In this document: in pieces, positions 1 to 57,401 of the stretch
How positions within the stretch are numbered: the stretch's first letter is position 1
How the letters are laid out: the number at the start of each line of letters is the position of its first letter
Origin: a virus
Virus record (IMG/VR): IMGVR_UViG_3300035704_000010
Location: 1 to 57,401 of that record
DNA length: 57,401 nt
Strand: one strand, 5' to 3'
Notes under the pieces: generated by a model
Told to the model about the DNA's origin: nothing
Databases searched by the model: none
What the model saw: the letters and a program-made list of their open reading frames with translations, nothing else
Made by a program: the position numbers and the translations under genes

Positions 1-127
1 CTAGAATTGTTCATACATCACGTCGTAGTTGCCTGCCGTTATCGCCGTGCTCGCCTTGATGCAGAGCGCCTTGTTATTGTTCGACGCCGCCATGACTTGG
101 CCGACGCCGTTTCCGACGGTAAGCGTC
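1..127. repeat. Left copy of 127-bp exact terminal repeat
   Basis: Identical to 57275-57401. It contains the 3' end of the fibre gene on the - strand. A length of exactly 127 matches a common maximum k-mer in short-read assemblers, so I read it as the closing overlap of a circular contig, giving a unit genome of 57,274 bp. Confidence 0.93.
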
Positions 128-2058
128 GCGGGGAATGTCGAGCTCGCAAGGAAGTCGACCGCGAGTCCGGCACTCGTCGGCGACAGGCACGTCGTGGGTG
201 CGCCGAAGCTAAAGGCGGCGTTCCCGCTGGCTGCGCCCGCGACGACCGAAAACGAATAGGAGCAAACGTAGATTCGCTTCGCCGAGACGGCTGCGACGAC
301 AACGGTTGCGGCCGTCGAAATCGTGCCCGAAACCTCTTGTGTGCAGATGATCGGGGCGGCGGCTCCGGCGGCGTTGAAGCCCGATGCCATGAGGTTCGCA
401 GGGGCCGGCGACGCCGCAGTCGTCGGCATCGTAACGGGCATCGGCGACGCGCCCGTAAAGGCTGTTCCTCCGGTATCCGTCGGCGCCGCCTTGAGCACGT
501 TGCCAGAAAACGACTGATAGGGTATCGGAGTCATGCCTGGCGCGGGCGAAGCGATGTTCACCGATTGCGCGGAAGGAAACGTGACTTGCTCGACACCCGG
601 CGCGGACGTGCACGTCAAGATCATCGTCACCGATCCGCTTCCTGCAAAGCTATTAACATTTAGCTTCATCAAGTCGCCGACGACGTAGGTCGCGGTGACG
701 AGCTGGAACGTGGCCGTGTTCGGCGTGGTCGTCGCGGAATAGGGACCGGCGAATACAACGCCGCTGGAATCGGAGACGTTTACGTTCGCGGTCACGCCGA
801 CGGATGCGGTCATGCGCAGTCGACAACTCGCCTGGCCATCGAGTAACGTGACGGCCGCCACTCCATTTGCCGTAGCGATAACGGTCGTTTCGATCTGCGG
901 ATTTGACGTAAGTATGGATCCGTCGCTATTAGCCTGGCACAGCATGGCATTCCCGATGCTTGGCGCAGGCGTCGCGCCGCCGACTAAAGCGTCGTTCCCG
1001 TTGTATTGGCACGCCGGGAACGCACCGACGACGGGAGCCGAAACCGGTGGCGCGACTCCCGCCGAAGCCGTTGGCAATGGCAGCGGCGTCGGCGTGTTCA
1101 TCACGTTGACGCCGGGCGTGTTTTGAACCGTTACGCCGGGGGTGTTTTGGACGTTGACTCCAGGCGTGTTCTGCACGTTTACTGGTTGCGCGCTCGGGAA
1201 CGTCGCCAGCGTGTAGCCGTTGACGTCGCACCGGCGCTGGAAACCGTTTCCGCTTGAAAGCGACACGGCGCCCGTCGTGTAGAAGCACGGGTCGGTTACC
1301 GGTAGCGCGGCGGCGCCGAGGGCTGCTCCAGCCGAAGGCGTCGGATAAGGCGTCGGCGGCGCGCAGAGCGTCGCGATTGGGTTACATGGGATGATATTCA
1401 GCGCGTTGCGCGACGATCCGGCGGCGTTGCTTCCGGATCCGGATGCAGGGCACCATAGGCCCGCCGTTCCGCACTGGATTCCGAGATATGCCCAGACCGG
1501 CGAGGCGGTGCCGGCGGCAATCGGCGTCGCCGTCGGGATAACGCTCGGCAGCGTCGGGATCGGCGTCGGGAAGGTTACGCCAGGCAGCGTGACCGGTTGC
1601 GCCGACGGGAACGTAACGCTCTCGTTGCCCAGCGCGTCGCGTTTCGGCGGCGGCCCGCCAGCGGGCGAGCAGTTGACGGTGACGTTCATCCCGCCATTCG
1701 ACCAGGTCGCGATTGCGATCTCGATCGTGCCGGCCGACTTGGGATACAGCGTGTAATATCCGCCAGCCGAAGTGACCGTCGTTACTGGCAGGCCGTTGTC
1801 GTCGTAGAGCGCCATGCCCTGAAACGAAGAGTCGCCGACTGCTTCAATTCCGGCGGTGAGTGTCCCAACAAAACCGCCGGTCGGCACGAGCGATGCGCGG
1901 CAAGTCGTTTGCCCCCCGAGGTCGAGCGTTAACGTCTGCCCGAGGCCGCTGAGCGTTCCGCCGGCGAACACCGTCGGCGCGGTCTGCGGCTTCGCTGGCA
2001 ACGCAACCGCGAAGACCATGGCGCACGCGAGCAACGCCGGGAAGAGCCGTTTTAGCAT
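1..2058 (-). CDS. Large exported or fibre-like virion-associated protein, 685 aa
   Basis: The protein opens with a Sec-type signal (MLKRLFPALLACAMVFAV, then an alanine-rich cleavage region). The rest is Thr/Ser/Pro/Gly-rich and suggests beta structure. The motif FPSAQ recurs three times, each as FPSAQPV or FPSAQSV, and the centre carries a short tandem repeat of NTPGVxVQ units (roughly residues 290-325). It is the last gene of the tail block, where fibre or receptor-binding proteins usually sit, and it converges with an HNH gene across the circle junction. No domain is recognised. A signal peptide is unusual for a virion fibre, so a protein displayed by the infected cell is an alternative. 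Function is inferred from position and composition only. Confidence 0.6.
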   Translation of the reverse strand: MLKRLFPALLACAMVFAVALPAKPQTAPTVFAGGTLSGLGQTLTLDLGGQTTCRASLVPTGGFVGTLTAGIEAVGDSSFQGMALYDDNGLPVTTVTSAGGYYTLYPKSAGTIEIAIATWSNGGMNVTVNCSPAGGPPPKRDALGNESVTFPSAQPVTLPGVTFPTPIPTLPSVIPTATPIAAGTASPVWAYLGIQCGTAGLWCPASGSGSNAAGSSRNALNIIPCNPIATLCAPPTPYPTPSAGAALGAAALPVTDPCFYTTGAVSLSSGNGFQRRCDVNGYTLATFPSAQPVNVQNTPGVNVQNTPGVTVQNTPGVNVMNTPTPLPLPTASAGVAPPVSAPVVGAFPACQYNGNDALVGGATPAPSIGNAMLCQANSDGSILTSNPQIETTVIATANGVAAVTLLDGQASCRLRMTASVGVTANVNVSDSSGVVFAGPYSATTTPNTATFQLVTATYVVGDLMKLNVNSFAGSGSVTMILTCTSAPGVEQVTFPSAQSVNIASPAPGMTPIPYQSFSGNVLKAAPTDTGGTAFTGASPMPVTMPTTAASPAPANLMASGFNAAGAAAPIICTQEVSGTISTAATVVVAAVSAKRIYVCSYSFSVVAGAASGNAAFSFGAPTTCLSPTSAGLAVDFLASSTFPATLTVGNGVGQVMAASNNNKALCIKASTAITAGNYDVMYEQF

Positions 2059-2095
2059 GTAGGACTAGACCTCCGGTTTTGGAAAAGAACAAAAC

Positions 2096-2638
2096 GTGAC
2101 CAGGAAAGACGACCCCAAAGCCGTCGCCGCTCGCGAACGTGCGGCGCGCTATTACCGACTCAACAGAGAAGCGGTTTTGGCTAAGCGTGCCAAATGGCGC
2201 GAAGGCCACCGAGAATCAGCGCGCTCACTCGCATCGCGGCATTACCGACTCAACCGAGACGCAGCCCTAGAGCGGCATGCCAAATGGCGTGAAACCAACC
2301 GAGAAGCGATTTCGGAATACCGGAAAAAATACTACTACGCGAATAAAGACGCCGAAGTCAAGCGGCATGCAAAATGGCGAATGGCTAACCCTGAAAAGGT
2401 CGCTCGACTAAATCGGGTTCGTCTCGATCGCAAGGCGAATGCTCCCGGTTCACATACCACCCAGGAATGGAGCGCCATAGTAAAGCGGCAGGGTGGGCGT
2501 TGCGCGACCTGCCATCTAAAAGTGAAGTTAGAGCGCGACCACATCGTTCCGCTAAGCCGTGGAGGAACCGACTTTGCGTCGAACCTACAAGGCTTATGCA
2601 AACCCTGTAACGCGTCGAAGAAGGCGAAAACCGCCTAA
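2096..2638 (+). CDS. HNH endonuclease with N-terminal basic repeats
   Basis: A 180-aa protein starting at GTG. Three imperfect copies of a roughly 30-residue basic repeat (pattern YRLNRxAxLxRxAKWRExNRE, around residues 18-100) precede an HNH domain: C136/C139, DHI at 148-150, N163 and C168/C171. This is the zinc-bound beta-beta-alpha-Me nuclease layout of phage homing endonucleases. It lies on the strand opposite to the tail genes, between the fibre gene and a small tail gene, and overlaps the stop of the latter by two bases. That fits an inserted selfish gene. The repeats probably bind DNA (inference). Confidence 0.85.
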   Translation: MTRKDDPKAVAARERAARYYRLNREAVLAKRAKWREGHRESARSLASRHYRLNRDAALERHAKWRETNREAISEYRKKYYYANKDAEVKRHAKWRMANPEKVARLNRVRLDRKANAPGSHTTQEWSAIVKRQGGRCATCHLKVKLERDHIVPLSRGGTDFASNLQGLCKPCNASKKAKTA

Positions 2639-2883
2639 ACTTCCGTGACTTGAGCGCGGCCAGTTGCAGCGTCCCAGATGCAGTAAAGAATTCCGGTGTA
2701 CTTGATGGGTAGCACCCAGCGTTTTTGCGGGCCGATCACGATCGGCGCGTTCGCCTTCGCGAATCCGGTGATCGTGCTGACGTAAACCGTGGCGGGGCTT
2801 TGGTTGAAGACCGTCAGCCCTTTGCGCGCGGAGTTTACGTTCACGAGCACCTGCTGAGTCATGAGCGCCGAGATTGCGGTCAT
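2635..2883 (-). CDS. Small tail-tip-associated protein, 82 aa
   Basis: The start is set at the ATG at 2883, which overlaps the upstream tail gene's TGA as ATGA; the frame is open further upstream but there merely shadows that gene. The sequence looks all-beta (RKGLTVFNQSPATVYVS, later KRWVLPIKYTGILYCIWDAA). It resembles the last 80 or so residues of the upstream 1063-aa protein (GRIGVIITN, then WTMPVSYTGAIWLCWAAA), so the two are probably paralogous domains, perhaps a small decoration or receptor-contact module at the tail tip. No family name is recognised. Confidence 0.7.
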   Translation of the reverse strand: MTAISALMTQQVLVNVNSARKGLTVFNQSPATVYVSTITGFAKANAPIVIGPQKRWVLPIKYTGILYCIWDAATGRAQVTEV

Positions 2884-5800
2884 GACGGGAACGCCGCGAT
2901 ATTCGCCTGCGCGCCGGCGTTGGAATCGGCGGCAGCCCAGCACAGCCAGATCGCGCCCGTATAACTGACCGGCATTGTCCACGTCTGCCCGGGGCCGACT
3001 TCGTCCCAAAACAGCGTCGGGGTAAGCGTTCCGTCCGTGCCGATGAACATCGGAGAATTCGCCCGGTTCGTAATGATGACGCCGATACGCCCGGCGCTTG
3101 CTGCGAGAACCTGCGTCGCGGCAGTTACCACGGCTTGCGTCGACTCGGTTGCCGAGTTCACCGATCCGCTGCTCATCGCTGGCAGCGAGAAGTTAGTGAC
3201 GAGCGCCGTCACCGCGGTCTCGCCGTTCGTCCCCGAGTACGACGCCCCGATATCGACGGCGACGCCCAGCGGAATGTTCGAAAATGGGGCAGTGTCGTTA
3301 AGGGTTATGTCCGACGGCAGCGGCAGCCCGGGGATCTTGCGCGTGAACTTGTGCGACCAGTTCGTCGTTCCGTTGGTGCGCATATAGTATTTGATCTCGT
3401 GCGTCGCGCCGTCTTGCGGGATATTCGAGAACGCCACGAGCAGCGCGAGGTCGCACGCAATGCCGCTGGTTAGCGCCGCCGCCGATGGCGTCGCCGACGA
3501 AACCGTTGGCGCCGGCGGCAGAGTGATCGACGGCAGATTCCCGAGGTTTACTCCGCTCGTTGCGAACAGCGGCCAAATGCCTTGGATGACGCCGCCACGG
3601 CACTCGACGCGCCAGAGCGGAACGCCCAGAAACGAATCGATCTCGGTCGGGCCAGCATCATCGGTGACCGTGAAGATCGCCTCGGCATAGACCGATCGGC
3701 CGTTGATGACCGTCGACGGTAGCAGCCCGATCACCGGGGAAGCTGGGTTCGAGAGATCCGCGCCCCACATGGACTCGCCCTCGGGAGCGACGCCCGAGAA
3801 AGCCGGCACCTGGTACGGCACGCCGCCATGCTTGACGGTCGCCGCGGCGATCGTGAACGTATTGTCGGCGTTCGGAAGAATCGATCCGCCGCCCATGTGC
3901 CCGCTCTCATTGTGGGGACGCTTGCGCGGATTCTTGTGCTGCAGCCGGACCGAGTGCTGCCCGTTGATTTCCTTGATCGTCGCGCCGGCGGTGCTTTTGA
4001 GCACGCCGGATTGAATCGACGCGGTGACGTTCTGCTGAGCCGCGAGCCACTGATACTGTATTTGCGAGACGTTTCGGAACAGCGGAATGCCATTGCTGAA
4101 TCCGGGGATCTCCAGCAGGTCGCGACCCGTTATCCGACATGACGCGACGTCAAGATCGATGGCGTCGTTCGCGAGCGGCCACGCCGAGATTCTGATTTGC
4201 TGGTTGCCCCAGGTTTTGAGGCCCGTCTTCGTCGCAATGTCCGGGCTCGAGAGCGTGCCTTCGAACCAGCCGAGATCGTCGATCGAGTCGGTCTGCAGAA
4301 TGATGATGCGCGGGCCGGCGCCGCCGCTCGTGTCGAGCTCGATCGTCTCGCCTATCTTGTGGTCTTTCGTGCTCGGGCTCGTCGTCGTGATCGTATTGCC
4401 GCTGATCGCACCGATCGTCAACGTTTCAGCGCGGACCGGGCCTCCGAGTTGGCCGGAGTTCGGCGATAGGATGACGTCGTCGCCGACCTGGAACGGCATC
4501 GCCGCGAGCGGGAAGACCGTATTGCCTGCGAGGACGGTGGTCGCAAAGGTCGTTTGCTCGGTGCCGTTCTGCTGGATCGTCGTCCCGGTCACGACCGCGG
4601 CGTTGATCAGCTGCGAGCCGTCCATGTCGGTCGTCTGAATTTTATTGATCGTGTCGCCGAAGCCCGAGCCGTTGTCCGAGAGCGACATCGTGAAGGTCGG
4701 CGTCACGTCGTACATTGCGACGACGACGTCGCCTTTTAGATGCGCGAACGTCGACACGGGGGACGTTTCGAACGAGTTAAACGCCGGGTGCACGGCCGTA
4801 ATGAGTAGCGAGTCGGTGCCGGCAGCGCCGGCGATGAATACGCGGCGGCCGACCTTGATCTGCGCCATCGAGGCGACCTTGAAGGGGTTGCCGGCGGTCC
4901 CGAACCCGGCCGCAGCATCCTGCGTGAGCTTCGTCTCGCCGACGTGCGGCGGCGTGCTATTGATGACGCCGTGGTGGACCTGGCGCAGCGCGTCGACCCA
5001 GGCGGCGTAGGTGATCGGGTCGTTCTGCGAGCCGGTTTCCTGGCGCACGACGGTCGCGATGATCGTCGACAGGGCCGTATCGGTGGCTTGGATATTGACC
5101 GGGAACGAACTGTCGACCAGCAGCGCCTTGTCGGCGACGATCGCCGAGAGGTTCGGCGCCGTCGAAACGCCCTTCGGCACGACGATGTCGCCCTTATGAT
5201 GGACCTTCGCCGAGGCGTGGTTCACCGTGAACGTGCCGGCGCCGCCGTTGATCACGGTGATCGTGAAGAATTCGGCCTCGCCGGATCCGTACGTCCCGAT
5301 TCGGACCTGCTCGCCGACGGCCAACGCGATCGTGTCGCTGCATCCGAAGACGGTCGTACCTATCGGCCAATCGCCGCCGCCGCCCGAGCCTGTCGTGAGC
5401 GACGGTTCGCCGGCAATCGAGAGGAGCGCGCTCTGCAGCCAGTGCGCGCCATCTTTGCCTTGGACGTTCGAGTTCCCGAAGATGCCGGCGTAACGGTTGA
5501 AAAAGCCGTTGCTGTTGATGGAGAACTGATTGTCGAACGCCGTCGAGCGCAGCCGCTGCGTAATGTAGCCCTGCCACTGCAGGCGCACGATCGTCGCGCC
5601 GGCGGCGTAGCTATTGAGCAGCACCGCGGGCAGGTCGAGCACTTCGCCGCCCGGCGAATTGAGCGTCATCGTCCACGTCGGCCCGATTCCCGAGATCGCA
5701 CCGACCTGGAAAAACTCGGTATTCTTCCCGTCGGTGATCAGGATCACGTCGCCGGCGATGACATCGCGGAACGAGAACGGTCCTTGATTCAGCAGGTTCG

Positions 5801-6071
5801 AGACGGTGAGCGACGATGCGCCGGCGCTCGCGGGCGAACTGAGCTCGCATCCGAGCGTGCCCCAGATGACGTAATTCCCGAAGACGAGGTCGAGGATATC
5901 CTCGTACGGTTGCCGGCAATCGAACTGCGCGGTCGCCAGACCGCCCTGCGTCATGTCGGTCCACTGCGCTTGATAGACGATGTTCGAGAGGTCTAACAAG
6001 AAATTCGGGGTCCCAGCATCGCTGGTGACCCCGGGAGGACTGAAGACCTGGAGAACGCTGTATGCGCCCAA
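2880..6071 (-). CDS. Large tail-tip or baseplate protein, 1063 aa
   Basis: A long beta-rich protein downstream of the tape measure gene, in the position of siphovirus distal-tail and tail-tip proteins. It starts MGAYSVLQVFSPPG and has no signal peptide. Gly/Thr-rich segments repeat phrases such as KVGRRVFIAGAAGTDSLLITAVHPAFNSF-like strands, followed by a hydrophobic aromatic C-terminal domain that recurs in the next gene. I infer assembly at the tail tip and possibly host contact. A central-fibre or hub role cannot be separated from a distal-tail role without structure prediction. Confidence 0.65.
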   Translation of the reverse strand: MGAYSVLQVFSPPGVTSDAGTPNFLLDLSNIVYQAQWTDMTQGGLATAQFDCRQPYEDILDLVFGNYVIWGTLGCELSSPASAGASSLTVSNLLNQGPFSFRDVIAGDVILITDGKNTEFFQVGAISGIGPTWTMTLNSPGGEVLDLPAVLLNSYAAGATIVRLQWQGYITQRLRSTAFDNQFSINSNGFFNRYAGIFGNSNVQGKDGAHWLQSALLSIAGEPSLTTGSGGGGDWPIGTTVFGCSDTIALAVGEQVRIGTYGSGEAEFFTITVINGGAGTFTVNHASAKVHHKGDIVVPKGVSTAPNLSAIVADKALLVDSSFPVNIQATDTALSTIIATVVRQETGSQNDPITYAAWVDALRQVHHGVINSTPPHVGETKLTQDAAAGFGTAGNPFKVASMAQIKVGRRVFIAGAAGTDSLLITAVHPAFNSFETSPVSTFAHLKGDVVVAMYDVTPTFTMSLSDNGSGFGDTINKIQTTDMDGSQLINAAVVTGTTIQQNGTEQTTFATTVLAGNTVFPLAAMPFQVGDDVILSPNSGQLGGPVRAETLTIGAISGNTITTTSPSTKDHKIGETIELDTSGGAGPRIIILQTDSIDDLGWFEGTLSSPDIATKTGLKTWGNQQIRISAWPLANDAIDLDVASCRITGRDLLEIPGFSNGIPLFRNVSQIQYQWLAAQQNVTASIQSGVLKSTAGATIKEINGQHSVRLQHKNPRKRPHNESGHMGGGSILPNADNTFTIAAATVKHGGVPYQVPAFSGVAPEGESMWGADLSNPASPVIGLLPSTVINGRSVYAEAIFTVTDDAGPTEIDSFLGVPLWRVECRGGVIQGIWPLFATSGVNLGNLPSITLPPAPTVSSATPSAAALTSGIACDLALLVAFSNIPQDGATHEIKYYMRTNGTTNWSHKFTRKIPGLPLPSDITLNDTAPFSNIPLGVAVDIGASYSGTNGETAVTALVTNFSLPAMSSGSVNSATESTQAVVTAATQVLAASAGRIGVIITNRANSPMFIGTDGTLTPTLFWDEVGPGQTWTMPVSYTGAIWLCWAAADSNAGAQANIAAFPS

Positions 6072-6293
6072 CTAGAGGTATTCCAGCGCTCTGCGCACGG
6101 CGTTGGCGAACAGATCGATGCGGCAATACCCCGGGAGCTTCCCGAGGCCATAGCCGGTGTAGCGCACAAAGCGCACGCCGTTGACGGTGCGCTCGAACGT
6201 CACGCGCGCGGTCGTAACGATTCCCGGCGCGAGTTCGAACGGATAGGTACGATCGACGATGACGTCGTCCTCTGAAAACTCGGGCGACATCAT
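6072..6293 (-). CDS. Small tail protein, 73 aa
   Basis: Begins MMSPEFSEDDVIVDRTYPFE; the first ATG overlaps the tape-measure stop as ATGA, so that start is preferred. The gene ends directly before the 1063-aa tail-tip gene. Compact mixed sequence with no signal or membrane segment. Lying between the tape measure and tail tip it may be a tail-tip connector, but no family is recognised. Confidence 0.65.
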   Translation of the reverse strand: MMSPEFSEDDVIVDRTYPFELAPGIVTTARVTFERTVNGVRFVRYTGYGLGKLPGYCRIDLFANAVRRALEYL

Positions 6294-9200
6294 CGAACGT
6301 TTAGATCCTCGAGCAGCGACGGCAGCGCCGTTCCGAATGCGTCGCGCAGACCGCGCTCGAGCGTCGCGGTATCGGCCAGCGTCGAGCTGTTGCGCACGTT
6401 GATATTGATCGCGACGCTTTGCGACAGGCGCTGCGCGAGGCTTCCGGCGAGACGACCTGGGCCACCCGAAGCGATCGCGTTGGAGTTGCCGCCGCCACCT
6501 GGCGCCTGAAGCGCGAATGGGCTACTGAAGCCGCCGCCGCCAGGGCTCGGGGTCGAGCTGCCGCCGCTGTGCATCCCTCCGCTCAGCGACGACAGATAAA
6601 TGTCGGTCGGCGTGAACGTTTGCATGAGCTGCGAAATCTCTTGACCGTGCGCCTGCACGACGCCCCAGAAGTCGCTCCACAACGCGCGCTTACCGCTGCC
6701 GATGTCGAGGTAACCATCTTTGCCGTCGGGGTTGAAGAACTGCTTGTCGGTCGCGCCGCCCCAGAGCTGCTCGATCTGCGGAAAGACGCCCTGAAGATCC
6801 GACGGAAGCGCGGCTTGGCTGCCGCGGAACTTCGAAACGAACTGCTCCATCAACAGATTCCAGCCTTTGCCGCTGGTCGCCGCTGACGTCTGACTGTCCA
6901 TGACGTACTGTTTGCCGCTGGCGTTCATCGGGTTCGCCGACGTCATGCCTTGCATGTCGGCGTTCGCGATGCCCCACGCGTCTTGCGTCGAGCCTTGGTC
7001 GGGTTCGTTGGCCGGATTGAAGTGATCGCCGAACATCGAGCCCGCGAATGCGCCGAGCAGTATCGATCCGGCGAGCACGCCCCAGCCGAGCGGTCCGGAC
7101 GCAAGCAGCGCCGGTAGCGCGCCGGCCAGACTCGTTCCGCCGAAGAGCGCTTCGAGCCCGAGAATTCCCGCACCGCCGAGCGCGCCGCCCAGAGCGCTGT
7201 ATCCCTTGCCGCCGAAGGCGAGACCGCCGACCATCGCGCCGCCGCCGGCGACGCCCAGGATGCTACCCAGACCGCTGCGCGCGAGCACCGCTGCGAGTCC
7301 CGTCATCGCTGGCGAACCACCGCCTCCCGGCCCGAAATGATAGCCCGAAGAGCCGTAGCCGCCGCCGCTCGCGCCGCCAGACGATGACGGTGCGCCGCCG
7401 CCGCCCGGCCCGAGGCCACCGCCCGACATGCTGAAGTCGGGCGACATGCTGCCGCCGCCACCGCCGTAGCCGCCGCCGTAACCACCGCCGGCGCCGCCGC
7501 CGAATGCGTACGATCCGCTTCCGACACTGCCGCCGCCGCCGGACGGCGACATCGCGCGCGAGATCGCGGCGCCCAGCGTCGACGATGCCCCGGCAGACAC
7601 CGCCGACGAACCAAGTGAACCTGGGCCGCCGGCGCCGAGCTGCACGTCCGTGCTCGCCGTTGCCGGGTCTACGACGCCACCCCCGAACAGCGCTTGAATC
7701 CACGGGATCGCCATGATCGCATTAGCGACCATTTTTGCAAGCATGCTTTCGAACGACTGAAGAATGTTTCCGTAGATGCTCTTTAGAGCATCCGCCATCG
7801 ACCTATTTTGGCCGATAAACCCGTCGACAAACTGAGCCGTATCTTGCCCTACTTCATTGGCGAAAGTCAGCTCCGATTGATAACGGTCCTTCGCTTCGCC
7901 CTCGTACGCTTGCGTTTGTTTTCGGTATAAGGCCTCCAGCTTTGCTTCGCCGCCATTTTGCAGGTCGGTAATAGCATCTATGGAGATCTGGAAGTATGCG
8001 ACCTTCTGTTCATTCGTTAGTTTGAAGGTTTGGAGATCCTCGTCCGTGTCCGCATTCGTTGTGCGGTAAAACTCATTCCACTTTTTCTGTAAAGCAGCGA
8101 TCGCCTCGGCTGGAGCGTTGCTTAAATCGTTATACGCGTTTGTCGTGCTAACGAGAGCCTGTTTGTGGTTACCTAGCGCGGCATTGAGCGAGTCAACAGC
8201 CCTTTTTGCGTCATCCATCGCGCTCTTGGCGTTGGCGACGGCGGCAGTCATGCTCTCGTTTTCCGTCTTGTCTCCAAGCTCTAGGGCCTTTTTGCCTTGG
8301 AGCGACTGCTGGTATCCATCGAGCGACGTCTTCGCCTTATTGTAGGCAATCGTACTCCGTTCGAGCGCCGTCTGGTCCTGGTCTCGTAGCGACGTCTCTT
8401 TGCCGATTGCTTCCGTGAGTATCCCCATCTGCTGATGCAAATCGGCGAGCTTTTGTTTGTTTAGGTCGAGGGCAGCAGCGTTCTCCTCGGCAGCGGTTGT
8501 CGAGAGCTTAATCTTGGTCGTTAGCGCATCTTCGATGACGCTCGCGCTTTGCTTGGCCTGAGCCAAAGCGTTGGTTACGCTTGTCTCTTCCTTTTGCGCG
8601 GCGGTCTGAAGTTCGGTCTGCTGGACTTCCATCGAGCTGGCGGGCGCAACGAATCCGGTCCCACTCCCGGGGCCCTTCATCCCGAGGTGTGGATCTTTTT
8701 GGAGAGTCCCAATATCGCCGAGGTGGTCTTTGATGTTTTTTAGGACAATATCGTATCCGCGAGCAGCCGCATCGGGTCCCAGAAACGCCTGACGAAGCGT
8801 CGTTCCAACGTCCTGACCCGTGACAGTCAGCTCCCGCATCCCGGAGGTACCGTCTTTTATCGTCTTCTCGAAATTTCTTACGGCTCCTGAGAAGTTACCG
8901 CTAAACAGATCCTCGGATCCGGCGGCGAAATCTTTTAAGTATTTGCCTGCGTCAGCTATTACGATCCCGATATCGTGAAAGACATGGTACATATCTTCCC
9001 CAAGCGTATCGGCATTTGCGATTGCGCCGATCATGGAGTAGCTGACTTGCGTTAGGATCGGGAGAAACGTGTCGCCGATCGCGCGGGACGTGTTGTCCCA
9101 AGCGACCTTTTCTCGGGCTTTTGCCTGCTCGAGAGAGCTGGTGTCGTCGAGTTGATCGGCGTTGTCTTTGTGGAGAACTTTCAGAACTTGGCTAAGCGTA

Positions 9201-10006
9201 CCGTGGCTCTGGATGATCGCCTTGATCTGCGGGTCGAGCTTCGCGAGCCCGATGCCGCGGCCGGCTTCGGCGTCGATCAGCAGATCCACGACCGTCAAAA
9301 CGTCCGTGTGCTTTGCCACTGCCGTCTCTTCGGCGACACTGAGGATTGTCTCCGAATCGGATACGCTGATATTGCTGGTCACCAGCCGATTGAGCGCCTG
9401 CGCCAGTTCGCCTTGCGTGAATCCGCTGGCTAAAGACTCTACGTCGAGAAACTTTTTGATTGAAGCTCCGGCCTTGTCCCACGAAGCTCCCTGAGTGTTG
9501 ACCGACGACTCCAGCGTCGACATAGACGCCTGGAGCGCTTCCGCAGACTCTATACCACTCTTGAGTAGATTAAACGTCCCGAAGACGGCAATCATGCCCG
9601 CGCTGATTGCGAGGAAGGCGGGAGCAGCGGCCTTTAGCTCTTCGATCGCGCCCGCAAGGCCCTGAACGCGAGCCGCAGCTGCGCCGGCGTCGACGCCGAG
9701 TGCAGAGAAGCCGCGAGCCAGCGTGCCCGCGGATCCGGCGACCTGCTCTTCGACGTCCTTGGTCTCTTTGAGCGCCGCCGTGTGAGCAACGACTCCACCT
9801 GTAGCCCCAACGGCGGCCGCACCCGTCTTCGTGAGCGCGCCCTCGACGCCACTGAGCGACGAGTTGAGAATTGCGTTTTGCGCGATGAGCTGCTGGACGG
9901 AGGCGTCGAGCTTGGCAAAGGCGTCGTCGCTAACTTTTAGCGCCGATACGGCACTGTCTGCGTTACCAGTTATATCGACGTTGAGTGACATATCCTGATC
10001 GGACAC
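6290..10006 (-). CDS. Tail tape measure protein, 1238 aa
   Basis: The longest gene of the window and the first after the frameshifted tail chaperones, the standard siphovirus order. The N-terminal part is Ala-rich and coiled (KLDASVQQLIAQNAILNSSL). A hydrophobic stretch sits near residues 140-160 (FLAISAGMIAVFGTFNLL), a long helical region continues to about 760, a very Gly/Ser-rich linker lies near 800-910, and a globular C-terminus follows. It fixes tail length and is extruded with the DNA. At the usual 0.15 nm per residue it predicts a tail of roughly 185 nm. The product is assigned from composition, length and context. Confidence 0.92.
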   Translation of the reverse strand: MSDQDMSLNVDITGNADSAVSALKVSDDAFAKLDASVQQLIAQNAILNSSLSGVEGALTKTGAAAVGATGGVVAHTAALKETKDVEEQVAGSAGTLARGFSALGVDAGAAAARVQGLAGAIEELKAAAPAFLAISAGMIAVFGTFNLLKSGIESAEALQASMSTLESSVNTQGASWDKAGASIKKFLDVESLASGFTQGELAQALNRLVTSNISVSDSETILSVAEETAVAKHTDVLTVVDLLIDAEAGRGIGLAKLDPQIKAIIQSHGTLSQVLKVLHKDNADQLDDTSSLEQAKAREKVAWDNTSRAIGDTFLPILTQVSYSMIGAIANADTLGEDMYHVFHDIGIVIADAGKYLKDFAAGSEDLFSGNFSGAVRNFEKTIKDGTSGMRELTVTGQDVGTTLRQAFLGPDAAARGYDIVLKNIKDHLGDIGTLQKDPHLGMKGPGSGTGFVAPASSMEVQQTELQTAAQKEETSVTNALAQAKQSASVIEDALTTKIKLSTTAAEENAAALDLNKQKLADLHQQMGILTEAIGKETSLRDQDQTALERSTIAYNKAKTSLDGYQQSLQGKKALELGDKTENESMTAAVANAKSAMDDAKRAVDSLNAALGNHKQALVSTTNAYNDLSNAPAEAIAALQKKWNEFYRTTNADTDEDLQTFKLTNEQKVAYFQISIDAITDLQNGGEAKLEALYRKQTQAYEGEAKDRYQSELTFANEVGQDTAQFVDGFIGQNRSMADALKSIYGNILQSFESMLAKMVANAIMAIPWIQALFGGGVVDPATASTDVQLGAGGPGSLGSSAVSAGASSTLGAAISRAMSPSGGGGSVGSGSYAFGGGAGGGYGGGYGGGGGSMSPDFSMSGGGLGPGGGGAPSSSGGASGGGYGSSGYHFGPGGGGSPAMTGLAAVLARSGLGSILGVAGGGAMVGGLAFGGKGYSALGGALGGAGILGLEALFGGTSLAGALPALLASGPLGWGVLAGSILLGAFAGSMFGDHFNPANEPDQGSTQDAWGIANADMQGMTSANPMNASGKQYVMDSQTSAATSGKGWNLLMEQFVSKFRGSQAALPSDLQGVFPQIEQLWGGATDKQFFNPDGKDGYLDIGSGKRALWSDFWGVVQAHGQEISQLMQTFTPTDIYLSSLSGGMHSGGSSTPSPGGGGFSSPFALQAPGGGGNSNAIASGGPGRLAGSLAQRLSQSVAININVRNSSTLADTATLERGLRDAFGTALPSLLEDLNVR

Positions 10007-10037
10007 GGTTCGACTACCTCCTTCCTGAAATAATGGA

Positions 10038-10065
10038 AGCGCCGTGCCTAGATTGGCGCGGCGCT
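10038..10065 (-). other. Hairpin between tail chaperone fusion and tape measure
   Basis: An 11-bp stem (10038-10048 with 10055-10065, one G-T pair) around a 6-base loop. It lies 7 bases past the stop of the frameshifted reading frame and ahead of the tape measure gene. There is no U-tract, so it may be an mRNA stability or processing element rather than a terminator. Confidence 0.5.
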
Positions 10066-10071
10066 AGGGGA

Positions 10072-10826
10072 CTATCCAGCGATGACTTTGGCGATCTTGT
10101 ACGCGATGAGATTCGCCTGGTAATCAATCATGCGTTTATCCTCGCGGTCCAAAAAGTATTTTTCGAGCGACACCTGATCGAAAGTAAATGTCGACTCGAC
10201 CTGACTTCGCGTTAGCCCGTTCCGCCTTGCGATCGACGAGACTACCTCGTTAATACTCAGCAGATACGGGTCGGCTAGTTTTTTCTTTCTGCGACCTTGA
10301 ACGGATTGAAGTGAACCGCGTCGCAGAGTTTTGCAAAAATCACGGCGATATCGTCCGCATTTGCCTGCGATGAAATTTCCTCGGCAATCTCCGATGCGGC
10401 TTTCGCATCGACGGCTCCGGGCTTGCCGCAGAGATAGGCGGCATATAGCAACACGTCAGATTCGATGGCTGGTCGCTCTGTAATCACGGAGGCAATTCGC
10501 AGCGATAGGAGCGTCATCGGTCCGCCCGACGATACCGCGTCAGCGAACACACGCGAAATGAATCCGGAGATGCGACGAGACATCGCGACAGAGGGCGGGA
10601 ACAGTCTAGCGGTTCCGTACGAAAGCTCGACGTCCGTGCCGTCCGGGTGAAGGATACGCTCCTGGGTGGCGTGATCGTCAAGATCCGGCCCCTTCTCGTC
10701 TTCTGGCTTCGGCTTTTCTTCCGGTGCCGCAGCGTCGACGCCGTCACCGCGCTGGCGGTGCTTCAGGTGGTTCGCGGAGATCCGCTCGAGTTCGAGTTCG
10801 CGGGGGGTCTTTTCGCTTCCGTGCAT
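10072..10826 (-). CDS. Tail assembly chaperone GT fusion made by -1 frameshift, 251 aa
   Basis: If ribosomes slip back one base at 10278-10284, the frame continues past the zero-frame TAG for about 67 codons and stops at TAG 10072-10074. The extension reads LADPYLLSINEVVSSIARRN at its start and ends AYKIAKVIAG; it has ordinary protein composition and fills an otherwise empty gap. The total of 755 bases is divisible by three only with the -1 shift. The T domain of such fusions recruits tail tube subunits to the tape measure. Coordinates cover both frames. Confidence 0.85.
10275..10826 (-). CDS. Tail assembly chaperone, G-type, 183 aa
   Basis: An acidic, helical protein between the tail tube and tape measure genes, the place of lambda gpG-like chaperones. 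It ends NPFKVAERKN and its last sense codons contain an in-frame A AAA AAC slippery heptamer immediately before the TAG. The N-terminus is highly charged (LKHRQRGDGV, then EEKPKPEDEKGPDLDDH). The G-type product is expected to coat the tape measure during tail assembly and not to enter the virion. Confidence 0.82.
   Translation of the reverse strand: MHGSEKTPRELELERISANHLKHRQRGDGVDAAAPEEKPKPEDEKGPDLDDHATQERILHPDGTDVELSYGTARLFPPSVAMSRRISGFISRVFADAVSSGGPMTLLSLRIASVITERPAIESDVLLYAAYLCGKPGAVDAKAASEIAEEISSQANADDIAVIFAKLCDAVHFNPFKVAERKN
10278..10284 (-). promoter_or_regulatory. Programmed -1 frameshift slippery site A_AAA_AAC
   Basis: Reads AAAAAAC on the - strand, in phase as A AAA AAC (zero-frame codons AGA AAA AAC TAG). 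It is among the most efficient -1 slippery heptamers in bacteria, and sits directly against the stop codon of the G-type gene with an open -1 frame beyond. Confidence 0.88.
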
Positions 10827-10847
10827 GGCTCCTCAAGAAAGGCTGAA

Positions 10848-10879
10848 GCCGGCCGGCGCAATCATCTGCGCGAGCCGGC
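10848..10879 (-). terminator. Strong hairpin after the tail tube gene
   Basis: Stem of 6 bp (GCCGGC), a two-base internal loop, then 5 bp (GCGCA), closing a 6-base loop. It lies between the tail tube stop (10901) and the chaperone start (10826). Downstream the - strand carries only a short pyrimidine run, so partial termination, lowering chaperone relative to tube protein, is a plausible role. Confidence 0.55.
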
Positions 10880-10900
10880 AACGCCGAAGGGTCGAGATCG

Positions 10901-12262
10901 TTAGAACTTGGTGGTGCCGACGCCCGGACAGTACGCCGTGATCGTGTCGTTGGCGCCCGGCGTCGACTCGCCGCATGCGATCGGGATCGTCTGGCTGAGC
11001 GTCTTGCTCGTGTCGTCACCGGCCGTCCAGCTCGGCAAGAAGATTTTCGGCAGCACCAGCACGATGAAGATCGGGTCGCCGGGCGACATCGGGTCGATGC
11101 CTTGCATCGGCAGGATCAGCGAACCCAGCGGCAGCGGGCCACCGCCGGCGGCTGCCTGCGAGGCAATCAGTTCGTTTGCCGACTCGAACCCGAGCGACAA
11201 CGAACCGCTCAGCGTGCGGATGCCCTCCGGGAAGTTGTAGACCTTGTTCCCGCCGCCGCCGACGAAGTTGTCCTTTTGAAGGTTATTGCTGATCGTCAGA
11301 TCGATGCCGGCCAGCGACGAGTTGATACCGTTGCTGAAGTCGTTCCCGAAGAAGTTCGGTTTGACGAACAGCTGCTCCATGATGTACGGATTTTTCGCCG
11401 AGAGCACCGCCGTCGTCGGAGACCCGTCGGTGACCATGTCGGCGAAGACGATCGACGCCTTGGCCGTCAATCCTTGCTTCGGCTTCCAGCTCAGCGCGAG
11501 CGAATCGATTTTGCAGCCGAGGTAGTCGGTGCAGCTCGAGCCCGGACGATTGATCTGCTGCGAGAACGTCGGCAACGGCGAGCCCGGCCCCATGGTATTG
11601 AGCGGGTGCGAGTTGGTTCCGACGACGCCGGTTCCCGAGGAATGCGTCTTGGTGAATCCAGACCCCGGCGAGCCGACGTATCCGGTAATGAGCGTCTTAG
11701 CCGCGCCGGCCGGAAACCACGTGTCGACGGCGGTGACGACGAACGTTTCCTTGTTGCCTGCCGTGTCGACGTCGAGCGACATGCCCGGGAAGATGAAAAT
11801 CGGCAGCCCGAGATTCGGGGCGACCTGAGGAGTGATATGGAACGTCTTGTCGCCGATCGCGATCGCGGCAGTTGCCGTATTCCCGGTGTAGAGCTGAGCG
11901 CCGGTGGTCAGCGTCTGCTTGCCGAGCGTGTACGCCAAGACCATCGGGAAGGTATCGGCCGTCGTTTCGACGTCGAGCGAACCCGATCCGGTGCGCCCGC
12001 CGGGCGCCGGCACTGGAACGAACAGCGAGCCGCGCGGCGCGCGCGCGACCTGGTTCGTCGCGATCACGCCGCTCCAGCTGCGGAACGCGTGCCAGACCGT
12101 CGGAGCCACGAACGACGCGAAGGTCGTCTCTTTACCCCAGCCGAGGGTTTCCAGTTCGCCCTGCGGCGAGTACGGCTCTGCATGCAGTTGCAGATCGAAG
12201 TTAGGCCACGCACCGGGCTTTTTGTAGATCCGGCTTGCACGCGTCTTCATTGTGGTCTCCAA
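10901..12262 (-). CDS. Major tail tube protein, 453 aa
   Basis: Starts METTMKTRASRIYKKPGAWP; a start at the second Met is also possible. It is beta-rich with a tube-like section GSGSLDVETTADTFPMVLAY and several Gly/Thr-rich insertions, which may be surface Ig-like or loop domains since the length exceeds a minimal tube protein. It stands immediately upstream of the frameshifted chaperones, as tail tube genes do, and is bracketed by two strong hairpins (12312-12350 and 10848-10879), typical for a highly expressed virion gene. The assignment is by context and fold type. Confidence 0.75.
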   Translation of the reverse strand: METTMKTRASRIYKKPGAWPNFDLQLHAEPYSPQGELETLGWGKETTFASFVAPTVWHAFRSWSGVIATNQVARAPRGSLFVPVPAPGGRTGSGSLDVETTADTFPMVLAYTLGKQTLTTGAQLYTGNTATAAIAIGDKTFHITPQVAPNLGLPIFIFPGMSLDVDTAGNKETFVVTAVDTWFPAGAAKTLITGYVGSPGSGFTKTHSSGTGVVGTNSHPLNTMGPGSPLPTFSQQINRPGSSCTDYLGCKIDSLALSWKPKQGLTAKASIVFADMVTDGSPTTAVLSAKNPYIMEQLFVKPNFFGNDFSNGINSSLAGIDLTISNNLQKDNFVGGGGNKVYNFPEGIRTLSGSLSLGFESANELIASQAAAGGGPLPLGSLILPMQGIDPMSPGDPIFIVLVLPKIFLPSWTAGDDTSKTLSQTIPIACGESTPGANDTITAYCPGVGTTKF

Positions 12263-12311
12263 ATAGAAAAAGAGCCGCCGTCAGAAGACGAGAGCTCGGG
12301 AACTATGCGCG

Positions 12312-12350
12312 CGCGTTAGCGCGTCGGGGGTGTGTGTCTACGCTAACGCG
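12312..12350 (-). other. Perfect 10-bp inverted repeat upstream of tail tube gene
   Basis: CGCGTTAGCG at 12312-12321 pairs with CGCTAACGCG at 12341-12350 across a 20-base loop. It occupies the gap between the stop of the upstream gene (12351) and the tail tube start (12262). It could be a terminator remnant or an mRNA stabiliser for the tube message. Confidence 0.6.
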
Positions 12351-12647
12351 TTATTCGGTGGGCTTCGCGGCCGCCGGCACCGGAATCGGGACGGAAGAGT
12401 TCGGCGCCTGCGCGGGTGCCGCCGCGGCACTCGGTGCCGGCGTCGGCGCCTTTGCGGGCTCGGCTTCGGCTTGCGCCTTCTGGAAGGGCGTCATCGTATC
12501 GCTGGCCAGCCGAAAGTGCGAGTTTCGCAGCACGATCTCTGCGTCCTCATCGGAAAGCACGCGCTCTTCGCCGTTGTTGAACTGTTTGCCGATCTCGGGA
12601 ACCGATCCCGGATTAACCCATGGGTTGTCGTAAACTACGGTTTTCAT
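12351..12647 (-). CDS. Head-tail or tail protein, 98 aa
   Basis: The start at MKTVVYDNPWVNPGSVPEIG is chosen because an AAGGGAG ribosome site lies about 10 bases upstream; the open frame continues upstream without meaning. The N-terminal half is globular and charged (NNGEERVLSDEDAEIVLR); the C-terminal third is an Ala/Pro/Gln-rich tail. It lies between a putative head-tail gene and the tail tube. No family is recognised. Confidence 0.68.
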   Translation of the reverse strand: MKTVVYDNPWVNPGSVPEIGKQFNNGEERVLSDEDAEIVLRNSHFRLASDTMTPFQKAQAEAEPAKAPTPAPSAAAAPAQAPNSSVPIPVPAAAKPTE

Positions 12648-12661
12648 CGAGGCGAGCTCCC

Positions 12662-13192
12662 TTACGAGACGGTTAAAATGGTGACGAGTGCTTCTGCGGT
12701 GACCGTGATCGCGGCGTAGGCCCAAATCTGTGCACCGGCGCCTGGACCGATTTCCCAGTCGAATCCGCCGCTGCTTACAATGGCTTTGTACGCCGATCCA
12801 GCGAGCGTGTAGTTTGCGCCGTCGTTGAGAACGGCAAGCAATCCGTTCCCGTCGCCAGGGATGACCAGCTGGCGTAGCCGATTCATGGCGTCCTCGCCAT
12901 TGGCCGGCGTGTTCTCGCCCATGCTCGCGGCAGCGCTCTCGTCGGTAGACTGCATGCCCATCACGATATTGAAGATCGAGATTAACTTGCGTTGCATGTT
13001 TGCCACGGGCCCGAGATTGAAGTCGCGCAGCTGCACGCCGATCGCCGGCGATTTCTTGGTCCAGAGCGTGTAGGCTTTGCCGACGTACTGGATGCCGTCG
13101 AGGCGTTTGCTGGGTCCGACCTCAGCCTCGATCTCGGCGACGAGCGCGTCCCACTGGTTTGCCAGGGTGAGGTCGACGGTGGTTATCGGCAC
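12662..13192 (-). CDS. Probable tail terminator or neck-region protein, 176 aa
   Basis: Starts at GTG, overlapping the upstream stop by one base. The N-terminus reads MPITTVDLTLANQWDALVAE; the middle is helical, the C-terminus Ala/Gly-rich (FDWEIGPGAGAQIWAYAAIT). It sits between the tail-completion gene with its insertions and the tail tube. A tail-terminator function would fit this order, but the sequence is not recognised. Confidence 0.6.
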   Translation of the reverse strand: MPITTVDLTLANQWDALVAEIEAEVGPSKRLDGIQYVGKAYTLWTKKSPAIGVQLRDFNLGPVANMQRKLISIFNIVMGMQSTDESAAASMGENTPANGEDAMNRLRQLVIPGDGNGLLAVLNDGANYTLAGSAYKAIVSSGGFDWEIGPGAGAQIWAYAAITVTAEALVTILTVS

Positions 13193-14085
13193 TAGACTCC
13201 GGCCGTGGCCCCGTTAGGGTTGCTCGGCAGGCTGATCTTCCACGGCGCCGAGATCGAAATGCTCGGGATGACCAGGACGTACGGATCCGGACCAGTCACG
13301 GGCACGTAGATATTGCCGTCCGCGCCGCGCGACGTCCATTTGGTTTCGGCCGTGGCTTCGAGGTTGCGAAGCGTGCGCGTGCTCCAGGTCGGCGCGTTGT
13401 ACGTCTCGACCGTGTGGACCGCCGAGACGATCAGATTTCCGCGCGCGTCGATGGCGATCGCCGACGGGCCGGCACCGGTAACCTGAAGCCGGGTCCAAGC
13501 GCCGTTGATGAACTCCTCGACGAAGTTGTACGGCGACGCGTAGACCGCGGCGTAAACGTGGCCGGCGTGATCGGCCGCGACGCTGTAAACCGCGTAAGGC
13601 TCTGGGATCGGGAACGACGCAAAGCGCTTCTCGGCGCCGGGCCGGTACTCGCTGACCCCGGCTCCAGACTTTCCGTCGCGGGCCACCAGCAGGTTGTCGT
13701 TATCGTCGACGGCGATGCCGTACGGATGCTCGGCTCCCAGGTTGATGACGCGCAGCAGTTTGGTCGCTCCGCTCGAGAAAACTTCGATCGACGAGGCGCC
13801 CCACAGCGCGACGTAGACGTTTCCCTGACTATCCGAAGCGACGCTGATTGCCGGCACCGGCAGATCGACCGTGCGGATTGGCGTCCCGACGAGGCTTGCG
13901 TGGGCTGGAAGGACGATCAGATGCGCAGCCTGGTCGACGACGTAGACGTACGCCGGCCGGACGATGGTGTCTGCGCCTTGAGGCGGCGCGGGGACCCCAG
14001 CCGTCGACTGGATCGCCGGCGGGTGCGTATTGCATCCAGCCTGCGAGATTAGCACGGACACGGCTAAAATCAGCGCGAGCTTCAT
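13192..14085 (-). CDS. Beta-propeller (NHL/SMP-30-like) lipoprotein, 297 aa
   Basis: The signal MKLALILAVSVLISQAGC ends in a lipobox with Cys at 18. The mature part shows propeller blade phrases about 45 residues apart: ISVASDSQGNVYVAL, YGIAVDDNDNLLVAR, YSVAADHAGHVYAAV, IAIDARGNLIVSA and SRGADGNIYVPV. Such proteins are cellular surface or periplasmic proteins, and I know of no virion role. It sits inside the head-tail block with no obvious promoter, next to an oppositely oriented HNH gene, so it is probably an acquired moron that alters the lysogen surface or binds a ligand there. The fold is confident; the role is inference. Confidence 0.78.
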   Translation of the reverse strand: MKLALILAVSVLISQAGCNTHPPAIQSTAGVPAPPQGADTIVRPAYVYVVDQAAHLIVLPAHASLVGTPIRTVDLPVPAISVASDSQGNVYVALWGASSIEVFSSGATKLLRVINLGAEHPYGIAVDDNDNLLVARDGKSGAGVSEYRPGAEKRFASFPIPEPYAVYSVAADHAGHVYAAVYASPYNFVEEFINGAWTRLQVTGAGPSAIAIDARGNLIVSAVHTVETYNAPTWSTRTLRNLEATAETKWTSRGADGNIYVPVTGPDPYVLVIPSISISAPWKISLPSNPNGATAGV

Positions 14086-14156
14086 TGTTCGATGCTCCCT
14101 ATTCGGAAACGAAAGAGGTTCGGTCGCCGCCCTACGACGTCTGATATAATTCGCGT

Positions 14157-14615
14157 ATGTGGGGCAAAATCGGAATCCCTGAAGGCGTACTCGTCGACGA
14201 CGATGTCGAGGTTTGGGCGTCGAAGTTTCGGTGGCGAATCATGAAGTCAACCAAGACGTCGTACGTCAGGCGCCACGTCTCGGGAGAAACGCGATCGGAG
14301 TTCCTTCATCGAGAGGTCCTCGGTCTGGAACCGGGTGACGGCCGAAAGGTCGACCACATCAACGGTAACGGCCTCGACAACCGGCGCGCGAACCTCCGAA
14401 TCGTCGACCACGCGCTGAATCAATTGAACCGAATCGGGATAGACGCGAAGAATACGAGCGGCTTCCGCGGCGTTTACTTTCGCAATGGTAAATGGTTCGC
14501 CAAATGCTCCGTGTCCAAACGCCAGCACTACCTCGGAACCTACGATACGCGCGAGGCTGCAGCCGAGGCGGTTAGAGTCTTTCTCGAACCTTATGACCCC
14601 GCGAAGGACTCCTGA
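14157..14615 (+). CDS. HNH-AP2 homing endonuclease, 152 aa
   Basis: Domain order is the HNH_3 plus AP2 type: HNH core around residues 50-85 (FLHREVLGLEPG, VDHINGNGLDNRRANLRIV), then an AP2 DNA-binding domain (SGFRGVYFRNGKWFAKCSV, HYLGTYDTREAAAEA). The gene is on the strand opposite to the virion genes, between the lipoprotein and the tail-completion gene, and its 3' end overlaps the latter's 3' end by 25 bases. This is a typical free-standing homing endonuclease insertion. Confidence 0.9.
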   Translation: MWGKIGIPEGVLVDDDVEVWASKFRWRIMKSTKTSYVRRHVSGETRSEFLHREVLGLEPGDGRKVDHINGNGLDNRRANLRIVDHALNQLNRIGIDAKNTSGFRGVYFRNGKWFAKCSVSKRQHYLGTYDTREAAAEAVRVFLEPYDPAKDS

Positions 14616-15139
14616 CCGCGGATATACTGCTCGAAGATGCCGACGCTGCGTTTGGCGTCGTCGTCGGAAATGAAGAGGAACGGCCGCGGCGGTGCGCCCT
14701 TGACGCTGCGAGCAAAAATGCGCTGGCCGTTGATGACGAAGACTAAAAACTTACCGTTTTTCGGCGTGATCGGAGCGCCGCGGGGGCCGTAGATGCCCGT
14801 TCCCTCTTGCATAAGGCGACCCACGTTGTAGCCGTCGCCGGTCGTGAGATTCGTTCCGACGCGTAGGCCGTGTGGGATATCTTGCCAGAGGTTGCCCGAT
14901 CCGCCGCGCGTCAGCGATCGGAGCAGCGCGCCGTTGCGATTAAGCGACGTACCTTTGGACGACTCGAGCGTCGGCGCCCAATTCCCGTCGCCGCCCGTTT
15001 CGATGCGACCCTGAGCCGATGCGAGAACGAGGACCGAAGAGCGCTGGATCGGCGGATTGAGATCGCGCAGCCGGTTGTAATAGGCGGTCGCCTGGGTGCG
15101 CGTTTCCGCCAGCCCTTTGACCGTGATCTTGAACTCCAT
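14591..15139 (-). CDS. Virion morphogenesis / tail completion protein, 182 aa
   Basis: Looks like the phage virion morphogenesis family (Mu gpG / tail completion S-type): N-terminus MEFKITVKGLAETRTQATAY with early helices, central LLRSLTRGG, and near the end KGAPPRPFLFISDDD, the conserved arginine-proline motif of this family. Length is typical. The protein is expected at the head-proximal end of the tail. The HNH gene on the other strand overlaps its last codons. Confidence 0.75.
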   Translation of the reverse strand: MEFKITVKGLAETRTQATAYYNRLRDLNPPIQRSSVLVLASAQGRIETGGDGNWAPTLESSKGTSLNRNGALLRSLTRGGSGNLWQDIPHGLRVGTNLTTGDGYNVGRLMQEGTGIYGPRGAPITPKNGKFLVFVINGQRIFARSVKGAPPRPFLFISDDDAKRSVGIFEQYIRGQESFAGS

Positions 15140-15167
15140 GGGCTAGAACCGTGCCGCTCCGAGAATC

Positions 15168-17651
15168 CTAGTTATAGATAACGCGCGCACTCAAATATCC
15201 GTAAAGCGTAACGCTGGTCGCGGTGTTTCCATCAACCCATGCGCGCAGCGTTGTCGTCGAGTTCGCTGAGACACTGATTAGGCAACGGATCGCCTGGGAG
15301 TCTCCGCCCCCCGTTCCGGCCGTCGCATTACCAAACGGGGTGCTTCCGCAGATTCGTTGTCCGAGCGGGACTCCGGTTCCGCGACAGATGCCCGTCGCGC
15401 CATCTACGGGAGCGCCGCCAGGCAGCGACCATGTCGACGGTGAGGTAATACAAAGCGTCGCGTTTTCTGCCGTGAACGCGGTGGCTGTATTCGCGTACTC
15501 GTCGACCTCGATCATCGGGCTTCCAGCTCCGGCCGAAATCGTTACGTCAGAACCGAGTTGTACGTAAGTACTCGGAGTCGTCCCGGTTGAAGCGTTGACG
15601 TTACCGGTCGATTGCAGATTTGGCGTCGCGTTGGGGCACGGCGTTGCGAGACCGCCGGTCGTCGCGCAATAGGCGCTTCCCGAAGGAATGTCTGCGTCCG
15701 TAACGTGGCTGACGACAACTCCAGCCCCGTTATAGTTCCCGTTCCCCGTAATGACCGCTCGTGCAGATCCGCTACCGGGACTGAACCATGCCATAATGTT
15801 CCCGGAATTGGCCGACGTAAAGACGTACGCGGAAGAAGCGCCGGTGTAACCCGAGGTAAAGAATGCTTGCGCGTTCCCGGGGAACCCGATGGCGTTCGTT
15901 GGGATATTGAAAATGGTCGCGAGGACCTGCTCCGCGAGCGTTCCGCCGATCGTGGTCTCGAGCGCGTTAGTCGACGGGTTGTAAGCCGTCTTTTCGGTGC
16001 CGACGTTCGTAAATGCCGCGAAGTGACCACTCGCTCCGGTTGGCGCGGTATTCGTCGCGTTCCAATTTATCGAGTCGCCGCCTTTCATAACAAGGTCGGA
16101 CGTCGGCGCAGAACCCGCGTTCCTGATCGATGAAAAGTCGATGCCGATCGGCGTCATCGCGGTCGCCATTAAGATAGCGTTGACCGGCACCGTCATCGTG
16201 CCTTGCGCGCGAATATACTCCCACGATTCGTGATAGGCTGCCGTATTATTCGTGCGGTTTAGGTTGTAAGCGACGCCGACGCACTCGGCATCCCAACCCT
16301 GGTCTGTGCAATTGACGTCACCGCCGGGATGCAAATAAACGTGATCCGCTCCGGCGAGAACCTGAATCGCGATTCCTGCGCCAGCTGAGCTACCTAGCCA
16401 ATCCGTAGGACTGTAAGGCGGAAGTGGCGCTGAATCAAAAACGCTTATGTAGAGGCCGGGGTTATCGCCTTGCGCCGCCGTGCTGACGCTAAGAGCAGCG
16501 CATGGAAGCATCGTTCGCCCAACGCCGCGTACGCCGGCGGAACCGGATTGATAACCGGCGTTTGCTCCCCATTTGCAGACGCCCACAATCCCTTCGGTAT
16601 TTGGGCTGACCGCGTATGCCGACGACGGGCAACTTGGAATGCACCCGCTCGAATTGTTTATCAACGATTCGAAGGCAAGAGCTATATGCGACGTATCGCC
16701 GTTGAAGCCGGTAATCGGGTCGAACGGTTGCGTTCCGTTGAACGTCGGCGCGCTGAGCATGACGATATTCGTCGGAGCGCGCAGGTTCCATAGACTGCTA
16801 TCAAACGACGCCAAGAGCCCAGGGCCGCTAGTGGTTCCGTCCTTAAGACTCGTCCAGCCCTGCTGCAGTCTACAGGTTCTCCCGAACGGGATGACGAGCT
16901 GCGAGGGCGCGGCGGCGAACGCTGTCGCGTCGTTCGTCGAGTTATCGCAGACCATCGCGTTTAGCATCGCGTTATTGCCACGATCTGGAATCTGTAGGCC
17001 CGTTCCGCCCTGCCCGGTCGGCAACGGATTAGGGACTGGTGGCGGGGTCGGGCAGCCGGACGTCGTCAGGGTCTTCTGCGAATCGGTGCAGACGCTCGAC
17101 GATGCCGAGAGCGAAGCGAGATTCAGCGCCGAGACTTTCAGCATGGTCAGCAACGGAAACGTGACGCCCGTTATGCCCGACCCGTCGGCGACGACCGTGT
17201 ATTCGAGGACCGACGACGCCGTCGGTGGCGTGTTCGTCAGGCTGCGCGTGAACGCCGGCGGGGAGACTTTCGGGTCGACGAACCAGTAGCTCGTCGCGCT
17301 GGCCGGCGCCGTAAGCGATGCGGTCGCCGTGTGGATCCGGTTACCGCCGGCAATCCAGTCGAGCGCCGGAATCGTGAAGGCGTACGAGCTGCCGGAGTAC
17401 GAAAAAACGGGGTTCTCGATCGCGCCGTCGGTGTAGAAGTCGCCGACCTGGCCCGGGCACGTCTCAGCGTGACTAAAAATGCGCATGATCGTCGGGGCGT
17501 CGACGGGATTGTGGGGGCCGTTGGCCAGGATGACCGGTGGCGTGCAGTAGGCAGGCGTTGCCGTGCCGACTGCGGGCGCCCGGTGAGGAGCAATCCCGAA
17601 GAACGACGCAACGAAAAAGAGCGCGACGAGCACGCCTTTACGATTGTGCAC
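15168..17651 (-). CDS. Exported fibre-like protein, 827 aa
   Basis: N-terminal signal MHNRKGVLVALFFVASFFG with an Ala-rich cleavage site, then a Thr/Ser/Gly/Asn-rich body with the fibre-like phrase NPLPTGQGGTGLQIPDRGNN near residue 205-225. The Cys pairs scattered through the body would suit an oxidising compartment. It interrupts the usual order head closure to tail completion, so it may be an acquired gene, either a virion decoration exported in an unusual way or a secreted host-surface protein. No domain is recognised. Confidence 0.55.
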   Translation of the reverse strand: MHNRKGVLVALFFVASFFGIAPHRAPAVGTATPAYCTPPVILANGPHNPVDAPTIMRIFSHAETCPGQVGDFYTDGAIENPVFSYSGSSYAFTIPALDWIAGGNRIHTATASLTAPASATSYWFVDPKVSPPAFTRSLTNTPPTASSVLEYTVVADGSGITGVTFPLLTMLKVSALNLASLSASSSVCTDSQKTLTTSGCPTPPPVPNPLPTGQGGTGLQIPDRGNNAMLNAMVCDNSTNDATAFAAAPSQLVIPFGRTCRLQQGWTSLKDGTTSGPGLLASFDSSLWNLRAPTNIVMLSAPTFNGTQPFDPITGFNGDTSHIALAFESLINNSSGCIPSCPSSAYAVSPNTEGIVGVCKWGANAGYQSGSAGVRGVGRTMLPCAALSVSTAAQGDNPGLYISVFDSAPLPPYSPTDWLGSSAGAGIAIQVLAGADHVYLHPGGDVNCTDQGWDAECVGVAYNLNRTNNTAAYHESWEYIRAQGTMTVPVNAILMATAMTPIGIDFSSIRNAGSAPTSDLVMKGGDSINWNATNTAPTGASGHFAAFTNVGTEKTAYNPSTNALETTIGGTLAEQVLATIFNIPTNAIGFPGNAQAFFTSGYTGASSAYVFTSANSGNIMAWFSPGSGSARAVITGNGNYNGAGVVVSHVTDADIPSGSAYCATTGGLATPCPNATPNLQSTGNVNASTGTTPSTYVQLGSDVTISAGAGSPMIEVDEYANTATAFTAENATLCITSPSTWSLPGGAPVDGATGICRGTGVPLGQRICGSTPFGNATAGTGGGDSQAIRCLISVSANSTTTLRAWVDGNTATSVTLYGYLSARVIYN

Positions 17652-17664
17652 GCTCGGAATCTCC

Positions 17665-18096
17665 TTACTTTTGAACCATCGACTGCGGGCCGATCTTTAG
17701 TTTGATCTCGAGGTGCGGTAAAAGTGACGTGCGGCTCGACGTCGACACGACGAGAAACCGTTTACTGTCGGCCTCACGAACGACGAAATCTCCGACTTCG
17801 ATCGGCGGCAGTAGGACCGTGCTTCCCGAGAAGTAGCTGTCCCCGTAGTCCTTGCCGTCGCCCCAGGTCTGCGGGTTCGTGTTCGAAATGATCAGCAACG
17901 CATCGGCGACCTCGACGTTGCCGGCCGGGTTGAAGTACGTGGATCCGCCGCCTTCTTGCAGCGATCCGTTGCCGACGTAGATCGTGTCGACCGTCGGTGC
18001 GATGCCCTTGCCGACGCGCGTCACGGTGACCTGATCGGTCTCGAGCATGGCGTTTATCGCGGCGATTGATCTGCTCTGAAAGATCGGGTTAAGCAA
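17665..18096 (-). CDS. Probable head closure protein, 143 aa
   Basis: The start is a TTG overlapping the upstream connector by 8 bases (MLNPIFQSRSIAAINAMLET); a later ATG at residue 17 is possible. The body is a small beta-barrel type sequence (EVGDFVVREADSKRFLVVST). Position directly after the connector fits a head completion or stopper protein of the SPP1 gp16 / HK97 gp7 kind. Confidence 0.6.
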   Translation of the reverse strand: MLNPIFQSRSIAAINAMLETDQVTVTRVGKGIAPTVDTIYVGNGSLQEGGGSTYFNPAGNVEVADALLIISNTNPQTWGDGKDYGDSYFSGSTVLLPPIEVGDFVVREADSKRFLVVSTSSRTSLLPHLEIKLKIGPQSMVQK

Positions 18097-19276
18097 AATA
18101 GAGCCCGTTCTCGGCGTACGCGTCCAAGAGCGACTCGGCTTGCTGCACCATCAACGGCTTGCCGGTGCCGGACATGCCATCGGTCTGCTTCCAGGCGATG
18201 CGGTTCGTGTTCTCGCCCATTTGATAAATGCCGCGGTTTGCGAGGTTGTTCTGCTCGTAGATCCGCTGGAGGATCAGCAGCCGGTTCGCCTCGAGGATGC
18301 CGTCGGCAACCTGCGGCGAGCTCGTGTCGACGGTCGGCAGCGTGTCCTGCCAGATATTCGCCGGCGCGCTGAGCGAGTTTACGGTGATCTGTAGCGTCGT
18401 GCTTCCGTAAGCCACGAAGGGCGACTCGCCGACGAGAATCGGCACGGGGATGAACGCCTCGCCGATAGCGTGCGCGAACTGCAGCCCGGCCGCGAGGGTG
18501 ACATTTGAGCCGGCGACGCTGGCGATCGTCACGACCTCTGCGGTCGCTCCAGCCCCGAGCAGCCACTGCGCATTCGGCGTCATGCCGGTCGACCCGGCGA
18601 CGGCGAGCGCGGTTGCTCCGGCGGCCGGCGCTGCGGTCAGCGTCGTATTGTTCGCTGCGGGCGATGCGTACGCGCGGAAAAGGTAGACGCCCAAGCCCGG
18701 CGCTGGCGTGATCACGAAGACGCCCGACGTCGTCGTGTATTGCTGCACTGGCGAGCTGGTCTCGCCGTAAAATGTCTTCGCCGTGACCGCCACGTTGTAG
18801 GCGCCCGGCGTCAGCCCGGTGCCTTGGCTCTCGGCGATCGTGATCGCCGGCGGCTTGGCCACCGAATATCCGCATCCCCAAGCCTGTGTGACGTCGACGG
18901 GCACGTTGCGCGGGAAAACGTACCCGCGGACTCCCTGCCAATACATCGGGGTGTACGAGAGCATCGCACCGGCTTCGTAGTCGATCAGCAGCTGGCTGGT
19001 CGGGAGAATCGCGCCCTGCGTCGCCGGGATGGCCAGCTGCACGCGCTTGACGTACAGCAGCGGCTTCTCTTCGAGCTGAAGGAAGCTCTCGCCCGATCCG
19101 TAGTACCGGATCGTGCGCTCCTGCGCGCGGTACGATCGGCGCATATACGAGTCCGCGTACCCGGTCGCGGCGACGCACATGCTATCCAGTTGCGCGTCGG
19201 TGTAGCCTGAAAGATCGTAGTCGCTGGGCAGCGCCTTCAATTGCGTCGCCGTGAGATAGGACGTCGCGAGGAACAT
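18089..19276 (-). CDS. Head-tail connector with inserted Ig-like domain, 395 aa
   Basis: The N-terminal region (LPSDYDLSGYTDAQLDSMCV, YMRRSYRAQERTIRYYGSGE) and the C-terminal helices (ILEANRLLILQRIYEQNNLA) match adaptor proteins of the gp6/gp15 kind. Between them, around residues 140-290, lies a Thr/Ala/Gly-rich insertion (AYNVAVTAKTFYGETSSPV, LAVAGSTGMTP) that resembles an Ig-like or beta-sandwich domain. That makes the protein two to three times the usual adaptor length. It follows the glycosyltransferase by 12 bases. Confidence 0.72.
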   Translation of the reverse strand: MFLATSYLTATQLKALPSDYDLSGYTDAQLDSMCVAATGYADSYMRRSYRAQERTIRYYGSGESFLQLEEKPLLYVKRVQLAIPATQGAILPTSQLLIDYEAGAMLSYTPMYWQGVRGYVFPRNVPVDVTQAWGCGYSVAKPPAITIAESQGTGLTPGAYNVAVTAKTFYGETSSPVQQYTTTSGVFVITPAPGLGVYLFRAYASPAANNTTLTAAPAAGATALAVAGSTGMTPNAQWLLGAGATAEVVTIASVAGSNVTLAAGLQFAHAIGEAFIPVPILVGESPFVAYGSTTLQITVNSLSAPANIWQDTLPTVDTSSPQVADGILEANRLLILQRIYEQNNLANRGIYQMGENTNRIAWKQTDGMSGTGKPLMVQQAESLLDAYAENGLYFA

Positions 19277-19288
19277 CGGGCGACCTCC

Positions 19289-20260
19289 TTACAGGCTGCG
19301 AATGAGCGGCTCGAGGGACCAGCGGAAGCGTTTTGAAACGGCGGCCGCGTCTTCGGCCGCTTTGATTGCCAGCGCCTCTGGCTCGGTGTCCGCAAACTGC
19401 AGGAGTTCGGCGATCTCGCCGGAGTGGATCTCGTGCCACGTGCCGCCGGTCGCGCCGCGAACCTCGCGGCTCATGGCAATAAGTCCGAGGTTGGCGAAGT
19501 CTGCCATCCCGGTCTTGCCGGAATGAATCGCCGGCGTGCCGCACGCCATCGCCTCGAGCGCTTCGAAGCCGAACGCTTCGGACTGCGAGGAGTAGATCAG
19601 GACGTCGGCCGACCGGTACAGTTTTGCGAGCTCCGCTGGCGTCATATTGCCGAAGGCGAAGCGAAGCCGGACGTCGTCCTTCTCGAGATTGCCGCGCACG
19701 AGCGAGCGGATGACCAGCTCGACGTCGTCGCGGTTCCCGAATGCGGTCTTGAACCCGTCGACGGCTTGGCCCAGCCCCTTGCGCGAATCGCTTGCGTCTT
19801 CGGCGACGAACAGCACGCGGAACTTCGGACGCTCGGGCTTCGGCTCGTAACGGAAGGCTGAGTCGATTCCGAACGGCAGCAGCTGAGCCTTGGATCCGAT
19901 CACGTTCGCCGCCCACTTGCTCGGGGCGAAGATACGATCGGCGAAACGCAGCGGGTCGTGCCACGACGCCGGCGCGGTGTCGACTGGTTCGTTGACGATG
20001 CCCAGCAATCGCTTTGCCGGGTCGTAGCGCCACGTCCACGGCGCCGCCAGCGAGACGACGGCGTCGAAGTTTTCGGGAGCTGCCGGCGGGATTGAATATC
20101 CGGTCGGTTCGGGAACGCCGATGACGCCCGCCGGCACTTTCGCACGGGCGAGCGCATCGATGATTCCGAGGGCGATCTTCCCGGTCTCGGAGTTGCATCC
20201 GAAGACTGGGGTTGCGAGGCCCACCGAAGCGGGCCTCACCTTGATTGCCGTTTTGCTCAC
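19289..20260 (-). CDS. GT4-type (GT-B fold) glycosyltransferase, 323 aa
   Basis: The start is a GTG at 20260 (MSKTAIKVRPASVGLATPVF), six bases after the major capsid stop; the open frame upstream only shadows the capsid gene. The C-terminal half has GT4 marks: VLFVAEDASDSRKGL near 149-163, the acceptor-loop phrase YRSADVLIYSSQSEAFGFE and the EX7E motif E228-E236 followed by ACGTPAI. The N-terminal lobe has NEP and FAPSKWAANV as in retaining transferases. It would move a nucleotide-activated sugar to an acceptor. Translational linkage to the capsid gene suggests capsid glycosylation; surface polysaccharide modification is the alternative. Confidence 0.85.
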   Translation of the reverse strand: MSKTAIKVRPASVGLATPVFGCNSETGKIALGIIDALARAKVPAGVIGVPEPTGYSIPPAAPENFDAVVSLAAPWTWRYDPAKRLLGIVNEPVDTAPASWHDPLRFADRIFAPSKWAANVIGSKAQLLPFGIDSAFRYEPKPERPKFRVLFVAEDASDSRKGLGQAVDGFKTAFGNRDDVELVIRSLVRGNLEKDDVRLRFAFGNMTPAELAKLYRSADVLIYSSQSEAFGFEALEAMACGTPAIHSGKTGMADFANLGLIAMSREVRGATGGTWHEIHSGEIAELLQFADTEPEALAIKAAEDAAAVSKRFRWSLEPLIRSL

Positions 20261-20265
20261 GCCGG

Positions 20266-21300
20266 TTAGGTGATCGCCGATTTGACGTTCGAGCCGATGT
20301 AGACGTGCTTCGCGACGCTGTGCTCCTGCGCCATCACGCAGTTGACCAGCTTCGAAATGCCCGTGGTCGTGACGGCGAGCGGCTTGGTGCCGAGCGCGAT
20401 CAGGTCGGCCTGGCGGATCTGCGACTTGCGGTACGCAACGAACGCCGCTTGCGCGAACGCCGAATTGTACGCCGGCGAGAGGTAGGGTTGAACCTCGACG
20501 TTTAACGCGGCGAAACCGTCGTTGTAGATCCCGACTTGGTGGCCGCCGACCAGGCCGGCGTTGGCACCCGAGGCGTTGATCACGATCGGGCGGCCGGCGC
20601 CGTTGGCCACGTACGAGTTGATGTCCGGAACGATTTCCGGAGCGATCGCCAGCGTATCGGGGTGCAGCGTCGGGAACGTCAGCGCCTGGCCGCGCGCGCC
20701 GTCCTTGATGAACGCCTCGGCCATATTGACCGGCGTGGTGGTCGTTCCGCCGGTGACGACTTGGAAGCCGCCCGCCGAGAACTTGATCAGCCCGTCGGTT
20801 TCGCCGCCTTCCATCGTGGCGACGGTGTGGTCGCCGGTGACGTGCATCCACTCGATCTGATTCAGGACCTCGACCGTCACCAGGGCGACGGCGAAGTCGA
20901 GAGCGTCTTGGATGCCGCGCTCCATTTCGCCCTCGGCGAGCTTGAGCTGCGTGTGACCGTTGCCGCCGTTGAAGGCGGCCATTTCGTTGTCCGACACGGA
21001 CGCGAGTCGACCGATGTTGCACGTCGGATTAGTCTTGCGACCTGGCGTCTTCTGCGTCGCGTTCGGCAAGCCGTTCTCGGGGTAGGTTGCGCCGCCGCCG
21101 GCAACGTTGACGCGACCGGCCGCGTTAAGGCCGATTTCGTTCCATTGGTGGGCAGCGGGGTTGGTTGCGAGGACGTGCTTCATCGATTGCGACATCGGAC
21201 GGCTCGGGCCGTCGGTGATGTACATCGTGTCGGAGAGGTCTTCGCGGTTAGCGTTGGCCAGCACAACCGAATCGGCGATGGCCTTATCTACGAACTCCAT
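20266..21300 (-). CDS. Major capsid protein, SU10/HK97 fold type, 344 aa
   Basis: Follows the scaffold gene and has its own terminator-like hairpin upstream. The sequence fits SU10-like (DUF5309-type) capsid proteins: no N-terminal delta domain, early RPMSQSMKHVLATNPAAHQW, Gly/Ala-rich beta segments, and a C-terminal segment with KPLAVTTTGISKLVNCVMAQ. About 340 aa is normal for this group. It ends VYIGSNVKSAIT, close to the GTG of the glycosyltransferase. Confidence 0.82.
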   Translation of the reverse strand: MEFVDKAIADSVVLANANREDLSDTMYITDGPSRPMSQSMKHVLATNPAAHQWNEIGLNAAGRVNVAGGGATYPENGLPNATQKTPGRKTNPTCNIGRLASVSDNEMAAFNGGNGHTQLKLAEGEMERGIQDALDFAVALVTVEVLNQIEWMHVTGDHTVATMEGGETDGLIKFSAGGFQVVTGGTTTTPVNMAEAFIKDGARGQALTFPTLHPDTLAIAPEIVPDINSYVANGAGRPIVINASGANAGLVGGHQVGIYNDGFAALNVEVQPYLSPAYNSAFAQAAFVAYRKSQIRQADLIALGTKPLAVTTTGISKLVNCVMAQEHSVAKHVYIGSNVKSAIT

Positions 21301-21348
21301 TGTTCAATCCCCATAGGGAAAAGAGAACCGCCCGGGAGGCGTCCTCAA

Positions 21349-21374
21349 AGAGAAAACCATCCCGGCCGGATGGT
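21349..21374 (-). terminator. Intrinsic terminator-like hairpin upstream of major capsid gene
   Basis: On the - strand, ACCATCC GGCCG GGATGGT is followed by TTTTCTCTTT. It lies between the scaffold stop (21430) and the capsid start (21300), so it would separate scaffold from capsid transcription or act as an attenuator. A second short GC-rich hairpin follows before the capsid ATG. Confidence 0.65.
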
Positions 21375-21429
21375 GCTAGGGTGTGGTCATCGGAGGATCG
21401 ACGCGCGAACGCGATCGATCAGGGGTGTG

Positions 21430-22698
21430 CTAGAACTTGGTCGGTTCCGGATTGGCGCCCAGCGCGGCCTTGACCGCGTTGAAAAGCGAATCTTTGCGCG
21501 CCTTGCGCGCATCTTCGGAAACCGTTTCGCCAGACGATCCGAGCGTGGCGCGCGCGGTGGCGACGCCGGCCTTCTCGGCGGCTGCCTGCGCTGCTTTCGC
21601 GACATCGGCGTCGTTCTTGGCCGTCTCGGCATCGGCTTTCGCTTTTTCGGCGTCGGCCTTTGCGGTGTCGGCTTCGGCCTTCGCGGCATCGATCTGCGGT
21701 TGCAACTCGGCCTTCACGGCTTCGGCGGTCGCCTTGGCGGTGTCGGCGACGAGGGCCGCGATTTCTTCCTTGGTCATGTCGAACTCCTCGGCCGGTGCGG
21801 CCTTCGAATCGCTGATATCGATGCCGAACTTCTCACACGCGGCCTTGATCTTGCCTTTTACTTTGGCGAGATCATCGGCTGAGTATTCGTTGGCATTCTT
21901 TTCCTGGTTGATGTAGCTCCACGCCGCCTTGGCGTGCTCTTCCGTGTCGATCGGATACTTGCCGTTCTCGGGATCGGCGTACTCGACGTCGCCGTACGGC
22001 TTCTTGTCGTCGGCTTTTGCTTTGCCGGTTCCGCCGGCGTCGCCGTCATTCGTTTTCGGGTCGTCGGTCGGCATGAGCTGGTCGAGGTGATCCCCGATCG
22101 CATCGTGCGCCTTCGTCGCTGCGACGACGGCTTTGCCGAGCTTGCCGTGAGCCTCGGAGATCGCGTCGAGGTGCGCTTTGTCGGCCGCGCTCGTGCGCGC
22201 TCCCGCTTTTTCGGCGCACTTACCCGCCAGCGTCGCGAGGTCGTATTCCCCCAGGAACAGCGGCAGCACTTTGGCCATTTCGGCGGTGAAGCCGTCGAAG
22301 ACCGTCGTTGCCGCTGCTTTCTTCTGTTCGGGCGTGAACGCGTCTCCGGTTGCGAAGATCGCGTATAGGTCCCACTGCAGCTGATTGGTCATCGACCACA
22401 GCACGTCGTACGAGGCACACGCGAGCGCGCCCTGAATCGCGTCTTCTGCTGCGCCCTTCCCGGCGGGCGTCACGACGGCACCCTTGATCGCTCCGGTCAC
22501 GCTGTCCCACAGCTTGCCGAGGAACGATTTGGACTTGCGCGATTCGTCGATCTGCGGAGCCGTAATCTCGCCGGCTTTCGTCCCGAGCACGATCGACTCT
22601 GGATTGCGCGGTCCCCACGCTTTGCCGTCGTACTCCCGGAAGACGAGGGTCATTTCGCTAACCGCCGGATCGCTGAGCTGCGTCGCTTTATTCGCCAC
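21430..22698 (-). CDS. Scaffold-like head protein with coiled-coil C-terminus, 422 aa
   Basis: The N-terminal half is helical. A central domain near residues 235-295 (GDVEYADPENGKYPIDTEEH, AAWSYINQEKNANEYS) is a module common in phage prohead protease/scaffold proteins (DUF6582-like). The C-terminal 120 residues are an Ala/Lys/Glu coiled coil (KAEADTAKADAEKAKADAET). It lies between the protease and the capsid gene. I infer the internal scaffold for procapsid assembly, degraded by the protease encoded just upstream. Confidence 0.78.
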   Translation of the reverse strand: MANKATQLSDPAVSEMTLVFREYDGKAWGPRNPESIVLGTKAGEITAPQIDESRKSKSFLGKLWDSVTGAIKGAVVTPAGKGAAEDAIQGALACASYDVLWSMTNQLQWDLYAIFATGDAFTPEQKKAAATTVFDGFTAEMAKVLPLFLGEYDLATLAGKCAEKAGARTSAADKAHLDAISEAHGKLGKAVVAATKAHDAIGDHLDQLMPTDDPKTNDGDAGGTGKAKADDKKPYGDVEYADPENGKYPIDTEEHAKAAWSYINQEKNANEYSADDLAKVKGKIKAACEKFGIDISDSKAAPAEEFDMTKEEIAALVADTAKATAEAVKAELQPQIDAAKAEADTAKADAEKAKADAETAKNDADVAKAAQAAAEKAGVATARATLGSSGETVSEDARKARKDSLFNAVKAALGANPEPTKF

Positions 22699-22700
22699 GA

Positions 22701-23246
22701 TTAGACCTCCGTCTTAGAAACGAGCGCGCCCCACGATCCGCCGGCGATGCCGCCGGCCTTCGCGATCTCGACGACTTCGGGATCCTCCGGCCGCACCGAC
22801 ATGAACCAGTGGCTGCCGTTGCCCTTCTCGATGTTGATGCCGACGACGTCCATGTCTTTAGTGAGCGTCTCGTCGGCTTTGAGGGTCCGCATGCCGTCGC
22901 CAGCCTTGATGATCGGCGCGCCTACCCACGTCTCGACCAGCGCGCAGCCGATCGGCTCGGAATGGTTTGCCTTGAACGTTCGACCGGTATCCGAGCAGAA
23001 GTCGAACGCCATCTTCGTCAGGTCGGCCTTCGAGAGAAACTCGCCGTCGAGATCGAGCTTGACGGGGCTGCCCGCGGCGCCACCGATGAACGTCACGACG
23101 CCCAACTCATCGTAGCCGACGGCTTTGAGCGCGATCTGCGGTCCGGCCGACTGAGCGGCTAACTCCGCAGCTTTGGCGCGCGCTTCGCGGCCAGCTTTGA
23201 GGGACTGCTGTACGGATTCGACGATGGAAGGCTTTTGCTCGAGCAT
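22701..23246 (-). CDS. XkdF-like prohead serine protease, 181 aa
   Basis: Resembles the XkdF family (Peptidase_S78_2): HSEPIGCALVETWVGAPIIK, then HWFMSVRPEDPEVVEIAKAG and GGIAGGSWGALVS, which correspond to the conserved catalytic His region and the Gly-rich Ser segment. Expected to cleave scaffold and possibly the capsid N-terminus during maturation. Two bases separate it from the scaffold start. Confidence 0.75.
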   Translation of the reverse strand: MLEQKPSIVESVQQSLKAGREARAKAAELAAQSAGPQIALKAVGYDELGVVTFIGGAAGSPVKLDLDGEFLSKADLTKMAFDFCSDTGRTFKANHSEPIGCALVETWVGAPIIKAGDGMRTLKADETLTKDMDVVGINIEKGNGSHWFMSVRPEDPEVVEIAKAGGIAGGSWGALVSKTEV

Positions 23247-23252
23247 CGAGAT

Positions 23253-23615
23253 TCAGCTCCGCGGAGAAGCGGCCGCGCCGCCTGGTGAAATCAGATCGGT
23301 GATCGGCGACGTCCCGATCGGCAGGTCGATCTGCATGGACTTAACCGTGTAGCGCTCGACGTTGGGCGAGCAGTTGCAGTTGTAGCGCTGTACGTCGGAT
23401 GCGACGACGACGATCTTGCCGCAACCGTTGCAGCAGATCGGGATGCAGGTACGCCCGTCGTCGGTGAGTGCGGTGGCATAGAGGCGGCGAACCGCTTCCC
23501 AATGCTCTTTTTGCGCCTGCTCGGCGGTCAGGACGCGATGCCCGACGAGATTGAGCAGCCGCACGCGCAGCTCTTTTAACTCTTTGACGGCCGTCTCGTG
23601 AAGTCGATACCCCAC
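23253..23615 (-). CDS. Small Cys-rich protein downstream of minor head gene, 120 aa
   Basis: The start is set at GTG 23615, which overlaps the minor head stop by one base (MGYRLHETAVKELKELRVRL). The middle carries a zinc-ribbon-like cluster: CIPICCNGCGKIVVVASD, then YNCNCSPNVERYTV. A very similar spacing and the phrase CxCSPxxE occur in the protein at 52267. Function unknown; a structural zinc protein of the head region or a small regulator. Confidence 0.62.
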   Translation of the reverse strand: MGYRLHETAVKELKELRVRLLNLVGHRVLTAEQAQKEHWEAVRRLYATALTDDGRTCIPICCNGCGKIVVVASDVQRYNCNCSPNVERYTVKSMQIDLPIGTSPITDLISPGGAAASPRS

Positions 23616-24712
23616 TAAGCGGCTTCCTTGTCGTCGATCATTTCCTGCACTCCTGGATACATGACGTCCTCGTCGGCGGGTAGCAGATTGCAACAGCAAT
23701 TCGGATGAAGCGGCGGCCCGTCGGTGCCGGCGCCGGGGAAGTCGTCGCCGAGTTCCACGACCGTACCGTCGAGTTCGTCGCAGTCGTCGCACACGGTCGC
23801 CCCGTGATTGCTCATCCAGACGACCTTTTGGATGCCGGCATCGGTGTAGACGGCCATCTGCCCGAAGGTCTGCGCGCGATTGAGCTCGGTGCGCGCGACC
23901 ATTTCGGACCACGAGTCCGTCGGGATGCGCTGCACGACGTCGCCGTCGCTGTTCGTGACGTGGTAACCCTCGGCGAACGAATCTTTGACTGCGCCGGCGA
24001 GATCCCCGATGGTCTGCCCGTCGGCGATCGCGCCATCGATCAGCGAATACAGCTGCTGCTGCTCGCGCTCGTTGACCAGGAAGGCGAACTTGTCGGCCTG
24101 ATCCTTGATCGCTGCCAGCGTCTCGGCCGGCACGACATCGAAGCTCGCCTCGATCGTCGACGCCTCTTTGATGATCTCGCCGCCGCTGATATAGCCGGCT
24201 TCGAGCGCGAGGCTCATTTCGTCGTACAGCGCCTGGGCGTATCCGTTGCCCGTGAGCGCGGCGACGATCTTCTTCAGCGCCGCGGCTTCTTCGACGGTGA
24301 TCGCGACGCCGGCATCGTCTTCGTAAACCGGCTGGTCGCCATCATCGCCACCGTCGCCCGTATCGTCGGTGCTCGACTTCTTGGTGTCGGCGATCCCCGA
24401 ATCGCTCCAGAATTGCTTAAGCCACGCTTTGCGGGCGGCGTTTAGCTTTTTCTCGAGGTCTGGGGCCTGTTCGTCGATGCGGGCGACGTGTGCATCGCCC
24501 AGCGCGCGGGCTTTATTGGGCTTCGGTTTGGCCTTGGCGGTTTTTGCGATGCCACGCGCGGGCACGTATCCGCTTGCATGTCGTGCAGTATCGATGCTTG
24601 CTTTGGCTACGGCTTTGATTCCGTAGCGGCTCACCGTCGAGCGGATGCCCCCACTTACAACGCGTCTGGGCATAAGTTTGATGGCGCCCCTTATTGAGCT
24701 TGTCGACGACAT
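23615..24712 (-). CDS. Minor head protein (SPP1 gp7 / Mu F type), 365 aa or shorter
   Basis: The C-terminal domain is diagnostic: ARTELNRAQTFGQMAVYTDA, VWMSNHGATVCDDCDELDG and GPPLHPNCCCNLLP, the Phage_Mu_F metal-binding pattern. The protein is thought to join a few copies to the portal and aid DNA ejection. The first 66 or so codons overlap the HNH gene at 24513-24959 in another frame. The stretch up to about residue 55 looks like shadow, while KAKPKPNKARALGDAHVARI onward looks genuine, yet no ATG/GTG starts there. The true start is unresolved. Confidence 0.8.
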   Translation of the reverse strand: MSSTSSIRGAIKLMPRRVVSGGIRSTVSRYGIKAVAKASIDTARHASGYVPARGIAKTAKAKPKPNKARALGDAHVARIDEQAPDLEKKLNAARKAWLKQFWSDSGIADTKKSSTDDTGDGGDDGDQPVYEDDAGVAITVEEAAALKKIVAALTGNGYAQALYDEMSLALEAGYISGGEIIKEASTIEASFDVVPAETLAAIKDQADKFAFLVNEREQQQLYSLIDGAIADGQTIGDLAGAVKDSFAEGYHVTNSDGDVVQRIPTDSWSEMVARTELNRAQTFGQMAVYTDAGIQKVVWMSNHGATVCDDCDELDGTVVELGDDFPGAGTDGPPLHPNCCCNLLPADEDVMYPGVQEMIDDKEAA

Positions 24713-24959
24713 TGTCGTAGTTCGTTCCGAGGAACAGGTGCGAGGGATTGATGCATGGTGGATTGTCGCAGTGATGGAGGACGTGTGCGCCTTCGGGAAT
24801 ATCGCCGAAGGTAAGCTCCCACGCTAGGCGGTGGCCCTTGACGCTGCGGCCATCGATCGTGACCGTACAATAGTCGCCCGACGTTCGGCTCAATCGAGTC
24901 CAGCACGCATCCTCGTCGGTGCGATCAACTCCGCTCCAAAATCTTTCGGCCACAGTCAT
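24513..24959 (-). CDS. HNH endonuclease between portal and minor head genes, 148 aa
   Basis: Pattern of the HNH_3-type free-standing enzyme: FWSGVDRTDEDACWTR, GHRLAWELTFGDIPEGAHVL, HHCDNPPCINPSHLFLGT (His, Asn, His core) and a C-terminal zinc finger CKWGHPLDGE with YCTTCKRIRAR. Same strand as the virion genes. Its last 200 bases overlap the minor head frame. Related to the HNH genes at 43814 and 56829. Confidence 0.88.
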   Translation of the reverse strand: MTVAERFWSGVDRTDEDACWTRLSRTSGDYCTVTIDGRSVKGHRLAWELTFGDIPEGAHVLHHCDNPPCINPSHLFLGTNYDNVVDKLNKGRHQTYAQTRCKWGHPLDGEPLRNQSRSQSKHRYCTTCKRIRARAWHRKNRQGQTEAQ

Positions 24960-24979
24960 GACCGTTTTATTTTATCAGG

Positions 24980-26440
24980 TCAATACCACTGGCGACCGAA
25001 CCTCCCGGCCTTTTTCGCACCCGTTTTATTGCCCGGCTGGTTCTCGTCGTTCATGTCAGCCGGATCGGTGACGTCGGCGTTGCCGGGCGCCGGCTGCTGC
25101 GGATCTGTCGGCGGGTCGATCTCGTCGCTGGAAACGCCGGCCTGACCGGTCGCTCCGAGGAACAGCGGGATATCCATGTTCGGGTCGTCGATCTTCGGCA
25201 GGCCGACCAGGTCGCGCGCGTCGTTGCCGGTGCCGCCGAACTTCACGAGCTGCACCGCGGCCGCGAACCGATCGAGCCGGACTTTGCTGCGGCGCTTTGG
25301 CGCGAACGAGAAGTATTCGATGCCGAACTCTTTTTGCAGCAGTTCGATCGTGAGCGTCTCGTAAAAGTTTTCCTCGATCGGCAAGATGCACTCTTGCTCG
25401 AAGGTGTCGTCGTCCTCGCCCTTGCCGGCTTGGCCCATGGATCCCGACACGTCGCGCAGCTTGCTCGGCGGAACGCCGTAGACGGCGCAGACCTCTTCGA
25501 TCGTGAGTTCGGAGCCCTTGATGAAGTCGAAGTCGCGGCCGCCGGACTGCAGCAGGCTGAGCAGCTTCCACTTGCCCGAGATCGCGATGTTTCGGAAGGC
25601 GTTGTTCGAACCGGCTTGCAGCTTGAGCTTTTTCTGAGCGTCGCGGACGTCTTCGTCCTTGCCCTCCTCGAGGGTGAGCACGTTGCCGGTCGTCGTTCCG
25701 CTGGAGAAGAACTTGCGCCGATGCTCGCGTACGCCAAAGTCGGTCGCCGCGGTCTGGTCGAGCGCCTCGAGCGGCGAGGGCGACGGCAGAATGTCGTCGC
25801 CGCCCTCGTCGGCGGTGAAGACGACCATTTCCTCGGCTGGGATTCGGATGGCGTCGCGGCTGTCGACCGGCGTCGCCTGCTGGGCCGCCTGAGCCACAAT
25901 GCTGTCGATGGCACTCGTCGACTTCTTGATCGCGTAATAGTCGATTGCCGTCTTGTCGGCATTTAGGTGCGGCGTGATTCGCAGCGGGTTCATCCGCTCG
26001 AGCCCGACCAGCGTCTTGACGCCCTTTACCTGGGCGAACTTCTTGTGCGCGTAGGCGACGGAATATATCTCGCCGTCCATCACGATCGACTTGCGGAACT
26101 TCCGAAACGTATTGCATTTGCCGATGAACGCCACACGCAGGAAGGTCTGCATGAGCTGCACGTTCTCGTCGTTCTTGTCGAGCGGATCGTCGTCGTCGTT
26201 CGGAACGAAGTCGTGGCCCTCTTGGGCGACGGCGTTGCCCTTGATGCGAACACAGGCGCGAACCCAGGGGTGCTTCTTGAACAGCCACCAGTACGCTTCG
26301 TTGTTCGTCATCTTCCTCGCCGAAGCGTCGGCGAGATTGCCGCCGATGACGTCGGCGTCGGTCAGGCCACCGCCGCCGGCGCCTGCCTTCGCGGAATCGT
26401 AGCGGTCGCCGCCGCCTCTACCCCTACGACCACGTGACAT
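24980..26440 (-). CDS. Portal protein, 486 aa
   Basis: Lies between TerL and minor head, the normal order. Family-like segments: WWLFKKHPWVRACVRIKGNA near 50-70, GLERMNPLRITPHLN, DILPSPSPLEALDQTAATDF and KGSELTIEEVCAVYGVPPSK, typical of PBSX/HK97-type portals. The N-terminus is Gly/Arg-rich and the C-terminal 60 residues are a disordered Pro/Asp-rich tail. Forms the dodecameric DNA gate. Starts 11 bases after TerL. Confidence 0.9.
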   Translation of the reverse strand: MSRGRRGRGGGDRYDSAKAGAGGGGLTDADVIGGNLADASARKMTNNEAYWWLFKKHPWVRACVRIKGNAVAQEGHDFVPNDDDDPLDKNDENVQLMQTFLRVAFIGKCNTFRKFRKSIVMDGEIYSVAYAHKKFAQVKGVKTLVGLERMNPLRITPHLNADKTAIDYYAIKKSTSAIDSIVAQAAQQATPVDSRDAIRIPAEEMVVFTADEGGDDILPSPSPLEALDQTAATDFGVREHRRKFFSSGTTTGNVLTLEEGKDEDVRDAQKKLKLQAGSNNAFRNIAISGKWKLLSLLQSGGRDFDFIKGSELTIEEVCAVYGVPPSKLRDVSGSMGQAGKGEDDDTFEQECILPIEENFYETLTIELLQKEFGIEYFSFAPKRRSKVRLDRFAAAVQLVKFGGTGNDARDLVGLPKIDDPNMDIPLFLGATGQAGVSSDEIDPPTDPQQPAPGNADVTDPADMNDENQPGNKTGAKKAGRFGRQWY

Positions 26441-26450
26441 TCAGCGCTCC

Positions 26451-27923
26451 TCAAAACTCGAAAGCGAAAGATGCCGTCTTGCGTCGGCCGAAGTGGACGG
26501 CGCCGGCGAGCGCCATGACCGTGTCTTGGACGAGATCCTTGTCGTCGCGCTCGTAGAATTTGCACTCGTCGTATTGGACGGGAAGCATCGGGTACTCGAG
26601 CTCGCGCATCGATAGCGCCGACTGCAGCCCGCTGAGGATCTCGTCCTTGCTGCTTTTCGTGAACATCAAGCCCTCTGGCTCGATGTCTTTGATCGCATCT
26701 GCGACCACGTCGCCCACCCCGGTAAGGTCGAGATACGTCTTGCTCGAGCCGACGATGCCGTCGACGTCGGTTGCTCCCATTCCGTACCGGTTGTGCCGAT
26801 CTCGGATGCGGGCGTATACGTGCGACCAGTCGGCCTTATTGAATCGCTCGAACTCGACTTCTTTGAGCTTGTCGCCGGACGTGTCGAGCGTGATCCCGAC
26901 GACGAAGTCTTTCTTGCGCGCAAGGTCCCAGAAGTGAACGTACCGGTGCGTCGGGTAGCGCGCATGCCATGGAACGCCGTTCGATAGCTCGATCCCGCTC
27001 TCGGTCCGGTCGCAGTAGACCTCGGCGTGAGCGATCGCGTCCTGATCGTCGACGAGGTGGATCCGCAGGTTCCGAGTGAGGTCTGGGTTTTCACACGCCT
27101 CGAGGTCTTCGATCGAAAAGAAGCCGCCTCCAGCGTCGACGATCTCTCCGCCGATATTCTGCCGTCGCATCCGGTCGGGCATCCGACGCGCGTTCTTTTC
27201 GAGCCAATCGCGCGGAAGGTACGGATTGTCGAACGACGTTCCGGCCTGACTGTAAAGATCGGGGTCTTTGTCTTTGCCGGGGAGCCCGGTGAGGAAATAT
27301 TTGCCGTAGTCGTTGCGGCCGTTGCCTGTCGTCGTGTAGTCCAGCATCCCTCGACGAGCGACGAGACGCATCCGCAACACGTCGTCGCGGATCTTCTCGA
27401 ACTTCTTTTCGCGCGCGGCTTCGTCCCAGTTGACGAAGTCGAGCGTGTGCCCGAGCAGCCCTTCGCCGTTGTTATCGGTTGTGCGCGCCTGGATCTTCGC
27501 CCCGTTGAAGAGCGTGATCATCGGGAACGGCGTGTATTTGACGTCCTTGACCAGCCACTGCGCGCGCCGCGCTTTTAGGAAGGCTTCGCCCTTTCGCCAA
27601 ACGATCTGCGACTGGTCCGCGCTCGGACCGAGGTTCATGCCTTCCCAGTCTTGGCCGACCTTGGTCGCCATCGCGGTTATCGCGTCGGTCCATCCCTTGC
27701 GGTAGGACGCTCTCCAGATGAACTTCAGCGCCGCGATGAACGACTTGCCGAACTGGTTGCCCGTCGTGAGCGCGTTTTCGGTCGCGGTGCTGTTTAGCAG
27801 CCACTTCTGCTGGCCGTCGTGCGGGTCGATCTCGAGAATGCGGCGCGCGAACTCGACGGGCCGGTAGCGGTACGGTCGAAACTCTTTTTCGAAGAACCGC
27901 TGCAGAATCGGGTTATAGGGCAC
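26451..27923 (-). CDS. Terminase large subunit, 490 aa
   Basis: ATPase: Walker A-like TTGNQFGKS at 53-61, Walker B LDFVNWDEA near 161-169, coupling motif TTTGNG near 197-202. Nuclease domain: HFWDLARKKDF with Asp near 332 and later acidic residues (GIVGSSKTYLDLTGVGD, DKDLVQDTVMALAGA). It packages DNA into the procapsid through the portal and cuts the concatemer. Length is normal. The packaging strategy cannot be read from the sequence; no cos overhang is evident. Confidence 0.95.
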   Translation of the reverse strand: MPYNPILQRFFEKEFRPYRYRPVEFARRILEIDPHDGQQKWLLNSTATENALTTGNQFGKSFIAALKFIWRASYRKGWTDAITAMATKVGQDWEGMNLGPSADQSQIVWRKGEAFLKARRAQWLVKDVKYTPFPMITLFNGAKIQARTTDNNGEGLLGHTLDFVNWDEAAREKKFEKIRDDVLRMRLVARRGMLDYTTTGNGRNDYGKYFLTGLPGKDKDPDLYSQAGTSFDNPYLPRDWLEKNARRMPDRMRRQNIGGEIVDAGGGFFSIEDLEACENPDLTRNLRIHLVDDQDAIAHAEVYCDRTESGIELSNGVPWHARYPTHRYVHFWDLARKKDFVVGITLDTSGDKLKEVEFERFNKADWSHVYARIRDRHNRYGMGATDVDGIVGSSKTYLDLTGVGDVVADAIKDIEPEGLMFTKSSKDEILSGLQSALSMRELEYPMLPVQYDECKFYERDDKDLVQDTVMALAGAVHFGRRKTASFAFEF

Positions 27924-27926
27924 GGC

Positions 27927-28322
27927 CTATGGGGGCGCACTCTCGGTGATTTCACCGGCGGCGCGGGCGCCCGGTGCTTCGGTTACGGCCGGAACTTCGG
28001 CTTGGTCGGCCACCGAACGCGTGAACTCTTCAGCGCGACGCTTGGCAAAGATTTCCGCCGCGTCCTGCTCGGCCGATTTGTACTCCGACGCGTAGGCGCG
28101 GTCGACGTCTGGGTGGATCTGAATATCGAACTCGCAGCCGAGCGCATTGGCCAGGTCGGTCACCGATCGCGTCAGGTGCGATTGCGAGTTTGCCGACGGC
28201 ACGACGAAGATCAGCTTGTCGTTTGGCCCCAGCGCAACCTGAGCCGGAAACGGAATCTCGACGGTCTCGCGCGGATTCTCGGGGTTCTTGACGACGCGAA
28301 CGACGCCCATGACGACTCCCAC
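27927..28322 (-). CDS. Conserved packaging-block protein of unknown function, 131 aa
   Basis: A GAGGAG site six bases upstream selects the GTG at 28322; an internal ATG at 28310 is the alternative. The N-terminal half looks beta (VVRVVKNPENPRETVEIPFP, DKLIFVVPSANSQ), the C-terminal half helical and charged (EYKSAEQDAAEIFAKRRAEE). It sits immediately upstream of TerL and two bases after a 47-aa gene. No family recognised. Confidence 0.65.
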   Translation of the reverse strand: MGVVMGVVRVVKNPENPRETVEIPFPAQVALGPNDKLIFVVPSANSQSHLTRSVTDLANALGCEFDIQIHPDVDRAYASEYKSAEQDAAEIFAKRRAEEFTRSVADQAEVPAVTEAPGARAAGEITESAPP

Positions 28323-28324
28323 GG

Positions 28325-28468
28325 TTATCTCCTCTCGAATCGGCGCGCATTGGCCGACTGCGGCTTTTTGTTCTTTTTTTCGCGATCGTGCTCGCGCAGA
28401 ATGTCGCTGTAGATCGACTGGGCGCGCCGGCGGATCTGCTCGTCGCTCAGCCCGATGTCGAGTCTCAC
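28325..28468 (-). CDS. Small basic protein, 47 aa
   Basis: GTG start overlapping the upstream glycosyltransferase stop as GTGA; stop TAA two bases before the next gene's GTG. Sequence begins MRLDIGLSDEQIRRRAQSIY and ends in a Lys/Arg-rich tail, with a clear amphipathic helix. The coupling at both ends supports expression. Function unknown. Confidence 0.6.
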   Translation of the reverse strand: MRLDIGLSDEQIRRRAQSIYSDILREHDREKKNKKPQSANARRFERR

Positions 28469-29304
28469 GTCGCGACTGCCTCGAGTCCGTACTCGCGCGT
28501 CGACGCGGCCTTGCGTAGGTGCGAACCGACGACTTCCATCGGGCCTTCACCTGGCAGGTAGGCGACGCCATCGTCGTCGACGTGGGCGACTTGCGCTCCG
28601 GTGTGAACCCACAGCCGTTTGCCGGCGGCACGTGCACGCGCGCAAAATGCGAGGTCTTCGCCTGGCTCGCCGGATCCGTCGACGGTGAACGGGTTGTCGC
28701 CGAGCTCCTCGAGCAACGCGAGCCGGTGCATGACGAAATGAAATCCGAAGCTGTGAACCTCGACGACGTCGCCGTCTTCGCAGTCGCCGGGCTGGCCAGG
28801 TCGCGGCCACGTGCCGTCTTCGCGATAGCACTTCGGTCCGGCGAACGCCGATCGACCGCCGAACCAGCCGGCGAGGACGTCGACATTCGGCGCCAGCACG
28901 AGCGATTGAAGCATCCGCATCACCGTGCCGGGACGCCAGAAGGCGTCGTCGTCGACCCAGAGTGCGTACCATCCGAGCTCCGATGCGTACGGTGAGACCT
29001 TCGGAACTTTGAGCGCCGTCGCAGCAAGCTGGTTGCGCGCGTCGATAACGGTTTTACGCGGGATCGGGATCACGACCGATGGCAGCCCGTCGAGGTGACC
29101 GAGTGCTGTGAGCGTTTCGACTGTCGGCCGGCCGCGCGTCGGCAGCAGCACGATAATACCGGGGCCTTGGACTTCCGGCCGCCGCTGCATGTCGACGAGC
29201 TTGGGTGCGGACGCCGGCAGTTCCGGCGCGACGTAGCAGCACAGCTTGAACTTCTTGCCCGATCCACACGGGCACGGTTGATTGCGGCGGGCGCCTAAAC
29301 TCAT
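28465..29304 (-). CDS. SEC-C zinc motif fused to GT-A-like glycosyltransferase, 279 aa
   Basis: The start at MSLGARRNQPCPCGSGKKFK follows the stop of a 25-codon ORF by eight bases; an ATG 17 codons upstream is possible. Residues 9-23 form a SEC-C zinc motif (Cys 11, 13, 22, 23). Residues 45-279 resemble a GT2-type transferase: GPGIIVLLPTRGRPTVETL, the metal-binding WVDDDAFW (D118-D120), and SGEPGEDLAFCARARAAGK with a late acidic motif. It would use a nucleotide sugar with Mn or Mg. Target unknown; its place between TerS and TerL is unusual. Confidence 0.8.
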   Translation of the reverse strand: MSLGARRNQPCPCGSGKKFKLCCYVAPELPASAPKLVDMQRRPEVQGPGIIVLLPTRGRPTVETLTALGHLDGLPSVVIPIPRKTVIDARNQLAATALKVPKVSPYASELGWYALWVDDDAFWRPGTVMRMLQSLVLAPNVDVLAGWFGGRSAFAGPKCYREDGTWPRPGQPGDCEDGDVVEVHSFGFHFVMHRLALLEELGDNPFTVDGSGEPGEDLAFCARARAAGKRLWVHTGAQVAHVDDDGVAYLPGEGPMEVVGSHLRKAASTREYGLEAVAT

Positions 29305-29312
29305 TCCGTCGA

Positions 29313-29390
29313 CTACGGAAGGCTGGGCGGAACGATCGACGGGATGACCTGGCACAGAAGGTGCAGGGCGTGCATCAAAACGTGAATCAT
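29313..29390 (-). CDS. Leader-like micro-ORF, 25 aa
   Basis: A strong AAAGGAG site six bases before ATG 29390 drives a hydrophobic 25-aa peptide (MIHVLMHALHLLCQVIPSIV and five more residues). It ends eight bases before the SEC-C/glycosyltransferase start. It may be a real small membrane peptide or a translational leader that delivers ribosomes to the next gene, which has only a weak site of its own. Confidence 0.5.
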   Translation of the reverse strand: MIHVLMHALHLLCQVIPSIVPPSLP

Positions 29391-29409
29391 GGGGTGCTCC
29401 TTTGCTGGG

Positions 29410-29880
29410 TTATGAAAGCGGGGCGTCTGGATCGTCGGACTCTTTGAGCGAGTCGACGAGATTTTGCAGGGTGACGTCGACCTTCGAAGGCGCGTCGAGG
29501 CCGAGCAGCTTTGCGCGCAACTCGATCGATTTGGCCGCCGCACCGAAGGCACCGGTCCCTGGGAAGAGGCGCGCGTCGAGCGATTTGCGTCGGAGATCCT
29601 CGACCATCGCCAGCTGGATGCCGATCTGCACGTCGCGGTCTTCAGCGATCGCCTCGGCGCGGCGGGCCGTTTCGGCCTTCAGGTCGGCAGCGATCGTCGC
29701 CGAGCTGTGCCCGGTCTCGACCGTGATTTCGTCGTACGTTTTGCCGTCGACGTAGAACATCGTAAAGACCATCAACTGCCGGCGTTGGCGCTCGATCAGG
29801 GCGGTTTTGCCCTTCTTCGGACCCTTACGTGTGGCGGCTTTACGTTGCTTCGTCGGGGTGCTTTTCTTGCGAGGTGCCAT
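29410..29880 (-). CDS. Terminase small subunit, 156 aa
   Basis: Starts MAPRKKSTPTKQRKAATRKG, a Lys-rich DNA-contacting tail. A helix-turn-helix follows (FYVDGKTYDEITVETGHSSA near 50-75), then helices, and the C-terminal phrase AAKSIELRAKLLGLDAPSKV that is common in TerS proteins. The C-terminal acidic end would contact TerL. The distance to TerL, with two or three genes in between, is greater than usual. It recognises phage DNA to start packaging. Confidence 0.75.
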   Translation of the reverse strand: MAPRKKSTPTKQRKAATRKGPKKGKTALIERQRRQLMVFTMFYVDGKTYDEITVETGHSSATIAADLKAETARRAEAIAEDRDVQIGIQLAMVEDLRRKSLDARLFPGTGAFGAAAKSIELRAKLLGLDAPSKVDVTLQNLVDSLKESDDPDAPLS

Positions 29881-29888
29881 CGAAGTGC

Positions 29889-30293
29889 CTACGCTGCGAG
29901 CCTCACGGGCATGCCGACGGCGGTGTAGACGACCGTGTTTCCGGCGCGGTTGGCGTCGAGCCAGTCGGCGAACTCGCGCCATTCCCGATTGAACATGCGC
30001 GTGCAGCCGTAGGTGCGGCAGAGTTTTTGATAATCGTCGTACGGATCCGGCGCGCTGCTTCCGCCGCAGTGGGCGAAGATGGCGCTGCGCCCGTAGCGTG
30101 CGAGTTGCCCGGTGCGCTCAGCGATGCCGCCGATGACGAGCAGATTGCCCGACCAGGTGGCTTTGCCGGCGCCGACGAGCGCGTTGGCGATGTCCTGGCT
30201 CATGTCGAGCACGGGAATCTGCCCGTAACCCTCCGAGGCGATCGGCGGATCAAAACGCTGCGTCGGGCCGAGAACGAAGTGACCTTCCGGCAT
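29889..30293 (-). CDS. L,D-transpeptidase-like (YkuD fold) protein, 134 aa from first ATG
   Basis: Has the YkuD signature: AIFAHCGGS with His 75, then LCRTYGCTRMFN with Cys 97, matching His-x(n)-[S/T]-x-G-C-x-R. These enzymes remodel peptidoglycan cross-links, and in phages the fold can serve in lysis or entry. From the first ATG the domain is incomplete at the N-terminus; convincing coding sequence continues upstream in frame to 30431 (see next entry). It overlaps no neighbour and precedes TerS by 8 bases. Catalysis is inferred from motifs. Confidence 0.72.
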   Translation of the reverse strand: MPEGHFVLGPTQRFDPPIASEGYGQIPVLDMSQDIANALVGAGKATWSGNLLVIGGIAERTGQLARYGRSAIFAHCGGSSAPDPYDDYQKLCRTYGCTRMFNREWREFADWLDANRAGNTVVYTAVGMPVRLAA

Positions 30294-30431
30294 CCAGCCG
30301 TCGTGCTGAAACGGCGCCTCGGGCGTGTATCCCCAGGCGTCGCCTTCGCCGCGGTAGGCGGTTACGAGAGCGCCGGCGGCGTCGTTGCACTTGATGATCT
30401 GCGACGGCCGATTGAAGACGACGTGTAAGAT
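30294..30431 (-). other. In-frame 5' extension of the L,D-transpeptidase-like gene without ATG/GTG/TTG
   Basis: In the frame of the 29889 gene the codons upstream read LHVVFNRPSQIIKCNDAAG and WGYTPEAPFQHDGW, clearly protein-like, up to a TGA at 30438-30440, which is the stop of the upstream gene in the same frame. The only start-like signal is an ATC at 30431, nine bases after CAGGAG. Either ATC initiates or the TGA is read through to fuse both genes. Confidence 0.6.
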
Positions 30432-30437
30432 TTGCGG

Positions 30438-30647
30438 TCACTCCTGAAGGTGGCGGATGCCGTTGGCGAGTTGTGCGGAATCGGGACGCTCGGGAAGTTC
30501 CGGCCGGTCGCGGAAGCTCACGATCGCGAGTTGCCACCGGTCACCGATGCGCTGCCGAACGAGATAGCCGTCGGCGAACTTGTCATAGACGGCAAAGCCG
30601 GCGCGAACCGCGTCGCGCAGCGACCGAAAGACGAGCAGACCCGGCAT
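30438..30647 (-). CDS. Small protein, 69 aa, first gene after early/late terminator
   Basis: Very strong ribosome site TAGGAGGT seven bases before ATG 30647. Sequence MPGLLVFRSLRDAVRAGFAV, then a beta-like core (GDRWQLAIVSFRD). It resembles small conserved phage proteins with a single compact domain, but I cannot name the family. It ends in frame with the transpeptidase-like gene, separated by one TGA. Probably the first gene of the packaging transcript. Confidence 0.68.
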   Translation of the reverse strand: MPGLLVFRSLRDAVRAGFAVYDKFADGYLVRQRIGDRWQLAIVSFRDRPELPERPDSAQLANGIRHLQE

Positions 30648-30870
30648 TTGACCGACCTCCTAAGCGCGGATCGGGTGAAGTGCGGCGTTTGCCGCTCGGG
30701 CCATCTCGATAGGATCGCGGTGATCGTCGGCGACTGCGGAGACTCGAGGAACGCGGCCGGTAATGGCCGCTCGTTTCAGACTGCTCTCAATACTGTCCCG
30801 AATAATCGCGCCGCAGATGTCGCGGCCGATCTTCGCTCGGTTCCGTCGTTTTACGGCGTTCGCTCCAACG

Positions 30871-30896
30871 AAAAACGCCCCGCCGAAGGCGAAGCG
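30871..30896 (-). terminator. Intrinsic terminator ahead of the packaging genes
   Basis: On the - strand CGCTTCGCC TTC GGCGGGGCG followed by TTTTT. The nine-base stem has two G-T pairs. It would end transcripts coming from the 31249-31971 gene and implies a promoter for the packaging/late genes between 30650 and 30870, which I could not pinpoint. Confidence 0.8.
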
Positions 30897-31248
30897 CTTG
30901 ATTCTGTGTCACAAAATGCAGAGGCCAGCTAGAAGCCGGCCTTGCGAAACGAGATATACCACGACGAGGGATTCTTGGCAAGCATTCGTCGCGTTGGCGG
31001 TTGCTCGTGGCGCCCAGCCCACGGCTGCCGTCGGCGCAGGGCCGCGCCTCCGAAAAGGTAGAGCTTCGCCCTTCCGTTGGTTTCCCGCCGAACGGTTTCG
31101 CGTCGCTGCGCGCACGTCGTTCTCGCGTCTCTTTCAGCCGTTTTGCGTCGGCGTGCGCGAGGTTCGGCGGCTCGATCGGGTCCCGGTAGCAGAGGCCCTA
31201 CTTCGCGTAGCGTGTTCGGCCGGGACGGGAGATCGAGACTTCGGGGGA
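30897..31248. other. 352-base stretch without a confident gene
   Basis: No frame has both a canonical start and good composition. On the - strand one frame after a TAG near 31208 reads natural-looking protein (GLCYRDPIEPPNLAHADAKR, then a charged region) for about 60 codons but lacks ATG/GTG/TTG. It may be a decayed gene or an extension of the 31249-31971 transcript. Confidence 0.5.
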
Positions 31249-31971
31249 CTATGCCGCCGGCTGGCTCGCCGCGCTCTTACGAGCTCGGAAATCGGCCAGC
31301 ACGTCGCGGAAAGGTCGGGCAGTCTCTAGCGCGATCGCTACGACTTCGAGAGCGTCTGAGGTCGAAAGTTTTTCCGCCGCGAGAGTGGCGCTCGTCTTTG
31401 CGGATTTGCGGCCGGTGACGTGGATCGGGCGGTTCACCGTCGCGCGCCGGCCGGGGCCAGCCGATCGCACGGGGCGATGCTCGCAGAATTCGAGGTGACA
31501 CTCGCGGCAGATCCAGGTTCCGGCTTTGCCGGTGCGTCGCCGTCCGGACTTCGAGCCGCTGTGCTTCGCCGGCTTCTTACCGACGTCCATGAGCTGCTCG
31601 GTCTCGCGGGTGCGCCGCTCTTCGGCTGACATGCGCGGCCGCTTGCCCTTGGGCACGGCCGCCTCTTTGGCGACGAACTCCTCGGCTTGACTTCGGGTCC
31701 ATCCCGGTCGGCTGCGCATCAAGGCGCCGACGCGCTTTTCCCGATCGGCGGTTTCGTTGGCCGCGATCAGCTCGCGGTCGGCGACGTCCTTGCGCTGGAT
31801 CCCGCCGGCGAAATGGGCGACCGGGTCGCCCCCGCGAGCCTTCGCCGCGGCGGCGTGCGAAAGCCCAATAGCCGCTGACGAGTCGTCAAAGTACGACTCC
31901 CGATTCTTTGTCAGCCCGTCGCTCAAAGCGTTCTCCGACGAGATATTCGAGGCTACTAACCGCCGGGACAT
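31249..31971 (-). CDS. Zinc-knuckle protein of unknown function, 240 aa
   Basis: A charged, mostly helical protein (MSRRLVASNISSENALSDGL; RSRPGWTRSQAEEFVAKEAA; RMSAEERRTRETEQLMDVGK). A single zinc-knuckle-like site TWICRECHLEFCEH lies near residue 150, and the C-terminus is Ala/Ser-rich. The gene is bounded by a terminator on each side (32064-32094 upstream, 30871-30896 downstream), so it is a separate transcription unit at the early/late boundary. A late-gene regulator would fit that place, but this is a guess from position. Confidence 0.6.
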   Translation of the reverse strand: MSRRLVASNISSENALSDGLTKNRESYFDDSSAAIGLSHAAAAKARGGDPVAHFAGGIQRKDVADRELIAANETADREKRVGALMRSRPGWTRSQAEEFVAKEAAVPKGKRPRMSAEERRTRETEQLMDVGKKPAKHSGSKSGRRRTGKAGTWICRECHLEFCEHRPVRSAGPGRRATVNRPIHVTGRKSAKTSATLAAEKLSTSDALEVVAIALETARPFRDVLADFRARKSAASQPAA

Positions 31972-32063
31972 TTAGGGGGCGGCCGTATCGGCGGGAGACT
32001 CTTGGCGACGGCCGGGTCCGGTTCCTTGCGCGCAGTTGGGCGTGAACGTTGGCTCGTAAATAG

Positions 32064-32094
32064 AAAACGCCCGCGGGCGCATCCCCCGCGAGCG
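32064..32094 (-). terminator. Intrinsic terminator ending the early operon
   Basis: On the - strand CGCTCGCGGG, a seven-base loop, then CCCGCGGGCG and TTTTCT. Ten-bp stem with one G-T pair. It lies past the last early gene (32309) and a tRNA-like sequence, marking the end of the 50 kb to 32 kb transcript. Confidence 0.82.
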
Positions 32095-32207
32095 TCGGTC
32101 CCAATGCCGTCTAAACGTTCCTTGTTCTACCGCGGGCCGCTTGCGAGGCGGTCCTTTTGAACTACGCGCTTCGTCGGGTGACCGGCGCCGGGCACTTGCC
32201 CAACTCC

Positions 32208-32318
32208 TCGCGCGGCGGGACTCGAACCCGCAACCTCTTGCCCGCGTTGCCGCGGAAATCTTTGACTGACCCTTCGTCGTGCGCCGGCCGATGCCCCATC
32301 CACCGAGCTCAGCGCTGC
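32208..32318 (-). tRNA. tRNA-like sequence with abnormal anticodon region
   Basis: A perfect T-arm (GCGGG TTCGAGT CCCGC, 32215-32231) and a D-arm-like segment (GCTCGGTGGATGGGGC, 32293-32308) lie in tRNA order, but 61 bases separate them, far more than the usual 23. Within this gap is a perfect hairpin CCGCG GCAA CGCGG (32242-32255), as in long variable arms. Just before it is a weak stem with loop AGTCAAA, which would put TCA at the anticodon. The acceptor strands pair poorly. It may be a degenerate class II tRNA, an interrupted tRNA or a tRNA mimic. Confidence 0.35.
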
Positions 32319-32704
32319 CGCTCCTCGCGAAGCGGACGCTCGGGTTGGTAGTCGGTACAGAAAATGCCCGTGTCCTCGATCGCCGGATAACGCGACCCGG
32401 GCACGTCAGGGTACCGCGCATCGTACGAGCAGTTTTGGCAGCCGCCCTCGCTGGCAAAGCTCGAGCACATAAACGGGCGCTTCTCATAGGTCGTGCAGCT
32501 CCGATTCACTCGATCGAAGGCTTCGCACTCATACGTCCCCCACTCCCAAGTCGCAGGCCAAACGAGACGAATCAGTTTCTCGGCTTCGTCGGGATCGAAG
32601 TTGTACTGCTTTGGCGTTGTGGTGACGAGCGACTCGATGACATGCTCGAGGCGAGGTTGAAGATGAATGACGCGGCAGCAGTCGCCCGGGCAGGTTTTGA
32701 TCAC
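32309..32704 (-). CDS. YkgJ-like CxxCC metal-binding protein, 131 aa
   Basis: Cys pattern of the YkgJ/zinc-or-iron chelating family: TCPGDCCRV at the N-terminus, later YECEAFDRVNRSCTTYEKRP, FMCSSFASEGGCQNCSYDAR and a late Cys. Members coordinate a metal or Fe-S cluster; their biochemical role is poorly known. It is the last gene of the early operon, followed by a tRNA-like sequence and terminator. Confidence 0.78.
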   Translation of the reverse strand: MIKTCPGDCCRVIHLQPRLEHVIESLVTTTPKQYNFDPDEAEKLIRLVWPATWEWGTYECEAFDRVNRSCTTYEKRPFMCSSFASEGGCQNCSYDARYPDVPGSRYPAIEDTGIFCTDYQPERPLREERQR

Positions 32705-32708
32705 GCGG

Positions 32709-32927
32709 CTACCGATCGACCCAGCGGATGCACTCGGGCCGGTTCGTCAGCTCGCGCCCGACGAAATGCTCGTACGGCAGGCTGTAGGCGACGCACCGAT
32801 GCGTCAGGTCGAAAGCGATCGTTCCGAATAGCCCGCACAATGCGATGATGGTGAGAATGACCAGCGGGATGAAGACCACCAGCAGAATCGGATCGGAGCG
32901 AACGCCTTCGCGTAACTCTCTCAGCAC
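32709..32927 (-). CDS. Small single-pass membrane protein, 72 aa
   Basis: MLRELREGVRSDPILLVVFI leads into one long hydrophobic segment (residues 14-40), then a soluble tail with two Cys (HRCVAYSLPYEHF). No family recognised. It overlaps the upstream gene by seven bases, so it is co-expressed with the early operon. Confidence 0.6.
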   Translation of the reverse strand: MLRELREGVRSDPILLVVFIPLVILTIIALCGLFGTIAFDLTHRCVAYSLPYEHFVGRELTNRPECIRWVDR

Positions 32928-33397
32928 GAATCGCCGACTTCGCCGTCGTAGTAAACCATCACGTCAACGCTTTGACCGAGTAGTTTGGCTACATTACCCG
33001 GTACGAGCCGATCGATCTCCGCTTCAAGTCGTCGGCTCGCTTCGCCGAGCTTGTCGTACTTCTCGCCTAAAGCGACGACCTCGAAACTTACCTGCTCGTA
33101 ATGAACGTCCGCGAGCTCCGAATCGGTCATTCCGCAGTCGCGGCAGCGCGCCATCGTAACATCGTGATTACGATGCCGGCAAACAACGACCGGCTTCCCG
33201 CGCCAATGGCGAAATCCCAACCACGGGTTGCCGTATATCCCTTCGCTTCGCTCAAGGTACGAGCGATGCTCGCCCCAATATCGCTGCAGCTGCTGGTGCG
33301 TTGCGCGCTGCACGGGAATAGCTCGTCGGAATCCATTCGGCTCGCGAACGGCGATCATTCGGCATAGGCGGCCGACCTTGCGGCGAAGTCCCTTCAT
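32921..33397 (-). CDS. Early protein with zinc-ribbon-like site, 158 aa
   Basis: ATG overlaps the upstream 49-aa gene as ATGA. The middle holds CRHRNHDVTMARCRDCGM, a possible Cys/His metal site, followed by a helical region (KYDKLGEASRRLEAEIDRLV). The N-terminus is basic. Unknown function. Confidence 0.6.
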   Translation of the reverse strand: MKGLRRKVGRLCRMIAVREPNGFRRAIPVQRATHQQLQRYWGEHRSYLERSEGIYGNPWLGFRHWRGKPVVVCRHRNHDVTMARCRDCGMTDSELADVHYEQVSFEVVALGEKYDKLGEASRRLEAEIDRLVPGNVAKLLGQSVDVMVYYDGEVGDSC

Positions 33398-33543
33398 CCT
33401 GACGCCGCCTTTGCGATTCGATCAGCCCATTTCAAGTAACCACCGTCGCCTAAGAGTCCGTGCTCGCCGCACGTGCACGGCATCTTCTTTAACACTCGAA
33501 TGACCGGCATAAGGCTGCGCCGCCGACGATGGAGCTTAATCAT
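33394..33543 (-). CDS. Small early protein, 49 aa
   Basis: ATGA couplings on both sides (33543 with the upstream stop; TGA 33394-33396 with the next ATG). Starts MIKLHRRRRSLMPVIRVLKK, then a short segment with two Cys (CTCGEHGLLGDGG). The coupling is the main evidence that it is translated. Confidence 0.6.
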   Translation of the reverse strand: MIKLHRRRRSLMPVIRVLKKMPCTCGEHGLLGDGGYLKWADRIAKAASG

Positions 33544-33950
33544 GCTTCGCGCGTATTTGCGGGCGGCCTTAAGCGAGGCGAAACAGCCGTTCTCATCGCG
33601 ATGCCGGGATTCGACTCTGAAGAACTCCTCGTGTCAGTTAGTTCATCCGTTACCGCGCTCTCTGCTGCTGCGGGGGTTGATAGGCGCTCAACTTCTTTAC
33701 GCAAGTCGCGGAGTTCTTGCGCTTCAGCCGCCATCCTCGAAACGGGGGGACTTACTCGGGCCTGCATTTCCAGTGCCCAATCGAGCGAAACGCGGTCTAA
33801 CGCATCTCGCACCGTGTCATTCTCAGTGGATAGGCGCTCTAGGGCATCGGCGATAGCAGCCTTCTCTGAGTTGCGTAACACTTTGAGCGGGTCGCGCAGG
33901 TCCGCGACTATCTCGGATACCGGCCTGCCTACTTTGGCGTCGTTACTCAT
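33540..33950 (-). CDS. Coiled-coil early protein, 136 aa
   Basis: MSNDAKVGRPVSEIVADLRD, then a heptad-like helix (KAAIADALERLSTENDTVRD; AEAQELRDLRKEVERLS). The first six residues resemble those of the upstream gene (MSDDAK), perhaps a shared translation-initiation context. Coupled to the upstream gene (ATGA) and to the 49-aa gene downstream. Function unknown. Confidence 0.62.
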   Translation of the reverse strand: MSNDAKVGRPVSEIVADLRDPLKVLRNSEKAAIADALERLSTENDTVRDALDRVSLDWALEMQARVSPPVSRMAAEAQELRDLRKEVERLSTPAAAESAVTDELTDTRSSSESNPGIAMRTAVSPRLRPPANTREA

Positions 33951-34183
33951 TTTATAGTTCTTTCAGTGAGGCGCTCTGCGGCCAAGCGCAGCGTGGGCCC
34001 GATGCCCCTGTCAGGGCATTCGCTGTTGTCGATTCGGATTAGGTCAGCGGCCAGTTCCGCATTAGAAACTCTTGGAATCGGAGGCTTGGGACACGGACCG
34101 CTATAACCGTGATACACAAACATTTCTTCGCCCGGCGGCATAGGCTCACCGCAGATTTGGCAGGCTTTGGCGTCGTCGCTCAT
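33947..34183 (-). CDS. Small zinc-finger-like protein, 78 aa
   Basis: N-terminal CQICGEPMPPGEEMFVYHGY followed by a third Cys suggests a zinc site. The C-terminal half is a helix with charged residues (ELAADLIRIDNSECPDRGIG). ATGA couplings upstream and downstream. No function assigned. Confidence 0.6.
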   Translation of the reverse strand: MSDDAKACQICGEPMPPGEEMFVYHGYSGPCPKPPIPRVSNAELAADLIRIDNSECPDRGIGPTLRLAAERLTERTIK

Positions 34184-34557
34184 GGCTGTTCTCTCCCTCT
34201 TTGCGTTTCTGTGACGGTCGCAATATCGGGCGATTCTCCGGGGCGCATGGAGTCGATGAGGCGCTCCAGGTCATCAGCCGTTTTGTAAATCTTGGGATGC
34301 TGTTTAACCTTAGCTTTGGCGTACTCTAAGGCTTTCGCATGCGTGAGTGTTATGAAATATCGTTCACCCGTGCCGGGCTGATAGTCCGGCAAGTATTGGT
34401 CGCGTTGCCAATCAACGTGCGACATTACCTTGCCGGTCCTTGAAAGCACCGTGAAAGGCGTGACGCCATCGCGACTATTCCAAATCCACTCTTGGTCGGC
34501 TCCATCGTCGCTGCGGTAAAGCATACGCATAAAGGCTTCACCATGTTGGTGTTTCAT
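34180..34557 (-). CDS. Conserved early phage protein, 125 aa
   Basis: The start MKHQHGEAFMRMLYRSDDGA at 34557 is set by the ATGA overlap with the DUF4031-like gene. It has a compact mixed alpha/beta look (EWIWNSRDGVTPFTVLS; RYFITLTHAKALEYAKAK). No named family. The longer frame upstream is a shadow. Confidence 0.6.
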   Translation of the reverse strand: MKHQHGEAFMRMLYRSDDGADQEWIWNSRDGVTPFTVLSRTGKVMSHVDWQRDQYLPDYQPGTGERYFITLTHAKALEYAKAKVKQHPKIYKTADDLERLIDSMRPGESPDIATVTETQRGREQP

Positions 34558-34881
34558 TTCGTTTCTGCTTTCGGTGACGGCGTAGCTCCGTCTAGCGGGC
34601 GATCGGAGAGCGGCGGCAATCCCATCGCGGCGCATTTGCGGCGCAGTAGTTCGCCAGCTTCGCGAAGGTCGACCTCGACAGCCCCGTGTCGAACCGCCAA
34701 CGCTCGCTTCGCCTTACAAATGTCGAAGTGTTCGTAATATGTTCCGGCTCGTTGAATCCACTTACGCTTGACTCCGATACGGTCCGCCATCGCGAGCAAC
34801 TCCTCCGTCGTGGTCGGCGTTTATATGGCACATAATCATGCGGCCAAACCTCGCCTTCATCGAATCGACGTAGGCGCTCAC
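34554..34881 (-). pseudogene. DUF4031-like gene interrupted by a +1 frameshift
   Basis: GTG 34881 overlaps the upstream stop (GTGA) and opens with MSAYVDSMKARFGRMIMCH, the DUF4031 N-terminal signature. The second half (EELLAMADRIGVKRKWIQRA, HFDICKAKRALAVRHGAVEV) lies in the next frame. The frames join if one G is skipped at 34806 (GACGGAGGAG read as Asp-Glu-Glu), giving 108 aa. Either a one-base insertion inactivated it, the assembly has an error, or translation shifts +1. Both halves keep the expected couplings to their neighbours. Confidence 0.72.
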
Positions 34882-35207
34882 TTACCATCGCCATCGCCGT
34901 CGGCGGTTTCGGCGGTCTCGCCTTCTGCGGCCGGCGGCGATTCCGGCTGCCGTAACCCGGGCGCTCCCTCGCCGAAAATGACGTGCCGCATGGCTTCGCC
35001 GACGTTGGCCGTGACGTCGGACGGCCCGAACGGCTCAGCTTGCGTCCACACCCGCACGGCGCGCTCTTTGATTGCGCTCAGTTCCTCGATCTTCGTCGCC
35101 GAAGTCTCGATCAGGTTTTTGATCCGATCGAAATACGCTTCGCCAAGCTGTGAGTAGACCTGGCGAAGCTCTTCCGCGATTTGACGGTTTTGACTAGATT
35201 CGTTCAT
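34878..35207 (-). CDS. Helical early protein with acidic tail, 109 aa
   Basis: Helices at the N-terminus (QIAEELRQVYSQLGEAYFDR; ETSATKIEELSAIKERAVRV) and a Pro/Glu/Asp-rich C-terminal tail. Starts with ATGA coupling to the 86-aa gene. Unknown function. Confidence 0.6.
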   Translation of the reverse strand: MNESSQNRQIAEELRQVYSQLGEAYFDRIKNLIETSATKIEELSAIKERAVRVWTQAEPFGPSDVTANVGEAMRHVIFGEGAPGLRQPESPPAAEGETAETADGDGDGK

Positions 35208-35464
35208 CTATCCCCTTTCGGTTGTGGTGTGGGCGTTGGCGGCGGCGTCGGAACGTATAGATCCGAAGGCTTGCGTGGGCAGCCGGTATGTTTCGGGTTG
35301 TGGTAGCAGTAGTTAGGCCGCGTGTACCAGCATAGCGCGGCCGTCGTGCAGTGCTGGGGCGGGACGACGCACTTCTGCCCGAGGATACTGGCGACTTCGT
35401 CGCACGGGATCGGCGTCGCCGGCGCCAGGATGGCGGCCAACACGATCGCGATGACTTTAACCAT
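35204..35464 (-). CDS. Small secreted Cys-rich protein, 86 aa
   Basis: Signal-like MVKVIAIVLAAILAPATPIP, then a region with six Cys and many aromatics (CWYTRPNYCYHNPKHTGC) and a Pro/Thr-rich tail. Probably exported and disulphide-bonded. It belongs to the set of exported proteins encoded in this early block. No family recognised. Confidence 0.6.
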   Translation of the reverse strand: MVKVIAIVLAAILAPATPIPCDEVASILGQKCVVPPQHCTTAALCWYTRPNYCYHNPKHTGCPRKPSDLYVPTPPPTPTPQPKGDR

Positions 35465-35693
35465 CGTCCTCGCTCCCTTCGTCGCTTTCTTCTACGTCAG
35501 CCAGGACGGTATGATCGAAAATAGAATACACGTCGCCGCAACATTCTGCGCTCCACGAGTTGCCATCGGCATCAAAGTCGGCTTCCCATTCTAGTGAATG
35601 CCCGTTTTTGCACGTACCCCGATTCAGGGCAGCACTAAGGTCGTAAATCGCACCCTTAGTGATAACAAAGGGCTCTTGATTTGTCTCGGCCAC
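35457..35693 (-). CDS. Small acidic protein, 78 aa
   Basis: The GTG at 35693 lies one base after the upstream stop (MAETNQEPFVITKGAIYDLS). A CKNGHSLEWEADF and a CC pair suggest a zinc site; the last 20 residues are very acidic. Unknown function. Confidence 0.57.
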   Translation of the reverse strand: MAETNQEPFVITKGAIYDLSAALNRGTCKNGHSLEWEADFDADGNSWSAECCGDVYSIFDHTVLADVEESDEGSEDDG

Positions 35694-35694
35694 T

Positions 35695-35895
35695 TCAGTT
35701 ATTGCCTTTCGTCGGATCGGGAAGCTGCTGTTTATCGGCCGGCATGTGAAAGGCGCGCCAAGTCCATAGGGCGCCCATCGCAACATAGACTAATCCGAAA
35801 ACAGCCAGCTTTTCTCCGGCGCCCATAATCGCTAGACCGAGATAGAAGCCACCGAATAGACACCATCCCATTGCACCGAAGACGAAGAATCTCAA
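35695..35895 (-). CDS. Small membrane protein with two hydrophobic segments, 66 aa
   Basis: MRFFVFGAMGWCLFGGFYLG and LAVFGLVYVAMGALWTW form two membrane helices with a short cytoplasmic or periplasmic tail. Coupled by ATGA to the RusA gene upstream. May be an inner-membrane effector; no family recognised. Confidence 0.58.
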   Translation of the reverse strand: MRFFVFGAMGWCLFGGFYLGLAIMGAGEKLAVFGLVYVAMGALWTWRAFHMPADKQQLPDPTKGNN

Positions 35896-36428
35896 AGCAG
35901 CGCTCCTTGACTGACGCCGGCGGCGTCACGGATGAAGATCTCCACGCGGGGGGTCCGATCGATCGCGAACCTCTTGTCGACGATCATCCGCACGATGCGC
36001 GCGTCGTCGGCGATCGATCCCGACTTCGTGAGACAGTCGAAGACGGCGCGGGTGAGCTTGTCGATATCGGGCTTCCGATTCGGGCGCGTTACGCGCCGCG
36101 GCGTCGACGGCGGCTTCGGCAGAAAGAAGGCGAGCTCGACGATCAGCGCTTCCTCATCGCGCACAACGCGGCGGTTTACGGCCTGGTATGCTACGGCCGC
36201 CGCTGTCACCGAGCGGCACCAGCGCTCGTAACGCTGCCGACCGTCCGACCTCGTCCCGTCCTTGCGCTTACGGTTTAGCCCGGGAACGAGAACGGCGCGG
36301 CCGCCGCGCACGATCGCCGTCAGCGAGCCCTTAGGTTCAGGAATGCCTTCGACGGCGAACGCAGCGAGCAGCGGCGCCCGCGACTCCGGCGAGCCCATGT
36401 CGCTCGCCACGAATGCGTCGCAGGTCAT
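35892..36428 (-). CDS. rusA: RusA-family Holliday junction resolvase, 178 aa
   Basis: The ATG at 36428 overlaps the HAD gene stop as ATGA; an ATG seven codons upstream is less likely. Family marks: GIPEPKGSLTAIVRGGRAVL at the N-terminus, ELAFFLPKPPSTP, and the catalytic RKPDIDKLTRAVFDCLTKSG with DDARI. The Asp residues of these segments bind metal. It cuts branched replication or recombination intermediates before packaging. Confidence 0.88.
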   Translation of the reverse strand: MTCDAFVASDMGSPESRAPLLAAFAVEGIPEPKGSLTAIVRGGRAVLVPGLNRKRKDGTRSDGRQRYERWCRSVTAAAVAYQAVNRRVVRDEEALIVELAFFLPKPPSTPRRVTRPNRKPDIDKLTRAVFDCLTKSGSIADDARIVRMIVDKRFAIDRTPRVEIFIRDAAGVSQGALL

Positions 36429-36820
36429 AGGGCGTGGTGCTCGCAGCATGGATCTCCGGTATTATGCACGACGCGGACCGCGCGGTCGTCCCACAGCGCG
36501 ACCATGCCATAATCCTTGCGTGCGGTAACCGGTAGCGCGGTGCCGACATGCTCGACGCACCAGGCTTGAATCGCCAGCGTGATCGCCTCGACGTCGCGGT
36601 GCTCGGCGCCCAACGGCTCGCCCATTGCCAGCGCGACGTCGCCGCCGTCGACGCGCGCCGTAAATACTTTCACGAGTTGGCCTTCGGCTATCCACGCGCG
36701 CACGCGCTCGACCATCCGAGGAATCGGCGCGCCGATCCGCAGCGTTTCGTATGGACCCTTTTCGGGCCAGTAGTGCTCGGCGAGCGTACCGTCGAGGTCG
36801 ACGCCAATCCAGCTCTGCAC
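36425..36820 (-). CDS. HAD-superfamily phosphatase-like protein, 131 aa
   Basis: HAD motif I at residues 5-12 (IGVDLDGTL), motif II region VKVFTARV, and C-terminal KDYGMVALWDDRAVRVVHNT with the acidic motif. This small stand-alone type is frequent in phage early regions; a nucleotide or nucleic-acid end phosphatase has been suggested for such proteins. Substrate unknown. Confidence 0.82.
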   Translation of the reverse strand: MQSWIGVDLDGTLAEHYWPEKGPYETLRIGAPIPRMVERVRAWIAEGQLVKVFTARVDGGDVALAMGEPLGAEHRDVEAITLAIQAWCVEHVGTALPVTARKDYGMVALWDDRAVRVVHNTGDPCCEHHAL

Positions 36821-36821
36821 G

Positions 36822-37223
36822 CTATCGCGGCCTCGGTCCCGGCATCGTCAGCTGCACGCCACGGCCCGGGTCGCCCTGGATCAGCGCCTGCATGATGACG
36901 ATCACCTTCGTCGGCGCGAAGTGCAGCGTCGCAGAGGTTCCCGCGTAGATCTGAATCGGCGATCCCTGCGACTTCGACACCCAGACGTTAAGCGGCGAAT
37001 ACACGAGCTCGTTGTCGATCGTGACGCTCGAATACTCGATGTCGGAGCGCTCTTTGATCGGCGGGGTGAACTTCGGCGACCCTTGGTAGAGCCGGCTCTC
37101 GGGAACGAAGCGCACGTCGCCAGCAGCGTACTGAAGCGAGGACGGATTCAGATGCGCCGTCGCCGGCACCGCGGCGCTCGCCGAGCTGCACGCCGCGAGC
37201 AGTAATAACAGCAGCGCTCTCAT
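36822..37223 (-). CDS. Small lipoprotein or secreted protein, 133 aa
   Basis: The start at ATG 37223 overlaps the upstream stop as [21 protein letters not shown] is a short signal ending in a lipobox-like LAAC (Cys 11). The mature part is beta-like ([36 protein letters not shown]). Coupled to another secreted protein, so the pair may act together at the cell envelope. Confidence 0.68.
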
Positions 37224-38173
37224 GGCGTCGTTATTACGAAATCGGTGAAGCGTTGCGTCTTGGTGGTCATCGATGAGCCGCCACCTTGGGGTGGGGAAAC
37301 GCCCCAACGATACGGGTATTCGCCGAAGTTGAACCACGACTGATTCGTTTTCGTGCAGCAGTAGTTTGCGCCGTCCCAATGGCCTTGCAGCAAACCGTTG
37401 CGGTACAACTCCGTCCACCCGTCGCTGCCCATCGAGGGAGCCAGGCGTATCTTCCACTGGTCCGTCTCGCCTGGAGTGTACGCACCGCTCCAGACAATCC
37501 CCGCGCACGTTGTAAAGCCATACATCTGCGGCTTACTCAAGTTGTTCGGGCCGTTGATGAACGTTAGCCCCGTACACGGCGAGCTTGTCTGCACGTTGCC
37601 GTGCAACTGCGCGATGACTTGGCGCGCGTCGTTATCGGGACCCATCCCAGGAGAGGGTCCATCCAACTCCGTCCACGACACGGTGTACGCCTGCCCGTTG
37701 ACGAGCAATAGCGCGTTCCCGTTTGCGTCGAGGAGTTGAATCTGATTGCGGATGCAACTCTGCCCGTTCTGCGAAACGGAGAAGTCGATCTGCGTTCCGG
37801 TTATGACAGGTGTTCCGCATTGTCCATCGGTTGCTGGCTTCCACTTGCCGTACTTCGAGTCGCCGGCTTTCCAAACGACGGTCGCCGGCGGCGTTGGCGT
37901 ATCGGTCGGCGCCGGGCTCGGGGTTTCCGTGGGTGCGGGCGACGGTGAATCTGTCGGCGACGCGGTTGGCGCCGGCGACGGGGATTCAGTTGGCTCGGGT
38001 GTCGACGTGGGCGCGATCGTGGGCGTCGACGTTGGTGCGACCGTAGGCGAGGGCGAAGGGGACGGGCTCGACTTGGCCTTCGCGCACGTCACTTTCATCG
38101 TCGGGCCGTTAGGCGTAATCGTCACCTTCGCGCATTGCTGCGTGGCGACGGCGAGCAGTAGGGCGGCTATCAT
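37220..38173 (-). CDS. Secreted protein with Pro/Thr/Ser linker and glycan-lyase-like beta domain, 317 aa
   Basis: N-terminal signal, then a low-complexity linker of SPxPTxTP units (about residues 35-98), then a 215-residue domain. Segments such as [38 protein letters not shown] and [13 protein letters not shown] resemble the beta-jelly-roll of heparinase/alginate lyase type proteins. It could bind or cut an extracellular polysaccharide. Surprisingly it lies in the early operon, away from virion genes, so it may act in the infected cell or lysogen. The fold call is tentative. Confidence 0.65.
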
Positions 38174-38667
38174 TCTGCGTCCTTTCGTGGCGCCGGTAGC
38201 GCGAGAATAGAAGACGGCATCATCCCCGAACGGTACGCTTCGTCTATCTGCGGCTGAATGAACGAGCTAACCGTCTCGCCGTTCGGAAGAACTGTGTGCG
38301 CGAGAAACTCGTCCTCGAAGGTCGTGATCTCGGATTCGACGGCTTCGAGCTTTGATTTAATGATCAGCGCTAGGGCGCGCCAGCGTGAACGGGTAGCTTG
38401 CTCTAGCGCAACCTTCTGTTGGCTCTCGGTTCGAATCCCGGACCACTGCGACTGATTTAGTTTAACGAACTTTATTGCTTTATCCGAAAGCTGCGGCAGC
38501 GGAAGGATAAATCGAACGTAGCGATCTTTCGCCTTGAACTGAACTAAGGCGCGGGCGCCTTCGGTCGCATACCCGAACGACGAGGCTCCATAGCGCGTAA
38601 GGATGCGCTCGATCTCGGCCTTGGACTTCTCGACCGACACTTCAGTGGACGCAGCATAACGGGTCAC
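38170..38667 (-). CDS. Conserved early phage protein, 165 aa
   Basis: Typical start [20 protein letters not shown] and [20 protein letters not shown], then [13 protein letters not shown] recognise this as a widespread uncharacterised phage protein found among replication genes. It has a helical C-terminal part with [24 protein letters not shown] coupling on both sides. Confidence 0.68.
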
Positions 38668-39059
38668 AACGGCAGCGGTTGCTCCCCGTTGACGCGACGT
38701 GTTAGCTCAGCGACGAGCGAGTTTAGACGGTCCTGCCCCTCTTTGTGCTCGAGCGCGGCCTCGTCTTTAGCGTCTTTCAGCGATACGAGATTGCCGTATG
38801 CCGACGCGATCGACCGCTCCAACTCCGGCAAGGAGCCGTGAATCATCGGAGCCGGGTCTTCGGTGACTTCACCGGTCTTTTTGTCGATTGTAGCGCGAGT
38901 TTTTGCCATAGCACTCCCTTTAGATTTAGCTTCAGTAATTCGCACGAACGGGCCACCGTTGATGGACATCGAAACTCCGAGCCCAGTGGCGTCCATTTTT
39001 TGGCGAAAGGTTTCCACGATGCCACGAAGGCGGCGCGGCTTACCCGTTAGGTGGCTCAC
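38664..39059 (-). CDS. Early protein, 131 aa, with possible internal start
   Basis: The GTG at 39059 overlaps the upstream stop (GTGA). An internal ATG at residue 51 (MAKTRATIDKKTGEVTEDPA) has its own AAAGGGAG site, so a shorter 81-aa product may also be made. The C-terminal half is helical. Unknown function. Confidence 0.6.
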   Translation of the reverse strand: MSHLTGKPRRLRGIVETFRQKMDATGLGVSMSINGGPFVRITEAKSKGSAMAKTRATIDKKTGEVTEDPAPMIHGSLPELERSIASAYGNLVSLKDAKDEAALEHKEGQDRLNSLVAELTRRVNGEQPLPL

Positions 39060-39238
39060 GCGATCGCCCGATCGCGCAGATCGGACATGAGACTCGGAAC
39101 GCTGGCCTTACCCGTCGCGCCGCAACGGTTACAGCGCAAAAACACGCAGTCGTAAACGACCTCGAGCATCATGCGCGACCCGCACTCGCAGATCGATGGC
39201 TTGCGCCAGCGCGGCATCTGAGACGTTCCTGACTTCAA
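39056..39238 (-). CDS. Zinc-ribbon protein, 60 aa
   Basis: Two CxxC-like pairs: CECGSRMM and LRCNRCGATG, 18-20 residues apart, form a classical zinc ribbon. Coupled to the winged-helix gene upstream. Could be a small DNA- or protein-binding early factor. Confidence 0.62.
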   Translation of the reverse strand: MKSGTSQMPRWRKPSICECGSRMMLEVVYDCVFLRCNRCGATGKASVPSLMSDLRDRAIA

Positions 39239-39540
39239 TTGAGCCTCCAGACTACGGCGGTACGGCCGCTGCGGTTTAGCTGGCGTTCTTGCGACTCGAC
39301 GATCTTGCCGAGGCGCGCGAGCGGGCGGAAGCGCGGACTGACTGAGACGAGGCTCAGGCCAGTGTGGTCGGCGACGGCCTCGATCGTCGCGGCGCCCCCG
39401 AGATCGCGGATAGCCTCCAGCACGACGGCCATCAAGTGCGTCACCCGCTCCGGCTCGAGGCTCGCAGCTGCGGCCTTACTTGTCGGCGGGTCGGCGCGGC
39501 GAGATACCGCGAAGTCGAAAAGTGTCGGCGATTCAGGCAC
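39235..39540 (-). CDS. Winged-helix DNA-binding protein, 101 aa
   Basis: After a disordered N-terminus, VLEAIRDLGGAATIEAVADH-TGLSLVSVSPRFRPLARLGK forms an HTH plus wing (residues about 40-90), ending TAVVWRLN. This MarR/ArsR-like arrangement is common in phage early regions; the target is unknown. Confidence 0.72.
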   Translation of the reverse strand: MPESPTLFDFAVSRRADPPTSKAAAASLEPERVTHLMAVVLEAIRDLGGAATIEAVADHTGLSLVSVSPRFRPLARLGKIVESQERQLNRSGRTAVVWRLN

Positions 39541-39721
39541 GAGCGGCCCCTATGCACTCGCGTGAATGCTGCATACAGAATTCGGCGGCGTCGACAGCCG
39601 ATTCGATGCACTGGACGGCGTCGAAGGTTTGGCCGCATACGGAGCACCGAAACCGCATTAGGCCCGGCTTGATCTCGTCGGCGGTGACGCCAACCATCGC
39701 TTCGTTCTCTCTCAGGTTCAC
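39533..39721 (-). CDS. Small Cys-containing protein, 62 aa
   Basis: The GTG at 39721 overlaps the upstream stop as GTGA (MNLRENEAMVGVTADEIKPG). Contains FRCSVCGQTFDAVQC and FCMQHSREC, likely a zinc finger. Unknown function. Confidence 0.57.
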   Translation of the reverse strand: MNLRENEAMVGVTADEIKPGLMRFRCSVCGQTFDAVQCIESAVDAAEFCMQHSRECIGAARA

Positions 39722-39990
39722 GCCGCCACCGCCAGCCGCAGGACCGCGAGTACTTCGTCGATCGGCAGCCGCTCGTGCGGCGTAATGCTCCGAACCTTCG
39801 GGCCGCCGAAAGACTTGCCGTATTCCTTGCAGCTCGAGCACGGATTGTGAACCGTGCACAAGGCTTTGCACTTGACGCACCACAGCATGAACTGCGGCTT
39901 TTGCATCGGCTCGCGCGCATCGTACTCGGCCAGCAGCGCCACCGGATCAGCCTTCAGCTTATGGCCGGCGATCGTGACGGTTATCGCCAT
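39718..39990 (-). CDS. Zinc-finger early protein, 90 aa
   Basis: The centre reads FMLWCVKCKALCTVHNPCSS-CKEYGKSF, five Cys in a probable zinc-binding knuckle. ATG at 39990, overlapping the upstream gene by ten bases. Unknown function. Confidence 0.6.
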   Translation of the reverse strand: MAITVTIAGHKLKADPVALLAEYDAREPMQKPQFMLWCVKCKALCTVHNPCSSCKEYGKSFGGPKVRSITPHERLPIDEVLAVLRLAVAA

Positions 39991-40205
39991 TTGCCGTTGT
40001 CCTTTAAGCAGCTTTGACTGTCTGGCGTGTATTTTTCGTGCGAGCCGATGCGAACGACGAGGCCCAGCGATCCGTCGCTTCGGAATCCATCAAACGGATC
40101 CAGAAATTCAACCGTGTCCCACTTGGCGAGGTCGGGGTTCCAAATAGAAACCTCCGCTTGCGGATCCTCGACGCCCAGTTTTTCAATCAGCTGCGCGACG
40201 GTCAT
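39981..40205 (-). CDS. Small early protein, 74 aa
   Basis: MTVAQLIEKLGVEDPQAEVS and IWNPDLAKWDTVEFLD give a small alpha/beta protein. ATGA overlap with the upstream gene. Similar short proteins with the pattern LIEKL-x(5)-DAEV occur in phages and plasmids without known function. Confidence 0.6.
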   Translation of the reverse strand: MTVAQLIEKLGVEDPQAEVSIWNPDLAKWDTVEFLDPFDGFRSDGSLGLVVRIGSHEKYTPDSQSCLKDNGKWR

Positions 40206-40495
40206 CGCTGTACGAGCCTCATGCCGTCAACGAATCGTATGCCATTGCGTAGCGTGTACGTCCACACGTACTCCCAGCCGTCGCGCGATGCCGCCATTAG
40301 CGCCGCCGCATTCGGGTGGCCGGCGAGCTGCTCGCTAAGCTCCGTGAACTCGCCGCGCGCGAACTGATGCGTTAGCGGCGCAGCGCCCTCTTCAGCCCGC
40401 GCGGTTTCACCGACTGCACCGGGACCGAAAAGGCGCATCAAGGATGCGGATCCGGCGGCGATTCCAACGCGCGCGAGTAGATCCTTGCGTTTCAT
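40202..40495 (-). CDS. Early protein, 97 aa, possibly exported
   Basis: MKRKDLLARVGIAAGSASLM has a twin-Lys/Arg start and Ala-rich stretch that could be a weak signal, then a helical body (EFTELSEQLAGHPNAAALMA). Coupled to the helicase-loader gene by ATGA. Function unknown. Confidence 0.55.
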   Translation of the reverse strand: MKRKDLLARVGIAAGSASLMRLFGPGAVGETARAEEGAAPLTHQFARGEFTELSEQLAGHPNAAALMAASRDGWEYVWTYTLRNGIRFVDGMRLVQR

Positions 40496-41070
40496 GCCGT
40501 AAGCCTTCGATCGTCACCGCCCAGCGGGATCTCCAAGCAGTGCTCGGCCAGCCGCGAAATCGCGCGCTCGCCGTAACGCTTGCGGATATCGTCGCTCGCG
40601 AGGTTCGTAGTGATCCAAAGCGGCAGGTCCATGCCCGTGCGCCGGTTCACGAACTGGTCGAATAGCGACTCGGTCTCGCCGGCACGATAGCCCGACTCGA
40701 CCGCCTGCTCTTGCCCGACGTCGTCGACGAACAGCGGCCCACGCCAGAAGCACAGTCGGCGCATCGGGTCGAACTTCTCGCGATCGTCGCCGCGCATCGC
40801 CCGCCAGCGGTCGACGTCGCCGGTAAACTCCGGCCAATCGACAAACATCGCGGCGTCCTCAAACTGACGCGTCGACGGTTCGCGCATCGCCGCGACGAGC
40901 GTGTAGGTTTTACCCGTGCCAGTCGGCCCCGAAATCAGGCCGCCGCGGTAGTCCGTGATCGCGGCGACGACGGCGCGCTGCAGCCGTATTTCCAGCTTCG
41001 GCACGATCGCCGTCGAGCAGCGGAACGGGATCTGATATTGCAGCGGGGCGCCGGCATTCGAGGTGATCAT
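40492..41070 (-). CDS. DnaC-like ATPase, probable helicase loader, 192 aa
   Basis: The start at ATG 41070 overlaps the initiator stop as ATGA; the long frame upstream is a shadow. Walker A GPTGTGKT at 48-55, Walker B PLFVDDVGQ at 113-119, sensor ITTNLASDDIRKRYGERAIS with the trailing arginine. Size and place after an initiator fit DnaC/DnaI-type loaders of host DnaB. Confidence 0.85.
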   Translation of the reverse strand: MITSNAGAPLQYQIPFRCSTAIVPKLEIRLQRAVVAAITDYRGGLISGPTGTGKTYTLVAAMREPSTRQFEDAAMFVDWPEFTGDVDRWRAMRGDDREKFDPMRRLCFWRGPLFVDDVGQEQAVESGYRAGETESLFDQFVNRRTGMDLPLWITTNLASDDIRKRYGERAISRLAEHCLEIPLGGDDRRLTA

Positions 41071-42329
41071 GCCTCGATACGCTCCCGGCGTTTGCGCTGC
41101 AGATCGTCGGCCTGCTGGGAGAGCGCGGCACCGCGGTCGTTTGCGTGCGCCGGCCGCTCCTTGGGCGCCGACCCTCGGCCCTGCAGGTAGTTTAGCGCAG
41201 CCTTCGGCTCGTTTCCGAGCAGCGGCTTGTAGCGACGCACGGCTATGGCGTTTTCGAACGCCTGCCATGCCTGCGCCGTCGTCGCTCCCCGCGATCGCAT
41301 CGCGCCGAGAACATCGGCGACGATCGGGACGTTGCGATAGACCGCGGTCTTGGCCCGACAGTTCCCAAACGCGTCGAGGAACTGCTTGGCGAGAGGAGTG
41401 AGCGCTTTGGTGTCGCCAGGAAGGGCGCGCGTTCGAAGAACAGCCTCGCGTATCGGATTCGTTCTTTCGGTCCATCGAGCGCGAAGAGCGCTCAATTCCG
41501 TATCCGTATCCATACCCGTACCCGTATCCATACCCGAGGGCATCTGGGTACTCGCTGGGGAATCGTTGGGGGATCCATGTTCGCCGCGTGGGGAATCGTT
41601 GGGGGATCCATGTTCGCCGCGTGGGGAATCATCGGTTTTCGCGTGGGCACCCGTTGGGGGAATAGACGATAGGCTTTTATTCTTTTTACGGCTGCAAGGC
41701 CGGCAGAGAAGCTGAATGTTTTTCTCGTCGTTGGTACCACCTAAAATCTCTTGCCGGATATGATCCCACTCGAGACCATCAAGCGTAAGATCGAAGCGGC
41801 CGCCGCCGGGACGACGTAAGTAAACCATCTGCCCTGGAGAGCCGCAGTCGGCGCAAGCCGTGTCGAATCTTTCCGCGATCATGTCGAACCCGAGCCGTAG
41901 CGCAACCGCCTTTTTCACTGCATCCGGTATTCTGCGCTTCCTGAAATCGTCTGACGTTGGTTCCTCGGGCGACGCGCTCTGAAGTAGATCCGGCGGTGGC
42001 GATGGCAGGCGGCTGGTGGTCGGCCGACTTACAACTTGATACTTCCGCCATTTTTCGTGGACCGCGTACGTTTTTTTGCCGACCAAATAGGTCCGCATGA
42101 GACCCTTTTTAGCGATCTCGCCCATCCACTTTTGAACGTCTGGGATCTCCACGTTTTCGCGCGCCGGGAAAACGCGAGCCCATAGCTGCCGCGCGCTCCA
42201 CTCGAGGCGACCCTCGTCGTCAGCAAGCGAAATGCACGCGATGTAAAAGAGGCATGCACCCACGTCGTTAAGTGCCGAGAACTTCTCGTCGGTCCAAATG
42301 TCCGGATCGATGGAGCGCTTGCGAGCCAA
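41067..42329 (-). CDS. Replication initiator-like protein with embedded HNH domain, 420 aa
   Basis: The start is a TTG at 42329 (MARKRSIDPDIWTDEKFSAL), matching the usual start of phage replication proteins with a winged-helix N-domain (residues 1-100). Residues 155-216 hold an HNH-type zinc module (C159/C162, WDH at 188-190, N204, C209/C212). A linker with two 11-residue repeats (SPRGEHGSPND) is encoded by 33-bp DNA repeats. The C-terminal half (LTPLAKQFLDAFGNCRAKTA, AWQAFENAIAV) resembles DnaD-like C-domains. It probably starts replication and recruits the DnaC-like protein encoded next to it. Confidence 0.75.
   Translation of the reverse strand: MARKRSIDPDIWTDEKFSALNDVGACLFYIACISLADDEGRLEWSARQLWARVFPARENVEIPDVQKWMGEIAKKGLMRTYLVGKKTYAVHEKWRKYQVVSRPTTSRLPSPPPDLLQSASPEEPTSDDFRKRRIPDAVKKAVALRLGFDMIAERFDTACADCGSPGQMVYLRRPGGGRFDLTLDGLEWDHIRQEILGGTNDEKNIQLLCRPCSRKKNKSLSSIPPTGAHAKTDDSPRGEHGSPNDSPRGEHGSPNDSPASTQMPSGMDTGTGMDTDTELSALRARWTERTNPIREAVLRTRALPGDTKALTPLAKQFLDAFGNCRAKTAVYRNVPIVADVLGAMRSRGATTAQAWQAFENAIAVRRYKPLLGNEPKAALNYLQGRGSAPKERPAHANDRGAALSQQADDLQRKRRERIEA
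41496..41537 (-). repeat. Hexamer repeats in initiator gene
   Basis: Alternating GTATCC and ATACCC/GTACCC units in tandem on the + strand, encoding Met/Asp/Thr/Gly repeats in the initiator linker. Adjacent to the 33-bp repeats. Confidence 0.7.
41556..41632 (-). repeat. Two perfect 33-bp direct repeats plus partial third, candidate origin iterons
   Basis: Copies at 41556-41588 and 41589-41621 are identical; a third starts at 41622 and diverges after about ten bases. The unit holds TGGGGAATCGTTGGGGGATC and then CATGTTCGCCGCG. They lie inside the putative initiator gene, as iterons of the lambda origin lie inside gene O, so an origin here is plausible. Confidence 0.7.
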
Positions 42330-42342
42330 TTCGTATTCTCTC

Positions 42343-42573
42343 TTATCTCGAGTAGAAAAACAGTTTTTCGAGCACGAGCTCGAGCCAGGTGGGTTTGCGG
42401 GCATCTGAGCGGTGCGCAGGCCGCACGTAGATCTCGCGCACCGAGTCGATCGGGAGCGCCACGCGCGCATCGCGGTGGCCTGTCATGAGCGCGACACCCT
42501 CGCGACGAAAGCGACGCCGATTGGCAGCCATCTCAGTGCGCGTGCGGTCTGCTGACGATACGAGCTCCGTCAC
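42343..42573 (-). CDS. Small early protein, 76 aa
   Basis: GTG at 42573 overlapping the zero-frame stop of the upstream zinc-finger gene. Basic N-terminal half (SADRTRTEMAANRRRFRREG) and a C-terminal half with ALPIDSVREIYVRPAH. Unknown; may bind nucleic acid. Confidence 0.57.
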   Translation of the reverse strand: MTELVSSADRTRTEMAANRRRFRREGVALMTGHRDARVALPIDSVREIYVRPAHRSDARKPTWLELVLEKLFFYSR

Positions 42574-42579
42574 GCCCGA

Positions 42580-42851
42580 CTACGCAGCCTCCGGTTCGGA
42601 CCCGTAGCGTTGCGTGAGGTACGACAGGACGCGATCGTACGCGCCGGCGTCGAGATTTTCGTTCGCGATCTCCGCGTCGAACCGCCCCGCGACGTCGTCG
42701 AGAAACTCGCGCTCACGATCTTGAACCGGGGGGGGGTCTTTGACTTTTTCTTTCGCGCGGCTTTCCGCGCGGCAGCGTGCGCCTTTGAGGCGTGTCCGTT
42801 AAGAGCGCCGAGAGTCGGTGCTGTAAACTCGCACCGAGAGCATTTGGGCAC
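42580..42851 (-). CDS. C2H2-like zinc-finger protein that needs a -1 frameshift at a C9 run, 90 aa
   Basis: The zero frame begins MPKCSRCEFTAPTLGALNGH with Cys/His spacing of a C2H2 finger, then a Lys/Arg-rich segment. At the run of nine C (+ strand G9 at 42728-42736) the zero frame turns to shadow-like sequence ending at 42570. The -1 frame reads VQDREREFLDDVAGRFDAEI to LTQRYGSEPEAA and stops at TAG 42580-42582. Only the shifted product looks like a natural protein. One extra C, a slip, or programmed shifting would make it. Confidence 0.65.
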
Positions 42852-42864
42852 TGATTTAGACTCC

Positions 42865-43593
42865 TTATGCGGCGCGAAGCCGCTGCAACGTGTAGCGCAT
42901 GTCGGGCGACAGATCGGCCATCTTGTTGAGCGCCCAATCGACGTACGACCGAGGCGCTACGTTGATTGGCTGGCCACGATATTGACCGAATGGCCAAGTC
43001 TTGAAGATGATTGGTGACTGCGCGTGCGCGATCGCCTGATCGACGAGCTCGATGCCCGTCGCGCGAAACTCTTCCGACGCGATCTCGTCGCGGAGCAAGG
43101 CGCCCGTTACGAGCGCGTCCCCGAGCGCGCGATGCGCTTCAACGCCATAGGTATCGACCTGCAGCTGCCGGCGAAAGCGCAGCGATTGATTCTTGTATGC
43201 CGGATAGTCCGGCCAGAGGTGCTGAGCCAGGCGGCGCGTGCAAAGCCACGGCGACGGATCCTCGGCCTGCTGGATGAACGCCCGATCGAATTCCGCGTTG
43301 TGCGCTGCCAGGACATTATCGCTATCGACGAGATGCCGGTTTAAAAACTCGGCAAGCAGAGCGTATGCGGCTTCGCGGTTCGGTGCCCCGGCGACGTCAG
43401 CGTCGACGATCCCATGGATCGCGGAGATTTCGGGCGGGATCAGGATGCCCGGATTCACTAGGGTCGACCACATGCCGAGCACTCGCGTGGCGGTCGTGGC
43501 GACGGCGGCGATTTCGACGAGCTGGTCGACCTTGGGGTCGAGCCCCGTTGTCTCGGTGTCGATGACGACGAAGATGGCATCGGCAATCTTCAT
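42865..43593 (-). CDS. DnaQ-like 3'-5' exonuclease, 242 aa
   Basis: The start at ATG 43593 overlaps the upstream stop (ATGA). Exo I motif VVIDTETTGLD (D12, E14), exo II AAHNAEFDRAF, exo III HRALGDALVT. The C-terminal addition (WPFGQYRGQPINV and SYVDWALNKM) is the small domain often seen in exodeoxyribonuclease X-type proteins. It may proofread or trim DNA ends during phage replication. Confidence 0.9.
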   Translation of the reverse strand: MKIADAIFVVIDTETTGLDPKVDQLVEIAAVATTATRVLGMWSTLVNPGILIPPEISAIHGIVDADVAGAPNREAAYALLAEFLNRHLVDSDNVLAAHNAEFDRAFIQQAEDPSPWLCTRRLAQHLWPDYPAYKNQSLRFRRQLQVDTYGVEAHRALGDALVTGALLRDEIASEEFRATGIELVDQAIAHAQSPIIFKTWPFGQYRGQPINVAPRSYVDWALNKMADLSPDMRYTLQRLRAA

Positions 43594-43817
43594 TGCGGCG
43601 CCATCCACTGATTGCCAATCGCGAAGTTGACCATGGCGACGATGCATGCCGCGCACGCCTTGTCTGCCGTCATCGGGAAGTCGCCGCGGTCACTACTCCG
43701 ACTCGGCTTGGCGCCGCAAAGCGTCTCAGCTTCGCGGACGTGGAAGACGTGCTCCGTCCCGCCTCGGCCCGAGGAGACGACACACAGCATCCCATTATTC
43801 AGTGCATTTCCGTTCAT
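43590..43817 (-). CDS. Small Cys-containing protein, 75 aa
   Basis: The ATG at 43817 overlaps the HNH stop as ATGA (MNGNALNNGMLCVVSSGRGG). Has VREAETLCGAK and DKACAACIVAMVN, a possible zinc site. This CGA-type motif is frequent in short actinophage and phage proteins of unknown function. Confidence 0.58.
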   Translation of the reverse strand: MNGNALNNGMLCVVSSGRGGTEHVFHVREAETLCGAKPSRSSDRGDFPMTADKACAACIVAMVNFAIGNQWMAPQ

Positions 43818-44236
43818 GCCGCGCGCCCTCTTGATGGCCGCCAGAACTGGCTGTCGCAAGTGCGGCAGTAGCGTTGGCGTTTCATCTGTCCGTCAAGCGG
43901 GTGGCCACGCTTGCAAGTCGCCCGCTTTGTATAGTGGTGACGGCCCTTTGCCGTCTTGTCGCGGTTGTTGTCGGCCAGCGTTCCGAGGAACAGGTGAGCC
44001 GGATTAACGCACGGAGGGTTGTCGCAACGGTGCAGAATGAACAGGCCATCCGGGATTGGGCCGAAGTGAATCTCGTATGAGATACGGTGCGCGCGTAACC
44101 GTTTCGGACCGGACATGAGTATGCCGTAGCCCTTGCGGTCGCGCATCGCATCCCACTCCCAGCACCCTCGATCGTCCATGATCGGAGCGACTTTCAGCCA
44201 AAAGCGTGGCGCGATCGGCTCCCGGGGTAGCGTCAC
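43814..44236 (-). CDS. HNH endonuclease, 140 aa
   Basis: FWLKVAPIMDDRGCWEWDAM, then RAHRISYEIHFGPIPDGLFI and HRCDNPPCVNPAHLFLGTLA (HNH core), with a terminal zinc finger CKRGHPLDGQ and YCRTCDSQFWR. ATGA overlaps on both sides bind it into the early operon, so if it is a homing gene it has been well integrated. Close relative of the gene at 24513. Confidence 0.9.
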   Translation of the reverse strand: MTLPREPIAPRFWLKVAPIMDDRGCWEWDAMRDRKGYGILMSGPKRLRAHRISYEIHFGPIPDGLFILHRCDNPPCVNPAHLFLGTLADNNRDKTAKGRHHYTKRATCKRGHPLDGQMKRQRYCRTCDSQFWRPSRGRAA

Positions 44237-45447
44237 TCGGCCGCGCCACCGTTATCGACCGCGGGCTTCACCGGCAACGCGGCGAGCAGCTGGGGCGTTT
44301 TGGCCAGGAAGTCTTCGAGCTGCGCGACGTTCAGACTGAGGAGATCGCTCTTGGCGTACTCGCGCGTTAGCGCAGCTGTGCGCTCCGCGTCGCGGTCTTT
44401 CCACTGCGACAAAATCGCCGTCCGCAGCGAGCGTGCTTTTTGCTTGTCGTCGGCGGGCGTGGAGACTGCGGCCGGTTTCTCCGCATCCGCGCCTGGGGTC
44501 GCGTCGCCGGCGGGCGTTTCCTGAGCCGTTGCGGACTCGGGGGCCGCCTTCGCGGCGTCGTCGCCGGCAGCCGCGGCGACCTGGTTCTTCTTCGCCAGTT
44601 TCTCCGCCAGCGCGTCCGTGCGCGTGCGACCCGGCGCGTCGGCGTTCTGATCTTCCTCGAGGTGGAAGTGATCGCTCACCGCCGCCATGCCGTCCTCGAT
44701 CGCGTTGAATATCTTGCCGAGCTGGACGACCAGCGCCGGCGTCACGGCTTCGATGCGCCGCTGGATCTTGGCTTCGAGAACGCGCCGAGAGACGCCGATG
44801 CTCGCAAATTTGTCGAGCAGCGACTGAATCAGCTCGTCGGTTATCTTGACCTTGGTCCGAAGTGTGAGCTCAGCTTGCTGGACGGCCGCCTCGGTGATAT
44901 CGCTCGGCACGATCTGCAGGATGCAGGACCGTAACCGGCGCGCTCCTTGATTGGCGACGAGCTCGTAAATGTCGCGCGGATCCTCGAGGCGGGTCTGGCT
45001 ATTCCGCGTGTGGCGGATATGCGCGACCTGGAAGATTTTCGCCGAGCGGACATTCGTCTGCACGTCCCAGCAGAAAGCTTCGACCGTGCTGACGCCCGGG
45101 CGCTGCTCGAGTTCGCGCACGCCGAATTGCAAGTTGCCGTATTCGAGCGCGATGGCCTCAGCGGCGCGAATCGAGGGACCGGTGATATTCGTCCCGCCGC
45201 GGGCATACGCGTACATCGCCTTTTCGGCGAGGGTCGGGCGCGTAAATGCCTGCAGGATGCGGTCGACGGCTTCCGCCTGATTGCGCGGGAATCGCTGGGC
45301 GATTACCATCGCCGCTTGGGTTTCGGCTATCGCGCGTGCGCTTTCGACCTCGACGGCCGCAGTCGACGCCTTGCGCTTGTCGTTGAACGGATTCAGGCTA
45401 GTTTCTGGGGCGGCGGCGCCGTTTGCCGGCGCAAGTGAGGTAGTCAT
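44233..45447 (-). CDS. Probable recombination protein (single-strand annealing partner), 404 aa
   Basis: The N-terminal 240 residues match a phage family found next to YqaJ exonucleases: AMVIAQRFPRNQAEAVDRIL, RGGTNITGPSIRAAEAIALE and NQGARRLRSCILQIVPSDIT. The middle is an Ala/Pro/Thr-rich linker (residues 270-330), and the C-terminus is helical. Exonuclease plus annealing protein is the usual red-type pair. The annealing role is inferred from neighbourhood. Confidence 0.68.
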   Translation of the reverse strand: MTTSLAPANGAAAPETSLNPFNDKRKASTAAVEVESARAIAETQAAMVIAQRFPRNQAEAVDRILQAFTRPTLAEKAMYAYARGGTNITGPSIRAAEAIALEYGNLQFGVRELEQRPGVSTVEAFCWDVQTNVRSAKIFQVAHIRHTRNSQTRLEDPRDIYELVANQGARRLRSCILQIVPSDITEAAVQQAELTLRTKVKITDELIQSLLDKFASIGVSRRVLEAKIQRRIEAVTPALVVQLGKIFNAIEDGMAAVSDHFHLEEDQNADAPGRTRTDALAEKLAKKNQVAAAAGDDAAKAAPESATAQETPAGDATPGADAEKPAAVSTPADDKQKARSLRTAILSQWKDRDAERTAALTREYAKSDLLSLNVAQLEDFLAKTPQLLAALPVKPAVDNGGAAE

Positions 45448-46421
45448 GAAGACGCTTCTTTCTGGCTGTCAATGCGGAACTGACGGCTGGATGACGGCCC
45501 GACGCTGTACGCGCCGCGCTCGACGGTTTTGTAGGTGAGTAGACGCTGGTTGCCGTGCATGAGCGTATCGGCGTCGGCCATGAAGCCGGCGACTTGCCCT
45601 TGCAACGCATCGATGCGCGCCTTCGCAGATTTCTCGTCGCCCTTGGCATCGCGCAGCTGGGCAACGCAGGCCACGATCTCTGCGCTGGCCTGGCATTCTA
45701 CCGATCGCGACTTTGGAAATGCGCGCCGCGCGTCGGCCAGCGACATCACAGGCGGCGCGTCTCCCTTGACGATCCGGCGCCACATGTCGCGGGTTCCCTC
45801 GATGACCGCATCCGCGATCGTCTCGTTGAGCGGGATCGAATAGACGTTGATGCGCGGGCCGGCAAGCAACGCCGGCACGTACGCCGGCGCGCTGCCATCG
45901 ACGATCATTTGATGCGTGACCTGGAGGATGATGTACTCAGGCGCGTCGGCCGAGCCGTCCTCGCCCCAGAGATCCGAAAACAGCGCCATGCGTCCGAGCG
46001 ACGTTTTGCACTCGACGATCTGAGGCACGTCGCCATTGTCGGCGACGGTGCGGCGGTCGAGATTGGCGATCATCCACGGAAACTGCGGATTCCGGCGGAT
46101 GAAGTTGTCGCGCCGTACCTTCTTGCCGGTGCGCTCGCTAAACTTTTGCGCGCAGTATTCCTCGAGATCGTTGCCGACCTCGACGGCAATCTTGTCGGAG
46201 ATATCCTGCGGCTCCCATTCGCCGCGCTTCTCTTGGTAGAGCGCAAACGGCGTCTTTCCGAACGGATCCTCGCCGAGACAGGCGGCGACGTCGGACGAGC
46301 CGATACCCGTGCGCCGAATGGCAAGCCACTGCTCGCGCGTCAGTCCTTTGGTTGGGATCCTCGAGGCGTTTAGATCGATGCCTTCCGGCAGATCGACGCC
46401 GAGGTCAAGAGCGGTGCTCAT
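45444..46421 (-). CDS. YqaJ/lambda-exonuclease-type recombinase, 325 aa
   Basis: The start at ATG 46421 overlaps the HNH stop as ATGA. Family marks: EQWLAIRRTGIGSSDVAACL near 30-50, YQEKRGEWEP, EVGNDLEEYCAQKFSERTGK, WMIANLDRR and the catalytic QIVECKTS with its Glu-x-Lys. It would resect double-stranded ends to 3' tails for recombination. Length is normal. Confidence 0.9.
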   Translation of the reverse strand: MSTALDLGVDLPEGIDLNASRIPTKGLTREQWLAIRRTGIGSSDVAACLGEDPFGKTPFALYQEKRGEWEPQDISDKIAVEVGNDLEEYCAQKFSERTGKKVRRDNFIRRNPQFPWMIANLDRRTVADNGDVPQIVECKTSLGRMALFSDLWGEDGSADAPEYIILQVTHQMIVDGSAPAYVPALLAGPRINVYSIPLNETIADAVIEGTRDMWRRIVKGDAPPVMSLADARRAFPKSRSVECQASAEIVACVAQLRDAKGDEKSAKARIDALQGQVAGFMADADTLMHGNQRLLTYKTVERGAYSVGPSSSRQFRIDSQKEASS

Positions 46422-47197
46422 CCGGTCGCTCCGGGCATGTTCTCGAATCGCCATACGTGCGCGATGTGCGCAGCCTCGTCGGCCGTCGCGTAATAGCCGA
46501 GGAAGTGATGCTTGCCGCCGAGGAACACTTGGGCTTTCCATGGGCGCTCCGCCAAATGCCCGTAGTAATAAACGTTTCTGAGCTTGGTCGTGCTGCGACG
46601 ACTGACGCGAGTAAGGTTTTGCGAGTTTAGACTCTCGTTTGCGATCCGGAGATTTGAGCGTCGATTGTCGTGTTTAACGCCGTTAATGTGGTCGACGAGC
46701 TCGCATTGTTTCGGCTGGAGGATAATGCGGTGGAGGCTAAGCCGCTTTCCGGTAACCGGTTCGCGCCGGAACACATATCCACGATCGCCGACGCGCCAGA
46801 TGAATTCCCTGAGTAGCCAGCTATCCTGTTCGTCGACAAGGATGCCGCGCTCCAGGTTCTCCTGATAAAGGTTGCGCGCTCCGCCTTGTCGGCTTGTCAG
46901 ACCCGGCTTAGGCGGAGCGCTATCCCGACCGCGCGATGCGCTTACTGCTTCTCGTAGCACCGACAAGGAGCGTGGCGGGAATAAGGGGAGCGCCTCGCCG
47001 TCAACATGAGGGACTGACGGCGAGACGCGTTCCGTCGGCGGGACGGAATTCAGAAGCCGGCCACGGACAGTGCGGAGGCTTAGGTCTCCGCGTGAAGCGA
47101 GCCGCATCGCGACCATTGCGGTCGACCGGCAGATCACGCTTCCTGGCGCCGCGGCTGTTGTAGACCACGGCGCGGCCGGCGAGTAGGAGAGCATCAT
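46418..47197 (-). CDS. HNH endonuclease of AP2-like type; start uncertain, up to 259 aa
   Basis: The C-terminal 145 residues are clear: DSWLLREFIWRVGDRGYVFR, LHRIILQPKQCELVDHINGV-KHDNRRSNLRIA (HNH core) and a closing AP2-like part WKAQVFLGGKHHFLGYYATA. ATG 47197 is coupled to the upstream stop (ATGA). The first 115 codons are Pro/Ser/Arg-rich with strong DNA hairpins, and may be non-coding. The genuine start may be a rare codon near 46860, since no ATG/GTG/TTG occurs there. Confidence 0.75.
   Translation of the reverse strand: MMLSYSPAAPWSTTAAAPGSVICRSTAMVAMRLASRGDLSLRTVRGRLLNSVPPTERVSPSVPHVDGEALPLFPPRSLSVLREAVSASRGRDSAPPKPGLTSRQGGARNLYQENLERGILVDEQDSWLLREFIWRVGDRGYVFRREPVTGKRLSLHRIILQPKQCELVDHINGVKHDNRRSNLRIANESLNSQNLTRVSRRSTTKLRNVYYYGHLAERPWKAQVFLGGKHHFLGYYATADEAAHIAHVWRFENMPGATG
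46876..46920. other. Perfect 10-bp inverted repeat
   Basis: GCGCTCCGCC (46876-46885) and GGCGGAGCGC (46911-46920) flank 25 bases. It sits just before the HNH coding core, suggesting a structured leader or the boundary of the inserted element. Confidence 0.6.
46994..47024. other. Perfect 10-bp inverted repeat
   Basis: CTCGCCGTCA (46994-47003) and TGACGGCGAG (47015-47024) flank an 11-base loop. No U-tract on either strand, so an operator or RNA structure is more likely than a terminator. Confidence 0.6.
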
Positions 47198-47685
47198 GGG
47201 CGCGCAGCCGCCATGTCGGCGCGGAAACGGCGCCCGATAACTGCGGGGTACGCGCCTCCCTCAAACGTCGCTTGATAGTAAGTCTCGAGAAGCGACCATA
47301 GCGCTTCTTCGCCGTCGTCGGTGAAAACGTCGAAGGCGTCGGCTGCGTTTAGTCCGGAGCCGTCGTAGTAGCACTTCCCGCCATCGACATACCCGCATTC
47401 GCGTTGCGGCTGGCCTTCATATTGTGGTGCAAGCGCATGATATCCGAGGTCCGCCGGCTGAGGCGAAACGTTGTCGTTACGCCGAATGCCATCAGTACAG
47501 TGTAGACCGCCGTGCCGCGCTTCGAATCGATCTCCTGACGTAAGCCAGTTCGTGTAAAGGACGAACTGAACGGCTCCAGCCGCGCCCTTCAACACGAAGC
47601 GGACCTCCATCCCGTGGCGGCCGTAGCCCTCGGAAATCTTGTTATATGCGGGCGCCCATTCAGTGAGACGAGTGAACGGCGTCAT
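47194..47685 (-). CDS. Conserved early phage protein, 163 aa
   Basis: Contains EVRFVLKGAAGAVQFVLYTN and GYHALAPQYEGQPQRECGYV-DGGKCYYDGS, then a helical end (EEALWSLLETYYQATFEGG). I recall similar proteins in phage early regions without known function. ATGA couplings on both sides. Confidence 0.65.
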   Translation of the reverse strand: MTPFTRLTEWAPAYNKISEGYGRHGMEVRFVLKGAAGAVQFVLYTNWLTSGDRFEARHGGLHCTDGIRRNDNVSPQPADLGYHALAPQYEGQPQRECGYVDGGKCYYDGSGLNAADAFDVFTDDGEEALWSLLETYYQATFEGGAYPAVIGRRFRADMAAARP

Positions 47686-47762
47686 ACGTCGTCACACTGC
47701 CCAAGCAGATGCATCCACACGACGACCATCAGCACGAGAATCGTGCCTGCGGCGTAGATCAT
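47682..47762 (-). CDS. Membrane micro-protein, 26 aa
   Basis: MIYAAGTILVLMVVVWMHLL plus six residues: a single membrane helix. ATGA overlaps at both its start (47762) and stop (47682-47684) argue that it is translated. Confidence 0.6.
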   Translation of the reverse strand: MIYAAGTILVLMVVVWMHLLGQCDDV

Positions 47763-47884
47763 TCCAACGGGCTCCGCGTTAGCGTGACGTCGATCGCCAT
47801 GAAGACGACCAAGACGGTGAACACGACGGCCATGAAGAACGCGATTGGTTCCGTAGCCGCAAAATTTTGAATGGCGTCGATCAT
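47759..47884 (-). CDS. Membrane micro-protein, 41 aa
   Basis: MIDAIQNFAATEPIAFFMAV followed by a strongly hydrophobic helix and a short polar tail. Coupled by ATGA upstream and downstream. One of four neighbouring small proteins with a membrane helix or hydrophobic N-terminus. Confidence 0.62.
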   Translation of the reverse strand: MIDAIQNFAATEPIAFFMAVVFTVLVVFMAIDVTLTRSPLE

Positions 47885-48276
47885 TCGGGGATCCCCGCGA
47901 GACGCCGATTCACCGTTTGAATCTGCCGCATCGCGTCCTCGATAGGCATGCCTACCGTCTGCGCAAGGTGCCGCGCGTCGAATAGTAGCGCGTCGAGCGC
48001 AGCACAGTGCGGGCACAACCCTTGCTCGGCACACGCCGGGTGTACGAGGCAGTCAGTGCAATCGCTGCACGGGACCAGCTGATCAGACGGAACGGCGACG
48101 CTCTTGGTGCCGTCGTAGCTGCCGTCGCCGGTATCTTCTTCCCATACGCCGCACTCGGCGCAGCGGTGGCCCGGGATCGCGCCGATATAGTCCGGCGCAT
48201 CGAGATCGTCCTCGCCCGAAACTTTGACGGCGGCTTGAATCTCGGCGTCGGTGGGCTTGAGTAGCGTTGTGTTCAT
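47881..48276 (-). CDS. Cys-rich zinc-binding early protein, 131 aa
   Basis: The start at ATG 48276 is set by ATGA with the 53-aa gene. Several Cys pairs: HRCAECGVWEEDT, LVPCSDCTDCLVHPAC and QGLCPHCAALDA suggest two zinc sites, followed by a helix. The N-terminus MNTTLLKPTDAEIQAAV looks like a conserved short phage motif. Function unknown. Confidence 0.65.
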   Translation of the reverse strand: MNTTLLKPTDAEIQAAVKVSGEDDLDAPDYIGAIPGHRCAECGVWEEDTGDGSYDGTKSVAVPSDQLVPCSDCTDCLVHPACAEQGLCPHCAALDALLFDARHLAQTVGMPIEDAMRQIQTVNRRLAGIPE

Positions 48277-48434
48277 AGCGTCTCCAGCCGCAGCATGATC
48301 TCGCGGCGAATCTCGTCTTTGAAGGGAATCTTGACGAGCGCCGACGTGACGTCGTCGAGCGCGCGTCGGCGTCCGTAGGAGAACGCGACGTCGAAAGTGA
48401 TCGCCAGCAGGACGACGATGAGCAGATAGTTCAT
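48273..48434 (-). CDS. Small membrane-anchored protein, 53 aa
   Basis: MNYLLIVVLLAITFDVAFSY forms one membrane helix; the rest is a charged helix (KIPFKDEIRREIMLRLETL). ATGA couplings at both ends. Confidence 0.6.
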   Translation of the reverse strand: MNYLLIVVLLAITFDVAFSYGRRRALDDVTSALVKIPFKDEIRREIMLRLETL

Positions 48435-48610
48435 CGCGTCGCTGGCTCCGTGTGCTCGGCGCGCCGCGCGCGCTCGTTCTCGAGTTCGTACTTGCAGTAA
48501 CGCTGCAGCTGGTTTTGCTCTTGCCGGCGGCGCTCAAGGCGGCGCCCCGCCGATAGACCCGCGGCAAACGTCAGCCACGAAACGAAGGCGACTACGACGA
48601 CGGTCATCAT
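48431..48610 (-). CDS. Small membrane-anchored coiled-coil protein, 59 aa
   Basis: MMTVVVVAFVSWLTFAAGLS is a membrane helix, followed by a charged coiled coil (RRLERRRQEQNQLQRYCKYE). The topology resembles an inner-membrane spanin, but it sits in the early block, far from lysis genes. ATGA couplings on both sides. Confidence 0.6.
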   Translation of the reverse strand: MMTVVVVAFVSWLTFAAGLSAGRRLERRRQEQNQLQRYCKYELENERARRAEHTEPATR

Positions 48611-48729
48611 GACGCGCGCTCCGCGACTTCGGCCAGCTTGCGCCGGCGCAGCTTACTGAGCAGCGCCAAAAGCTCCATCGCCGCCGGCGACGCCTTGACG
48701 ATCAGCGGCTTGCGGGTAGTCGCGGTCAC
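48607..48729 (-). CDS. Small basic helical protein, 40 aa
   Basis: GTG at 48729 overlapping the upstream stop (GTGA), TGA overlapping the next ATG. Sequence starts MTATTRKPLIVKASPAAMEL and ends in a basic helix (LLSKLRRRKLAEVAERAS). Evidence is coupling only. Confidence 0.55.
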   Translation of the reverse strand: MTATTRKPLIVKASPAAMELLALLSKLRRRKLAEVAERAS

Positions 48730-48908
48730 TTGACGCTCTGCCCATCCAAATGATTGAACGCACTCTTTAATGACTCACGGACAATGCGCTCAAGATGGGG
48801 CTCTAAGGACTCGCAGCGAGTGACGCGAACGCTGATCGTGACGGGGACTTTGCGCTCGATGCGATTGGCGAGCGCGCGCAACCACCGCGCGATGGAGGTT
48901 TTGATCAT
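48726..48908 (-). CDS. Small basic early protein, 60 aa
   Basis: MIKTSIARWLRALANRIERK (amphipathic helix), a beta segment KVPVTISVRVTRC, then another helix. ATG at 48908 overlaps the upstream gene's stop by four bases. Function unknown. Confidence 0.58.
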   Translation of the reverse strand: MIKTSIARWLRALANRIERKVPVTISVRVTRCESLEPHLERIVRESLKSAFNHLDGQSVK

Positions 48909-49525
48909 TCCGAAACCTCGAACGCGACAATATCGAACCGGCCGTAGGTTGGCCTGAAATCGCAGAGACCCACGAGGCGGCCGGCGCTCTGAATCAGCGA
49001 GCGCAGGAGTGCACCGTCGATATATTCCGGAGTCGTAACAGTTAAATCAAACGCGATACGCCAACCAGCGCGCATCGCGGGCCGCTCTCGCGTAATCCCC
49101 GCTCGCTGCACCGTGACTCGGCGGCGATCGATGAAGTCCCACTCGTCTGTACCTGGGAGAAACGGCGCGACGTCGGCCGAAGGGACGATCCCCGCTTTTG
49201 CAAGGTCTCGTGCGCATTTTCTAGGCGAGCGCGGGTCTTGAACGTACTTCGCCGCCTCAGTTATCGCCGAATGAAAGTTTACGGTCGGAATGCCGAGGCG
49301 GCGGTCCGTCTCGCTTACGCGATAGACGTAACTTTCGATATCGTCGGATTTCTTGGCCTTGGAATTCTTTGCGGCTTTCGCTTTTTCGGCTACGCTATCG
49401 ACGTTCCACGAATGGAACAGCAGCGGAGCCGTGCCTTCGATGACGATGCGCGCCGTGTAGGGCTTTAGGAATTCGATCTGATCTATTGCGCCGTTCGAGG
49501 CGCCATTCAACGCGGCAGTTTTCAT
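48905..49525 (-). CDS. Conserved early phage protein, 206 aa
   Basis: The start at ATG 49525 follows a GGCGAGGG site made by the pentamer array. Recognised as a widespread uncharacterised phage protein: TARIVIEGTAPLLFHSWN, KAAKNSKAKKSDDIESYVYR, WDFIDRRRVTVQRAGITRER and LVGLCDFRPTYGRFDIVAFE. Its conservation suggests a core early function, perhaps DNA-related, but none is established to my knowledge. Confidence 0.75.
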   Translation of the reverse strand: MKTAALNGASNGAIDQIEFLKPYTARIVIEGTAPLLFHSWNVDSVAEKAKAAKNSKAKKSDDIESYVYRVSETDRRLGIPTVNFHSAITEAAKYVQDPRSPRKCARDLAKAGIVPSADVAPFLPGTDEWDFIDRRRVTVQRAGITRERPAMRAGWRIAFDLTVTTPEYIDGALLRSLIQSAGRLVGLCDFRPTYGRFDIVAFEVSE

Positions 49526-49698
49526 GCGTTGAACCCTCGCCGTGCCATGCCCCGCCCCGCCTGGCCTGGGCTTGCCACGCCATACCCCGCCTCGGCAGGC
49601 CGCGCATAAAATACTTTTCCATGCCATGCCTCGCCGCGCCGAGCCTGACCTCGCCCAGCCTTAGCTCGCCACGCCGCGGCACAATTGATGCTCGTCAT
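49522..49698 (-). CDS. Low-complexity 58-aa frame encoded by a GGCNN pentamer array
   Basis: ATG 49698 overlaps the upstream stop (ATGA) and the TGA at 49522-49524 overlaps the next gene's ATG. Between them the - strand is built almost wholly of pentamers GGCNN (GGCGA, GGCAT, GGCGG, GGTAT, GGCCA), interrupted by AAAAGTATTTTAT near the middle. The peptide is Ala/Arg/Gly-rich (AWRAKAGRGQARRGEAWHG). The frame may serve as a translational bridge, the DNA array as a binding site, or both. Confidence 0.6.
   Translation of the reverse strand: MTSINCAAAWRAKAGRGQARRGEAWHGKVFYARPAEAGYGVASPGQAGRGMARRGFNA
49535..49680 (-). repeat. Degenerate GGCNN pentamer array
   Basis: About two dozen pentamers with invariant or nearly invariant GGC on the - strand. 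A period of five is not a multiple of three, so codon structure does not explain it. The central A/T-rich gap (around 49600-49615) divides the array into two parts. Confidence 0.75.
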
Positions 49699-50102
49699 GA
49701 TCCGCACTCTCGCATCGCCAACTCGCAGTCGAAGATGCCGGCGATGCGGCGCTCCTCTGGAATCGCGCAATTGCGGAGGCGATCGGCGCGCTCGCGCAAG
49801 TGGGCCACGACGTCAGCGAGGTGCTTGTTGCAGGCCCACAGCACGCGATTGTCCGCGTCGGTAAGCGTCCGCATCGCGCGCATCCGGGAGATCGTCATGG
49901 CTTGAAGGGAGCCGGCGCGCTGAATCTCGAGCAGGCCATCGGACATCGCCTTGGCGTCGTCGCTCTCGGCCACGAGGGCGTCAAACGCGGCCTCGAATCC
50001 GAGAATCTTTAGGTCGGTGGGCCGGTGCGACGGGTTCGGAAGATGGCGAACGCCTGAGCGCTTCGGTCGCGCAGTCGCGCGTGGTGTTAGGGTGGCGGAC
50101 AT
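49695..50102 (-). CDS. Early protein, 135 aa
   Basis: Basic, disordered N-terminus (MSATLTPRATARPKRSGVRH), then helices (FDALVAESDDAKAMSDGLLE; RVLWACNKHLADVVAHLRER) and a Cys-containing end. Second gene of the leftward operon, following the Cro-like gene. Unknown function. Confidence 0.62.
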   Translation of the reverse strand: MSATLTPRATARPKRSGVRHLPNPSHRPTDLKILGFEAAFDALVAESDDAKAMSDGLLEIQRAGSLQAMTISRMRAMRTLTDADNRVLWACNKHLADVVAHLRERADRLRNCAIPEERRIAGIFDCELAMRECGS

Positions 50103-50106
50103 GCGT

Positions 50107-50310
50107 TTAAGCGACCGCTTTGCCGTCGACGAGATCGGCGAATCCCGGCAGTTCTTGCCGGAGAGTCTGATAGTCAGACGCGCCCATCTCCGCTGCGCCT
50201 TTGAGCCATGCCCGAGCGCTGGCTTCAGACTTACCGACGGTGGCCGCGATCTTCGTGGGCGACCATCCTGCGCGCTCGGCAGCTATGGCAAGGGCTTCGT
50301 CAATCTCCAT
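50107..50310 (-). CDS. Cro-like HTH protein, 67 aa
   Basis: MEIDEALAIAAERAGWSPTK-IAATVGKSEASARAWLKGAA is a helix-turn-helix of the Cro/YdaS-like kind. First gene of the leftward operon and divergent from the CI-like repressor, which is the classical place of Cro. A -10 TACTAT ends six bases before its ATG, so the mRNA is probably leaderless. It may switch off the repressor and commit to lytic growth. Confidence 0.8.
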   Translation of the reverse strand: MEIDEALAIAAERAGWSPTKIAATVGKSEASARAWLKGAAEMGASDYQTLRQELPGFADLVDGKAVA

Positions 50311-50381
50311 GCCGGTATAGTAGCATACTGTCGCGCCATCCGCAATACCATACTGTGAGAGATTCTGCTTACCATGCTGCT
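50311..50381. promoter_or_regulatory. Divergent immunity promoters and operators
   Basis: Leftward promoter: TTGCGG (50345-50340), 17-base spacer, TACTAT (50322-50317), initiation expected at the A of the Cro-like ATG. CATACTGT occurs as a direct repeat at 50324-50331 and 50349-50356, and GTATAGTAGCATAC (50315-50328) is an imperfect palindrome over the -10. These are candidate operators for the repressor and Cro-like protein. The rightward promoter is less clear; TACTGT at 50351 is a possible -10. Confidence 0.7.
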
Positions 50382-50897
50382 ATGGGCCCAGACACCGATG
50401 ACAGCACATTCGCCGGTCGATTGAGACGCAAGAGGCTCGAACACAACCTTACCCCGGGTCAGCTTGCGACCGCCGTTGGCGTCACGGAAGGCGCCATCCG
50501 CCAAATGGAGTCAGGGCAAACCAAAAGCGCGAGCTTCCCCGTTGGCGTCGCGCTGGCTTTGATGCTTAATTGCAGCTCGCATTGGCTCGCGACCGGGCGT
50601 CCAAAGCCGTGGGCCGCATCGCTCCCGCGTGACCCAAATATCACCCGTCTCCTAAGAAGCGGATCGGTTGGCGAGGCTATGCCGCTGGTGGCTTACGAGG
50701 GCGGAGGGGAACCTGCTTGGCCGACGAGATCCGAGTTTCAAAGTCTTCGAAACGCCGTTCTGGCTCTAGGTCACAAGCTTGGTATTGCGGCTGAGCTTGA
50801 GGGTCTACTGCTTCAAGAAATTCGGGCGACCGAAGCCACGCCGCCAGGGAAAGCCACGCGGTCTCCGCGCGAGTCCGGGAATCGAAAAGCTCGATGA
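50382..50897 (+). CDS. CI-like XRE-family repressor, 171 aa
   Basis: Starts MGPDTDDSTFAGRLRRKRLE; the XRE HTH spans about residues 10-65 (LTPGQLATAVGVTEGAIRQM-ESGQTK) with a C-terminal extension of helical type. There is no clear S24 peptidase domain or Ala-Gly cleavage site, so induction may not be RecA-dependent. It begins the rightward lysogeny unit and faces the Cro-like gene. Confidence 0.83.
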   Translation: MGPDTDDSTFAGRLRRKRLEHNLTPGQLATAVGVTEGAIRQMESGQTKSASFPVGVALALMLNCSSHWLATGRPKPWAASLPRDPNITRLLRSGSVGEAMPLVAYEGGGEPAWPTRSEFQSLRNAVLALGHKLGIAAELEGLLLQEIRATEATPPGKATRSPRESGNRKAR

Positions 50898-51065
50898 CTT
50901 TATCGTCCATTTTACCTCATAGTGCCCGCGGGCGCCCCTTCTGGTGGAGACGACGGCGGCGACCGGGGCTAGGTCGCCGAAATCGAGTGATAGTCCAAAC
51001 AGCCTATGCCTAGCGAGTGACACCAGGGTGGCCTTAAGCCAACCGCTCGTTCGCTATTTTTTGGA

Positions 51066-51479
51066 GTGTGGAAAATGTGGATAACGAGGATGCTTACAGC
51101 CGCGGCGCTTTTGGCGTTGGCGGCCTGTGCGACGGAATCAGGTCTCGCTCCGGTGCGCTCGCCGTCGATGGCGACCCAAAAGCGTGTTTTGATACTGAGA
51201 ATCGAGCCCACGAAGATGGTTTTTAAGTCGCCGCGTTCGAAGTCGCTCTATCTAATCGCCAATAATTATCTTCCTAACGGCCAGTTCTCCGAAGACTGCT
51301 CGACGCTCGGAGTTGCGACGATCGTGTACGCTGGCTCCCAGGGAACGCGCGGCGAGGGAACGCGTGGCGTATTCCAGGTTACGCCGCGAGGCAAGGGGCA
51401 ATGTAAGGCCCTTTTCTGGCTTACCGTTCCGCCCTACACAAAACGGAATCTAACCGTTTTCGTAAAGCACCCAAAGTGA
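51066..51479 (+). CDS. Lipoprotein in lysogeny unit, 137 aa
   Basis: Signal MWITRMLTAAALLALAAC with lipobox LAAC; the ATG at 51075 is likely the real start since TTGGAG lies upstream, but GTG 51066 is also possible. The mature part is beta-rich (VLILRIEPTKMVFKSPRSKS; LYLIANNYLPNGQFSEDC). Placed between repressor and integrase, the usual place of lysogenic conversion or superinfection exclusion genes. No domain recognised. Confidence 0.68.
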   Translation: MWKMWITRMLTAAALLALAACATESGLAPVRSPSMATQKRVLILRIEPTKMVFKSPRSKSLYLIANNYLPNGQFSEDCSTLGVATIVYAGSQGTRGEGTRGVFQVTPRGKGQCKALFWLTVPPYTKRNLTVFVKHPK

Positions 51480-51546
51480 TGGGTTCGGTCGCTTTGCGCT
51501 CGCTTGCCGTATAGTGGAGGCATGATCACACATAGGAAGCGGTTCC

Positions 51547-52266
51547 GTGCAACAGCCGAGTAATCCAAATAGCGGCTGTGGGCGAACCTTTGCCATCGGG
51601 GGCGGAGGATTCATCGCCGTCCTGCTTGTTCTCGGGATGATCTCTTCGTGCGCTCAATATGTTAGCCACGAGGGAGCGTACTCGAAGTCAATAGCCAAGG
51701 ATTCCAAAGGCTTCGACAAAAAGGCCGTCGCCAGCATTTCTCGAGCCGAAACAATCGTCGGTGGCTTCTCGGACGCCGATCGCGCCTTCTACCGGCGCGG
51801 AATCCAGCACATATTAAACGTTCATCGCAAGCCAGGCTCGTACACGATCGGGGAGGTCGTATGGGATGAACAGAGCCGCGAGCATGCGGGAGCGTACGGC
51901 CCAAGCGCCGCGGCCGTTAATTATTGCGACAGAGCCGACACCTACGAACGCCAGGCGGTGGCGGACGATACCGCCGGTGAGCGCCGAAGCGCCTATAACA
52001 ACGCCGTTTCAGGCCTTAAGGCAAACGACCAGTGCACTGACGAGAGCGAACACCTCGTCAACGAGGGGTATCTTCTCTCGCTGAAGGGACTGGCAGAGCA
52101 TTACCTATCGGAAGGCGACTCCAGAACCGATCTCAATCAGGCGAATATGCTGCTGGTGCAATGCCAGACGAAGCCGGGCTTGTACGGGACGAGTGAAGGC
52201 GCCGGATGCGAAACGCAAGAGCAAAATAACATCCACGCGCAAACGACGTGGGATATCTATCAGTAG
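51547..52266 (+). CDS. Membrane-anchored protein in lysogeny unit, 239 aa
   Basis: GTG start. One N-terminal membrane helix (FAIGGGGFIAVLLVLGMISS, residues 15-34) followed by a helical extracytoplasmic domain rich in Tyr, Ala, Asn and four or more Cys. TPR-like spacing of helices is possible (AYNNAVSGLKANDQ, LLSLKGLAEHYLSEGDSRTD). Directly followed by the 52267 gene. Candidate superinfection-exclusion or lysogen surface protein. Confidence 0.65.
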   Translation: MQQPSNPNSGCGRTFAIGGGGFIAVLLVLGMISSCAQYVSHEGAYSKSIAKDSKGFDKKAVASISRAETIVGGFSDADRAFYRRGIQHILNVHRKPGSYTIGEVVWDEQSREHAGAYGPSAAAVNYCDRADTYERQAVADDTAGERRSAYNNAVSGLKANDQCTDESEHLVNEGYLLSLKGLAEHYLSEGDSRTDLNQANMLLVQCQTKPGLYGTSEGAGCETQEQNNIHAQTTWDIYQ

Positions 52267-52611
52267 GTGCCCGACGACGAGAAGCGCCGCGTCCTGCTTT
52301 CCGCTGCGTACTCGCCGCGGGGGATGGCCGAATATCTGGCGTACCGCGACGATCTCGACGAGCGCGTACGCAAGGGTTGGCTAAACGAAACGGAAGCGCA
52401 CATACTCAGCTCGATTCGAATGCAGGGAATCATCCTCGAAGGTGGCGGCGACCAGGCGATTCGGCGCCCCAAGTGCGAGAAGTGCGGCGAGTTGGCGGCG
52501 ATCATTGGCCGCGCCGCTCAAACGTTCCGCTGCCCGTGCTCGCCGGATCTCGAGCAATCGATCACCGATAGGGTGCGAGCGGCAAAGGACGAAGCCTCCC
52601 GGCCATCGTGA
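52267..52611 (+). CDS. Zinc-ribbon protein upstream of the integrase, 114 aa
   Basis: A GTG directly follows the TAG of the upstream gene. Helical N-terminal half (AYSPRGMAEYLAYRDDLDER) and a zinc site PKCEKCGELAAI with FRCPCSPDLEQS. It overlaps the integrase ATG/GTG by four bases. Its genetic linkage suggests a partner of the integrase, possibly a recombination directionality factor. The CxCSPxxE phrase is shared with the protein at 23253. Confidence 0.62.
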   Translation: MPDDEKRRVLLSAAYSPRGMAEYLAYRDDLDERVRKGWLNETEAHILSSIRMQGIILEGGGDQAIRRPKCEKCGELAAIIGRAAQTFRCPCSPDLEQSITDRVRAAKDEASRPS

Positions 52612-54116
52612 ACGGAACCGCCTGGGGATACTACGCCGTCAGCTCGAGCCCGCAGGAAGCGACCTTGGCCGATCAGGAGGCGTGGGCTAAGGACGTCGCG
52701 CGCGCGCGCGGCTGGGAGATTACGCGCTCTTTCAGCGGCACGGCGTCGGGCCGGCTGGGCGTTCGAACGATCCTCGAGCAGCTGATCGCCGAACTGACGG
52801 CTATCCCAAAAACGCAACGCCCCGATCGCATCCTGCTGATCCGCCTCGATCGCACCGGCCGCGTCGCGCTCGAGACGATCGCCGCGCTGGCCCGAATCAA
52901 GAAGCTGGGGGTCATTCTGCACACGCGGACCGACGGCGACGTGAAACTCGAGACGGCGCTCGATACGCTGCGCCCGATCTTCGAGCTGGTATCGGCCGAG
53001 ATCGAGAATTCCGGCCGCAGCGACAAGATGCGCGCGGTGCACGCGCGGTGGCGGGAAGCCGGCAAACACCTCGGGCCGCCACCCTACGGCACCGAAAAGG
53101 ACGCCGAGCGTCGGCTGATCGCCAAAGAGCCGCAGGCGAGCTTCGTGCGCCGCGCGTTCGAAATGCGCGCCACCGGTGCCGGGTTCAAGCGGATCGCACG
53201 CGACGTCGGCCGGTTCGCGCCGCCGCAGGGCACGTACGCCGGCCGGCCGCACGCGTCGGCCTGGCACCCGAATACCGTCGACAAGCTGCTATCATGCCGC
53301 AGCTATCGCGGCCTGGTCGTCGACGCGGATCTATGGGACCTCGTGCAGACGGTCCACAATCCGGACTTCCGGACGCTGCGCGCGAGCCGTGTCTATCCGT
53401 GGCCGCTCAGCGGCGTCCTGCACTGCTGGTGCGGGTGGACAATGGGCGGTGTCGCGTCGGGCAAGGAAGGGCGGCGCGTCCGATACTACAGCTGCCGGCA
53501 TCCGCGATATCACGGCGACGACGCCCGGCCCAGCATCCGCGCCGATCGTGCCGAGGGTTGGTTCGTCGACGGCGTGCGCCGGCTGGCCGGCGACCCCCAG
53601 GTTTTGCGCGACTATCGTGCGAGCGCGGCGCGCGCGACCATGGGCGTTCAACGTGAAACGCTCGCCGCGGCGCGCGCCGAGCTGGCCGACGTCGATCAAA
53701 AGCGCCAGGCCGCCTGGAACCTGCAATCGGACGGCCGGATCGCCGCCGCCGAGCTGGCGCTTCGACTCGACGAACTGCAGCGCCGGCGGAGCGAACTTCT
53801 CGCGCGCATCGTCGACGCCGAGCGCGAAGTGGCCGTGGCCGCCGCACACGACGTGATCGCGGACGACGCCGAGACCCTGTTCGCTGCGGCCGCGGATCTT
53901 TGGGCGACGTCAACGTGGGAGGAGCAGAAAGAATTGAGCCGGCTGGTCGCGCTGGCCGCGGGCGGCATCTCGATGGCACCTGACGGCGAATTGCGCTTTG
54001 GCGCCGACGATCCGCAAGGGCTGCCGTTAGGCGAGACTTCTTCGACAAGGCGGGTGGTCTATCGGCCGCTGGTACTTGGGGCGGGCGGCGTGATCGAAAG
54101 CAGCCTGCGGCCTTAA
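52608..54116 (+). CDS. int: Large serine integrase, 502 aa
   Basis: Resolvase domain: WGYYAVSSSPQEATLADQE with catalytic Ser at 12-14, RILLIRLDRTGRVALETI (DR motif) and the long alphaE helix VSAEIENSGRSDKMRAVHAR. The recombinase domain contains PPYGTEKDAERRLIAKEPQA and FEMRATGAGFKRIARDVG. A zinc-ribbon domain follows (LHCWCGWTMGG, YYSCRHPRY) and then a coiled-coil. It integrates attP into the host attB without supercoiling or host factors. The attP site is expected close by. Confidence 0.92.
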   Translation: MNGTAWGYYAVSSSPQEATLADQEAWAKDVARARGWEITRSFSGTASGRLGVRTILEQLIAELTAIPKTQRPDRILLIRLDRTGRVALETIAALARIKKLGVILHTRTDGDVKLETALDTLRPIFELVSAEIENSGRSDKMRAVHARWREAGKHLGPPPYGTEKDAERRLIAKEPQASFVRRAFEMRATGAGFKRIARDVGRFAPPQGTYAGRPHASAWHPNTVDKLLSCRSYRGLVVDADLWDLVQTVHNPDFRTLRASRVYPWPLSGVLHCWCGWTMGGVASGKEGRRVRYYSCRHPRYHGDDARPSIRADRAEGWFVDGVRRLAGDPQVLRDYRASAARATMGVQRETLAAARAELADVDQKRQAAWNLQSDGRIAAAELALRLDELQRRRSELLARIVDAEREVAVAAAHDVIADDAETLFAAAADLWATSTWEEQKELSRLVALAAGGISMAPDGELRFGADDPQGLPLGETSSTRRVVYRPLVLGAGGVIESSLRP

Positions 54117-54146
54117 AACGTCGCTGCGGCTTCCTTATAGGACGCG

Positions 54147-54165
54147 GCGCCCGGCTGGAATTGAA
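54147..54165 (-). other. tRNA 3'-end-like fragment
   Basis: On the - strand TTCAATT CCAGC CGGGCGC has the look of a T-loop, 3' T-stem and 3' acceptor strand, but the 5' T-stem does not match. It may be a relic from integration beside a tRNA gene or an attP segment. Confidence 0.3.
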
Positions 54166-54212
54166 CGAGGACCGCCTTGCGACGATCCTCGTGGTAGCCC
54201 TTCGCTTAGGGC

Positions 54213-54242
54213 AGGACCCTAACGTATCTTGACTTTAGCACG
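54213..54242 (+). repeat. Copy 1 of a direct repeat near integrase
   Basis: AGGACCCTAACGT (54213-54225) recurs at 54532-54544 as AGGATCCTAACGT; both are followed within about 16 bases by TTAGCAC. The core GGACCCTAACG also appears inverted in the tRNA anticodon arm (54314-54324). Confidence 0.6.
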
Positions 54243-54277
54243 GGTAACGACTCCGTATCAAGGCCGCTGGGTCGACA

Positions 54278-54351
54278 CGCGCCGGGCGGGACTCGAACCC
54301 GCACCTGAGACTTCGTTAGGGTCCCGCTCTATCCGATTGAGCTACCGGCGC
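54278..54351 (-). tRNA. tRNA with atypical anticodon arm (Arg-like body, Val-AAC by position)
   Basis: The cloverleaf is almost complete: acceptor GCGCCGG/CCGGCGC perfect, D-arm GCTC AATCGGATA GAGC, T-arm GCGGG TTCGAGT CCCGC perfect, discriminator G. The 74-base length is normal. The anticodon arm is odd: counting positions gives loop CTAACGA with anticodon AAC and a weak stem with a C-A mismatch. A better stem GGGAC/GTCTC leaves a nine-base loop CCTAACGAA. The body resembles tRNA-Arg. Confidence 0.7.
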
Positions 54352-54419
54352 TCACCTTGGTTACATCATACCGCGCCATCATGCCATATGGGTGGCACGA
54401 ACGTTTGCGATGCTGAAAA

Positions 54420-54433
54420 GTTTTTGCAAAAAC
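54420..54433. other. 14-bp perfect palindrome GTTTTTGCAAAAAC
   Basis: Perfect dyad within the region behind the integrase gene; it also supplies the U-tract of the neighbouring terminator. A regulatory or attachment role is possible, since serine integrase sites are imperfect dyads. Confidence 0.5.
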
Positions 54434-54437
54434 GAAA

Positions 54438-54466
54438 GAGGATCGGGGGCCTATTCCCCGATCCTC
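54438..54466 (-). terminator. Intrinsic terminator for the leftward transcript
   Basis: On the - strand GAGGATCGGGG, a seven-base loop, CCCCGATCCTC, then TTTCGTTTTT. The 11-bp stem is perfect. It is the second of two tandem terminators after the lysis-region genes. Confidence 0.85.
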
Positions 54467-54531
54467 ATCCCGTGGCTCCGGGAGCCCCCAGCCTGCTAAG
54501 TCATGTCATCGTCTGATCTCCGTACAGTAAG

Positions 54532-54560
54532 AGGATCCTAACGTGACTCGGTCTTAGCAC
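54532..54560 (+). repeat. Copy 2 of a direct repeat near integrase
   Basis: AGGATCCTAACGT followed by CTTAGCAC; see the copy at 54213. The two copies flank the tRNA and the first terminator. Confidence 0.6.
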
Positions 54561-54587
54561 CCGTTTCCCGGAAACCGGAAAAGCAAA

Positions 54588-54616
54588 ACGCCCCGCCGGG
54601 CATGCCAGCGGGGCGT
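54588..54616 (-). terminator. Intrinsic terminator after the 54655 gene
   Basis: On the - strand ACGCCCCGC, 11-base loop, GCGGGGCGT, then TTTGCTTTT. It ends transcription of the lysis-region genes before the integrase-side intergenic region. Confidence 0.82.
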
Positions 54617-54654
54617 CGCGTAGGCGTGCGCACTTGTGCGCACCGAGCGGGAGT

Positions 54655-54966
54655 CTACAGCCCGAGCAGCTGCTTCGCCAACGGCGACGACTCGCGCAGG
54701 GCGAGCACGACCACCTTGTCGGCCTGGCCGTCGAAATCCGCGGCGACGGTTCCGACCAGCGCGGCCTGGTCATTCACGAGGTTGGCGTAGGACGCTTCGA
54801 TCTTCGTCAGCGTCTGGAGTACGCCGCCGGCGAGCGCCAAGCCGGGATCGACGGTTTCGATGGCCGCGAGAACGGCGATGCCGTCGGCGATGTCGTTCGT
54901 GATCGAGTCGGTGGGCTTCCACTGGGAAACGAGCACCGCGAGGGCAGCGATAATTTGCGCAATCAT
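54655..54966 (-). CDS. Small helical protein, last gene of late unit, 103 aa
   Basis: MIAQIIAALAVLVSQWKPTD has a hydrophobic N-terminus; the rest is Ala/Val/Leu-rich and helical (LALAGGVLQTLTKIEASYAN). Position at the end of the late transcript, after a holin candidate, suggests a virion or lysis accessory protein. No family recognised. Confidence 0.6.
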   Translation of the reverse strand: MIAQIIAALAVLVSQWKPTDSITNDIADGIAVLAAIETVDPGLALAGGVLQTLTKIEASYANLVNDQAALVGTVAADFDGQADKVVVLALRESSPLAKQLLGL

Positions 54967-55017
54967 GATTTGCGTCGGACCTTTCCTTGATGGAGGGTGT
55001 ATTTTGCTCGAACTAGA

Positions 55018-55329
55018 CTACGTTTTTTGAGGGGCGACGATCGGTTCCGTCGACGTGGTCGTGACGACGGTTGCGCCAGTCAGCGTGCCGTCGGGATGCG
55101 CAACGGCCACGTTTCCGGTCTTCGGATTGATCGCAACCGAAGGCGCCGGTGAATTGAGCAGGTCGTAATACGTCTTGACTAAGCCGGCGATCGCGACGAG
55201 AACCGACAGGACGCCGGCGATCCAGGTCGCGTACTGCGGCAGAAGGCTGCCCAGCGCCGTTGCAACGCCCGCGAGCGCACCCGACGCAATAAGCGTCACG
55301 ATAAGGTAGATCGGCGGTTTCTGATTCAT
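55018..55329 (-). CDS. Holin-like membrane protein, 103 aa
   Basis: The ATG at 55329 overlaps the upstream stop as ATGA. Two membrane helices (PIYLIVTLIASGALAGVATA; WIAGVLSVLVAIAGLVKTYY) joined by a short turn, then a Thr/Val-rich soluble tail. Size and topology fit a class II holin, timing cell lysis. Confidence 0.65.
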   Translation of the reverse strand: MNQKPPIYLIVTLIASGALAGVATALGSLLPQYATWIAGVLSVLVAIAGLVKTYYDLLNSPAPSVAINPKTGNVAVAHPDGTLTGATVVTTTSTEPIVAPQKT

Positions 55330-55565
55330 GGGGATTGTGGTCCTTGCAAGGGATGCCGGCATCCGGCCGGTGCGGTCGCCGGCGAGAACGCCGGAAAGTG
55401 AAAGCGCGGGCGGTAGAGAGCGCGCTGCATTGCCCGCGCCTCGCGGCGGATCGCGTCGACGCGAATGACGCGGACGGCAATGGTGACCGGATGCGGCAAT
55501 GCGCAGCGCGGCAACTGCGGTGGCGCAGCGAGGCTCAAAGCCGTCGCCAGGATGATCGCGAGCAA
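55326..55565 (-). CDS. Small exported Pro-rich protein, possible outer-membrane spanin, 79 aa
   Basis: TTG start behind a GAGGAGG site (MLAIILATALSLAAPPQLPR). A short signal followed by a Pro/Arg-rich body with Cys residues is similar in style to Rz1-type spanins, though no clear lipobox is seen. It is coupled to the holin candidate. Tentative. Confidence 0.5.
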   Translation of the reverse strand: MLAIILATALSLAAPPQLPRCALPHPVTIAVRVIRVDAIRREARAMQRALYRPRFHFPAFSPATAPAGCRHPLQGPQSP

Positions 55566-55575
55566 TGCGCCTCCT

Positions 55576-55899
55576 CTACGGGTGGTGGAAGATCAAGGCC
55601 AGCGTGACCGTCGTTGCTAACGAGAGCGCGGCGATGACGATGCTGACTATCGCGATTGCACTTTGCCGGTGCGCCGGTTTTGTCAACGCAGCGGTTTGCG
55701 CGTCGACCTGCTCGGCATCTTCGCGGTCGGATTCGTTCTTTGTAAGGGAATCGACTTTGCCTTCGAGCGTGCGCGTGCGGTCGTACAGTCCTTTTAGATC
55801 GCCAACTTCGCGGGTCAAGCGCTCGATCAGCACCGTATTCGCCGCAGTTATTTTCCCGTGCTCGATCAGCTTATCCAGATACCATTGTTCGTTGTTCAC
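55576..55899 (-). CDS. Coiled-coil protein with C-terminal membrane anchor, 107 aa
   Basis: The N-terminal 70 residues form a coiled coil (ANTVLIERLTREVGDLKGLY; GKVDSLTKNESDREDAEQVD), then one C-terminal membrane helix (AIAIVSIVIAALSLATTVTL). The layout resembles XhlA-like lysis proteins. It overlaps the upstream cupin-like gene by 29 bases. Confidence 0.65.
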   Translation of the reverse strand: MNNEQWYLDKLIEHGKITAANTVLIERLTREVGDLKGLYDRTRTLEGKVDSLTKNESDREDAEQVDAQTAALTKPAHRQSAIAIVSIVIAALSLATTVTLALIFHHP

Positions 55900-56281
55900 C
55901 CGCCGCGACCCCCGTCCTGAAAAACGTGCAATAAATCCGGGTGGGATGCTCGAGCGGAATGATCGATCGCCCGTCTTGAGCTGCCGACAAGACGAAAAAC
56001 TTTCGGCCTACGAGAGTCGACGTGTTTCCCGATTCGATTCTGACCGAACCCTCGAGTACGGCGACGACGACCTCCGTGTTTACCGGGGGAAGGAATGGAA
56101 TATGGTCGCCGTCCTTTGAGCGGGCGACCATGATGACGAGGTCCTCCGTCAGCTCAGATACCGACGGTTGCCCGATTGTCCACCCAGGGATGTCAACGTC
56201 GGCGATCTGCTCGCGCATCCTATTGAGGTCGTCGAGATACCGTCCGATTTGCTCAGCTGGGTCTAATTGTTTGTCGGTCAT
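55871..56281 (-). CDS. Cupin-like protein, 136 aa
   Basis: The ATG at 56281 overlaps the upstream stop (ATGA). The C-terminal two thirds have the small beta-barrel look: VNTEVVVAVLEGSVRIESGN, TLVGRKFFVLSAAQDG and PTRIYCTFF. No clear His metal ligands are seen. It may be a virion-associated or regulatory cupin; function unknown. Confidence 0.58.
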   Translation of the reverse strand: MTDKQLDPAEQIGRYLDDLNRMREQIADVDIPGWTIGQPSVSELTEDLVIMVARSKDGDHIPFLPPVNTEVVVAVLEGSVRIESGNTSTLVGRKFFVLSAAQDGRSIIPLEHPTRIYCTFFRTGVAAGEQRTMVSG

Positions 56282-56781
56282 TTGTCCGTCCCGCGCGCGC
56301 AAGGCGCCAGCACCGAGAGTACGATCAGTTGCGAAATACTAAGGCGGCGATCGATAAACTCGATCAGCTTGACGAGGTCGGCATTCTGCACCCGAATGCC
56401 GCGATCACTTGGGGTAAGCGGCTGGAACCTGGAGAGCGCGAGTGACGTGGCCATCGTCTCGCCGCCGCCGTGAATCGACTTCTCTGAGCACCGGCCTAGC
56501 GGCAGCGACGGGATCCCTTCGATCTTGACGCGATCGTCGAAAAAGACTTCGGCCTTCTCTGCGACCACGAGAGATTGCACGTCGCGCTGCGTGAGCTCGT
56601 CGATGAAGATGCGTCCGGGTCCGTAATGACGCGTCGACGGCACAAGCCGTTCGGTCATCGGGACGCGATAATGGCCGGCGGCGAGCACGGCGTTCGCGGA
56701 CTTCACTGAAATGCGCTCGCGCCCCGAGTCGAGCACGCGAATCGTTCCGGCGTCGACGATTAGATGGTACACGGCTGCCAC
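56278..56781 (-). CDS. Late-unit protein of unknown function, 167 aa
   Basis: Beta-rich first half (YHLIVDAGTIRVLDSGRERI; AEVFFDDRVKIEGIPSLPLG) and a helical end (QNADLVKLIEFIDRRLSISQ) with a hydrophobic segment. First gene after the fibre when the circle is read leftwards across the HNH insertion, so it may be tail-associated. Confidence 0.6.
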   Translation of the reverse strand: MAAVYHLIVDAGTIRVLDSGRERISVKSANAVLAAGHYRVPMTERLVPSTRHYGPGRIFIDELTQRDVQSLVVAEKAEVFFDDRVKIEGIPSLPLGRCSEKSIHGGGETMATSLALSRFQPLTPSDRGIRVQNADLVKLIEFIDRRLSISQLIVLSVLAPCARGTDK

Positions 56782-56828
56782 CGCCTCATTGAACGGGGAG
56801 GGCTCATTCTGCCGGCGAAACTTCCGGG

Positions 56829-57278
56829 ATGACCGAGCAGGCTTTTTGGCAGAGCGTCGACCGTCACCCGACAGGATGCTGGATTTGGCAAAAATGCCTC
56901 GTGCGCGGCTACGGCGTGGCGAGATTTGAGAATCGGCGGCAGCAGGCGCATCGAATCGCCTACAAGCTGACTCAAAACGCGATACCGGCTGGTTTGCAGG
57001 TGTGCCATCAATGCGACAATCCGAGCTGCGTTAGGCCGTCGCACTTGTTTATCGGAACGCGGTCCGACAATATGCGAGACATGCTTAGCAAGGATCGAGC
57101 AAACAGGCCTCGCGGTGAACGCATCAACACGGCCAAACTGACCTCCCAAGAAGTCCTGGAAATACGGGCGCTCTACAATAGCGGGACGATTACGCAAACC
57201 GCACTCGGCAAACGATTTGGTATTAGTCAATACGCGGTTTCGTGCATCGTTAGGCTTCGGCACTGGAAGCACTTCTAG
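56829..57278 (+). CDS. HNH endonuclease with C-terminal HTH, 149 aa
   Basis: HNH core: FWQSVDRHPTGCWIWQKCLV, AHRIAYKLTQNAIPAGLQVC-HQCDNPSCVRPSHLFIGT. The C-terminus is a resolvase-like HTH instead of a zinc finger (LTSQEVLEIRALYNSGTITQ, ALGKRFGISQYAVSCIV). On the strand opposite to the late genes, with its stop overlapping that of the fibre gene across the circle junction. Typical free-standing homing gene. Confidence 0.92.
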   Translation: MTEQAFWQSVDRHPTGCWIWQKCLVRGYGVARFENRRQQAHRIAYKLTQNAIPAGLQVCHQCDNPSCVRPSHLFIGTRSDNMRDMLSKDRANRPRGERINTAKLTSQEVLEIRALYNSGTITQTALGKRFGISQYAVSCIVRLRHWKHF

Positions 57279-57401
57279 AATTGTTCATACATCACGTCGT
57301 AGTTGCCTGCCGTTATCGCCGTGCTCGCCTTGATGCAGAGCGCCTTGTTATTGTTCGACGCCGCCATGACTTGGCCGACGCCGTTTCCGACGGTAAGCGT
57401 C
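57275..57401. repeat. Right copy of 127-bp exact terminal repeat
   Basis: Identical to bases 1-127. When the circle is closed, the HNH gene at 56829-57278 (+) and the fibre gene at 1-2058 (-) converge. Their stop codons overlap in the palindrome CTAG. Confidence 0.93.

What the first reader, a model, noticed from the sequence alone, without database searches (positions are those of the whole stretch)
49522..49698. GGCNN pentamer array inside a short frame coupled to both neighbours
About 150 bases on the - strand consist of tandem pentamers beginning GGC, with one A/T-rich interruption. Five is not a codon multiple, yet a 58-codon frame stays open across it and joins its neighbours by ATGA at both ends. 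Such an array could keep ribosomes moving between two operon genes, offer repeated Shine-Dalgarno-like GGCGAGG contacts, or bind a protein. I recall look-alike GC-rich arrays in other phages but cannot search.
Basis: partly seen in the sequence, partly recalled or inferred. Interest (0 to 1): 0.75.

Follow-up and report, generated by a model that had tools for sequence, protein, structure and literature searches.

The report
Phage VIPR guide-RNA array beside Vipr
The odd five-base repeat is the guide-RNA part of a VIPR system, a recently described CRISPR-like, RNA-guided weapon that phages use against rival phages, and the gene right after it encodes the RNA-binding Vipr protein; it is a new member of a system first reported in 2026.

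Summary
The - strand holds about 25 pentamers (GGYNN: 19 GGC, 2 GGT, 4 GCY) in two blocks around a short A/T-rich hairpin, and shuffles never come near it. The 58-codon frame is incidental: a GGCNN array can carry a stop in only one way (NN=TA).

Follow-up leads elsewhere. Of 120 IMG/VR loci picked only for (GGCNN)9, 86 encode the same ~200-aa protein family (PHROG 4652) as the window's downstream gene. Conversely, of 84 loci found by that protein, 83 carry GGY/NN arrays nearby, 139 arrays sense and 2 antisense. The family profile hits the solved "SUSP1 Vipr protein" (36pp, E=1e-39), and the window protein folds like Cas7/Csm3 RAMPs. A 2026 preprint (PMC13142463) describes this pairing as VIPR: Vipr binds guide RNAs (vrRNAs) of GGY/NN repeats, and the NN pairs specify a gapped DNA target, to repress competing phages.

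So the window is a prophage whose early operon carries two putative vrRNAs (11-12 and 13 repeats) just upstream of vipr. Expression and targets are not shown; target scans found none. This clade has no conserved accessory gene, and the second vrRNA runs into the vipr start codon. New member of a known kind.

The parts
49621..49680 (-). Putative vrRNA A, repeat tract: 11-12 pentamers; NN = (GC) GT GA AA TG GA CA TC GC GA AT AT
   Evidence: GGY-pentamer chain; reads 5'->3' from 49680 to 49621
49604..49624 (-). Hairpin after array A, the 'A/T-rich interruption'; candidate 3' tail/boundary between two vrRNAs (inferred)
   Evidence: 8-pair stem GCAUGGAA-AAGUA-UUUUAUGC (37-nt fold); some arrays of the clade also end ..GGCATGG + A/T-rich or hairpin sequence (L121, L155, L001). 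z-score only -1.3, so not strong alone
49537..49601 (-). Putative vrRNA B, repeat tract: 13 pentamers; NN = CT GA GG AT GT AA CA CA GG GG AT AC GA
   Evidence: GGY-pentamer chain
49506..49533 (-). Stem-loop TTCAACGC-(ATGAAAACTGCC)-GCGTTGAA with the vipr start codon in its loop; candidate tail of vrRNA B and/or control of vipr translation (inferred)
   Evidence: sequence read directly
48905..49525 (-). vipr: RAMP-like Vipr protein, 206 aa, PHROG 4652
   Evidence: phrog_4652 E=2.8e-18; 36pp SUSP1 Vipr: phmmer E=8e-6, family profile E=1.1e-39; Foldseek to Csm3/Cas7 E down to 2.7e-8
49522..49698 (-).
   Evidence: present, but no reading-frame selection in 341 related arrays and a linking ORF in only 19 of 111 gaps
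49695..50102 (-). 135-aa gene upstream in the same operon; no family match, not conserved beside other vipr genes
50107..50310 (-). Small HTH protein (Cro-like position), first gene of the leftward early operon
   Evidence: PF13384 E=2.8e-5, just under cut-off
50382..50897 (+). Divergent HTH repressor (CI-like position) of the prophage
   Evidence: HTH_3 E=9e-8, phrog_2328 transcriptional repressor E=1.6e-12 on the longer ORF 50208-50897; gene call
52608..54116 (+). Large serine integrase/recombinase: the element is a temperate phage
   Evidence: Resolvase PF00239 E=2.2e-12, phrog_95 integrase E=1.8e-44

Best explanation
This is a VIPR (Viral Interference Programmable Repeat) locus of a temperate phage. 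The pentamer array is transcribed in the leftward early operon (HTH - 135-aa gene - array - vipr) and supplies one or, more likely, two guide RNAs (vrRNAs). Vipr, a small RAMP protein related to Cas7/Csm3, coats the RNA, probably with one subunit per pentamer, holding the invariant GGY and exposing each NN pair. The 11-13 NN pairs together read a DNA target with one skipped base between pairs (NNxNNxNN...), probably in coding DNA of a competing phage or prophage, and the bound complex blocks its transcription. Shown here: array anatomy, the array-Vipr pairing in many divergent phages, strand bias, hypervariable NN, predicted RAMP fold, and homology to the solved Vipr. Taken from PMC13142463 (tested there on other VIPRs): RNA expression, Vipr-vrRNA complex, 1-nt skip rule, repression of targets. 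Inferred for this locus: the split into two vrRNAs, the tails, subunit spacing, expression and the rival-phage target.
For: (1) Array-first: 86 of 120 IMG/VR loci chosen only for (GGCNN)9 encode a Vipr homologue by profile. In the BLAST clustering the next most common family reaches only 25 loci. Many misses are contig-edge arrays or simple repeats (L061, L066, L106, L107). (2) Protein-first: 83 of 84 loci found by a Vipr relative have a GGY/NN array near vipr; 139 arrays sense, 2 antisense. 75 of 84 have at least 8 of 12 GGY pentamers; the other two-fold control motifs reach this in 0-3 loci, except the overlapping YGG in 24. (3) NN is near-uniform (16 dinucleotides at 4-9% over 5202 units). 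(4) Profile match to 36pp_D 'SUSP1 Vipr protein' E=1.1e-39; window protein alone E=8e-6. (5) AF2 model (pLDDT 91) matches type VII Cas7-like subunits and Csm3, E down to 2.7e-8. (6) Positive control: the same detector finds one array upstream and three downstream in phage SUSP1, as reported in PMC13142463. (7) NN usage follows codon positions 1-2 (r=0.54), not 2-3 (0.02) or 3-1 (-0.29), in line with a skip base at the wobble position.
Against: No natural target was found: guides A and B were searched in viral contigs, guide B in genome contigs (a cyanobacterial tandem repeat), and both in 46 related records with up to 3 mismatches. The single 18-base viral hit fails in the other four units. 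The window's tails resemble neither SUSP1's nor each other. Four of 25 units are GCY, so decay cannot be excluded. The class itself rests on one preprint.
Confidence: 0.9

Rival explanations
1. The array is the operator of an autoregulatory circuit: Vipr binds its own mRNA leader along the pentamers (as TRAP binds (G/U)AGNN repeats) and controls translation of vipr, whose start codon lies in the adjoining hairpin; DNA targeting is secondary or absent here.
For: Array B ends about 11 nt before the vipr ATG, which sits in the loop of an 8-pair stem. 5-nt period with free NN, as in TRAP sites (own knowledge). Arrays in the clade often abut gene starts.
Against: Arrays are as often downstream of vipr (63 loci) as upstream (58 loci). 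NN would not need to be hypervariable with codon 1-2 usage. Related systems target DNA (PMC13142463). Not exclusive with the best explanation.
Confidence: 0.12
2. One reading: a translated or ribosome-guiding spacer that couples two operon genes.
For: A 58-codon frame joins both neighbours by ATGA.
Against: Frames are open by construction; no frame selection in 341 arrays; linking ORFs in 19 of 111 gaps; the upstream partner gene is not conserved.
Confidence: 0.03
3. A decayed VIPR array: vipr is intact but these guides no longer function.
For: 4 of 25 units are GCY, no recognisable shared tail, no target found.
Against: GCC/GCT units are common in the clade (386 of 5202 units). Two blocks have in-range repeat numbers (9-16 in PMC13142463). 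vipr is intact with the conserved G-loop residues.
Confidence: 0.12
4. Chance low-complexity DNA or a simple microsatellite.
For: A few loci caught by the same pattern are simple repeats (L066, L106).
Against: Shuffle tests, hypervariable NN, strand bias and linkage to one gene family.
Confidence: 0.01

Closest known systems
VIPR systems (Vipr + vrRNA), PMC13142463 / doi 10.64898/2026.04.26.720920; Escherichia phage SUSP1, PDB 36pp
   Same: Vipr-family RAMP next to sense-strand GGY/NN pentamer arrays in flanking intergenic DNA of a phage; hypervariable NN; 11-13 repeats per block (paper: 9-16).
   Different: Deep separate clade from SUSP1 (11 rows, 99/97 support); only 33% identity over 70 residues to SUSP1 Vipr. 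No conserved accessory (vap) gene beside vipr in the clade. Mostly GGC with some GCY units. Second array runs into the vipr start. No SUSP1-like tail. Target unknown.
Class 1 CRISPR-Cas RAMPs (Cas7/Csm3; type III-A, type VII)
   Same: Fold of the subunit, G-rich loop, presumed oligomer on guide RNA.
   Different: No CRISPR-like array in the window and no cas gene among the nine proteins scanned around it; guide carries invariant triplets every 5 nt; Foldseek TM about 0.5-0.6 and 8-17% identity.
TRAP (trp RNA-binding attenuation protein) sites, (G/U)AGNN repeats
   Same: 5-nt period with two free spacer bases (own knowledge).
   Different: Partner protein is a RAMP, not TRAP; triplet is GGY; arrays lie on both sides of the gene.

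Membership tests
VIPR | Vipr protein: small RAMP with RRM core and G-rich loop | tested here: met
   PHROG 4652; profile to 36pp E=1.1e-39; window alone E=8e-6; Csm3/Cas7 fold; G182, G186, R191, G195 conserved in at least 90% of 78 sequences
VIPR | vrRNA repeat tracts of 9-16 GGY/NN (YNNGG) units with hypervariable NN near vipr, same strand | tested here: met
   Blocks of 11-12 and 13 units just upstream of vipr; hypervariability shown across the clade; 4 of 25 units are GCY rather than GGY
VIPR | Structured, conserved 3' tail after the repeats | tested here: inconclusive
   A hairpin follows block A and a stem-loop follows block B, but z-scores are weak and no tail is shared with close relatives; SUSP1 tails are not present
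VIPR | Accessory gene (vap) next to vipr (typical, not universal) | tested here: not met
   No neighbouring gene family in more than 11 of 85 clade loci, and that one lies ~1.3 kb upstream. The paper calls two genes 'typical' and lists six vaps for seven types, so absence does not exclude membership
VIPR | vrRNA expressed and bound by Vipr | not testable with these tools
   Needs small-RNA sequencing and pull-down
VIPR | Guide matches DNA of a competing element by the 1-nt skip rule | tested here: inconclusive
   No credible target found; NN composition follows codon positions 1-2 in the wider set
VIPR | Carried by a phage or prophage (most, not all, known systems) | tested here: met
   IMG/VR record with serine integrase and divergent repressors
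CRISPR-Cas class 1 | CRISPR repeat-spacer array and cas genes | tested here: inconclusive
   Tandem-repeat scan of the window shows no CRISPR-like array; nine proteins around the array gave no cas match, but the whole window was not scanned for cas genes
Translated coupling frame between operon genes | Frame conserved and under selection in relatives | tested here: not met

The most novel reading that the evidence does not exclude
The window's clade (at least 316 relatives found in IMG/VR; 83 of 84 loci checked have arrays) is a stripped-down VIPR type that works with vipr and its guides alone, with guides embedded in the early-operon mRNA rather than in separate tailed RNAs. In this window the last guide overlaps the vipr start, so that guide processing and Vipr translation compete or feed back on each other.
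Probability: 0.25. Interest if true: 0.6.

Novelty: new member of a known kind. Interest (0 to 1): 0.5.

Why it matters
It ties a raw-sequence oddity to an RNA-guided system of phages first described in 2026 and proposed as ancestral to CRISPR. It also gives an independent computational check, in two directions and with controls, of the central anatomical claim of that preprint (Vipr and GGY/NN arrays travel together, in sense), over protein sequences as different as ~20% identity. A clade without a conserved accessory gene would be a good minimal system for testing what Vipr can do alone. It also explains a class of bogus 'hypothetical proteins' rich in G-x-A-R/W repeats that gene callers produce over such arrays.

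Tried and rejected
Translation/coupling frame: rejected by permutation and by comparison with related gaps. TRAP-like RNA-binding site: considered first because of the (G/U)AGNN period; kept only as a minor rival after the Vipr match. Simple repeat or chance: rejected. BLASTN of an array and TBLASTN of its pentapeptide translation against annotated phages gave nothing, as expected when only GGY is shared. Target searches for both guides gave one chance hit (L129; units 1-4 fail) and one cyanobacterial tandem repeat (L130). Perfect skip-1 matches among held loci came only from simple-repeat arrays. Rfam has no match. Promoter and terminator scans were uninformative.

Full report
Observation. 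The - strand of the window between 49680 and 49537 is a chain of pentamers, 25 in all: 19 GGCNN, 2 GGTNN and 4 GCYNN, in two blocks (A, 49680-49621; B, 49601-49537) separated by an A/T-rich hairpin. It is the only such array in the window. It scores 73.6 bits against a maximum of 20.2 in shuffles of the whole window, and 66.6 against a maximum of 25.4 in 1000 local shuffles. It lies between a 135-aa gene (49695-50102) and a 206-aa gene (48905-49525) in the leftward early operon of a temperate phage, with a divergent HTH repressor and a large serine integrase on the other strand.

The frame means nothing. In (GGCNN)n all three frames run through the same five codon types (GGC, NNG, GCN, NGG, CNN), and the only possible stop is TAG where NN=TA. 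All three frames therefore encode the same kind of peptide (G-x-A-R/W-x), and the antisense strand is open too. In 341 arrays from related loci the number of open frames is that of permuted NN. Only 19 of 111 co-directional gaps with an array have an ORF that links the neighbours.

Array-first search. The arrays have about 10 to over 100 units, NN is highly variable, and many loci hold several arrays. With a home-made gene caller, 115 of 165 arrays lie in sense between two co-directional genes and 8 are antisense to both. Clustering the proteins of all 124 loci (the 120 plus four relatives of the window protein) puts one family, that of the window's downstream gene, in 85 loci counting the window; the next family reaches 25. 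By profile, 86 of the 120 array-first loci have it, and many of the rest have the array at a contig end or are simple repeats. The family is very diverse (20-30% identity to the window protein for most).

Protein-first search. With a profile of the window's own clade, a second scan found 316 relatives, of which 80 were kept. Of 84 loci in this set (these plus relatives found earlier by protein), 83 have a GGY/NN array within 900 nt of the gene (upstream only 20, downstream only 25, both 38), with 139 sense and 2 antisense arrays. With a fixed statistic (12 consecutive pentamers), GGC and GGT lead all 64 triplets. GGY reaches at least 8 of 12 in 75 of 84 loci, the other control motifs in 0-3, except the overlapping YGG in 24. 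Over 5202 units the sixteen NN dinucleotides each make up 4-9%. The strict strand bias points to a role as RNA.

The protein. PHROG 4652, 'unknown function' (77 of 78 members), with no convincing Pfam or NCBIfam family. Its profile finds one solved protein, 36pp 'SUSP1 Vipr protein', at E=1.1e-39, then Csm5 at E=0.045; the window protein alone finds 36pp at E=8e-6. The AlphaFold2 model (pLDDT 91.2) matches Cas7-like subunits of type VII and III-A CRISPR complexes. The C-terminal GRLVGLCDFRPTYGRF is the glycine-rich loop region.

What is known. PMC13142463 (read) describes VIPR: a Vipr RAMP plus vrRNAs of 9-16 GGY/NN repeats and a structured tail. The NN pairs read dsDNA with one skipped base per pair, mostly at the codon wobble position, and natural targets are competing phages, prophages and satellites. 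As a positive control, the detector used here finds one array upstream and three downstream in phage SUSP1, with their repeated tails, as the paper reports.

Reading of this locus. Block A gives NN = GT GA AA TG GA CA TC GC GA AT AT (with a possible GC before it). Block B gives CT GA GG AT GT AA CA CA GG GG AT AC GA. Read as NNx codons these are V-[DE]-[KN]-[CW]-[DE]-[HQ]-S-A-[DE]-[IM]-[IM] and L-[DE]-G-[IM]-V-[KN]-[HQ]-[HQ]-G-G-[IM]-T-[DE]. In the wider set, NN frequencies track codon positions 1-2 and no other codon phase. No credible target was found, and no self-target stands out in the window (best skip-1 match for A 16 of 22). The host is unknown, so failure to find a target is weak evidence.

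What differs. A tree puts the window in a well supported clade (99/97) far from SUSP1. Beside vipr in this clade no gene family is conserved: the best is in 11 of 85 loci and 1.3 kb away. The array is thus the only constant companion. Block B ends about 11 nt before the vipr start codon, which lies in the loop of a stem-loop. This suggests, but does not show, a link between guide processing and Vipr synthesis. The tails of the window are not those of SUSP1 and are only weakly supported by folding.

Verdict. The coupling interpretation fails, and the protein-binding idea and the 'look-alikes in other phages' were right leads. This is a new member of a known kind (VIPR), possibly of a minimal type without an accessory gene.

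Noticed in passing
L128:5650-5965 (OR003939.1, Phage DSL-LC04): The Vipr gene is annotated 'helix-turn-helix transcriptional regulator'; its leader holds GGY arrays, one of them inside the loop of a long stem (GTTTCTTAGTGGGGC..GCCCCACTAAGAAGC), followed by a terminator-like hairpin with a T run.
   Followed up: partly
L001:604-1213: Five tandem vrRNA-like arrays separated by near-identical ~45-nt spacers (GGGCCTTATTGCGAGGAATAGGGCGGCTAAAAACCGCCTTATGACGTGCAATC): a clean example of conserved tails within the window's clade.
   Followed up: partly
array-first loci L002-L119 (25 loci): A second family (~160 aa, motif LHxxFEWDDxxAAxxYR) often follows vipr directly, and a third (~160 aa, motif GDLVTY) fills the same slot in others: candidate vap accessory proteins outside the window's clade.
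   Followed up: partly
L027, L031, L102, L144, L151: Very long GGY arrays (100 to over 300 units) beside vipr, far beyond 16 repeats; presumably many guides in tandem or overlapping.
   Followed up: no
window clade loci: Units with GCC/GCT instead of GGY make up about 7% of clade units and 4 of 25 in the window; the middle G seems replaceable by C in this clade.
   Followed up: partly
window:46418-47197 (-): ORF whose sequence looks like an HNH homing-type endonuclease (DHINGVKHDNRRSNLRIAN), in the same operon direction.
   Followed up: no
Escherichia, Salmonella and Shigella phages (129 records): SUSP1-type Vipr is encoded in 129 deposited phage records, most at 95% identity or more; the records listed call it 'hypothetical protein'.
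   Followed up: no
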